Of a DNA stretch of 38,769 nt, positions 1 to 38,769 are shown piece after piece; position 1 is the first letter of the stretch; every line of letters starts with the position of its first letter. Source of the stretch: Bacteroidales bacterium. Lineage in GTDB: Bacteria; Bacteroidota; Bacteroidia; Bacteroidales; UBA7960. The position numbers and the translations under genes were made by a program. Under the pieces are notes generated by a model, which was not told the origin of the DNA, made no database searches, and worked only from the letters and a program-made list of their open reading frames with translations. Location: contig SLKR01000051.1 in the NCBI GenBank assembly GCA_007134525.1, forward strand, positions 1 through 38,769, written 5' to 3'.

Positions 1-20
1 AACTGCAGGTACAGAGATAA
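1..20 (+). CDS. Possible 3' end of a convergent T9SS cargo paralogue (partial)
   Basis: Read on the plus strand from base 3, the codons give L-Q-V-Q-R and a TAA stop at 18-20. The minus-strand T9SS gene ends L-Q-V-H-R-stop in the mirrored position. This suggests a convergent gene whose T9SS C-terminal domain shares its last codons with the neighbour. Only six codons are inside the window, so this rests on the symmetry alone. Confidence 0.35.
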
Positions 21-113
21 AACGTACAATAGCTGATATTGCAAACACCGGTCTGAATCAGGCCGGTGTTTGCAATATCAGCTATTGTACATTTTATCTA
101 TGTACCTGCAGTT
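1..113. repeat. Long inverted repeat (51-bp arms) between convergent gene ends
   Basis: Bases 1-51 and 63-113 are reverse complements with only two mismatches (positions 14 and 23 of the left arm), separated by an 11-base loop that itself can pair further. The right arm is followed by six T (112-117), so the RNA read rightward would form a very long intrinsic-terminator-like hairpin. The right arm contains the last codons and stop of the T9SS cargo gene on the minus strand. The left arm read on the plus strand encodes almost the same C-terminal residues and a stop. Terminator function is inferred; the repeat is seen directly. The arm may extend left beyond the window. Confidence 0.9.
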
Positions 114-1446
114 TTTTGGATGTCATACCGTTTTCCGTGTAGATGTTAACGATATACAAGCCGTCAATCAGTGCTGAGGTGTTGAGGCTTACCTCAAACC
201 CACCTGCGCTCTGCTGCAGCACGGTTCTGCCGCTTAAGTCAACAATCCTTACCTCCCTGATGGTTTCCGGGGCACTAAGTGTTACCCTGTCTCGTGCGGG
301 GTTCGGGAATATGCTTACTGAAACGTTATCAGGAATGTCGGGAGCTGAAACAATGACACCATCATCGCCTATTGTCAATTCAAGGTCCGGGTGTGATCCC
401 GGCTCTTGCCATGTCCATCCTTCTCCCAGGCTACCTGCAATAAATACCCTGTGTACTTCCGGGTCAAATGCAACGCCTTCGCCTTCACTGCCTGCCCAGT
501 CTCCTTCAGCAATGGTCACCTGGAAGGTTACCACATACTTTTCTTCTTCTTTTTCAGGTGCACCTTCAGCCTTTGCCTCAGGTTGCTGGCCCCAGACATC
601 CTCAATTGTCATGTCAGCATCAATTGTTGCGCTGCGGTTGGGATCACCAACCCATTCACCGAGATCCCAGCTTGCATCATCTTCTACGAGGAAGTATTTG
701 TACTCAATATCATCGGGGTAGAGTTCAAGAGATATTGTATAAACAAGATCATCCAATACCTCTCCTTTAGATACAAATGGAAATACAGCAATATCAACAT
801 CTACATCATAATTAAGTACCGGGAGCCATTCACCGTCAGACTCCTTAATAAGTGCAAGGCCGGATTGCGCTCCATCACCAAACCCAGAGGATACATTGCC
901 CAGTTCATAAGTTTCATCCTCCCACTCATCAAGTCCGCTAAAATCAACGCCAATTACAAAATCGGAGGATGTAACCACTGGTTCGTCAAATTCAACTTCA
1001 AAGGCATTGGCCAGCTCGAGAGATGGGGTAATGTCTGCCATTGAATAGGTTTTTGACCCAAGTACTTCACCTACACTGCCTTCGCTGTAATCCCACACAG
1101 TGAATATTACTTCGCCTGTTTCACCTTCTCTCGACCCTATCCAGAATACAGCTCCGTGGATTTCAATGTTCTCAGTGTTCTCGAATATCTGACCATATGC
1201 AAGGTCTTCGTAAAAATTGGTTCCAAACATAAATCCGTCTGAAGCTCCTTCCCCGTCATCCCAGACAGGTAAAATTGCCTGCTCGGCGTTTTCCCAGTTT
1301 CCGGGGTATAAGGTTTCAAGCTCACCGTCAGACTTAATATGATTTTCAATGAACTCTAACCTGATTGCTTCGCTATGCCCTGCTTCTCTCTGGGCAAAGG
1401 CAAAGCAGGCCACGAAGACAAATAGTATTGTAAAAAGTTTTCTCAT
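94..1446 (-). CDS. Secreted protein with T9SS type A C-terminal sorting domain
   Basis: 450 residues. The N-terminus is a Sec signal peptide (hydrophobic core about 4-18, ending FAFAQ). The last 75 residues or so are a typical type A T9SS sorting domain: an IFPNPARD motif near 380, then VRIVDLSGR, LIDGLYIVNIY and a basic tail KKLQVHR. The middle is strongly acidic (many D/E, W-rich) and has two beta-rich stretches (about 235-275 and 300-370) that loosely recall starch-binding or AMPK-type carbohydrate-binding modules; this is a weak impression only. No catalytic motif is recognisable. It is predicted to be exported by Sec, cross the outer membrane by the T9SS encoded at 26451-32179, and have its C-terminal domain removed. 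The last codons lie inside the long inverted repeat at 63-113. Confidence 0.88.
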   Translation of the reverse strand: MRKLFTILFVFVACFAFAQREAGHSEAIRLEFIENHIKSDGELETLYPGNWENAEQAILPVWDDGEGASDGFMFGTNFYEDLAYGQIFENTENIEIHGAVFWIGSREGETGEVIFTVWDYSEGSVGEVLGSKTYSMADITPSLELANAFEVEFDEPVVTSSDFVIGVDFSGLDEWEDETYELGNVSSGFGDGAQSGLALIKESDGEWLPVLNYDVDVDIAVFPFVSKGEVLDDLVYTISLELYPDDIEYKYFLVEDDASWDLGEWVGDPNRSATIDADMTIEDVWGQQPEAKAEGAPEKEEEKYVVTFQVTIAEGDWAGSEGEGVAFDPEVHRVFIAGSLGEGWTWQEPGSHPDLELTIGDDGVIVSAPDIPDNVSVSIFPNPARDRVTLSAPETIREVRIVDLSGRTVLQQSAGGFEVSLNTSALIDGLYIVNIYTENGMTSKKLQVHR

Positions 1447-1557
1447 GGTAAAAATATTTATTAAAAAATAATTGGTAGAAAATGTCTTTTAATATAATCT
1501 TGTAATGTACGAAAATATTAAAGGACACCCCTGGCCCTTATGGTTTTTTAACAGCGG

Positions 1558-3246
1558 TTACTCTGATTTGCCGGGAGTATTCTCCCCGAAATGATCTGTC
1601 ATCACCTGCCTGAAATCCTCCATGGTCATATCATAGTTGGGGGTGAGGCTATGTTTTCCGGGGAAGTTTTCCATATGCAGAGTTCTGGTCGGGAAGGCGA
1701 ATCTTATGCCAAGTTTTTCGGCCAGTCTTACTATTTCTATCAGTATCTCGTGCCGGGCCTTTAACTCTTTTGGCCAGGTGGGGACTTCAAAAAATATATA
1801 GAACATTATTTTCAGTGAAAAGTCTCCCATTTCGTTAAACTCTACAATATAGAAGTCTTTACGTGTATCCGGGTGCTTTTCCACTATTTTCCTCAGCCCT
1901 TCAACGAATACTTCTATAAGGTCGGGCGGGGTATCGTAAGTAATGGCTATATGCATGAAGAACCGACGATATACACGCAGCCCGTGATTGTCGATGGTAC
2001 TGTCTGCCAGATTGCCATTGGGAATATAGGTCAATGAGTTGCGGAATGTCCTGATCCGGGTTGACCTGAAACCCACCTCTTCGACGGTTCCGTCAAGATC
2101 ACCGCTGGTTATCCAGTGACCAACCGAGAAGGGCCTGTCAATGAATATCATCAGCGATCCGAAGAAGTTTTTCAGTGTGTCCTGGGCGGCAAGGGCCAGG
2201 GCAAGGCCACCTATTGAAAGGCCTGCCAGAAGTGCCGTTATGTTTATATCAAGATTCTGTAGGATGAAAAGCCCGCCGATTATAACTACAAAGACCCTCA
2301 GAACCTTCCTGATAAGTGGTATTACATGGTTGTCAAGGCTGCTTTCACTTTTCCCGGCGAGTTTCTCAAGATACAGGGAGAACACATCCACAAGCTTGTA
2401 AAAGACAAGGGTGGCAAAAAGGGGAAGTATTGCCCTGAATGCGAAGGTGAAATATTTGGCGGTCTCTGCAGGGAGCTGAAGAACCGGAAACACCACCATC
2501 ACAAAGATGAAGACAACAAAAAGGCTGAGCGGTTTGGCAACCGGCAGAAGATATGGCCTTACCAGTTTGTCGTAACCCATATGGGAAGCACTCTTGTACA
2601 GGAGTTTGCTGAAAAGGAAAGTGAGTAGCTTGTGTATCAGAAAGCTGATCAGGATAAGCAGCATTATCCCAATGTGCTGCCACAGGTACAGGCCCAGGAA
2701 GGTGTAACTGCCTGCTCCCGGAATAAGGTCGATTAGCAGGTCGGGTCCGAATGGAAATACCTCACGGTGCAGACGGTCAATTTGTCTTATGCTTTCCAGG
2801 CTGTATAGCCATCTTTCGCCCCTTTTCTCAAGGTATATCTCCGGCAGGTGGTTTGTAGGTACGTATCTTGCCTCCCCTGTAAGGCTGTCGGTATGGTCAG
2901 GGCTGTCTGGCACATCATCTGTTTGAATATAGTATCCTTTCCCGTCAAAGACCTGCTTCAGCCGGGTTGCTGCATCCTCTGCCTCTTCGGGGCTAAGCTC
3001 GGGGTGCATGAAGGCCTGGGCTGCTTTTGCAGGTTCATAGCTGCCGGGCTGAAGGAAGTGAAGATGGGTTAGAAGAGTCTTTTTTGGTGTACTGATATCG
3101 ACACTTATATCCTCGCCGCCGGCTATTCTCCAGTCCTGGCCTTCCGTATCATCCCCTGACCCGTTTGTTTGGGCCTTTGTCGGCGCATTCAGAAACAACA
3201 TCAGAACGGTCAGTATATAAAATAAGGATGTGGATTTGAAGCTCAT
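1558..3246 (-). CDS. Mechanosensitive ion channel, MscS family, with periplasmic N-terminal domain
   Basis: 562 residues from the ATG at 3246, which begins an obvious signal peptide (hydrophobic 7-20, ending TKAQ). An in-frame ATG at 3306 is rejected because it lies upstream of a good -7 promoter box. Residues 27-175 are a soluble, probably periplasmic domain. About four membrane helices follow (181-205, 240-258, 265-285, 317-332), then the MscS pore helix (about 335-355, rich in G and A, with AGLSIGGLALALAAQD). The MscS beta domain comes next (SVGHWI, GTVEEVGFRSTRIRT, YIPNGNLADSTIDN), and an alpha/beta C-terminal domain runs to the end. MscS channels open under membrane tension and release solutes after osmotic downshock. 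It is transcribed away from the cotransporter gene, sharing a roughly 125-base divergent region. Confidence 0.93.
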   Translation of the reverse strand: MSFKSTSLFYILTVLMLFLNAPTKAQTNGSGDDTEGQDWRIAGGEDISVDISTPKKTLLTHLHFLQPGSYEPAKAAQAFMHPELSPEEAEDAATRLKQVFDGKGYYIQTDDVPDSPDHTDSLTGEARYVPTNHLPEIYLEKRGERWLYSLESIRQIDRLHREVFPFGPDLLIDLIPGAGSYTFLGLYLWQHIGIMLLILISFLIHKLLTFLFSKLLYKSASHMGYDKLVRPYLLPVAKPLSLFVVFIFVMVVFPVLQLPAETAKYFTFAFRAILPLFATLVFYKLVDVFSLYLEKLAGKSESSLDNHVIPLIRKVLRVFVVIIGGLFILQNLDINITALLAGLSIGGLALALAAQDTLKNFFGSLMIFIDRPFSVGHWITSGDLDGTVEEVGFRSTRIRTFRNSLTYIPNGNLADSTIDNHGLRVYRRFFMHIAITYDTPPDLIEVFVEGLRKIVEKHPDTRKDFYIVEFNEMGDFSLKIMFYIFFEVPTWPKELKARHEILIEIVRLAEKLGIRFAFPTRTLHMENFPGKHSLTPNYDMTMEDFRQVMTDHFGENTPGKSE

Positions 3247-3293
3247 TATTGCAGTTGTTGGTTTTTTATAATGGGTACCGAATGCAAATATGC

Positions 3294-3301
3294 CAAAAAT
3301 A
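3294..3301 (-). promoter_or_regulatory. Candidate -7 box of the MscS gene
   Basis: On the minus strand the bases read TATTTTTG, a perfect match to the Bacteroidota -7 consensus TAnnTTTG, about 47 bases upstream of the ATG at 3246. The nearest TTG that could serve as -33 is about 25 bases away, slightly too far, so the assignment is tentative. Confidence 0.35.
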
Positions 3302-3340
3302 TTCAAAAGGGCATTACAGATTATTACAAGGATAATTTTT

Positions 3341-3348
3341 TATCTTTG
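3341..3348 (+). promoter_or_regulatory. Candidate -7 box of the giant cotransporter gene
   Basis: TATCTTTG matches the Bacteroidota -7 consensus TAnnTTTG exactly. No clear TTG occurs at the -33 position. If used, transcription would begin near 3355, excluding the TTG codon at 3351 as start and favouring the GTG at 3372 or the TTG at 3366. Confidence 0.45.
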
Positions 3349-3371
3349 GTTTGCCTGTAAACAGATTGAAA

Positions 3372-6300
3372 GTGGCAAAAGCAAAGAAGTTTGGTTCGTT
3401 CAGCGGAGTATTTACCCCCTCTATACTTGCAATACTGGGGGTTATCATGTATCTGCGTATGCCATGGATCGTCGGCCAGGCTGGCTTATGGGCAACTCTT
3501 GGTATCATACTGGTAGCACATATCATCTCAATAAGTACCGGATTGAGCGTTGCATCAGTTGCAACCGACAAACGGGTTGAGACAGGGGGCAGCTACTATA
3601 TAATTTCCCGCAGCCTGGGCCTGCCAATTGGTGGCACATTGGGTGTTGCTCTCTATATCGGACTGTCGTTCAGTGTCAGTTTGTACCTGCTTGGTTTTGC
3701 TGAAACGCTTCTTTCAACTTTCGGCATGGAGTTAAGCCTTGCGAATATACGTCTGGCAGGGGCAGTTATGCTCATTATTGTAGCGGCAATAACTTTTATC
3801 AGTACCTCTCTGGCAATAAAGTCACAGTACCTGATCATGGCAGCCATAGTGCTTTCATTGCTGTCGGTTTTTTTTGGCAGCCATGAGCATACGCCAGATG
3901 TGCCATTTATGGGTACTGCCGATGGTGCGCTCCCGTGGATAACTCTTTTTGCAATATTCTTCCCGGCGGTCACCGGCTTCCAGGCAGGCGTTTCAATGTC
4001 GGGAGACCTGAAGGATCCCAGGAAAAACATTCCAGTCGGGACTATCATGGCAATTCTCGTGGGTTTGCTGGTTTACACCGGGCTGGCCCTGTTCTTTGCC
4101 TTTACGGTTGACAGGGAGCTTTTAATAAATGATCAGCAGATCCTGTTTCATATTTCCAGGGTGCCTGCACTGGTAGTTGCCGGAATACTTGCAGCAACAC
4201 TCTCTTCGGCAATGGTAAGCATACTAGGTGCACCACGTATATTGCAGGCTGTTGCAATGGACAGGATTTTGCCCGGGTTTTTCGCACGTGGTTATGGAGC
4301 CTCGAATGAACCACGCAATGCACTATTGTTCACGTTTTTGATTGCCCTGACGGGTATTCTGATCGGAGAACTGAATGTAATTGCCCGTATTGTTACAATA
4401 TTCTTTATTATCATTTACGGGTTCCTTAACATTACTTATGCAATAGAGAGCTGGGCCGGCAGTGACTTTATGCCATCCTTCAAAATACCCAGAATTGTAA
4501 GTATTATCGGTGCCCTTGCCTGTATAGTGGTTATGATACAGCTTGACCTTATTGCCCTGATAGTTGCATCTGTACTTCTGATCGCCCTCTTTCTGCTGTT
4601 GAAAAAGAAGGAGCTGACACTGCAAACCGGTGATACATGGACTGGTGTTTGGTCTTCACTGGTAAAGACCGGACTCGCTAAACTTAACCAAAGCAGTAAA
4701 AAGACCCGCAACTGGAGGCCAAATGTGATGTTGTTCAGCGGAGGGGAGAAAAGCAGACCCCACCTGATAGATATGGGTAAGGCCCTGGTTGGTAAGTTGG
4801 GGGTATTTACAAACTTTGAACTTGCCGAGGAACCTGGCGGTGAAGTATTGTCAGGCATTAAAGGTATGGCCTTCCAGAATAATTTCAGACCTGTGCAAAA
4901 GGGAGTGTTTACACGGAGACACTCATGCAGGGATGTGTATGAGGGCATAGATGTAATTTCAAGGGTGTACGGGTTTACCGGTTTCGAGCCAAATACGGTG
5001 TTGATGGGGTGGGCAAGGAATACCCGCAATCCGGAAAAGTTTGCAGGACTTGTATCGAGCCTGAAACGACAGGATTACAACTGTGCTTTTTTGAGTTACG
5101 ATAAAGAGAAGGGGTTCGGGGAGTACAAAAAGATTGATTTCTGGTGGAGTGGATCAGGCAGGGGACTTACGCTTGCACTTCACCTGCTTCGTTTTATCAC
5201 CTCAAGCCAGAGTTGGCGTACTGCTGCCGTCAGGGTGCTCGTAATAAACAATGACAGCTCCAGGACAGATTCAATTTACAGCCTTATATCACAGATGCTT
5301 GAAAATTACAGGATGAAGGCTGATGTAAAAGTGATCAATAACGGGGTGGAGAAATTACCGGCAGAAACAATAACAGGATCAGAATCGCGCCTTTCAGACC
5401 TTACACTGATTGAACTTCCTCTATTGCCCGGTAAGGAATCGAGGCCGGATATTGACAAGGCAAATGTGCTGTGTGGCAGTGTTGGTTCTGCACTGCTGAT
5501 ATCCCCCTCGAGCTTTTTTGACTCAGTTGGAATATTGGAAGAGGAAGCAGCTGAAGAAGAAAAGGTTGCAGAGGATACCGGAAGACCGGTTGCAGATATA
5601 TTCAAAAACCTGGAGGTTCCGTCGCGTGAGATAATTTCCAATGAGGTTTACAATATTGGCCGGACTGCCTCCGGTTTGCTTGAAAAATATTTTGAACAGG
5701 GTCTTGAGAGAACACTTAAGCTTGACTCAAAGTTTTATTCCGAACTGCAAAACTTTACCCTAAGGACGTTGGAAAGTCTTGAAAAATCGATTAACCAGAA
5801 AGCTTCTGAGAGACCGAAGACATTTTTAAGGATACTGAATGATTTTTCCTTCCACTCACAGAGGCAGGTGCAACTGATGAAAGAGCAGAGGGTTGAAAGC
5901 ATAGTGAAGATAATTGGTGAGGCCAATACCGATTACCTGGACAGAATCCGTGCAATGCAGAGTATAATACCAGAGAGTCTTCGCATAAAACTGGGGCGGG
6001 AAGAACTCAGGATTAACAAAGATGACCACTTCAAGACCAGGTTTTACAAGGCTCATAAACTGTTGCTCGCATTTATCACCCGCAGGCAGGTAACCCATAA
6101 GGTGAGGGTTACAACCGCAGCGCGTTTTTTCCTTTATCACAGGCGACTATGGGAGGTTCATCAGCTGATGGCGGAATATACAATCCACTCCTTTTCGGAA
6201 GTTGTTGAAATAAGAAAGCTGTTGAACGGGCTGCATGAGCTAATTGAAAAATCCAGTCTGGAAACGGATACCCGCCACAGGGTGCAGCAGAGGATAAGAC

Positions 6301-8522
6301 TTGAAAAAGACCGTTTAGAGGCCAGACTTAAGGTAATGGAAAATGAGAGCAGGAACTTCCATTACAATGCAGGCAGAAGATTATATGAGTCCCTGCATGC
6401 CGACCTGCAACAGTTCGGCTACTATCTGGATAGTACAGGAGCCAATATAAGGAGCCGGAAATTTGCACCTTTCTTCAGGAATGATCCCGGGCTTGTAGAG
6501 GATATTGAAAGCTTTTCTGTTATCTGGTCAAAAAACATAGGTGCATTTATAAACAAAGCCCTGCTTGATTTTTACGTATTGTCGCTGAAGAGCCGGATAC
6601 ACTCTAAAATCAGGAAATACCAGAATGATTTCCGCACAGCTCTTGAGGTCAATATGATGAGAAAGATTGAGAAGTTCGAGGGTTTTGCATACAAGCTTCC
6701 CGGCAAGGAAAGCAAGAAACTTGCCGGTATTGAACGCCTTGATCACGAATCCCTTGTGCCGCCACCGGTACTGGATCTGTACCATGGGTTGTATGCAGAA
6801 ATAGGTGAGCTGCTGAAAGACATACCGGAAAAAATAGAGATAAGCGGAGAGCGGATTACTGAAAAGATCAAGGAATCAGCTTTTTCAGAAACCCCGAATG
6901 TTGTTGTGGGTTTGCGAAAAACAGTTGAATACTACATAGGCACTGAACTAATTGATTTCTCAGTTAAAAAGGCCGGTGAGTCTGAAAGGCAGCTGCATAA
7001 GCTGGTGGATTCAATAAAGGACCTGGTTCGCCTTCTCAACTTCAGCCTCGACAATGAAACCAAGGATGACGCAATTGCAGAACAGGCTCAGAAGGAGGAA
7101 CAGTCAAGGTTAATTATCGCTAACTTCCTTGATAAGCTTAAGGGTGAGAAGAACAAGATCAGTAATATTACCGGCAAGCTCGAAACAGCATTTGACCAGG
7201 GCCTTAAAAATGCCTTTGACCCGCTTTCTTCTGCCACAATAAGCAAATCAAGCCTGGTGGTTAAAAGGGCAGCCAGGGATGCTGATCAGAAAGGGTTGTC
7301 GGGCAGGCTGCATAAACAGTGGGAGCGGATCAGGGATATCGCCCGTAAGAGTTTTGTCGACCTGCTCTATAGCAAAAGCGAGGGTAAGCTGTGGATAAGT
7401 TCGAGGGAGTCAGGGGGTATGACCGGATACAGTTCAAACAGCCGGCTCCTGTCGTTTGTTGAGGCGGTTACTCCCGCAGATAACCTGTTAAAAGATCTTC
7501 CTTTTTATTACAGTTCACTTTTCTCAGGCCAGTCAGGTACAGGAGATGACTTCTGGGTTGGCATGAATGAAGAGGAGAGTGTATGCAGGAGGGCCATAGG
7601 CAGATTTAAGGCGGGTTTCCCTGGAGCACTGCTTATAACCGGCCTCAGGAGCTCAGGAAAATCGAGTCTTTCAAGAAGGGTTGCCGAACATCACTTTGGC
7701 AGGGAAAATACTTACTCCCTGCGTGCTCCAAAGGATTGCTCCGCTGATATTTCCCTTTTTACGGAAAAGTTGCTCGAAACCCTAAATGCCCATAACAGAA
7801 ACCTTGATGATGTTCTAAGGGCCCTCCCTGCAGGGAAAGCAGTAATTATACAGGACCTCGGTTTATGGTGGGAAAGGCGTCCGGGAGGAGACAGGGTGAT
7901 CAAGAAATTAATGGATCTGATTGATCATTTCGGGCACAAATGCTTTTTTATAATAAATGTCAACTCACATGCACTTGGGGTAATTGAAAGGCAGACGGGA
8001 ATCGGCAGATATGCACTTGCCACCGTTCAGTGTGAGGCATTTGATGCAAGGGAGCTGAAGGATATGATCATGCTACGTCACCAGGCCGGAGGAATGAAGT
8101 TCAGGTATGATAAAAGGGATGAGGAGAGAATGAGCGAATGGGATTATGCCAGGCTTTTCAACGATCTTTTCGAAATATCATACGGGAATCCAGGTACAGC
8201 AACCATATTATGGTTGTCGGCAATAAAAAAGGTGTCAGGAAAGACCCTTATAATGCATAGCCTCAAAATGCCTGACAAAAAAGCATTTGAACTGCTGACT
8301 CCCGGTCAGTGGTTTTATTTAAGCCAGTTCATAATACACAGGAGGTTCAACGCCGAATCCCTTTCCAGAATTCTCGATACCCCTGTTACTGAAGTCAGGA
8401 ATACGATCAGGGGGCTGATGCGAGCCGGTATACTAATTGAGAAGTTTGACGGGATATATGCCATACGCCCGGGTCTTGACCTTTACCTTATTGAACAGCT
8501 CAACCATAGAAAGCGATTGTAA
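3372..8522 (+). CDS. Giant SLC12-like cation-chloride cotransporter fused to a helical linker and P-loop NTPase
   Basis: About 1716 residues from GTG 3372; the frame is open from TTG 3351 (1723 residues, numbering used here). Residues 15-418 hold about 12 membrane segments and clear cation-chloride cotransporter motifs: FTPSILAILGVIMYLRMPWI near the start, GVSMSGDLKDPRKNIP at 213-228 and GAPRILQAVAMDRILP at 293-308. Residues 450-720 match the SLC12 C-terminal domain (NWRPNVMLFSGG at 454, IDFWWSGSGRGLTLAL at 595). Residues about 740-1420 are charged and helical, of unknown family. From about 1415 there is a P-loop domain: Walker A GLRSSGKSS (1431-1439), a Walker-B-like strand AVIIQD (D1502), a GNPGTA motif and a winged-helix-like C-terminus. 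Family members move Na+ and/or K+ with Cl-, but the ion here is unknown. The NTPase end looks STAND/AAA-like and may be a sensor or regulator (inference). A small MscS-like gene follows 12 bases later. Confidence 0.85.
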   Translation: MAKAKKFGSFSGVFTPSILAILGVIMYLRMPWIVGQAGLWATLGIILVAHIISISTGLSVASVATDKRVETGGSYYIISRSLGLPIGGTLGVALYIGLSFSVSLYLLGFAETLLSTFGMELSLANIRLAGAVMLIIVAAITFISTSLAIKSQYLIMAAIVLSLLSVFFGSHEHTPDVPFMGTADGALPWITLFAIFFPAVTGFQAGVSMSGDLKDPRKNIPVGTIMAILVGLLVYTGLALFFAFTVDRELLINDQQILFHISRVPALVVAGILAATLSSAMVSILGAPRILQAVAMDRILPGFFARGYGASNEPRNALLFTFLIALTGILIGELNVIARIVTIFFIIIYGFLNITYAIESWAGSDFMPSFKIPRIVSIIGALACIVVMIQLDLIALIVASVLLIALFLLLKKKELTLQTGDTWTGVWSSLVKTGLAKLNQSSKKTRNWRPNVMLFSGGEKSRPHLIDMGKALVGKLGVFTNFELAEEPGGEVLSGIKGMAFQNNFRPVQKGVFTRRHSCRDVYEGIDVISRVYGFTGFEPNTVLMGWARNTRNPEKFAGLVSSLKRQDYNCAFLSYDKEKGFGEYKKIDFWWSGSGRGLTLALHLLRFITSSQSWRTAAVRVLVINNDSSRTDSIYSLISQMLENYRMKADVKVINNGVEKLPAETITGSESRLSDLTLIELPLLPGKESRPDIDKANVLCGSVGSALLISPSSFFDSVGILEEEAAEEEKVAEDTGRPVADIFKNLEVPSREIISNEVYNIGRTASGLLEKYFEQGLERTLKLDSKFYSELQNFTLRTLESLEKSINQKASERPKTFLRILNDFSFHSQRQVQLMKEQRVESIVKIIGEANTDYLDRIRAMQSIIPESLRIKLGREELRINKDDHFKTRFYKAHKLLLAFITRRQVTHKVRVTTAARFFLYHRRLWEVHQLMAEYTIHSFSEVVEIRKLLNGLHELIEKSSLETDTRHRVQQRIRLEKDRLEARLKVMENESRNFHYNAGRRLYESLHADLQQFGYYLDSTGANIRSRKFAPFFRNDPGLVEDIESFSVIWSKNIGAFINKALLDFYVLSLKSRIHSKIRKYQNDFRTALEVNMMRKIEKFEGFAYKLPGKESKKLAGIERLDHESLVPPPVLDLYHGLYAEIGELLKDIPEKIEISGERITEKIKESAFSETPNVVVGLRKTVEYYIGTELIDFSVKKAGESERQLHKLVDSIKDLVRLLNFSLDNETKDDAIAEQAQKEEQSRLIIANFLDKLKGEKNKISNITGKLETAFDQGLKNAFDPLSSATISKSSLVVKRAARDADQKGLSGRLHKQWERIRDIARKSFVDLLYSKSEGKLWISSRESGGMTGYSSNSRLLSFVEAVTPADNLLKDLPFYYSSLFSGQSGTGDDFWVGMNEEESVCRRAIGRFKAGFPGALLITGLRSSGKSSLSRRVAEHHFGRENTYSLRAPKDCSADISLFTEKLLETLNAHNRNLDDVLRALPAGKAVIIQDLGLWWERRPGGDRVIKKLMDLIDHFGHKCFFIINVNSHALGVIERQTGIGRYALATVQCEAFDARELKDMIMLRHQAGGMKFRYDKRDEERMSEWDYARLFNDLFEISYGNPGTATILWLSAIKKVSGKTLIMHSLKMPDKKAFELLTPGQWFYLSQFIIHRRFNAESLSRILDTPVTEVRNTIRGLMRAGILIEKFDGIYAIRPGLDLYLIEQLNHRKRL

Positions 8523-8534
8523 AACAACAACATC

Positions 8535-9236
8535 ATGGATATCGTTATATTCATCTTTGCCGGTCTGCTGCTATACTTCCTTTTCCGTATTCTGATGAGG
8601 ATAAGCAAAACATTTATTGGTAGTAGTTCAATTCGGAAGATTAGCATGGCTTTACTGCCGGCCCTGGAGCTTGTTATATGGGTTGCATATGTGTTCCGGG
8701 GGTTGTATATGCTGTTTGGAGGGCGTGTTTATTACGAGTTTGTTGTGGTACTTATGGCTTCCCTGGTAATGGCTGCCATAGCCTGGTTTCTGTTCAGGGA
8801 CTATCTGTCGGGTGTGCTTCTGAAGGCTGAAAAATCTCTAGAACCTGGCAGGAAACTGAAAACCCCATATGTTGAAGGAAGGATAAAAAAACTTGGCAGC
8901 AGGGTGGTTGAAGTAATAAATAATGAGGGAGCACTTGTCAGGGTTCCCTATTCCAGGCTCAGCAGTGAAATATTCGTATTACCTCCAACATCTGAAGATA
9001 AGCTTCCGCATTATACCACTGTCACTATATCGAAAGGACAAAATCCCGAAAGGATAAGGGAAGCGGCCCTTGAACAGCTACTTGCAATGCCCTGGGTCAC
9101 CGAACCGGGGCCTGAGGTTAACATAAGGCAGTCGGAAGAGGGAGAAACTGTTCTAGGTATAACATACTTTACGCATATTAATTCACAGGCGGCAATTGTT
9201 GAAGAGAGGCTGAAAAGCTATTTGGAAAAAACATAA
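8535..9236 (+). CDS. Small MscS-like membrane protein
   Basis: 233 residues. Three hydrophobic segments (about 2-22, 38-60, 66-88) precede a region resembling the MscS TM3b/beta-domain junction: FRDYLSGVLL, then a small beta domain (PYVEGRIKKLGSRVVEVIN, VRVPYSRLSS) and an alpha/beta C-terminal part. The usual Gly/Ala-rich pore helix is poorly conserved; the third segment contains W and F where MscS has A and G. It may not be a conventional channel. The start ATG lies 12 bases after the stop of the giant cotransporter, so the two are probably co-transcribed and may work together. Assignment to the MscS superfamily rests on the beta-domain pattern and is moderately sure. Confidence 0.72.
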   Translation: MDIVIFIFAGLLLYFLFRILMRISKTFIGSSSIRKISMALLPALELVIWVAYVFRGLYMLFGGRVYYEFVVVLMASLVMAAIAWFLFRDYLSGVLLKAEKSLEPGRKLKTPYVEGRIKKLGSRVVEVINNEGALVRVPYSRLSSEIFVLPPTSEDKLPHYTTVTISKGQNPERIREAALEQLLAMPWVTEPGPEVNIRQSEEGETVLGITYFTHINSQAAIVEERLKSYLEKT

Positions 9237-9268
9237 ATCCTGTATCCGGGATTTCAGTAATAATTATA

Positions 9269-10240
9269 TCAGACAGTCCGGCTTACGGTGAAGTCGATAA
9301 GTTGCCTGAGCGACTCCCGGGCAGGCCTGTCAGGCATCTCAAGCAGCATTTCGAGGGCCTGGTCTTTGAATATGTTCATGTGTTGACGCGCGTATTCAAC
9401 TCCGCCTCCTTCTACAACCATATCCATCAGTTCTCCTACTTTTTCGGTATCCTGGGCGTGATTTTTTACTATATTGATTATCCTCCTCCTGATAGAAAAT
9501 CCTGATTTATTAAGCAGGTATATCAGTGGCAAAGTCATTTGCCTGTCTTTGATGTCTGAACCGGCAGGCTTGCCTTTTTCACGGTCTGTTTCGAAGTCCA
9601 GTATGTCATCTTTTATCTGAAAAGCTATACCGGCCTTTTCTCCTATCAGGTGCATGGCTTTAACATCATCTTCGGATGCGTTCATGGAGGCTGCGCCACA
9701 TGCCATGCAGCTTGCTATCAGGGAAGCTGTTTTTTTCCTGATGATCTCAAAATAAACTTCTTCATCAACATCCAGGCTTCGGGCCTTCTCGATCTGCATC
9801 AGCTCTCCTTCGCTCATTTCCCTGACCGAACTTGCAGTAATTTTTAAAAGGTCAAAATCATTATTCTCAATCGAAAGCAGCAGCCCTCTCGACAGGAGGT
9901 AGTCTCCGACAAGTACCGAGATCTTGTTTTTCCACAGTGCATTCAGGGAGAAAAACCCCCTTCTTTCGTTGGAGTCGTCTACAACATCATCATGTATCAG
10001 AGTGGCTGTATGAAGCAGCTCAATAAGGGAGGCCGCCCTGTAAGTCTTTTCGTTGATCTCTCCAAACAGGTTTGCCGAAAAAAAGACAAACAGCGGGCGC
10101 ATCTGCTTACCCTTTCGTTTTACGATATAGCCGGTTATTTTGTCAAGCAGGGGAACCTTGCTTTTCATCGATTTTTTAAAAATGCCCTCAAAGGCATTTA
10201 TATGATCCTCGATCGGGGCTTTTATTTCATTGAGTTTCAT
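9269..10240 (-). CDS. Trans-polyprenyl diphosphate synthase
   Basis: 323 residues, the usual length for the family. The two aspartate-rich motifs are intact: DDVVD at 84-88 (inside LIHDDVVDDSNERRG) and DDILD at 211-215 (inside FQIKDDILDFETD). These bind Mg2+ and the diphosphates of the allylic substrate and isopentenyl diphosphate. The enzyme makes a long-chain prenyl diphosphate, most likely the menaquinone side chain in this phylum. Chain length cannot be read confidently from the sequence, so octaprenyl or heptaprenyl specificity is left open. It starts 8 bases after the glycyl-tRNA synthetase stop and is probably in the same transcript. It converges with the small MscS-like gene, and only a weak 6-bp hairpin (9235-9254) lies between them. 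Confidence 0.93.
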   Translation of the reverse strand: MKLNEIKAPIEDHINAFEGIFKKSMKSKVPLLDKITGYIVKRKGKQMRPLFVFFSANLFGEINEKTYRAASLIELLHTATLIHDDVVDDSNERRGFFSLNALWKNKISVLVGDYLLSRGLLLSIENNDFDLLKITASSVREMSEGELMQIEKARSLDVDEEVYFEIIRKKTASLIASCMACGAASMNASEDDVKAMHLIGEKAGIAFQIKDDILDFETDREKGKPAGSDIKDRQMTLPLIYLLNKSGFSIRRRIINIVKNHAQDTEKVGELMDMVVEGGGVEYARQHMNIFKDQALEMLLEMPDRPARESLRQLIDFTVSRTV

Positions 10241-10248
10241 ATGCTGAC

Positions 10249-11808
10249 CTATGAATGTTTGCTCTCTGGAAATCGGCTGCTAACAGGCCTTAACTCTATA
10301 CGTCCCTTAACAATTTCTGATATTTTGTCAATGTCAACCCTTTCCTGCTTCATGGAGTCCCTCTCCCTGATTGTAACCGTGTTGTTATCCAGGGTTTCGT
10401 GGTCGATGGTAATGCAGTAGGGTGTGCCTGCTGCATCATGGCGCCTGTACCTGCGGCCTATTGCATCCTTGTCTTCATACTGGCAGTTGAAGTCAAATTT
10501 CAGCCTGTCAAAAACCTCCCTCCCCTTCTCAGGCAGTCCGTCTTTTTTAACAAGAGGCAATACTGCAAGCTTTGTGGGTGCAAGTGCTGCGGGTATTTTC
10601 ATCACTACCCTTTCCGATCCGTCCTCAAGTTTCTCTTCTGTATAGGCATAGCTTACTATGGCAAGGAACAACCTGTCAAGGCCAAGTGAGGTTTCTACCA
10701 CATATGGCACATAGCTTTCACGTGTTTCAGGGTCGAAGTACTGTAGCTTTTTGCCCGAATATTTCTGATGGGCACTAAGGTCGAAATCTGTCCTGGAATG
10801 AACACCTTCAAGTTCCCTGAACCCAAAGGGGAAGTCGAACTCAATATCAACCGCGGCATTTGCATAATGGGCAAGCTTTTCATGTTTGTGTATGCGGAAC
10901 AGGTTTTCGGGTATGCCCATGGCCATGTGCCAGCGCATGCGTTCTTCCTTCCAGTACTCAAACCACTTTTTTTCATCTCCCGGCCGCACGAAAAACTGCA
11001 TCTCCATCTGCTCGAACTCCCGCATCCTGAAGATAAATTGCCTTGCAACTATTTCGTTCCGGAAAGCCTTACCTATCTGTGCAATTCCGAATGGCAGTTT
11101 TTTCCTTCCTGTTTTCTGTACGTTCAGGTAGTTTACAAATATTCCCTGCGCGGTTTCCGGCCTGAGATATATCTCAGAAGCAGAATCGGCCGATGATCCC
11201 ATTTTTGTGCTGAACATCAGATTGAACTGCCTGACGTCGGTCCAGTTGCGGGAGCCTGATACAGGGCAAACAATTTCAAGCTCCTCTATCAGTCCCTTGA
11301 TCTGGTCGAGTTTACCCTCTTCCATTGCCGGGATAAACCGGCTTTTTATCTCTTCGACCTTCTTCTGGTTAGCCTGTACCCTTGGATTAGTGTTCCGGAA
11401 CATCCCTTCGTCAAAGCTGTCACCAAATCGTTTTGCCGCCTTGCCAACCTCCTTGTTTATTTTCTCTTCCAGCTTCGAGATATGATCTTCGATAAGAACA
11501 TCAGCCCTGTATCTTTTTTTGGAGTCCTTGTTGTCTATAAGTGGGTCATTGAATGCATCCACATGGCCAGAAGCCTTCCATACGGTGGGATGCATGAATA
11601 TTGCCGAATCCAGGCCAACTATATTTTCATGGTATTGCACCATTGACCTCCACCAGTAATCCTTTATGTTGTTCTTCAGCTCAGCCCCGTTGTGTCCGTA
11701 ATCATATACTGCGCTAAGTCCATCATATATTTCACTTGACTGGAAAATGAAACCATACTCCTTGCAATGTGCCGTAATCTTCTTAAACAGGTCATCTCCT
11801 TTGATCAT
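10249..11808 (-). CDS. glyS: Glycyl-tRNA synthetase, homodimeric type
   Basis: 519 residues, a single-chain class II glycyl-tRNA synthetase (archaeal/eukaryotic and Bacteroidota type) rather than the alpha2-beta2 form. The N-terminal region has the family pattern around YGHNGAELK and the insertion with IFMHPTVWKASGHVDAFNDP. Motif 2 is visible at FRNEIVARQFIFRMREFEQ and motif 3 at TSLGLDRLFLAIV. The C-terminal anticodon-binding domain starts near LAPTKLAVLP and includes IGRRYRRHDAAGTPYCITID. The reaction is ATP-dependent charging of tRNA-Gly in the cytoplasm. It lies 21 bases downstream of the lipid kinase gene and 8 bases upstream of the polyprenyl synthase gene. Some databases name this form glyQS. 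Confidence 0.96.
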   Translation of the reverse strand: MIKGDDLFKKITAHCKEYGFIFQSSEIYDGLSAVYDYGHNGAELKNNIKDYWWRSMVQYHENIVGLDSAIFMHPTVWKASGHVDAFNDPLIDNKDSKKRYRADVLIEDHISKLEEKINKEVGKAAKRFGDSFDEGMFRNTNPRVQANQKKVEEIKSRFIPAMEEGKLDQIKGLIEELEIVCPVSGSRNWTDVRQFNLMFSTKMGSSADSASEIYLRPETAQGIFVNYLNVQKTGRKKLPFGIAQIGKAFRNEIVARQFIFRMREFEQMEMQFFVRPGDEKKWFEYWKEERMRWHMAMGIPENLFRIHKHEKLAHYANAAVDIEFDFPFGFRELEGVHSRTDFDLSAHQKYSGKKLQYFDPETRESYVPYVVETSLGLDRLFLAIVSYAYTEEKLEDGSERVVMKIPAALAPTKLAVLPLVKKDGLPEKGREVFDRLKFDFNCQYEDKDAIGRRYRRHDAAGTPYCITIDHETLDNNTVTIRERDSMKQERVDIDKISEIVKGRIELRPVSSRFPESKHS

Positions 11809-11829
11809 ACCAGGTTTTATTTATTATCC

Positions 11830-12759
11830 TTACTTGTTTTTATTAACTATGATTCTGACGCTTTGCGGTATTATATCAAATTCAAAGGGGGAGTTCCCCA
11901 GAGACTCACCGTCTGCTTCCAGCAGAAGGGGAGTATCGCAATCAATGATTATCCTTTTCCCCACAAAGGTCTCAACTCTTTTGTGTTTTTTTATGGTACC
12001 GTTATATAGTCGGCGCACTCCTGTGAGAACCGACAGCTTTTTCATGTCCTTTATAAGTGTCAGGTCAAAGAGTCCGTCATCAGGCCTTGCATCGGGAGCC
12101 TGCTTCATCCCCCCTCCGTTGTACTTTCCTATACCAATGCCAATACTGAATATCTTGCCGGAGTAACTATGCCCGTCGATCCTGACAGTGGTATTGCACG
12201 ATTTGTATGAGTACAATGATCCGATAAGGTGTTTCAGGTATAGCAAGGGGTTTCCCCTGCCCCTGTACTTGTCGGCATTGGTCTTCTGGGCAACAAGACC
12301 GTCGAACCCCAGACCGGCCATGTTAACAAAATATCTCTGGTTCGGCAGATCTGAATTATAGAACCTTACCGTTCCGGCATCCTGAAGCATTGTATGCCCC
12401 TCCCTGAGTATTTCGATAGACTTTTCATAATCCATCGGTATATTGTAGGTCCTTATCCAGTCATTACCGGTTCCAACCGAGATCATGCCTATGCTTATCT
12501 CTGTGCTTGGCATGATGTCCTGTGAAAAGATACCATTTACTGCTTCATTCATGGTGCCGTCTCCACCGACCGCAATGATTTTCCTGAAACCCTTCTTGAT
12601 GTTCTCAACCACAAGTTCTATGGCATGCGCGGGTCTTTCAGTAAATACAGCCTGATACTCAAAACCATAATTGTCCAGTAAATGGGAGATCCTTCCCCAG
12701 TCACGGCTTACCTTACCGATACCGGCATTCGGGTTTACGACTACCAACCACTCTCTCAT
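11830..12759 (-). CDS. Diacylglycerol kinase-family lipid kinase (YegS/DgkB type)
   Basis: 309 residues. The DAGK catalytic domain opens with VVVNPNAGIGK (residues 6-16) and contains the nucleotide-binding GGDGTMNEAVNG motif at 65-76, followed by IGMISVGTGNDWIRTY. The C-terminal half has the second domain typical of YegS/DgkB proteins, with GIGKYNGGGMKQAPDARPDDGLFD interrupted only by family-typical variation. Members phosphorylate lipids such as diacylglycerol or related hydroxyl lipids; the substrate here is unknown. It is probably the first gene of a kinase-glyS-prenyl synthase transcript, with a candidate promoter at 12799-12832. Confidence 0.92.
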   Translation of the reverse strand: MREWLVVVNPNAGIGKVSRDWGRISHLLDNYGFEYQAVFTERPAHAIELVVENIKKGFRKIIAVGGDGTMNEAVNGIFSQDIMPSTEISIGMISVGTGNDWIRTYNIPMDYEKSIEILREGHTMLQDAGTVRFYNSDLPNQRYFVNMAGLGFDGLVAQKTNADKYRGRGNPLLYLKHLIGSLYSYKSCNTTVRIDGHSYSGKIFSIGIGIGKYNGGGMKQAPDARPDDGLFDLTLIKDMKKLSVLTGVRRLYNGTIKKHKRVETFVGKRIIIDCDTPLLLEADGESLGNSPFEFDIIPQSVRIIVNKNK

Positions 12760-12798
12760 TTGGGGTCAGGGCTTTTGGGTTTACAGGAAAACAGGCTG

Positions 12799-12832
12799 CA
12801 AAAATAAGAAAATTATAGCAGTCCTATCGCAA
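12799..12832 (-). promoter_or_regulatory. Candidate promoter of the lipid kinase operon
   Basis: On the minus strand a -33 TTG (12832-12830), a 23-base spacer and a perfect -7 box TATTTTTG (12806-12799), followed by C, fit the Bacteroidota pattern TTG-N17-23-TAnnTTTG. The ATG at 12759 lies about 40 bases downstream. Confidence 0.5.
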
Positions 12833-12842
12833 TCAGCCCGGA

Positions 12843-13832
12843 CTAAACCAGCTTTCTATCTTTCAGGTATTGTGCGATCTGTACTGCATTGGTCGCAGCC
12901 CCCTTGCGAAGGTTATCGGCCACTATCCACATGTCCAGGCCAAAAGCCACCGATGTGTCTTTTCTGATGCGCCCGACAAACACCTCGTCCCTGCCTTCTG
13001 CGAACCTGGGCATAGGATAGATGTTGGCCGCAGGGTCGTCCATAACAACAATCCCTTCTGTTTTACTGAGAAGCTGCCTGATCCCATCAACAGAAAAATC
13101 GGCGGAAAGTTCAGCGTTTACCGCCTCTGAGTGTCCGCCCGTAACCGGCACCCGGACAACAGTTGCGGTTATCCTGATCTCAGGGTCGTCCAGGATCTTC
13201 CTGGTTTCATTTACCAGCTTCATTTCTTCAGCAGTGTAGCCATTTTCTGTAAAGTCCCCTCCGTGAGGCAGGCAGTTCAGGTCTATGGCGTGAGGGTATG
13301 CCTTTTCTCCTTCAATTCCTGCCCTTTCATCTTTCAGCTGCCTTACAGCCTTTACCCCGCTACCTGTTACCGATTGATATGTGGATATTACCAGTCGCTT
13401 TATTCCATACTTCCTGTGAATGGGTGCTAGGGCCAGAACCATCTGTATTGTACTGCAGTTGGGATTTGCAATAATCCTGGTGCTTTTGCTGATAGTATCT
13501 GCATTGATTTCAGGAACCACCAGGGGAACACTCTCATCTGCCCTCCATGCAGAGGAGTTGTCTATTACAAATGTGCCATTCGATGCAAAAGCTCCGGCGT
13601 ATTTACGCGAAGCAGAGGCTCCTGCTGAGAAGATTGCCACATCAGGCTTTGCCTTTATAGCATCCTCAACCAGACCCAGTCTGTATGATTTACCCATAAA
13701 TTTCACCTCTTTCCCCTTACTGCGCGGCGAGGCACATGGGATGAACTCCCGCACCGGGAGAGCCCTTTCTTCCATTACCCTCATCATTACCTGGCCTACC
13801 ATGCCGGTGGCACCAATCAATGCAACTACCAT
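12843..13832 (-). CDS. asd: Aspartate-semialdehyde dehydrogenase
   Basis: 329 residues, normal length. The N-terminal NADP-binding motif is VALIGATGMVGQ (3-14). The catalytic cysteine is C126 in NPNCSTIQ, and the substrate-binding/acid-base histidine is in VTGGHSEAVN. It reduces aspartyl-4-phosphate to aspartate semialdehyde, the branch point to lysine/diaminopimelate, threonine and methionine. No aspartokinase is next to it. The downstream lipid kinase starts 83 bases away with its own candidate promoter, so asd is probably monocistronic. Confidence 0.96.
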   Translation of the reverse strand: MVVALIGATGMVGQVMMRVMEERALPVREFIPCASPRSKGKEVKFMGKSYRLGLVEDAIKAKPDVAIFSAGASASRKYAGAFASNGTFVIDNSSAWRADESVPLVVPEINADTISKSTRIIANPNCSTIQMVLALAPIHRKYGIKRLVISTYQSVTGSGVKAVRQLKDERAGIEGEKAYPHAIDLNCLPHGGDFTENGYTAEEMKLVNETRKILDDPEIRITATVVRVPVTGGHSEAVNAELSADFSVDGIRQLLSKTEGIVVMDDPAANIYPMPRFAEGRDEVFVGRIRKDTSVAFGLDMWIVADNLRKGAATNAVQIAQYLKDRKLV

Positions 13833-13866
13833 ACAAGCTCGTTTTTAAACCAACAGCAAAATTCAG

Positions 13867-13874
13867 CAAAAATA
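13867..13874 (-). promoter_or_regulatory. Candidate -7 box of asd
   Basis: On the minus strand TATTTTTG followed by C is a perfect TAnnTTTG match 35 bases upstream of the asd ATG. The -33 region has only a partial match (GTT about 20 bases upstream). For the divergent lamin-tail gene the best -7 candidate is TAAATTTA at 13901-13908, one base off consensus. Confidence 0.4.
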
Positions 13875-13930
13875 ATGAATCATCATAGATGTGAACGCCC
13901 TAAATTTACGTATAAAAAAAGTAAAGATAT

Positions 13931-16534
13931 ATGCTAAAATATGTATTTTTTGTTGTGTTTTATTTTCCTGTTGTTGCATTTTCCCAGTTTTATGACGATT
14001 TCGGCAATGGTAATTTCACACATGATCCTGCCTGGGTGGGCGATCATGACCTGTTTGTTGTTGAAGAGGGTTTGCTCCGGCTTAATGATGACAAGGCCGG
14101 CATTGCTTATCTTTCGACCGAAAGCCGGATAATAGATGAAGCACAGTGGGATCTGTGGTTAAAGATCTCTTTTACCCCTTCCGACAACAACCATCCGAGG
14201 ATTTACCTTGTAAGTGACCGTCCTGATCTGAGGGGGCCGCTGAACGGCTACTTTATCCAGGTTGGAAGAAGCGGTACGGAAAATAAAAGATTGTTTTTAT
14301 GCCGTCAGGACGGTGAAAGCATTACCACCCTAATGAGTGGAACTTACAACCTGGCTGAAGGGTCATCCAGCACGATAAGGCTGAGGGTAAGACGGGATAA
14401 GGCCGGAAACTGGACGCTCTTTGCAGATGCAGGGCTGGATGGCATTTATATACCCCAGGGCAGTGTTTTTGATAATACCCATACCAATGCAGGGTGGTTC
14501 GGGTTATTGTGCAGGTATACAATAAGCAACAGCCGGGGGTTTTATTTTGATGACATCAGGGTGGGGGAGATAATCCCTGATGATCCTCCCGTGGTAGTGA
14601 GCGTCAGGGTGGAATCGGCTGCAGTTCTGGATGTGATGTTCAGCGGGCCTGTTTGTGGCGGGTCCGCTGCAAACACAGGAAACTACTCCGTTGACCAGGG
14701 AGTGGGGCACCCTTTGTCTGCAGCCTGTGATGATATCCGGCCGCATATGGTACGCCTTTTGTTTGCCGGGCATTTCAGGGAAAATCATTTGTACAGCATT
14801 GAGATCAAAGGAGTCAGGGGAGCTGATGGTCAGCTGATGAAGGATTACATGGGACAGTTTGCCCGGTATATACCGCAGCGCTTTGATATTGTTTTCAACG
14901 AGCTTATGGTTAACAGCAGCCCGGTAGCGGGCCTTCCGCCCTACGACTGGTTCGAACTGCACAACACCCTGGATATTCCGGTTTACCTTGACGGATGGCA
15001 GTTCCAGCATGGATCAGTTTTCAGGGAAATACCTGCGGCGTTTATCCCTGCTGGTGGATTCCTGGTACTTACATCTGAAACAGCGTACAGCTCTTTAAGG
15101 GACTACGGCAATGTGTCGGCAATACCGGGACTTCCTCTCAATGCCCTTACTATTGGTGGGAATACACTGGCATTGTGGGACAACAATATGCAGCTTATAT
15201 CCTTTGTGTCATATTCGGATACCTGGTATGGGGATTATTCAAAGGCAGAAGGAGGCTGGTCGCTCGAGAAGATTGACCCTGATAATTTATGCCAGGGTAA
15301 AGCCAACTGGACAGCCTCAAAAGACATAAGCGGGGGCACTCCGGGCAGGGAGAACTCCGTCAGGGCAAAAAATCCGGACAATTCCCTGCCCGGACTGAGG
15401 TGGCTCGGATTCAAGGCCCCAGACAGGGTTACACTCTGGTTTTCTGAACCAATGGACGAGGCAACCCTTCTGGACACAGAAAACTATTTTATCGATAAGG
15501 GTATAGGCAAGCCGGAGCAGGCCACTGTGCACCTTCCCCACCTGGATAAGGCGGAACTTATTCTTGCAAGCCATCCTGAAAGGGGCAAGGCATATCATCT
15601 TGAGGCCGGAGCAGGGCTTTATGACTGCTCAGGCAATCGCCTTTCACCTGTGCAGAAAGTTCTTTCTGTTCCTGAACAAGCCGGGCCGGACGACATTGTT
15701 ATAAATGAGATACTCTTTAATCCCAATCAGGGTTGTGCACGCTATGTGGAGCTTTACAACCGTTCGGAAAACACTTTCGACCTAAAGGATTATATACTGG
15801 CTTCAGCTGATACTGTTGCCGGGGTGCTTACAACTGTAAGGTATCTGAGTGACAGCAGCATTTTGTTCCCTCCAGGATCCTTTGTACTGGTAAGCAATGA
15901 CACAGCCTCGGTAAGGCGTCATTTCCCGTTCAGTGACCCAACTGTCTTTATAGAAATTGAAAGAATGCCTGCCATGACAAACAATAGTGGGGTGTTGGTG
16001 CTGTCAAGCCGGGGTCATTCGGTTATTGATATGCTTGCCTATGATAACAGTATGCACTGGCCAGTATTTTCCGACAATAAAGGAATTGCTCTTGAGCGGC
16101 TTAACCCAGACCGGCCTTCCCTGGACCCTTCTTCATGGCACTCTGCTGCATCTACTATTGGTTATGGCAGCCCCGGCCTTCCAAACTCGCAGTTTATAAG
16201 CAGTGCTGATAAATCTGGTCAGCGTTTCAGTGTGTCCCCGGCCGTTTTTTTTCCAGATGCCTCCGGTAAAGATGATGTGCTTACAATTGCCTACCGCCTT
16301 GAAAAGACGGGATACTCGGCCAATATAAGGATTTTCGCTCCTGACGGAAGGTTAGTCAGGAATCTGTGCAGAGGAAAACTGCTTGCCACCAGCGGTGAAT
16401 TAAGCTGGGACGGTACAACCGACCGGGGTGAAAAGGCAGCGGTAGGGAGTTATATAATACATGTAGAGATTTATAACCACCTGGGGCAGGTAGAGCAATA
16501 TAAGCTAAGGGCAGTTCTTGCTGCACGGTTCTGA
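13931..16534 (+). CDS. Secreted lamin-tail-domain surface protein
   Basis: 867 residues. The signal peptide is at 1-19 (hydrophobic, ending AFSQ). Residues 20-215 form a beta-rich, lectin-like N-terminal domain (starts FYDDFGNGNF, ends FYFDDIRVGEI). An Ig-like module follows at about 220-315. A first lamin-tail domain starts near 320 (IVFNELMVNSSP, DWFELHNTLDIPVYLDGWQF). A second Ig-like module (about 490-585) and a second lamin-tail domain (IVINEILFNPNQGCARYVELYN) follow. The last 90 residues or so (NIRIFAPDGRLVRNL, GELSWDGTTDRGEKAAVGSYIIHVEIYN) resemble FlgD-like Ig domains used at the C-terminus of Bacteroidota secreted proteins. Lamin-tail domains in this phylum occur in large extracellular proteins, often nucleases, but no nuclease motif is seen here. 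Whether the C-terminus is a T9SS signal is uncertain. Function is unknown, probably surface adhesion or structure. Confidence 0.85.
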   Translation: MLKYVFFVVFYFPVVAFSQFYDDFGNGNFTHDPAWVGDHDLFVVEEGLLRLNDDKAGIAYLSTESRIIDEAQWDLWLKISFTPSDNNHPRIYLVSDRPDLRGPLNGYFIQVGRSGTENKRLFLCRQDGESITTLMSGTYNLAEGSSSTIRLRVRRDKAGNWTLFADAGLDGIYIPQGSVFDNTHTNAGWFGLLCRYTISNSRGFYFDDIRVGEIIPDDPPVVVSVRVESAAVLDVMFSGPVCGGSAANTGNYSVDQGVGHPLSAACDDIRPHMVRLLFAGHFRENHLYSIEIKGVRGADGQLMKDYMGQFARYIPQRFDIVFNELMVNSSPVAGLPPYDWFELHNTLDIPVYLDGWQFQHGSVFREIPAAFIPAGGFLVLTSETAYSSLRDYGNVSAIPGLPLNALTIGGNTLALWDNNMQLISFVSYSDTWYGDYSKAEGGWSLEKIDPDNLCQGKANWTASKDISGGTPGRENSVRAKNPDNSLPGLRWLGFKAPDRVTLWFSEPMDEATLLDTENYFIDKGIGKPEQATVHLPHLDKAELILASHPERGKAYHLEAGAGLYDCSGNRLSPVQKVLSVPEQAGPDDIVINEILFNPNQGCARYVELYNRSENTFDLKDYILASADTVAGVLTTVRYLSDSSILFPPGSFVLVSNDTASVRRHFPFSDPTVFIEIERMPAMTNNSGVLVLSSRGHSVIDMLAYDNSMHWPVFSDNKGIALERLNPDRPSLDPSSWHSAASTIGYGSPGLPNSQFISSADKSGQRFSVSPAVFFPDASGKDDVLTIAYRLEKTGYSANIRIFAPDGRLVRNLCRGKLLATSGELSWDGTTDRGEKAAVGSYIIHVEIYNHLGQVEQYKLRAVLAARF

Positions 16535-16544
16535 CAGGTCCCGC

Positions 16545-17255
16545 TCAGATGCTTATCGCCAGGGCCGCCATCCACAGCCTTGCTGCGCCACCGTCAAACA
16601 GCGTATTTGCGCATGCCTCAAGGGTAGCTCCGGTGGTTACAACATCATCAACTAGCAGGATATTCCTGCCCTTTACAGCCTTGCTGCAAGTCAGGCCGAA
16701 TGACCCGGAAACATTCTCCCACCTGGCATAACGGGCTTTTCTTGTCTGGGTTTCTGTGGGTCCTCTCCTTTCAAGAACTCCGTTTAAGCAGCTTGCATTC
16801 GTTTTCCCCGATATGCATCCTGCAATTATTTTGCTCTGGTTAAACCCCCTTTTGCGTTCTTTTTCTTTATGCAGTGGCACAGGAACTATAAATTCAATAT
16901 TCCTGTATAGATTCGACCGTGCAATCGATTCGCCGAGCAGATCACCCAAAAAACACCCCATCCGGATATTTGCACTGTATTTGAATGAATGTATAAGGTT
17001 TTGTATTATGCCCCCTTTTTGATAATAAAACAGTGCCACTGAGGTTTCAACAGGCACTCTCCCCCAGAACAGTGCTGTAAAACTGTTCTCCTTTTCATGT
17101 TCGAAACCGGTAAATGGAAGCCTTGAGCTGCAATGCAGGCAGATTTGCCTCTCTCCCTGCATAAGAATGTTTTTGCAGGCGCAGCAGAGATCCGGATATA
17201 ACAGGTCCAGAAAATTTTTCAGAAATGCTACAAACTCGCTTTTTTTCAGAGGCAT
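16545..17255 (-). CDS. ComF-family phosphoribosyltransferase-like protein
   Basis: 236 residues from the ATG at 17255, the usual ComF length. The frame continues upstream to 17468 but that extension looks non-coding and would overlap the divergent gene. A four-cysteine zinc-finger-like motif (C24, C27, C39, C42) opens the protein. The phosphoribosyltransferase core follows, with VPVPLHKEKERKRGFNQS and the PRPP-binding loop ILLVDDVVTTGAT. In naturally competent bacteria ComF proteins act in uptake or recombination of transforming DNA. In Bacteroidota a ComF homologue is nearly universal and its role is less clear, so competence is not inferred. It converges with the lamin-tail gene, with only 10 bases between stops. 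Confidence 0.92.
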   Translation of the reverse strand: MPLKKSEFVAFLKNFLDLLYPDLCCACKNILMQGERQICLHCSSRLPFTGFEHEKENSFTALFWGRVPVETSVALFYYQKGGIIQNLIHSFKYSANIRMGCFLGDLLGESIARSNLYRNIEFIVPVPLHKEKERKRGFNQSKIIAGCISGKTNASCLNGVLERRGPTETQTRKARYARWENVSGSFGLTCSKAVKGRNILLVDDVVTTGATLEACANTLFDGGAARLWMAALAISI

Positions 17256-17402
17256 AAAATCGAATATTTTTGTATAAATTTGCCATTCGAATCGCGTCCG
17301 GCGTCTGAGCTCTGTTTTTTGCCGGTGTGAACTTGAAAAATTAGTGAAATAAACATAAAGTAATATCAATATCCGGAGCTGATATCTCATATGGTCGGAA
17401 TC

Positions 17403-17433
17403 TTGCCATGGAGTGCAGTTACGACATATTTTG
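17403..17433 (+). promoter_or_regulatory. Candidate promoter of the coiled-coil protein-pheT unit
   Basis: TTG (17403-17405), 21-base spacer, then TATTTTG (17427-17433), close to TAnnTTTG but one base short. The predicted transcript would begin about 20 bases before the ATG at 17459, which supports that start over the ATG at 17408. Confidence 0.35.
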
Positions 17434-17458
17434 TCAGCAAAGGTTAACCTGTAAAGAA

Positions 17459-18376
17459 ATGGAAACAAAACAGAACAATCTGCCGGAAGATAACCGGAAA
17501 AATGAGAAGATCTACCGGATTACGATCATTGTGCTGGGGGTGCTTGTGCTCCTGCTTGCCGTACTCTGGTTCACCAGCCGCCAGTCGCTCAGGGAAATGA
17601 CCGAGGAAAGGCAAATTGCCGCAGAACTTAACGAAGAACTTCAGTATGAGCTGGATTCTGTGCTCTTTGAATACCATACTGTGAAACTGGAGTACGACAG
17701 TATTCTTGCCGATAAAGACAGCATCATTCAGTCAAACGCAGAAGAGATCCAGGATCTTATTGCCCGGCAGGCTGACTATTACCGGATAAGGCGTCAGCTC
17801 AACCTTTTGCGTGAGATCACCCAGAATTATGTTCATGAGATAGACAGCCTGTATACAGAGAACAGGGTGCTAAAGGCAGAAAATGTCCAGATGCGCGACG
17901 AAATACAGCAGGTGCAGAGAAGGTCTACCCAGCTGACCCAGGATAAGGAGGAGCTTGAATCGAAAGTTGAGGAGGCCGCTACTTTGAGGGCTTACCAGAT
18001 AGAAACAACCTCATTCCGTATAAGGGGAAGGGACCGTGAGCATGAAACTGACAGGGCTGGCAGGGTTGAGCAGATAAGGGTTTGTTTCCTTATTGGAGAA
18101 AACCCCATAACACCTCCCGGTGAGTATAATGCATATATGCGTATAGCTGACCCAGGCGGCAATATCCTTAGGGAAAGTGATGGAATGAGCCATGCATTCG
18201 TTTTTCATGGCGACACCCTGCAGTTTTCCGCAAGAGAATCCTTCAATTATGATAACAGGGTGCACAATCAATGTCTTACCTGGCATCGTATTGAAGAGTT
18301 TGAATCAGGAGTGTATTCTATATCACTTTATACGGATGAGTTCCGTCTTGGGGAAACTGCTATTGAGTTGCGTTAA
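17459..18376 (+). CDS. Membrane-anchored coiled-coil protein of unknown function
   Basis: 305 residues from ATG 17459; an earlier in-frame ATG at 17408 would precede the candidate -7 box. I do not recognise the family. A charged N-terminal tail (1-18) is followed by one membrane helix (about 19-40, ITIIVLGVLVLLLAVLWF). A long coiled coil (about 42-172) follows, rich in E, Q, L and R with heptad character. The C-terminal domain of about 125 residues looks beta-rich (RIRGRDREHETDRAG, VCFLIGENP, YNAYMRIADPGGNIL). Topology is probably N-in with the coiled coil and C-terminal domain in the periplasm. It lies 25 bases upstream of pheT and is probably co-transcribed, though a functional link to tRNA charging is not obvious. 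Confidence 0.85.
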   Translation: METKQNNLPEDNRKNEKIYRITIIVLGVLVLLLAVLWFTSRQSLREMTEERQIAAELNEELQYELDSVLFEYHTVKLEYDSILADKDSIIQSNAEEIQDLIARQADYYRIRRQLNLLREITQNYVHEIDSLYTENRVLKAENVQMRDEIQQVQRRSTQLTQDKEELESKVEEAATLRAYQIETTSFRIRGRDREHETDRAGRVEQIRVCFLIGENPITPPGEYNAYMRIADPGGNILRESDGMSHAFVFHGDTLQFSARESFNYDNRVHNQCLTWHRIEEFESGVYSISLYTDEFRLGETAIELR

Positions 18377-18401
18377 ACAACCATCAAACGAAAGTTAGCA
18401 G

Positions 18402-20861
18402 ATGCAGATCTCCTATAATTGGCTTAAAAATTACGTCAAGTTTGGTTTAAGTCCTGAAGACCTTTCAGTTTTGCTCACTGATTGCGGACTGGAGGTAGAG
18501 GCTCTTGAAAAATTTGAATCCATACCCGGAGGGCTCGCAGGTGTTGTGACCGGTAAGATAGTTTCCTGCAGCCCACACCCCAACGCTGACAAATTAAGTC
18601 TGGCAGTAGTTGAAACAGGCAAAAAGGATCTGCTGCCAATAGTTTGCGGAGCTCCGAATGTCAAGGAGGGGCAGACCGTGCTTGTTGCTACTGTGGGTTC
18701 AAAGTTACATACCCCAAATGGGGTTATGGAGATAAGGAAGGCGAAGATAAGGGGAGAGGTTTCTGAAGGGATGATCTGTGCAGAAGATGAATTGGGACTT
18801 GGAGATTCGCATGAGGGTATTATGGTTTTACCCGAAGATACACCCGCAGGCATGCCGGCTTCAGAGTATTTCAAGGTTGAGACCGACTGGGTATATGAGA
18901 TAGGGCTTACCCCAAACCGTATTGATGCCGCTTCTCATATAGGAGCTGCCAGAGATGTTGCTGCTGTTCTCAACCACCAGAATAAAAAGAAAGCATTCAG
19001 GGTTGAGTGGCCGGATGTTTCCTCATTCAGTCCTGCCGGTAATAAATTACCTGTAGAGGTTGATATCCTCGATACTGCCGCCTGCCCCCGTTACAGCAGT
19101 CTTACCATCGATGGTGTGAGGGTTGGGGAGTCGCCGGATTGGCTTAAAAACAGGCTTAAGGCGATCGGACTGAAGCCAATAAACAACATTGTAGATATTA
19201 CCAACTTTGTGCTTCATGAAACAGGCCAGCCGCTTCATGCCTTTGACCTGAATAAAGTGAAGGGTAACAGGGTTGTTGTCAAAAAACCTCCGAAAGGTAC
19301 ACACTTTGAAACCCTTGACGGGGAAAAACTGGAACTTACCGGAGCGGACCTCATGATATGTAATGAGGAAGAAGCAATGTGCATGGCAGGAATCCTGGGT
19401 GGAATTAATTCCGGGGTTACCGGGGATACTTCAGGGATCTTCCTTGAAAGCGCCTGCTTTGACGCTGTTAGCATAAGAAAATCGGCCAGGTATCACGGTC
19501 TTAATACTGATGCTTCTTTCAGGTTTGAAAGGGGGTCTGATCCGGAGATGACTGTTTTTGCCCTCAAAAGAGCGGCAGAAATGATCAGGGATATTGCAGG
19601 GGGTGAAATAAGCTCAGAAATAAGTGACCTGTATCCCGGCAGAAAAGGAAATATTGAAATCGAACTTAGCTATGCCAGGCTCAATATGCTGGCTGGTAAG
19701 GATCTCAGCCCTAAGGAGGTCAGGGGAATCCTTGAGGATCTGGACTTCGAAGTTTTAAAGCAGTCAGAAACAGGCTTAATGCTTTCAGTTCCCGGTTACA
19801 GGGTTGATGTTACAAGGGATGCAGATGTAATTGAGGAGGTGCTTAGAATATATGGTTACAATAATATTGAAGTGCCTGGCAAAATGCACTCCTCAATTGT
19901 AATATCCCCCAAACCTGATAATGAGCAGCTGCAGAATATTATTTCCGACCTTTTCTCCTCCAGGGGGTTCAGTGAGATCATGAACAACTCCCTTACAAAG
20001 GCGGTATATTACGAAGCTGATGGTTTTAACCCCGCAAGTTCTGTGATCATACAGAACCCGCTTAGCCAGGATCTCAGCATAATGAGGCAGTCGCTGTTGT
20101 TTGGCGGCCTTGAGACCATTGCATACAACCGCAACAGAAAGATACCTGATATGAAGCTGTATGAGTTTGGCAATGTTTACTCAAGGGATGCAGGAATAAG
20201 TTCAGAAGACCCCCTTAATGATATTACAGAGAAAAAGGTACTTGCCCTGTTTTTAACCGGAAGGCTGCAACCGGAAAACTGGCGCTCTGAAGAGAAAATG
20301 GTTGATTTCTTTGATCTTAAGGAATCTGTAAATACTGTTTTCTCAAGGCTGGGAATTGATCCGCAAACGCTAGAAAATAAGGATTTAACCGGTAGGGATA
20401 GCATATATGCATACTCCACAGCGCTGTTTTCGGATAGAAAAAAAATTGCACAACTCGGGCTTGTCTCTGCTGCCGTTTTGAAAAAATTCGGTATCAGGGA
20501 GGATGTCTACTACGCAAGTCTTGAGTGGGATAAGATTGTTGGAGCTGCATCCGTAGCCAGGCTGCTATACAATGAAGTTCCCAGATTCCCGGAAGTCAGA
20601 AGGGACCTGGCTCTTCTTATGGAAGCCCCGGTAAGCTTTTCAGAAATAGAGGAGATTGCATATAAAACGGAGAAGAGGATCCTTAAGGAGGTTAATCTTT
20701 TTGATGTATATCAGGACGAAAAACTTGGGAAAGGCAAGAAGTCATATGCTGTCAGCTTTGTATTCAGGGATGATGAAAGAACACTTACCGATGCAGAGGT
20801 TGATAAGGTTATGGAAAAGCTTGTCAGTGCATTTGGATCAATAGGGGCCTATGTTCGCTGA
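18402..20861 (+). CDS. pheT: Phenylalanyl-tRNA synthetase beta subunit
   Basis: 819 residues, normal for bacterial PheT. An OB-fold tRNA-binding domain lies at about 42-150 (VVTGKIVSCSPHPNADKLSLAVVETG), then the B3/B4 editing domain (about 210-390, including NIVDITNFVLHETGQPLHAFD), the B5 domain (about 400-475), the catalytic-like core (about 485-700) and the FDX-ACB anticodon-binding domain at the C-terminus (from about 725, VPRFPEVRRDLALLM). With PheS it forms the alpha2-beta2 enzyme that charges tRNA-Phe and edits Tyr-tRNA-Phe. pheS is not in this window, so the subunits are encoded at separate loci. The stop lies in a small hairpin shared with the convergent permease stop. Confidence 0.97.
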   Translation: MQISYNWLKNYVKFGLSPEDLSVLLTDCGLEVEALEKFESIPGGLAGVVTGKIVSCSPHPNADKLSLAVVETGKKDLLPIVCGAPNVKEGQTVLVATVGSKLHTPNGVMEIRKAKIRGEVSEGMICAEDELGLGDSHEGIMVLPEDTPAGMPASEYFKVETDWVYEIGLTPNRIDAASHIGAARDVAAVLNHQNKKKAFRVEWPDVSSFSPAGNKLPVEVDILDTAACPRYSSLTIDGVRVGESPDWLKNRLKAIGLKPINNIVDITNFVLHETGQPLHAFDLNKVKGNRVVVKKPPKGTHFETLDGEKLELTGADLMICNEEEAMCMAGILGGINSGVTGDTSGIFLESACFDAVSIRKSARYHGLNTDASFRFERGSDPEMTVFALKRAAEMIRDIAGGEISSEISDLYPGRKGNIEIELSYARLNMLAGKDLSPKEVRGILEDLDFEVLKQSETGLMLSVPGYRVDVTRDADVIEEVLRIYGYNNIEVPGKMHSSIVISPKPDNEQLQNIISDLFSSRGFSEIMNNSLTKAVYYEADGFNPASSVIIQNPLSQDLSIMRQSLLFGGLETIAYNRNRKIPDMKLYEFGNVYSRDAGISSEDPLNDITEKKVLALFLTGRLQPENWRSEEKMVDFFDLKESVNTVFSRLGIDPQTLENKDLTGRDSIYAYSTALFSDRKKIAQLGLVSAAVLKKFGIREDVYYASLEWDKIVGAASVARLLYNEVPRFPEVRRDLALLMEAPVSFSEIEEIAYKTEKRILKEVNLFDVYQDEKLGKGKKSYAVSFVFRDDERTLTDAEVDKVMEKLVSAFGSIGAYVR

Positions 20862-20875
20862 TGACCCTGCATCAG
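20858..20875. terminator. Small hairpin spanning two convergent stop codons
   Basis: CTGATG (20858-20863) pairs with CATCAG (20870-20875) across a 6-base loop. The pheT stop (20859-20861) and the permease stop (20872-20874) both sit in the stem. No T-run follows immediately; the nearest begins at 20886. Its role as a terminator is weakly supported. Confidence 0.25.
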
Positions 20876-22119
20876 TCTGACGGGGGTTTTTCGGTATATG
20901 CCCTTATTCTGCGAAGGGGTAGTAAAGATGCCAGTATGCCGATGCAAAACACGGTAACACCTACCAGCAGCAGGTCTGTAAGTTCAACACTGACAGGGTA
21001 TGCATCTACTATGAAAACACCCTCACCCTGAAGCGATATAAGTCCATACTTCATCTGCAACCAGGAGATAAGGCCACCGGCGGTTATACCAAAAACTGCA
21101 CCGGCCAGGCTTATCAGCACACCCTCCATCAGGAAAACCTTGCCTATAGTGTTTCTGGCTGCACCCATACTCCTGAGCACAGGTATATCCCTCCTTTTTT
21201 CAATAACCAGCATTGTAAGCGATCCGACTATATTAAAAGCTGCAATTACCAGTATGAAGGAGAGTATCAGGAAAATAGCCCATTTTTCTGATCTCATTAT
21301 CCTGTAAAGGAAATCCTGTTGTTGCAGCCGGTTTCTTACAAGGTATCCGGGTCCGGCGATTTCCTGTATTTGTTCATGTATGACCCGGTAATTGTAAGAG
21401 GGATCCGTGCTTACAAAAAGAGAGCTTACCTGGTCTTCATAATCTAGCAGACGGCGCATAAGCCTGACAGGTGCGATCACATATTCCATATCATATTCTG
21501 ACTGCACTGCAAAAACCCCCCCTGCAAATCCTGCTGATGAGCGGAAAGCCTGCGACGGATGAAGCCCGGCTGTCCGTCCCCTTCGGGGCAGGTATACTTC
21601 TATAGGGTTCAGAAGGTCATGTATGCTTGCATTTACCACAAGAGAAACACCCTGACCCAAAACAAGGTAATCCCTTTCGTTATGTGTAAGAAGGAATTCA
21701 CCCCTGACCAGCATGGTGTCAACACCGGTAACCGCTGCATAATTTTCATCTGCCCCCCGTAGTGTCACCAGGTGTTGTCTGTCCATGTACCTGATAAGAC
21801 CGGTCTCTTCCAGAACCTCACTGTAATTCAGTACGCCCGGAACAGAGTTTAATTCATCAGCCGGAAAGTCGGACATGGAAAATGTCTTTCCTTCAATGAG
21901 GGTGATCTCAAAATCCGGATGAAAAGAGTTAAAAAGCGAAAGTATAAGCTTTTCAAAACCGTTAAATACTGAAAGTACAACCACAAGAGCCATGGCTCCG
22001 ACGGCAACACCCGTTACCGACACCAAAGTAATTATGTTGATGGCATTGTGAGTCTTTTTGGCAAAGAGATAGCGCCATGCAATGAATAGTGGCAGATTCA
22101 GCTTCCTGTTTCGTGGCAT
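20872..22119 (-). CDS. LolC/LolE-type ABC transporter permease (FtsX/MacB family)
   Basis: 415 residues from ATG 22119, chosen because it overlaps the stop of the upstream methyltransferase as TGATG. The frame is open to an ATG at 22143. Topology is typical of LolC/E: an N-terminal helix (about 28-52), a large periplasmic domain (about 53-265), then three C-terminal helices (FLILSFILVIAAFNIVGSL; GVLISLAGAVFGITAGGLIS; LLLVGVTVFCIGILASLLP). Such permeases with LolD extract lipoproteins from the inner membrane for transfer to the outer membrane. The ATPase is not adjacent, so the substrate is inferred from family resemblance. It is third in the rbfA-methyltransferase-permease transcript. Confidence 0.9.
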   Translation of the reverse strand: MPRNRKLNLPLFIAWRYLFAKKTHNAINIITLVSVTGVAVGAMALVVVLSVFNGFEKLILSLFNSFHPDFEITLIEGKTFSMSDFPADELNSVPGVLNYSEVLEETGLIRYMDRQHLVTLRGADENYAAVTGVDTMLVRGEFLLTHNERDYLVLGQGVSLVVNASIHDLLNPIEVYLPRRGRTAGLHPSQAFRSSAGFAGGVFAVQSEYDMEYVIAPVRLMRRLLDYEDQVSSLFVSTDPSYNYRVIHEQIQEIAGPGYLVRNRLQQQDFLYRIMRSEKWAIFLILSFILVIAAFNIVGSLTMLVIEKRRDIPVLRSMGAARNTIGKVFLMEGVLISLAGAVFGITAGGLISWLQMKYGLISLQGEGVFIVDAYPVSVELTDLLLVGVTVFCIGILASLLPLRRIRAYTEKPPSD

Positions 22120-22937
22120 CAGTTTCCTCTTTGCTGTTTCCATGCCTTTACCATCAGGCCCGTCCCTGATGTATGGGTCAGCTTAAGATCGGCCAGGTTA
22201 AGCAGAAGCACCAGGGGCATGGTTATGATATAATAAAATGGCAGTAGTATAATGAAGGTTTTAGACAGCCTTAGCATCAGCATAGGGTATTTCATGGAAA
22301 TGTGCCATGCTATGTTGCCGGGCCAGCCATATGTGTATTTTACCTCCATGCTCTCAAAACCTGCATTCCTGAGTTTCTGTTCTATTTCTGCGACGGAATA
22401 CCCGTTCCTTACGTGCTCTTCGATAAAGGAGGTGTCATTTTTTTCGCTGGTATTACTCCCGCCCTTGTCAGAAGGTGTGCTGATCAATAAGAGGCCTCCC
22501 GGCTTTAGAGATCTGTAAAAGTTGGAAAATACCCTGAAGTCCTGCTCAATATGTTCCATTACATCGACCGAAAGAATAAGGTCATAATAATCCGGAATAT
22601 TATAATTCAGCAGGTCACCTGTAATGAAACGGGCATTTTTAATAGCCTTCTTCCTGAAAAACTCCCCGCTTTCCCTGATCTCCTCCTCCTTGATGTCAAC
22701 TGCGGTCACCTTCCAGTTAGGGTTTTTCCTGGCCATGTACCATGTATACTGTCCAAGCCCGCTACCGGCATCCAGTACATTCAACTCACCTTTCTTCCTG
22801 CTTATCTTTTTAAGGCATGAGTGAATATGCCAGGTACGCAGCAACAGAATATCAAGCAAGCGATAAAAGATATCCTGGGTGAGCGGGCTGCGGCTGAAGA
22901 ACCTGCCCAGCATCCTTTTTACAGGGTCGTAATGCAT
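22119..22937 (-). CDS. Class I SAM-dependent methyltransferase with C-terminal hydrophobic segment
   Basis: 272 residues. SAM-binding motif I is LDAGSGLGQ (55-63), motif II TAVDI (78-82), and motif IV is around LILSVDVMEHIEQD (120-133), followed by LKPGGLLLISTP. Residues 218-249 are very hydrophobic (LSKTFIILLPFYYIITMPLVLLLNL), suggesting membrane association. The substrate is unknown; a lipid or quinone-type substrate would fit the hydrophobic tail but is only inferred. It starts 14 bases after rbfA ends and its stop overlaps the permease start. Confidence 0.88.
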   Translation of the reverse strand: MHYDPVKRMLGRFFSRSPLTQDIFYRLLDILLLRTWHIHSCLKKISRKKGELNVLDAGSGLGQYTWYMARKNPNWKVTAVDIKEEEIRESGEFFRKKAIKNARFITGDLLNYNIPDYYDLILSVDVMEHIEQDFRVFSNFYRSLKPGGLLLISTPSDKGGSNTSEKNDTSFIEEHVRNGYSVAEIEQKLRNAGFESMEVKYTYGWPGNIAWHISMKYPMLMLRLSKTFIILLPFYYIITMPLVLLLNLADLKLTHTSGTGLMVKAWKQQRGN

Positions 22938-22951
22938 GTTCCGGACTTATG

Positions 22952-23284
22952 CTATTTCAGCAACTTTTCAATATTTTCAATGTAGTCGAGGCTGTCATCT
23001 ATGTGAAATCTCAGCTCAGGAACCTGCCTTAACTGGTTCTTTACCCTTATGCCCAGCTGCCGGCGTATCTCCTTATTCCTGTTTTCCACCTGTTTTAGTA
23101 CCTCATTGGCATCCTTGCCGAAAATACTCAGGTAAGTCCGGGCAATTGACAGGTCACTGGTGACATAAACTTTGGTCACAGTAATCATGGCACCAGGGAA
23201 CCAGTCCCTGCCGGCAAGCTGTAGTATCTCCCCAAGGTCTTTCTGTAATAGCCGGGAAACCCGGTTTTTTCTGTTTGTATCCAT
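22952..23284 (-). CDS. rbfA: Ribosome-binding factor A
   Basis: 110 residues from ATG 23284. Family features are [21 protein letters not shown] at the start (first 20 residues), [22 protein letters not shown]-like strand-helix pattern in the middle and [22 protein letters not shown] at the end, seen here with minor changes. RbfA is a KH-fold protein that binds the immature 30S subunit and helps 16S rRNA 5' end maturation, important in the cold. A TTG at 23293 in frame is rejected because it overlaps the -7 promoter box. It leads an rbfA-methyltransferase-permease operon. Confidence 0.94.
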
Positions 23285-23290
23285 AATCTG

Positions 23291-23298
23291 CAAAGATA
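23291..23298 (-). promoter_or_regulatory. rbfA: Candidate -7 box of the rbfA operon, almost leaderless
   Basis: On the minus strand the bases read TATCTTTG followed by C, a perfect TAnnTTTG match, ending only 6 bases before the rbfA ATG at 23284. If the spacing to the start site is the usual 5-7 bases, the mRNA would begin at or next to the ATG. No good -33 TTG is visible. Confidence 0.45.
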
Positions 23299-23314
23299 CA
23301 ACAAAATGAAGTCC

Positions 23315-23347
23315 TTTTGGAAGCTACATTTAATTATCGTATTTTTA
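23315..23347 (+). promoter_or_regulatory. Candidate promoter of the tandem fumarase genes
   Basis: TTTTG (23315-23319), 20-base spacer and TATTTTTA (23340-23347, one base off TAnnTTTG) fit the Bacteroidota promoter. The ATG at 23378 is about 30 bases downstream, which excludes the earlier in-frame ATG at 23306. Confidence 0.45.
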
Positions 23348-23377
23348 ATGATTCACTCAAACCAAAGCATTATACCC

Positions 23378-24997
23378 ATGAAAACCCCGCCTTTTTCCTA
23401 CCAGGATCCATTTCCACTGTCAGCAGACAAGACAGACTACTATCTCCTTACACGTGAGCATGTGTCAACAGACAGCTTTGACGGGAGGCCTGTTTTGAGG
23501 GTGTCGCCCGAAGGGCTTACCAAACTTGCAGAAACAGCACTGAAGGATGTTTCCTTTATGCTCAGGACAGAACATATTATGCAGATGGCTGAAATACTGC
23601 AGGATGATCAGGCCAGTGAAAACGATAAGTATGTTGCGCTTACAATGTTGCGTAATGCTGAAATATCTGCCAGGGGACAGCTCCCGTTTTGCCAGGACAC
23701 AGGCACTGCTTCAATTTTTGCCAAAAAGGGCCAGCAGGTCTGGACAGGAGGAGGGGATGCAGAAGCACTCTCCAAAGGTGTATATAATGTATATACCCGT
23801 GAAAACCTGAGGTACTCCCAGACCATTCCCCTTGACATGTACAACGAGAAGAACTCCGGCACGAACCTTCCGGCTCAGATCGACATAATGGCTTCCTCCG
23901 GGGGAGAATATGAATTCCTCTTCGTGGCAAAGGGTGGGGGATCTGCAAATAAAACCGCACTTTTTCAACAGACAAAGGCACTCCTTAACCCGCAAAAACT
24001 TGAGGCCTTCCTGGTTGACAAGCTTAAAACGCTGGGCACGGCTGCCTGCCCTCCCTATCATGTTGCTTTCGTTATAGGAGGGACATCTGCAGAAGCTACC
24101 CTGAAAACCGTTAAACTGGCAACAGCAAAATACCTTGACACTCTTCCCGACAGTGGTAATGAAGGCGGACAGGCATTCCGGGACCTGGAGATGGAGCGCA
24201 GGGTGCTGGAAGCTGCCTATAAACTTGGTATAGGAGCACAGTTCGGAGGCAAGTATTTTGCACTTGATATAAGGGTAATACGTCTTCCGAGGCACGGTGC
24301 ATCATGCCCGGTGGGTATGGGTGTATCATGTGCAGCCGACAGGAATATAAAAGCCAGAATAAACAGGGATGGTATCTGGATAGAAAAACTGGAAAAAGAC
24401 CCTGGGCGCTTCATCCCGGAAGAGTACAGAGACAGGGATGATACCGCGGGTGCTGTTGAAATAGACCTTAACAAACCTATGAAGGAAATACTTGCGGAAC
24501 TCAGTGAACATCCTGTAGGGACGCGCCTTTCGCTTAACGGTACCATAATAGTTGGCAGAGACATTGCACATGCCAGGCTAAAGGAGAGGCTGGAATCAGG
24601 AGAAGGACTCCCCGCTTATATAAAAGACCATCCGATCTATTATGCTGGTCCGGCAAAGACTCCTGAGGGAATGCCTTCCGGATCTTTCGGGCCCACCACC
24701 GCGGGCAGAATGGACTCATATGTTGACCTTTTTCAGGAAAACGGGGGAAGTATGGTAATGATAGCCAAGGGCAACAGGAGTCAGAGTGTAACCGATGCCT
24801 GCAAAAAGCATGGTGGATTCTATCTTGGAAGTATAGGCGGCCCTGCTGCCATCCTTGCACAGGAAAACATCCGCGAGGTCGAGCTTTTGGAATATCCCGA
24901 ACTTGGCATGGAAGCCATATACAGGATAAGGGTGGAAAACTTTCCGGCCTTCATACTTGTTGATGATAAAGGGAATGATTTTTACAGTGCGGGCTGA
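23378..24997 (+). CDS. Fumarate hydratase, class I (iron-sulfur)
   Basis: 539 residues from ATG 23378. It interconverts fumarate and L-malate using a [4Fe-4S] cluster. The cluster cysteines are visible at C105 (LPFCQDTGT), C224 (TAACPPYHV) and C318 (GVSCAADRN), at the positions I recall for E. coli FumA. The C-terminal beta domain contains [40 protein letters not shown] and [10 protein letters not shown], typical of the single-chain form. Class I enzymes are oxygen-sensitive. The class II gene starts 34 bases downstream and is probably co-transcribed. Confidence 0.95.
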
Positions 24998-25031
24998 TCG
25001 TATGCCCTGCAATAAATAAACCTTTATTATC

Positions 25032-26411
25032 ATGTACAGAACGGAGTATGATACCCTTGGCCCCGTGGAGGTTGTGGCCGACAGATACTGGGGCCCGCAA
25101 ACTCAGAGGGCTTATAGTAATTTCCGGATAGGAAAGGAAATGATCCCTGCTGAGATAATTCATGCATACGCCATCCTGAAAAAAGCAGCGGCCCTGGAAA
25201 ACAATGCCGGGGGAAGGCTTGCTGATGATCTGTTAAAACCCCTGGTGCAGGCATGTGAAGAAGTTGCTTCTGGTATGCTCGACGATCACTTTCCCCTGAA
25301 GGTGTGGCAGTCGGGCAGCGGTACGCAGACCAATATGAATGTAAATGAGGTAATTGCAAACAGGGCCCATGTAATTATGGGCGGAAAGCTTACCGACAGA
25401 CCAAAAAAGATTCATCCCAATGACCATGTCAATATGTCGCAGTCGACCAATGATACATTTCCGGCTGCAATGCATATTGCGGTCTACAGGATCATAAGCG
25501 AAAAGACCATCCCGGCACTGGAAAGTCTGCGCATCAGCCTTGAAAAAAAGAGCCGGGAGTTCAGCGGGGTCGTAAAAGCGGGTCGTACACATATGATGGA
25601 TGCAACCCCGCTGACTGCGGGTCAGGAATTTTCAGCTTTTGTCGCACAGATAGGCAATGCTGCCGATAACCTGAAAAACAGCCTGAACCGAATAGCTGAG
25701 CTTGCAATGGGCGGTACGGCAGTCGGCACCGGCCTCAATGCACCTGAAGGGTTTGATACGGCTGTTGCCAAACGGATATCAGAACTAACCGGACTTCCCT
25801 TCAAAACGGCCTTTAATAAATTTGAGGCCATAGCCGCACATGATGCCATTGTGCAAACAAGTGGGGCTCTAAAGATGGTTTCGGTAAGCCTTATGAAACT
25901 GGCCAACGATATCCGCCTTCTTGCGTCCGGCCCCAGGAGTGGTATAGGTGAACTTATCCTGCCTGCAAACGAACCCGGAAGTTCAATAATGCCGGGAAAG
26001 GTAAATCCTACACAGGCCGAGATGTTAAGCATGGTTGCTGCCCAGGTTACAGGTAATGACAGTACAATAACCACAGGCGGAATGGGTGGCAGTTTGCAGC
26101 TTAATGTCTATAAGCCATTACTCGCTTATAATGTGATACAGTCAGCTAACCTGATTGCTGATGCATCCATTAGTTTTGCCGAAAAATGTGTCAGCGGTAT
26201 AAGGATAAACAAAGAACAGGTAAAAAAGCAACTTGAAAATTCCCTTATGCTGGTGACGGCTCTTAACCCTCATATCGGTTATGACAATGCTGCCAGGATC
26301 GCGCAACATGCATGGCAAAAGGGGCTGACCCTGAGGGAAGCTTCTCTGGAGCTTAAAATTGTAAGTGAGGATGATTTTGATAAGTGGGTTGACCCTGAAA
26401 AGATGGTATAA
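25032..26411 (+). CDS. fumC: Fumarate hydratase, class II
   Basis: 459 residues, normal for FumC. Superfamily motifs are intact: [68 protein letters not shown], and the fumarase/aspartase signature [13 protein letters not shown] with its catalytic serine loop. It catalyses the same reaction as the preceding gene with no cluster, so it is stable to oxygen. The fold is unrelated to class I. It ends at a strong terminator that also serves the T9SS operon from the other side. Confidence 0.97.
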
Positions 26412-26440
26412 AAAAGGGGCAGTATCCACTGCCCCTTTTT
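26411..26440. terminator. Bidirectional intrinsic terminator between fumC and gldN
   Basis: A perfect 13-bp stem (26411-26423 with 26428-26440), AAAAAGGGGCAGT/ACTGCCCCTTTTT, closes a 4-base loop. It has A-runs and T-runs on the flanks, so it can end transcription from both directions. It starts at the fumC stop and lies 10 bases from the gldN stop. Confidence 0.92.
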
Positions 26441-26450
26441 AGCCGGGTAT

Positions 26451-27284
26451 TTAATAATGCCAGAGATCGAGTTCGAAGTTTCTTATTTCCTCCCTGATCC
26501 TTTGTGCCTCCAGTAACCTTTCACGCGGATCATCGATATATTCCCTTATTGCCCTGTTATCGGGCCTTTCTTCACGGTAGATGGTTGCATCAAAGAAACG
26601 GCGCAGAAAGAGGTCGTCAAATGATTCAACCTGTTTGTCATTACGCCTGTTCATAACCGGAGCATTTGCAAGTGCTGACCGTGCCTCTTCAAATGGGATC
26701 CAGAAGAGGGGGTCGGCAATATCAGTATACTCTCCGGTTGCTTCGTCCCTTACGAGCCTTGCAGGAGACAGGCCTATTATGCGTACGTCCAGAACGCCCC
26801 TTCTTTTATCAACGAACCACTCTTCCTTGATACGGAATAGCAGTACATCTGTGGGTCTGAAGGGAATAACTTCTTCAACCTCCTGCCCTTCAATGATTAT
26901 AACCTCCGTCCTCGAAAGCATCTCATCAAACAGTACATTAGGATCCAGTGGGTCTCTCATGAAGCTGTCATCATCCACATCATATGCCCTGATCTCTCCT
27001 GAGCGGATAGCATCCTCCAGTACCTGCATAAGGCTGCGGTAGTCTCCGGATGGCCTTTCAGGGAAATAGAGCGGCTGATTTATAGTCTTGCGCACATCTA
27101 TTGACTGCCATAACCTTTTTGACCAAAGGATGTCTGCCTCCCGAACAGTTGCAAGCTGTGCGGGTTCCCTCTCCCTTACAGACATGGGTTCATAAAAACC
27201 GTTAGTCGGCCTTTCTTCCTGTGCATCAACATGCAGTGAGGCTATAAGGCAAAAAACAGCAAAAAGCATTATTGATCTAAGCAT
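26451..27284 (-). CDS. gldN: T9SS ring component GldN/PorN
   Basis: 277 residues with a signal peptide (1-21, ending HVDAQ). The family pattern is visible: a tyrosine/proline-rich start (NGFYEPMSVRERE), then ADILWSKRLWQSIDVRKTINQPLYFPE, FRIKEEWFVDKRRGVLDVRIIGLSP and LFWIPFEEAR. GldN (PorN) is periplasmic and forms, with GldK (PorK), the ring-shaped complex under the outer membrane needed for type IX secretion and, in gliders, motility. It is the last gene of the operon, 26 bases after gldM, before the shared terminator. Confidence 0.94.
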   Translation of the reverse strand: MLRSIMLFAVFCLIASLHVDAQEERPTNGFYEPMSVREREPAQLATVREADILWSKRLWQSIDVRKTINQPLYFPERPSGDYRSLMQVLEDAIRSGEIRAYDVDDDSFMRDPLDPNVLFDEMLSRTEVIIIEGQEVEEVIPFRPTDVLLFRIKEEWFVDKRRGVLDVRIIGLSPARLVRDEATGEYTDIADPLFWIPFEEARSALANAPVMNRRNDKQVESFDDLFLRRFFDATIYREERPDNRAIREYIDDPRERLLEAQRIREEIRNFELDLWHY

Positions 27285-27310
27285 TGGTGATCCTCCTGTC
27301 TGTTTTATAA

Positions 27311-28909
27311 TTAGTTTATATTAAACGATAAATCTCCCAGAAGCCTGGTTTCCCCACCCGGGCCTACGGCCCTTATTGTCCTGAAGTACACAAGCTGGTT
27401 TGGTCTTGCATCGTTAAGGAACCTTACCATATCCGCTGTGAGTTCACTGCCGTTGGTCTGGCGTGCCATTCTCTGCTCACCTGCCACGAATGTTATCATC
27501 TCGAAAGATTCAACCTCCCACTCAACTCCTGCAAAGAGGAAGTCCTCTCCCATGGATGCATCAATCCGGCCTGCCCTGAGTAATAGTTGCCTGTCGACCC
27601 TGCCTCCTTCATAGCCGGCAATCCTGGCCTCCGGCCTTGGAAGCGGAAGTACCCTGAAAACCATTTCATCAAGGCGTTCCAGCTGCCCTTCTACAATTGC
27701 ATTAACCGCGATTGTAACGCTCTGGCGCGGGACTTCAGTTTCAACAATATAGCCTCCGTCAGCCTGCCTTGCGATGTTTGCGCTTCCCGAAGAGATCTCC
27801 GGCCTCAGGTTGCCTGATGGAATTCCCGGAGCCGATATGGATACAGGGTTGGCAATATTTGTATAGAAGACGTTCATATTTGTAGCCGAAACGGTCGCAC
27901 TCGGCCTCTGTATTGTATATTGTGTGCTGAAAGGATGGGACTGCCTTACACCGGCCGGAGAAATAACGGTTATCTCTCCACTTATTGTATGTGTTCCCGG
28001 AGATGTGGCTGGTATTCTTATCCTGCCTGTACCTTCAGAAACCGGTATGCGTCCAATGCCCTGGACTGTAATTTCCGGATCCTGTCGGGTGTCAATTGCC
28101 GCCACAAAAACGTCCGCCTCATAAACACCACCTGTCATAACAATTTCGCTATTGGGAACTACCCTGGCTGTAACCTCATCAAAACGGAACTGGCCCGCCG
28201 TTATAAGATCGAACAGCATATTAACTGCGTCAAACTGGGCGTTTCTTATTTCAGTTATAATACGGTTCAGGTTTGTTGCAACTGCCACAGATATTACCCT
28301 GTCGAAGGTAAGCTGCTGCCAGTTTACCCTCCTGTCCTGAACATAGAAAGGGCCATCAACGTCAAGAGCCACTTGAATAGACTGGTCGTGACCTGTGAGT
28401 ATGCTGTCTATCTCATTCTTGAAGTTGTTTATCTTCTCCCTTAGTGTGTAAGCCCTTGTACCCGGGCCACCTTCCCTGTCTCCCCCATCAAGGCTGTTCT
28501 CAACAAGCCAGTAACGGGATGAGATGCTGTAATTGTCTTTTCTCCGTGAATCAATAAGGTCTAGTGTATCCGCCTCTTCGAAAGAAATACCATTAATAAG
28601 GGCAATCATCTGGGTTCGGTGGTGCCGGATGAAATTTACCAGTGAGTCGGCAAGTTCGCCTATATATATCGCCTCATCGTGGAAGGGATAAACGTGTTCT
28701 TCAGAGAAATTAAGCCTTTGTTCCTCAAAATCATAATATACCATATCAACCTTGGCCTCGAAGTTCCTGTTGGTCTCCTCAATACTCCTGTTGATAAGGG
28801 GGAAGGAGTCAAGCACCTCCACCGATACGTTCAACGCCATCAGAGCAAGGAAGATCAGGTACATCAGGCCGATCAGCTTTTGTCTCGGGGTTTGTTTTGC
28901 ACCTGCCAT
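27311..28909 (-). CDS. gldM: T9SS motor subunit GldM/PorM
   Basis: 532 residues. One N-terminal membrane helix (about 10-28, KLIGLMYLIFLALMALNV) is followed by a long periplasmic part: a helical D1-like domain with the conserved NRSIEETNRNFEAK stretch, then Ig-like/beta domains (MTGGVYEADVFVAA; SATNMNVFYTNIANPVSIS; LPRPEARIAGYEGG). GldM forms a dimeric rod spanning the periplasm that, with GldL, uses proton-motive force to drive secretion and gliding. It lies between gldL (47-base gap) and gldN (26-base gap). Confidence 0.95.
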   Translation of the reverse strand: MAGAKQTPRQKLIGLMYLIFLALMALNVSVEVLDSFPLINRSIEETNRNFEAKVDMVYYDFEEQRLNFSEEHVYPFHDEAIYIGELADSLVNFIRHHRTQMIALINGISFEEADTLDLIDSRRKDNYSISSRYWLVENSLDGGDREGGPGTRAYTLREKINNFKNEIDSILTGHDQSIQVALDVDGPFYVQDRRVNWQQLTFDRVISVAVATNLNRIITEIRNAQFDAVNMLFDLITAGQFRFDEVTARVVPNSEIVMTGGVYEADVFVAAIDTRQDPEITVQGIGRIPVSEGTGRIRIPATSPGTHTISGEITVISPAGVRQSHPFSTQYTIQRPSATVSATNMNVFYTNIANPVSISAPGIPSGNLRPEISSGSANIARQADGGYIVETEVPRQSVTIAVNAIVEGQLERLDEMVFRVLPLPRPEARIAGYEGGRVDRQLLLRAGRIDASMGEDFLFAGVEWEVESFEMITFVAGEQRMARQTNGSELTADMVRFLNDARPNQLVYFRTIRAVGPGGETRLLGDLSFNIN

Positions 28910-28956
28910 AATATGTCTTTAGTGTCGTGTTTTTCTTTTTGGCTAAAAATAAAAAC

Positions 28957-29844
28957 TTACCTGTTAATATTGAAGTTCATTGCCGAAAGCATATTTCCGT
29001 AAACACTGTTCAGAGCCTTAATATTTTCGGTAAGCTGCTCCATCTGTGTTTTGTAATGCTTAGCACTATCGGCCGAACTGTTAAGTTCCTGAATTACTCC
29101 ACCAATACTCTCCTGATATTTTTTAGTTGATTCTGCCTGATTGTTGGCTGCCTGCATCTGGAGTTCATATGCCGTATTAAGGGCAGAAAGGTTTCTGGTA
29201 AGGTTCTCTGATGCCTGTGCGCCGTCCTTGGCTTTAATGGCAGACTCCTTGTATGAGTCACTCATTTGGTTCAGAGAGCTCACAACATTCTTAAGGTTGG
29301 AGTTATATTCTTCTGACAGGCTCAGGTCATGCTTCAGATACTCTGCCTTGTTCTTATATGACTGGCTGAGTTCAAGCACTGACTTGGAGGCTGTTTCCAT
29401 ATTCTGAATATACTGGTTGGTGGCAATGGCTGCATTCGAAAGATCGGCCAGCCTGGCGGCATTATCACTCAGGTTGCGCAACCCACGGCCCAGGTTATTG
29501 ATCAGCTCAGGACCAATATCTGCTTCTTCCATGAGTTTGTCGAGATTTGAAGACAGAGTTATGTTCTGGGTTCCTGCTGCCTGTACCTGCCCCTGCTGCC
29601 TTACTCCGCCTTCCATGCCTGCCAGCTCCGGATATACCAGGCTCCAGTCGGGATCCTCGGGCTGTTGCTCAAATGCTGAGAAAAAGAATACTACAGCTTC
29701 AACTCCCATCCCGATAACCAGTGCGTAATCGGCAAATGGCCAGTGCATTATCTTGAACAGTGCACCTATAATAACCAGGGAGGCTCCCCATCCGTAAAGC
29801 CTGGACATGAAAGTCCTCCATCCTCTTGATTTTGCAAATTTCAT
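28957..29844 (-). CDS. gldL: T9SS motor subunit GldL/PorL
   Basis: 295 residues. Two membrane helices near the N-terminus (about 15-33 and 40-58) contain KIMHWPFADY and GMGVEAVVFFFSAF. Glutamate 49 in the second helix is at the position known to be essential for proton-powered function in F. johnsoniae GldL. The remainder (about 85-295) is a cytoplasmic helical/coiled-coil domain rich in N, S and Q. With GldM it forms the inner-membrane motor of the T9SS. Confidence 0.96.
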   Translation of the reverse strand: MKFAKSRGWRTFMSRLYGWGASLVIIGALFKIMHWPFADYALVIGMGVEAVVFFFSAFEQQPEDPDWSLVYPELAGMEGGVRQQGQVQAAGTQNITLSSNLDKLMEEADIGPELINNLGRGLRNLSDNAARLADLSNAAIATNQYIQNMETASKSVLELSQSYKNKAEYLKHDLSLSEEYNSNLKNVVSSLNQMSDSYKESAIKAKDGAQASENLTRNLSALNTAYELQMQAANNQAESTKKYQESIGGVIQELNSSADSAKHYKTQMEQLTENIKALNSVYGNMLSAMNFNINR

Positions 29845-29871
29845 TTGTGGCTGATTTTATTGATTAAAAAT

Positions 29872-31188
29872 TTAATATACATTAGAAGCTCCCGGTCCGT
29901 CATCCCTGTCGCGTCCTGGGTATGTCTGGACGCTTCTGAACCCAATATATGAGGTGGCAGTATCCTGGTATTCATAGGATCTGGTACTTACCTGAAGCAT
30001 ATAACCGATATCTTTCCAGGATCCGCCCCTGACAACTTTCCTGCTTAATGATGGAGGATCATTTTCCGGGTCGAACTCATACTGGTAGTCAGGGCTGAGG
30101 TCGTGTCCGAAATAATAGAATGACTCATCATACGCATTCCTGGTCCACTCCGAAACATTACCGGCCATGTCATAGAGCCCGTAATCATTTGGCGGGTAGT
30201 GACCCACAATCACCGTGTAAAGCCCGCCGTCGTCAGTATAGTTACCCCTTAGGGGCTTAAAGTTAGCAAGGAAGCAGCCTTCTGAATTGCGCAGGTATGG
30301 ACCTCCCCACGGGTACGGACTGAGATCCCTGCCCCCCCTTGCAGCATATTCCCACTGGGCTTCCGACGGAAGCTCGAAGTCCATGGCAAATGGTCTGCCG
30401 CGTGAGGCCAGGTAGCTGTTAAGGTATTGTGTCCTCCAGACGTTGAAGGCCCTGGCCTGCTCCCAGTTTACACCAACAACGGGATAGTGGTCAAAAGAAG
30501 GGTGCCAGAAATACTGTTTTGCCATGGGTTCATTGTAGGAGTAAGTGAAGTCACTTAACCATACAAGTGTGTCGGGATATATATGTGTTTCGTGCTGCTG
30601 AACAAGGTCTGCCCTGTTCATGTTGCGGCGTTCGACAGGGTTGTATTCTGCTGCCCTGCGAAGGTCTATTGTGTAATACCTGTAAATCAGCCTTCTGGTG
30701 TCGATCTCTCTGCGGCGGAAGAAGCGCTCATGCTCCGGAAGGAAAAGTTCCGCAAGGATATCCCTCTCTTCTTCACCATCCCAGCGTATCCTTGGACGCC
30801 AGTTAAGTACAGGGGGGTCAAGCGGCATACCGTACTCATCCTCAAAGAAAGCAAATTCATCATCAAAATCGGCCAACAGGCTACGTGCCAGAGAATCCCT
30901 GACCCAATATACGAACTGCCGGTACTGGTTGTTGGTAACCTCGGTTTCGTCCATATAGAAAGCCGGCACCGATACTGTCCAGGAGCGGGCATTCTGTGAG
31001 TATGCAATATCCTGGTCTGAAGGACCCATCGTAAAGCTGCCCATGGGGATGAACACCATTCCGGGCGGATCGGGATAAACTGCGTCCGGCCTGTTCTGTA
31101 CACCAACCACATAACCCCGGTCTCCCCGGCCAATACCACAACCTGCAAGCAAAACCGCAGCAAGTACAAATAATACAACTCGTTTCAT
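29872..31188 (-). CDS. gldK: T9SS lipoprotein GldK/PorK (FGE-sulfatase fold)
   Basis: 438 residues. The lipobox LLAGC (C17) marks a lipoprotein. The rest is a formylglycine-generating-enzyme/sulfatase-modifying-factor domain: FIPMGSFTMGPSDQD, FYMDETEVTNNQYRQFV, PVVGVNWEQARAFNVWR, ELPSEAQWEYAARGG, YDMAGNVSEWTRNAYD and VVRGGSWKD near the end. In GldK the fold is structural, forming the outer-membrane-associated ring with GldN. It follows the porP/sprF gene by 40 bases and precedes gldL by 27. Confidence 0.95.
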   Translation of the reverse strand: MKRVVLFVLAAVLLAGCGIGRGDRGYVVGVQNRPDAVYPDPPGMVFIPMGSFTMGPSDQDIAYSQNARSWTVSVPAFYMDETEVTNNQYRQFVYWVRDSLARSLLADFDDEFAFFEDEYGMPLDPPVLNWRPRIRWDGEEERDILAELFLPEHERFFRRREIDTRRLIYRYYTIDLRRAAEYNPVERRNMNRADLVQQHETHIYPDTLVWLSDFTYSYNEPMAKQYFWHPSFDHYPVVGVNWEQARAFNVWRTQYLNSYLASRGRPFAMDFELPSEAQWEYAARGGRDLSPYPWGGPYLRNSEGCFLANFKPLRGNYTDDGGLYTVIVGHYPPNDYGLYDMAGNVSEWTRNAYDESFYYFGHDLSPDYQYEFDPENDPPSLSRKVVRGGSWKDIGYMLQVSTRSYEYQDTATSYIGFRSVQTYPGRDRDDGPGASNVY

Positions 31189-31228
31189 ATGTTAGAATTT
31201 ACTTATGCCTTAAATAAGTTTGGCAAAG

Positions 31229-32179
31229 TTACAAAAATCTGATATTTCTCTGAACCTCCTGTATCCTGTCGAGCCCAAGGTCGAAACAATACTGCAGCAT
31301 TATCTCATGCGTGCCGTAGCTTCGCCCCATTGAGCCCATAGGGGAGGTTGTTATATCGTATGAATAACCCACGCTGATCTGGTCAAGCTTTACCCCAAGC
31401 AATACTGCAACTGCATCCTGGGGTCTATATGTAACGCCACCCCAAAAACGGTTATTGTATGTTACCATTGTGTTAAGGTCAAACTGCACTGAGTTCAGGT
31501 CAGTCTTGACCAAAATGGAAGGGCTTAGTACGTAACTTGCATTGCCGGGCAGCGATAGGTTATAACCACCGCTTGCGTATACATGCCTTTGCAGGCTGAA
31601 GTCGCTGTCAGCCAGCCCTCCGCCTGCCTGCCGCACCTGGGTCATTGATATCCCACCCCATGCTTCGTCGTCGAGCAAATAAAAGGCTCCTATGGAAAAA
31701 TCCATAAAAATTGCATTCTCTTCCCCGCCTATCAATACCGGATCGCCCGGATCAAGGGGCCTTAGGGAGGCAAAGTCTATCCTTTTGTCAAGAAAGCCCG
31801 CCTGCAGGCCAATTCCAAGCCTTCCCACACTCATATCCATATGGTATGAATATGAAAAACCTACGCCGACATTGGTTTCAGGCCCAAGCTGATCCTGCAT
31901 GAAGCTAAGGGCCAGACCTCCCCTTATCAGGCCTACAGGTGCATCGACATTAAGACTGTATGTCTCGGGGTTAAGACGGTTGCCTTCCTCGTCTCTGAAA
32001 CCAACCCATTGCTGCCTTGCAATTCCGGTTGCACAAATAGCATTGCGCAGCCCAGCAAGACCGGGGTTTATACCCATATTGTTGAATGAGTTATGTGTAA
32101 ACTGAGCCTGTTGCTGCGGGAATACCTTTCCGCAACAGAACGAAATAATTATCATCAAGAGAAGAATTCCTCTGAACAT
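31229..32179 (-). CDS. PorP/SprF-family T9SS outer-membrane protein
   Basis: 316 residues from ATG 32179, where the signal peptide begins (hydrophobic 4-15, ending KVFPQ). The frame stays open to 32221. PorP/SprF features are AQFTHNSFNNMGINPGLAGLRN at the mature N-terminus (first 20 shown by family pattern), then alternating beta strands (GVGFSYSYHMDMSVGRLGIG, DFSIGAFYLLDDEAWGGIS, VTYNNRFWGGVTYRPQDAV) and a terminal aromatic-poor strand. PorP is an outer-membrane beta-barrel-like component required in P. gingivalis, and SprF acts with SprB adhesins. As the first gene of the core operon it most likely plays the PorP role. Confidence 0.92.
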   Translation of the reverse strand: MFRGILLLMIIISFCCGKVFPQQQAQFTHNSFNNMGINPGLAGLRNAICATGIARQQWVGFRDEEGNRLNPETYSLNVDAPVGLIRGGLALSFMQDQLGPETNVGVGFSYSYHMDMSVGRLGIGLQAGFLDKRIDFASLRPLDPGDPVLIGGEENAIFMDFSIGAFYLLDDEAWGGISMTQVRQAGGGLADSDFSLQRHVYASGGYNLSLPGNASYVLSPSILVKTDLNSVQFDLNTMVTYNNRFWGGVTYRPQDAVAVLLGVKLDQISVGYSYDITTSPMGSMGRSYGTHEIMLQYCFDLGLDRIQEVQRNIRFL

Positions 32180-32226
32180 ATATAACTCTTTTCGTTTCAG
32201 ACCCTTTTGATTAACGTACAAATCAA

Positions 32227-32261
32227 CAAATTATTGATAACTAAAAATAATTAGTCAAAAA
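32227..32261 (-). promoter_or_regulatory. Candidate promoter of the T9SS core operon
   Basis: On the minus strand TTTTTG (32261-32256), a 22-base spacer and TAATTTG (32233-32227) resemble TTG-N17-23-TAnnTTTG with one base missing in the -7 box. A second perfect -7 box, TATTTTTG, overlaps the -33 element just upstream. The 106-base region 32180-32285 is AT-rich and the only sizeable gap upstream of the operon. Confidence 0.4.
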
Positions 32262-32285
32262 TACTAATATTTTTCCGGCAACTAT

Positions 32286-33473
32286 CTATACGAACTTCTG
32301 GTATACCTGCCACCACTTTTCGGGTATTTCGTTGCGGCAGGCTTCTTCATAATCCCTGTAAGAACAGGGAACCAGAAGCTGCCTGTTGTATTTTCTCTGC
32401 ATATTTGTCGGACATGGTACCTCCATCCACCATCTGTCGCTTTTTTTGCTCTTGTAAAAGTTTATCTTGTTCTGGAAATCCCTGATCGATACCACATATT
32501 TTATGAAATCGCCCGACTCCCTGATGCCTTTGTCAGGGAAGTCATTTTTGCGGTGGTAAAAGCCGTCAATGAAATACCATATCATCTGGGCCATAAGATG
32601 GGCTGTCTGCTCTCCCTTGTCGAATGCGGGGTTAAGTTCATAGAAGCCAATAGAACTAAGTTTGTCGCTTAGCCCTGCATAACGGGCTATCTGGCAGGCC
32701 TCCTCACCGTAAAGTCCGTTTGGAGAAGCATACGCATTGCCTGGTGCATCAGACTGCCTTATGCTGGATACATCGAAGCTGAGCATGTCAGCATTCCTGA
32801 CAACGGGCTCAACCTCTTCCATATTGTTTCTGACGACCCCCAGCCGGTAAGTGTCGAAATAAAGCTTCTCCATTAACTCTATCGCATCCTGGTCAACAAA
32901 GTATGTCTGATAGCCTATATTGGTGTAATTGAAAAGGTAGTTTGGCTTCCTGGTCAGTATAGAGCTCAAATAGTTCCTGTTTCCGAGCTTCTCCTCTTTC
33001 TTTATCCCTATATCAAAGCATGAATCAACCGACACCATACTTATTATCTGGCCGAGCGACTCATATGCCAGGTAGTTGGCATAGGTTATGTCCTGACTGC
33101 CCCCGATAATCAGCGGAAGAGTCTTTTTTTCAAGCAATTCGGCAACAACTGTCTTTATGGCAAAGTAGGTGTCTTCTATACTGTCTCCTGCACGGATGTT
33201 GCCAAGGTCAGCTATCTTTGAGCTGAATGGGCCCTGATAGAGGCGGTAAAGATATTTCCTGACATAATCGGGAGCAATTGAGCATCCTTCATTGCCTGGA
33301 GAATTGCGGTCTTCCATAACCCCAATGATGGCTATGTCAGTATCACCCGGCTCGGGAAACCCCCCACCTGTTTTATACGCATTTACAGACCTTCCGAAAA
33401 CTAATGGATGGAAGCCTGATGTCTCAAATATTTTACCGGTGTCGAGCGGTTCAAAAAGGTCAGCAATATTCAT
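32286..33473 (-). CDS. Arginase/agmatinase-family protein with degenerate metal site
   Basis: 395 residues with a ureohydrolase-like fold: DIAIIGVMEDRNSPGNEG near 46-63, GGSQD at 124-128, SVDSCFDIG at 148-156, LSFDVSSIRQSDAPG at 231-245 and GFYELNPAFDKGEQTAH near 275. True arginases have GGDHS, DAHxD and SxDxDxxDP at these places. Here the first histidine is Q127, the second is C152 and the second aspartate of the last pair is S236, so three of the six usual Mn ligands are replaced. It may be a non-catalytic or altered-substrate relative. Databases often label such proteins formimidoylglutamase; I would not assume that activity. It follows topA by 18 bases and precedes the T9SS operon. Confidence 0.88.
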   Translation of the reverse strand: MNIADLFEPLDTGKIFETSGFHPLVFGRSVNAYKTGGGFPEPGDTDIAIIGVMEDRNSPGNEGCSIAPDYVRKYLYRLYQGPFSSKIADLGNIRAGDSIEDTYFAIKTVVAELLEKKTLPLIIGGSQDITYANYLAYESLGQIISMVSVDSCFDIGIKKEEKLGNRNYLSSILTRKPNYLFNYTNIGYQTYFVDQDAIELMEKLYFDTYRLGVVRNNMEEVEPVVRNADMLSFDVSSIRQSDAPGNAYASPNGLYGEEACQIARYAGLSDKLSSIGFYELNPAFDKGEQTAHLMAQMIWYFIDGFYHRKNDFPDKGIRESGDFIKYVVSIRDFQNKINFYKSKKSDRWWMEVPCPTNMQRKYNRQLLVPCSYRDYEEACRNEIPEKWWQVYQKFV

Positions 33474-33491
33474 CTGGCCGTAAAAATCCGT

Positions 33492-35834
33492 TTATTTGCC
33501 TTTTCTGGCTGATGTTTTTTTCCTTGTTTTACGGATTTTTTTGCCTGAGGTTCCAGCTTCAATGATCTTTTTGACCTCCTCAAGCGTAAAGTCCTCTGGC
33601 TCTTTGTCTTTCGGAAGCTTGTAATTCTTTTTGCCGGCTGAGATATATGGGCCATACTGACCCTTCATTATCCTGATGCCGGGTTCTTCTATAAACTCCT
33701 TTATTATCCGCCTGCGCAACTCCTCTCTTTTTTCCTCAATGATCCCGATTGCCTTTTCAGCAGAGATGGTGAGCGGATCTTCATCACTCGGTATTGAATA
33801 GAACTGGCCGTTGTGTCTGATATAAGGGCCGTAACGACCTACAGCAACGACGACCTCCAGGCCTTCATATTCGCCGGCTTTCCGGGGCAGTTTGAATAGC
33901 TCAAGCGCCTCTTCCAGGCTAATGCTGTCGAGGCTCTGATCTTTTCGGAGGCTTGCAAAGAGTGGTTTTTCCTCCTCTTCGGCATCTCCTATCTGTATCA
34001 TTGAACCGAAACGGCCTATCCTTGCATAAACATTTCTGCCGCTTTTCGGATCCTTGCCAAGCAGCCTCTGGCCTTTCTGTTTCTCTGATGTTTTAAGGGT
34101 GTCTTCTATCTGTTTGTGGAACGGCCAGTAAAAGTCATCTATAACACTCTTCCACTGCTTCCTTCCCTCGGCCACCTCATCAAACTCCCTTTCGACCCTG
34201 GCCGTGAAATTATAGTCCATAATTTCGGTAAAGTATTGCATAAGGAAGTTATTTACAACTATACCGATATCTGTAGGAAATAATTTGTTCTTTTCCGCAC
34301 CGCTTACCTCAGTCCTGTCCGAATCCGAAACCTTGCCGTTTTTAAGGCTGAGCTCATTGTACTTCCGCTCTGAACCCTCGCGACTTTCCTTTATTACATA
34401 GGTACGCTTCTGAATAGTGCTGATGGTGGGTGCATAGGTTGAAGGTCGTCCAATGCCAAGCTCCTCAAGTTTTTTAACCAGGCTGGCTTCGGTATATCTT
34501 GGAGGGTGTTTTGTAAAACGCTGAACTGCATTTATCTCCTTCATATTGAGATCCTGTCCCTTCTTTACCGGTGGAAGTATCCCTGAAGGACCATCTTCTT
34601 CCTCATCGTCGGTAGATTCGAGATATACCTTCAGAAAACCATCAAACTTCAGAACCTCGCCATTTGCAATGAATTTTTTATCTGTGTTCGAAAGATCAAT
34701 AGTGATGGTTGTTTTCTCCAGCTGAGCGTCGCTCATTTGGGAGGCGAGCGTCCTCTTCCATATAAGCTCGTATAATTTCTGTTCGGATGTGTTGGAGCTG
34801 ACCCTTGTAGCGCTCATGAATGTTGGCCTGATAGCCTCATGGGCCTCCTGTGCCCCCTTGCTCTTGGTTGTGTACTTGCGGAGTTTTACATAATCTGCCC
34901 CGTAGTTTTTTTCAATCTCCTCCTTTGCCATTGCTATCGCTGAACCAGAAAGGTTGTATGAGTCGGTACGCATATAGGTTATCTTCCCTGACTCATAGAG
35001 TTTTTGTGCCAGCAGCATTGTGCGCGAAACAGAAAACCCAAGTTTCCGCGCTGCTTCCTGTTGCAGCGTTGATGTTGTAAATGGTGGTGCGGGTGATTTC
35101 CTGGCAGGCCTTGTCTCAACATTACCAATGGTGAATCTGGCATCACTGCATTTGTTGAGGAAAGAAAGTGCCTCTTCCTTCCTGCTGAATCGTTCAGGGA
35201 GCTCAGCCCTGATACTTGCCTTTTTTCCATCATATGCCACATCAAAAATGCCAATAACACGGTAGGCACCCGAGGGCCTGAACCCCTGTATCTCCTTCTC
35301 CCTCTCTACGATAAGCCGCACAGCGACCGACTGGACCCGTCCGGCTGAAAGTGCAGGCTTTACTTTTTTCCACAAAAGGGGCGAGAGCTCGAAGCCAACC
35401 AGCCTGTCAAGCACCCGCCTTGCCTGCTGGGCCATTACCAGGTTAAAGTTTATGTCGCGGGGGCTTTTAATGGCCTTTGTGATAGCGGTTTTAGTTATTT
35501 CATGGAATACAATTCGTTTGCAGGAAGCCTCTTTCAGTCCGAGGCTTTCTGCCAGGTGCCAGGAAATCGCTTCTCCCTCACGGTCTTCATCAGTGGCGAG
35601 CCATACCGTATCTGCCTGCTTTGCGAGCTTTTTCAGGTCACTTACAACGGTTTTCTTGTCTTTGGGGATCTCATATTCAGGCGTAAAATCCTTGTCGATA
35701 TTTACGCCCAGGGTGTTTGTCGGGAGGTCCCTGACATGACCAAAGCTCGACTTAACGGTGTAATCCTTGCCGAGAAACCCCTCAATTGTCTTTGCTTTCG
35801 CTGGCGACTCGACTATAACCAGGTTCTTTGCCAT
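33492..35834 (-). CDS. topA: DNA topoisomerase I (type IA)
   Basis: 780 residues from ATG 35834 (another ATG lies 6 bases upstream). The Toprim domain opens with LVIVESPAKAKTIEGFLG and contains the metal triad in LATDEDREGEA. The active-site tyrosine is in GKITYMRTDSYNLSG. The C-terminus carries topoisomerase C-terminal repeats instead of zinc ribbons: GRNVYARIGRFGSMIQIG, VVAVGRYGPYIRHNGQFYSIP and IMKGQYGPYISAGKKNYKLP, ending in a lysine/arginine-rich tail. The enzyme relaxes negative supercoils behind RNA polymerase. A perfect -7 box lies at 35855-35862. Confidence 0.97.
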   Translation of the reverse strand: MAKNLVIVESPAKAKTIEGFLGKDYTVKSSFGHVRDLPTNTLGVNIDKDFTPEYEIPKDKKTVVSDLKKLAKQADTVWLATDEDREGEAISWHLAESLGLKEASCKRIVFHEITKTAITKAIKSPRDINFNLVMAQQARRVLDRLVGFELSPLLWKKVKPALSAGRVQSVAVRLIVEREKEIQGFRPSGAYRVIGIFDVAYDGKKASIRAELPERFSRKEEALSFLNKCSDARFTIGNVETRPARKSPAPPFTTSTLQQEAARKLGFSVSRTMLLAQKLYESGKITYMRTDSYNLSGSAIAMAKEEIEKNYGADYVKLRKYTTKSKGAQEAHEAIRPTFMSATRVSSNTSEQKLYELIWKRTLASQMSDAQLEKTTITIDLSNTDKKFIANGEVLKFDGFLKVYLESTDDEEEDGPSGILPPVKKGQDLNMKEINAVQRFTKHPPRYTEASLVKKLEELGIGRPSTYAPTISTIQKRTYVIKESREGSERKYNELSLKNGKVSDSDRTEVSGAEKNKLFPTDIGIVVNNFLMQYFTEIMDYNFTARVEREFDEVAEGRKQWKSVIDDFYWPFHKQIEDTLKTSEKQKGQRLLGKDPKSGRNVYARIGRFGSMIQIGDAEEEEKPLFASLRKDQSLDSISLEEALELFKLPRKAGEYEGLEVVVAVGRYGPYIRHNGQFYSIPSDEDPLTISAEKAIGIIEEKREELRRRIIKEFIEEPGIRIMKGQYGPYISAGKKNYKLPKDKEPEDFTLEEVKKIIEAGTSGKKIRKTRKKTSARKGK

Positions 35835-35854
35835 AAGCATATTTTTTGGAAGGG

Positions 35855-35862
35855 CAAAAGTA
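35855..35862 (-). promoter_or_regulatory. topA: Candidate -7 box of topA
   Basis: On the minus strand TACTTTTG followed by C matches TAnnTTTG exactly, about 21 bases upstream of the topA ATG. A convincing -33 TTG is not seen. Confidence 0.4.
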
Positions 35863-35915
35863 ACAAATTATTAACTAACCTTGTTCATCCCTGCCTTTTT
35901 ATCCATAAAGGGCTT

Positions 35916-35966
35916 TATTGACGAAATGAACGTCACTGTTTAATCTTGCATTTTTGATTAATTTTG
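35916..35966 (+). promoter_or_regulatory. miaB: Candidate overlapping promoters of miaB
   Basis: Two options overlap. One is TATTG (35916-35920), a 20-base spacer and TAATCTTG (35941-35948). The other is a perfect -7 box TAATTTTG (35959-35966) with a weaker CTG at the -33 position (35936-35938). Either puts the start site close to or downstream of the TTG codon at 35954, which favours GTG 36002 as the miaB start. Confidence 0.4.
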
Positions 35967-36001
35967 CACCCAGAAACCCACATATAACTGCAGATCAAAA
36001 A

Positions 36002-37339
36002 GTGAACAAAAAACTATATATAGAAACATATGGATGTCAGATGAACTTTTCTGACAGCGAGATAGTGGCGTCGGTTATGACATCCCAGGGTTTTGATATA
36101 ACTGAAAAGCAGGAAGAGGCTGACATTATTTTCATAAATACCTGCTCTATCAGGGAACATGCCGAGAACCGGGTGATAAACCGCTTAAGGGAGCTTCAGC
36201 ATCTTCGCAAAAATAAACCAGGGCTTAAACTGGGGGTGCTCGGATGTATGGCTGAGCGTATGAAGGCCTCGTTGCTTGAGGATGAAGAGCTTGGAATGCG
36301 TATTGATATGGTTGCCGGACCTGATGCATACCGGCAGTTGCCGGGTTTGCTTGACGATATAGAGGGCGGGCAGCAGGCCATTAACGTAATGCTTTTGGCC
36401 GATGAAACATATGCCGACATCAGCCCGGTCCGTTATGCAGCCGGAGGGGTATCGGCATTTGTTTCAATAATGAGGGGCTGTGAAAACTACTGTGCATATT
36501 GTGTTGTACCATACACAAGGGGAAAGGAGAGAAGCAGGGAGCCGGGCTCAATAATTGATGAGTTAAGGCAGCTTGCAGAGGCAGGCTACAGGGAAGTGAC
36601 CCTGCTTGGCCAGAATGTAAACTCTTACAAGTGGAGGGACAATGGTTCAGGCAATTTGGTTGGCTTCAGCGATCTGATCTCCATGGCAGCAGAAGTTGAT
36701 CCCGGGATCAGGATAAGGTTCGCTACCTCCCATCCAAGGGATATTTCAGAAGAACTGCTGCACAAAATGGCAGAATATCCCAATATCTGCAGGGCAATAC
36801 ACCTTCCGGTGCAGTCGGGCAGTAACGCGATCCTGAAAAAAATGAACAGAAAATATACAAGGGAGTCATATCTGAAAAAGATTGAGGCAATTAAAAGAAT
36901 ACTGCCGGGATGTGCCATATCTACCGATATTATTGCGGGGTTCTGCAGCGAAACCGAAATGGATCACAAACAGACCATTTCCCTTATGGAAGAGGCAGGC
37001 TTCGATTTTTCATTTATGTTCAAATATTCTGAAAGACCCGGCACGGCAGCTGCGAAAAAATTCAGGGATGATGTGCCGGAGCATGAAAAGACCAGAAGGC
37101 TTAATGAAATTATTCAGAAACAACAGGAGATCTCACTTGCAAGTAACAAGAAGGATATTGGGAAAACTTTTGAGGTTCTTGTTGAGGGCAGCTCCAGGCG
37201 GTCAAAGGATAATTCAATGGGCCGGACTTCACAAAACAAGGTTGTGGTATTCCCGTCCGTCAACTTCAGCACAGGGGAGTATGTTAAGGTACGAATAGAT
37301 TCATGTACTTCGGCAACCCTTAAGGGCAAGGTGGTCTGA
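36002..37339 (+). CDS. miaB: tRNA-2-methylthio-N6-dimethylallyladenosine synthase
   Basis: 445 residues from GTG 36002 (the frame extends to a TTG at 35954). The N-terminal methylthiotransferase domain holds its three cluster cysteines in IETYGCQMNFSDSE, INTCSIREHAENR and GVLGCMAERM. The radical SAM CxxxCxxC motif is in RGCENYCAYCVVPYTRG. The C-terminal TRAM domain starts near GKTFEVLVEG. The enzyme adds a methylthio group to i6A37 of tRNAs reading UNN codons, using two [4Fe-4S] clusters. It is divergent from topA and convergent with ispD. Confidence 0.97.
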   Translation: MNKKLYIETYGCQMNFSDSEIVASVMTSQGFDITEKQEEADIIFINTCSIREHAENRVINRLRELQHLRKNKPGLKLGVLGCMAERMKASLLEDEELGMRIDMVAGPDAYRQLPGLLDDIEGGQQAINVMLLADETYADISPVRYAAGGVSAFVSIMRGCENYCAYCVVPYTRGKERSREPGSIIDELRQLAEAGYREVTLLGQNVNSYKWRDNGSGNLVGFSDLISMAAEVDPGIRIRFATSHPRDISEELLHKMAEYPNICRAIHLPVQSGSNAILKKMNRKYTRESYLKKIEAIKRILPGCAISTDIIAGFCSETEMDHKQTISLMEEAGFDFSFMFKYSERPGTAAAKKFRDDVPEHEKTRRLNEIIQKQQEISLASNKKDIGKTFEVLVEGSSRRSKDNSMGRTSQNKVVVFPSVNFSTGEYVKVRIDSCTSATLKGKVV

Positions 37340-37346
37340 CTTTAGC

Positions 37347-38030
37347 TCAGTCCTTATTAAAACCTTTTTTTTTAAGAAGAGCTTCTGCAATTACAAGGTC
37401 GGTATCCGTGCTGATTTTAATATTTAAACATTCTCCGTCAACCAGGAAAAGCCTTTCTCCTTCAGGTTCGACTACTGTAGCATCGTCAGTGAACTCCTCC
37501 CTGAAACTCTTTTTGTATGAACGTATAAGAATTTCAGCCCTGAAACACTGTGGTGTCTGAACTAACCTGACCCTGTTGCGGGGAAGAGGGCTGCTCATCG
37601 CCTGATCAATAAGGCGCACTGACTCCCTGACCGGCACAACAGGGATTGCGCTTCCGAACTTTTCGGCAAAATGGAACACCCTGGACACAAGCCCGGGTGT
37701 CAGCAGCGGCCTGACACCATCATGTACCGCCACAAGCCCTTCAGCTGGTATGGTTTTTAGTGCATTCTTTACTGAGTGGAAACGTGTGGGCCCTCCTGCA
37801 ACTACCTTGTGCCGGATGCTGAAAGCATGTTCAAGGCAAAGCCTTTCCCAGAAGCTAATATGTTTTTCGGGCAGTACCAGGATAAACTGTATATCGGACG
37901 AATAACGAAGAAAAGGCTCAAATGTGTGCATCAACACCGGTTTGTTGTACACCTCGATGAACTGTTTGGGAAGGATTGAGCCAAGACGGCTTCCCTTGCC
38001 TCCGGCAACGATTATCACATGCTTTTGCAT
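37347..38030 (-). CDS. ispD: 2-C-methyl-D-erythritol 4-phosphate cytidylyltransferase
   Basis: 227 residues, normal length. The nucleotidyltransferase motif is VIIVAGGKGSRLGSILPKQF at residues 5-24. Further motifs are VAVHDGVRPLLTP, RVRLVQTPQCFRAE and FTDDATVVE, with KISTDTDLVIAEALL near the C-terminus. It transfers CMP from CTP to methylerythritol phosphate in the non-mevalonate isoprenoid pathway, supplying the building blocks used by the polyprenyl synthase at 9269-10240. It begins 9 bases after the queA stop and is probably co-transcribed with it. Confidence 0.96.
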   Translation of the reverse strand: MQKHVIIVAGGKGSRLGSILPKQFIEVYNKPVLMHTFEPFLRYSSDIQFILVLPEKHISFWERLCLEHAFSIRHKVVAGGPTRFHSVKNALKTIPAEGLVAVHDGVRPLLTPGLVSRVFHFAEKFGSAIPVVPVRESVRLIDQAMSSPLPRNRVRLVQTPQCFRAEILIRSYKKSFREEFTDDATVVEPEGERLFLVDGECLNIKISTDTDLVIAEALLKKKGFNKD

Positions 38031-38039
38031 GGTAAAAAT

Positions 38040-38769
38040 TTAATCAAGGATCAGCATTGCATCTCCGTATGTGAAGAATTTGTACTTCTCCTTGATCGCT
38101 GTTTTGTATGCTTTCATAAGCAGATCAAAGCCTGCATAGGCCGAAACCATCATCATCAGTGTGGATTGCGGCAGATGGAAGTTGGATACCATCGCATTTG
38201 CCACACTGAATTTATACGGGGGATAGATGAATTTATTTGTCCATCCCTCATATGGTTTAAGTTGTCCGGAAATCGATACTGATGACTCAATGGATCTCAT
38301 TGTTGTAGTTCCGACTGCACATACCTTTTTGCCCTTTTCCTTTGCCTTGTTTACAGTATCGGCAGTTTTGGCCTCAATAATAAACTCCTCGCTGTCCATT
38401 TTGTGCTTGCTCAGATCTTCAACATCTACACTGCGGAAGTTACCCAACCCTGCATGCAGTGTGACCTCGGTGAAATCAACCCCCTTAAGCTCGAGCCTCT
38501 TGACAAGCTCCCTGCTGAAATGCATGCCTGCAGTGGGTGCGGCAACTGCTCCTTCGCGCTTGGCGAATACGGTCTGGTACCTCTCCTTGTCATCTTTGTC
38601 AACCGGCCTGCGAATGAGTTTTGGGAGAGGGGTTTCCCCAAGTGACTCAATTGTTTTTTTGAATTCATCATAAGTGCCGTCAAACAGGAATCTGAGGGTG
38701 CGGCCCCTCGACGTGGTATTGTCAATTACTTCGGCTACAAGATTCTCGTCTTCTCCAAAATAGAGCTTA
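38040..38769 (-). CDS. queA: tRNA preQ1(34) S-adenosylmethionine ribosyltransferase-isomerase (5' truncated by window edge)
   Basis: The C-terminal 242 residues or so are present. The frame stays open to the window edge, where it reads KLYFGEDE, matching the QueA internal region, so the ATG at 38525 is only an internal methionine. Family motifs are [69 protein letters not shown] and the terminal [12 protein letters not shown]. QueA moves the ribosyl part of SAM to preQ1 in tRNA to give epoxyqueuosine. The rest of the gene lies to the right of the window. Confidence 0.96.

Follow-up and report, generated by a model that had tools for sequence, protein, structure and literature searches.

The window analysed here is the whole 38,769-nucleotide stretch of contig SLKR01000051.1, from a Bacteroidales bacterium. 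Positions 3351 to 8522 of its forward strand form a single open frame of 1723 codons, with a TTG start at 3351 and a stop at 8522. An in-frame GTG at 3372, codon 8 of this frame, is a likely alternative start and may be the true one, because the alignments of most full-length relatives begin at query residues 4-11; residues of the fusion are numbered here from the TTG, as are those of the initial annotation, although it gave 3372 as the start. The encoded protein joins an SLC12 membrane core (residues 12-420; 3384..4610), an SLC12-type cytosolic domain (about residues 421-720; 4611..5510), a long helical region (residues 741-1380; 5571..7490) and a predicted AAA+/P-loop domain (residues 1396-1638; 7536..8264) containing a Walker A motif (residues 1431-1439; 7641..7667), and it ends in a winged-helix-like part (residues 1643-1723; 8277..8519). 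Twelve bases after the fusion gene, on the same strand, lies a gene for a small MscS-like membrane protein of 233 amino acids (8535..9236). The initial annotation of this DNA had claimed one uninterrupted frame with SLC12, helical and P-loop parts, which is confirmed by the 1723 codons and by Pfam, solved-chain and model matches. The fusion is not a chance artefact, since full-length relatives, 33-68% identical, have their parts arranged in the same order.

The membrane core matches PF00324 above its cut-off (E 1.4e-40, Pfam search). The cytosolic domain matches PF03522 at E 1.9e-6 and 27.6 bits, with 33.7 bits in a second search, against a cut-off of 27. A full SLC12-type C-terminal domain had been placed up to about residue 720, which agrees with this match, and the proposed Pfam search by segment put both SLC12 parts above their cut-offs, the P-loop matches falling below theirs. 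The solved chains nearest to the core are those of NKCC1, KCC and NCC (7smp, NKCC1, E 1.6e-75). TIGR00930, named 'K-Cl cotransporter', matches at E 6.8e-115, but its 385 bits lie below the model's 953-bit cut-off.

Alignment to the NKCC1 chains 7smp and 7d10, the latter providing the numbering, places the Na+-site residues A610, S613 and S614 of NKCC1 at A282, S285 and S286 of the fusion; the K+-site residues Y383, P496 and T499 of NKCC1 correspond to Y112, P205 and T208. The site definitions are taken from PMC7035313 and PMC7889885, according to which positions 298 and 300 in TM1 of NKCC1, here A27 and L29, act via main-chain oxygens. All seven site positions checked (the equivalents of A282, S285, S286, Y112, P205 and T208, plus Y356) are conserved in 47 of the 50 non-duplicate rows, and in 23 of the 25 rows of the fused class; this count started from 61 rows, from which ten duplicate or truncated rows and one with columns missing were excluded. 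The exceptions are L072, which is free-standing and has one change, and two fused proteins, L094 and L095. The cation sites of the fusion thus appear NKCC-like, with both the Na+ and the K+ site kept, and by inference from this conservation the core most likely imports Na+, K+ and Cl-. A KCC identity, as the name of TIGR00930 would have it, was set aside because the Na+ site, which the KCC1 structures lack according to PMC7035313, is present here.

At the fused loci L094 (4967-10006; genome G332) and L095 (66-5024; G346), the architecture and the MscS-like neighbour are kept and cation-site residues are lost; this is perhaps a transporter turned sensor. Known SLC12 proteins (NKCC1, KCC1-4, NCC; TC 2.A.30) and bacterial SLC12 proteins of ~740 amino acids share with the fusion the core, the cytosolic domain and the Na+/K+ positions of NKCC1. 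The fusion, a bacterial relative of the salt cotransporters of the human kidney, differs from them by about 980 additional residues, which make up the helical stalk and the AAA+ end, and by its MscS-like neighbour gene.

No Pfam family comes near its cut-off in residues 741-1380. This region was delimited from a predicted model and from a profile match to free-standing proteins of ~1000 amino acids, with which the fusion has much of the helical part and the ATPase in common (hhalign probability 100, E 1.8e-46, 845 columns). The AlphaFold model of residues 741-1723, made with seven relatives, has a mean pLDDT of 76.0 and a pTM of 0.49; its residues 20-612 are mostly long helices, residues 575-664 are of low confidence, and a compact alpha/beta domain begins at 666. 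The helical segment, initially put at about 700 residues, comes to ~640 (741-1380), with long helices in the model, and the structure prediction proposed for the C-terminal part yields an AAA+ fold after it.

By sequence, the P-loop part gives matches below family cut-offs only (AAA_16, 26.2 bits versus 32.6, Pfam), and a PDB profile search yields weak matches to winged-helix chains (best E 0.045). Foldseek ranks ORC/Cdc6 chains best (7jgr_A, E 3.9e-8) and places PABY2304 and Apaf-1 further down; the whole-model TM score is low (0.17) because only the C-terminal end of the model matches. In the VIA comparison, which barely covers the model outside residues 656-898, so that the AAA+ assignment concerns that segment (protein residues 1396-1638), the segment superposes on AAA+ chains, the best being NSF D2 (Z 15.7, rmsd 3.2, 153 residues). 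TnsC is also among the best AAA+ fold matches, with NSF and ORC. On the predicted model, the P-loop domain thus has an AAA+ fold of the ORC/Cdc6 type, and the winged-helix-like part that follows it is also supported by the secondary structure of the model. Some ORC/Cdc6 alignments reach the last residues at an rmsd above 12, and the placement of the winged-helix-like end is therefore unsure.

The Walker A motif noted initially at residues 1431-1439 is present, and G1431, G1436 and the lysine K1437 are each kept in 23 of 23 SLC12-class rows. The Walker B Asp occurs in 22 of these 23 rows and is followed in all 23 by Leu, Ile or Met, never by an acidic residue; R1576 is conserved in all 85 rows having a residue there. 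Among the 51 free-standing rows with a residue at the position of the Walker A lysine, 15 have a residue other than lysine; in these motif counts the truncated fusions L013 and L014 are classed with the other classes and L008 as free-standing. Because the position after the Walker B Asp is never acidic, the domain is more probably a switch than a motor, and the ATPase would be held by nucleotide, with weak or no hydrolysis; the full conservation of the Walker A lysine in the SLC12 class agrees with such a nucleotide switch. The cytosolic domain of KCC1 binds ATP/ADP, according to PMC8280820, and nucleotide control is therefore not foreign to the SLC12 family. With AAA+/STAND ATPases such as ORC/Cdc6, PABY2304 and Apaf-1 the fusion has in common the Walker A motif, the AAA+ fold of the model and the winged-helix-like end; unlike them, it lies below the sequence-family cut-offs, has an altered Walker B and is covalently tied to a transporter.

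The small protein encoded at 8535-9236 matches the MscS beta-domain PF00924 (24.8 bits, cut-off 20.2), and its model (mean pLDDT 76.6, pTM 0.38) matches MscK, YnaI, MSL1 and MscS (best E 4.1e-11). It thus shares the Pfam beta-domain and the model fold with the MscS family (MscS, YnaI, MscK, MSL1), but it is short and its TM3 does not have the Ala/Gly-rich pattern of the neighbours' consensus, which the small proteins lack; therefore, the MscS-like protein of the window may not conduct. A larger MscS-family gene of 582 amino acids (1558..3306, reverse strand; PF00924, E 3.7e-22) is oriented divergently to the fusion. This second MscS gene accompanies the fusion in near relatives only, with related ORFs in L002, L003 and L005 and an MscS-like one in L110.

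The small MscS-like gene is a conserved neighbour. At 25 of 27 SLC12-class loci (L005 and L109, one locus, being counted twice) the local profile identifies the following ORF on the same strand as MscS-like, and 13 of these 25 ORFs overlap the fusion by 4 bases. Because the local profiles for MscS, TrkH and the P-loop part derive in part from the loci tested, the Pfam counts are the independent ones. In the 296-genome phylum sample, the ORF immediately downstream of the P-loop gene matches PF00924 (E <= 1e-3) at 45 of 52 loci, namely 51 of the 52 non-window matches plus the window, with ORFs picked blind to their identity. The locus left out, in G100, had no P-loop ORF picked, and the local profile identifies the next ORF there as MscS-like. 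The seven loci without a downstream PF00924 match comprise L047 and L048, recognised by the local profile only, L049 and L056, in which the MscS gene lies upstream, and L042, L046 and L121, which have none; no MscS gene was found beside L106 or the SLC12-class loci L096 and L101 either. Upstream ORFs, obtainable for 36 of 51 loci, match PF00924 in two cases, the reversed L049 and L056. As background, PF00924 occurs at 122 places in 20 genomes (3-10 in each, P-loop neighbours included), which at about one gene per kilobase corresponds to a chance neighbour frequency of ~0.2%. The MscS pairing extends to SAR324 loci, where the gene lies upstream in L144 and L145 and downstream in L129, L146, L152 and L151, the match in L151 falling just under the cut-off. 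The MscS-like partner in L151 (4561-7422), which adjoins the P-loop gene, has 953 amino acids and is far longer than the others.

Matches to the fusion at E = 0 were found in 19 of 20 other genomes of the same genus and 13 of 14 of the same family. In 26 of the 34 same-family genomes a single match begins in the membrane core (query start <=313) and extends to the P-loop end; six have the match in pieces, mostly at contig ends, and G311 and G329 are without the fusion. The fusion carries an in-frame stop in two genomes (G301, G327). In the even phylum sample, about 104 SLC12 matches at E <= 1e-50 were counted by hand, with two candidates scored per genome; four of them, the window included, lie in frames of more than 1,600 amino acids and the others in frames of 305-860. 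The statement of the initial annotation that bacterial SLC12 proteins normally end earlier thus holds for ~100 of about 104 matches. The architecture, which it called unusual and for which it proposed a survey, accounts, by frame length, for 4 of ~104 SLC12 matches in the phylum sample; it is not a one-off, given the 26 same-family genomes that carry it.

The groups sampled were Bacteroidota and SAR324, and in the latter a full-length fusion is present in 4 of 52 genomes. Named relatives come from Bacteroidales, other Bacteroidetes, one Kapaibacterium and one SAR324 bacterium. At L008 (7992-13136) the parts are encoded by two ORFs, SLC12 (691 amino acids) and helical-ATPase (1005 amino acids), which form a single ORF in the near relative L007; this is either a frameshift or a natural split. 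Near relatives of the fusion come from MAGs named CSSed, a name that belongs to moderate-salinity soda lake sediment datasets according to PMC6146748. No description of the SLC12-ATPase fusion or of the ATPase-MscS pair was found in an open-access library, which lacks most subscription journals.

With residues 741-1723 as query, 53 matches were obtained in 51 of 296 genomes; many of the matching frames are of ~1000 amino acids, some of about 450 and some of about 1500. In 16 of 36 loci an Amidase_3 (N-acetylmuramoyl-L-alanine amidase) gene lies upstream of the free-standing module, which may reflect shared synteny or a cell-wall link. In four of the ~1500-amino-acid proteins (L041, L043, L044 and L045) the N-terminal ~430 residues contain many hydrophobic stretches, and this part matches the CPA2 antiporter model at 1.8e-7 to 3.7e-10, far below the curated cut-off. 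A gene for a multi-helix membrane protein of 414-422 amino acids always precedes the CPA2-like fusion at these four loci; the protein has no firm family match and is related to the CPA2-like domain in L043-L045 by local profile.

MscS and TrkH genes follow the CPA2-like fusion at all four loci, and the adjoining TrkH is the only one found in each of their genomes (in G188 as two pieces with stops). In total, TrkH lies beside the module in six loci (L041-L045, L152): in L042 the genes for TrkA, TrkH and the P-loop protein are consecutive and MscS is absent, and L152, from SAR324, has TrkH, a ~1000-amino-acid P-loop gene and MscS in a row. TrkH is rare, with 1-4 matches per genome in 19 of 20 genomes. 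The genome of the window itself has two tandem TrkH genes outside the window (G000:C156:4185-7024), and the fusion is therefore not its only K+ route. The module thus recalls the Trk K+ uptake system (TrkH and TrkA), with TrkH beside it at the six loci and TrkA also in L042; it differs in that TrkA is an unrelated regulator and in that TrkH follows the ATPase and MscS genes in L041 and L043-L045. Forty-four of the 53 module loci have neither an SLC12 or CPA2-like fusion nor TrkH in the stretch fetched, many with only 1.5 kb on each side; the evidence for a K+ link therefore comes from the two fusion types and the six TrkH loci. On the tree, the SLC12 fusions form one group of 26 rows (95/91) when L013 and L014 are counted as fusions, both being truncated versions of those in L051 and L052. 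The four CPA2-like fusions form a separate group (100/100), with L042 and L152 elsewhere, and the two transporter fusions therefore arose separately.

We put at about an even chance the reading of the fusion as an SLC12-type cotransporter that carries an AAA+/STAND-like switch, dependent on nucleotide, at the end of a long helical stalk, is co-expressed with a small MscS-like protein and controls K+/Cl-/osmolyte flux. The gating of transport by the ATPase, which the initial annotation had also proposed, the ion specificity, the contact with the MscS-like protein and the cue are what we infer. The core would import K+ with Na+ and Cl- in an NKCC-like manner. The ATPase would change state with bound nucleotide and a turgor or ionic-strength cue, and the stalk and cytosolic domain would pass this state on, turning import up or down. 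The MscS-like partner would serve as a release path, or as a membrane sensor reporting tension to the ATPase. Switch, stalk and partner together would tie import to turgor.

Two other roles for the C-terminal module are each regarded as unlikely. The AAA+ part could be an assembly or remodelling factor that builds or dismantles the MscS-like oligomer, the transporter or both, with no gating of flux, as NSF, ORC and TnsC among the best fold matches might indicate; the MscS neighbour is also constant where no transporter is fused. A motor of this kind is however at odds with the missing acidic residue after the Walker B Asp in the SLC12 class and with how often free-standing rows lack the Walker A lysine, and an assembly factor for MscS would have no need of fusion to two unrelated transporter types. 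Part of the same evidence bears on a scaffold, equally improbable in our estimate, in which a degenerate oligomerisation domain holds the transporter and the MscS-like protein together and nucleotide has no role. The family scores below cut-off, the altered Walker B and the lysine absent from 15 of the 51 free-standing rows fit such a domain, but the lysine retained throughout the SLC12 class does not.

The matches to ORC/Cdc6 and TnsC, with the weak winged-helix profile matches, could also point to a DNA-binding winged helix, and thus to a membrane-tethered transcription regulator reporting ion flux to the chromosome. This is quite improbable: in STAND ATPases the winged helix belongs to the switch itself, and the constant partner is a membrane protein. 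Least probable is an anti-phage defence system, with a STAND-like sensor and a membrane effector. The general build of NTPase plus membrane protein would suit it, and PADLOC gave weak matches for a single relative of ~400 amino acids (L020: mad8, E 3.3e-4, and three weaker). The fusion is however near-universal in its own family, and the module is co-located with TrkH, TrkA and CPA2-like parts. The defence reading was rejected because PADLOC gave no match for the proteins of the window and because no match was found in plasmids, phages or viral contigs; 24 viral-contig stretches matched a pattern and none encoded a relative.

For the cotransporter with a nucleotide-dependent switch, the MscS neighbour, the free-standing module and the links to TrkH and to a CPA2-like domain, none of them noted in the initial annotation, change the picture from a transporter with a switch to an ATPase-MscS module joined to different K+ transporters. 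The recurrence of the ATPase and channel pair with other potassium transporters suggests an undescribed form of bacterial salt/turgor control. More tentatively, the conserved ATPase-MscS control module may represent an undescribed class of bacterial salt/turgor machine, in which a K+ importer is linked through an AAA+/STAND switch to an MscS-like partner for release or sensing, the transporter having been exchanged in evolution: SLC12 is fused in one clade, a CPA2-like domain is fused in another, and TrkH lies alongside at three places on the tree. The parts each come from a known superfamily; their combination and the ATPase-MscS pair did not turn up in the open-access library, and there is a real chance that they make up a new class of system.

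In humans, SLC12 transporters determine cell volume and chloride and serve as drug targets; bacterial members of the family appear to be little studied. In a bacterial SLC12 protein that carries an ATPase of its own, nucleotide control of SLC12 transport could be tested within a single polypeptide. Such control would matter in the sediment of moderate-salinity soda lakes. Should the module indeed link import to the MscS-like partner, it would show how some bacteria stop salt uptake and release from opposing each other.
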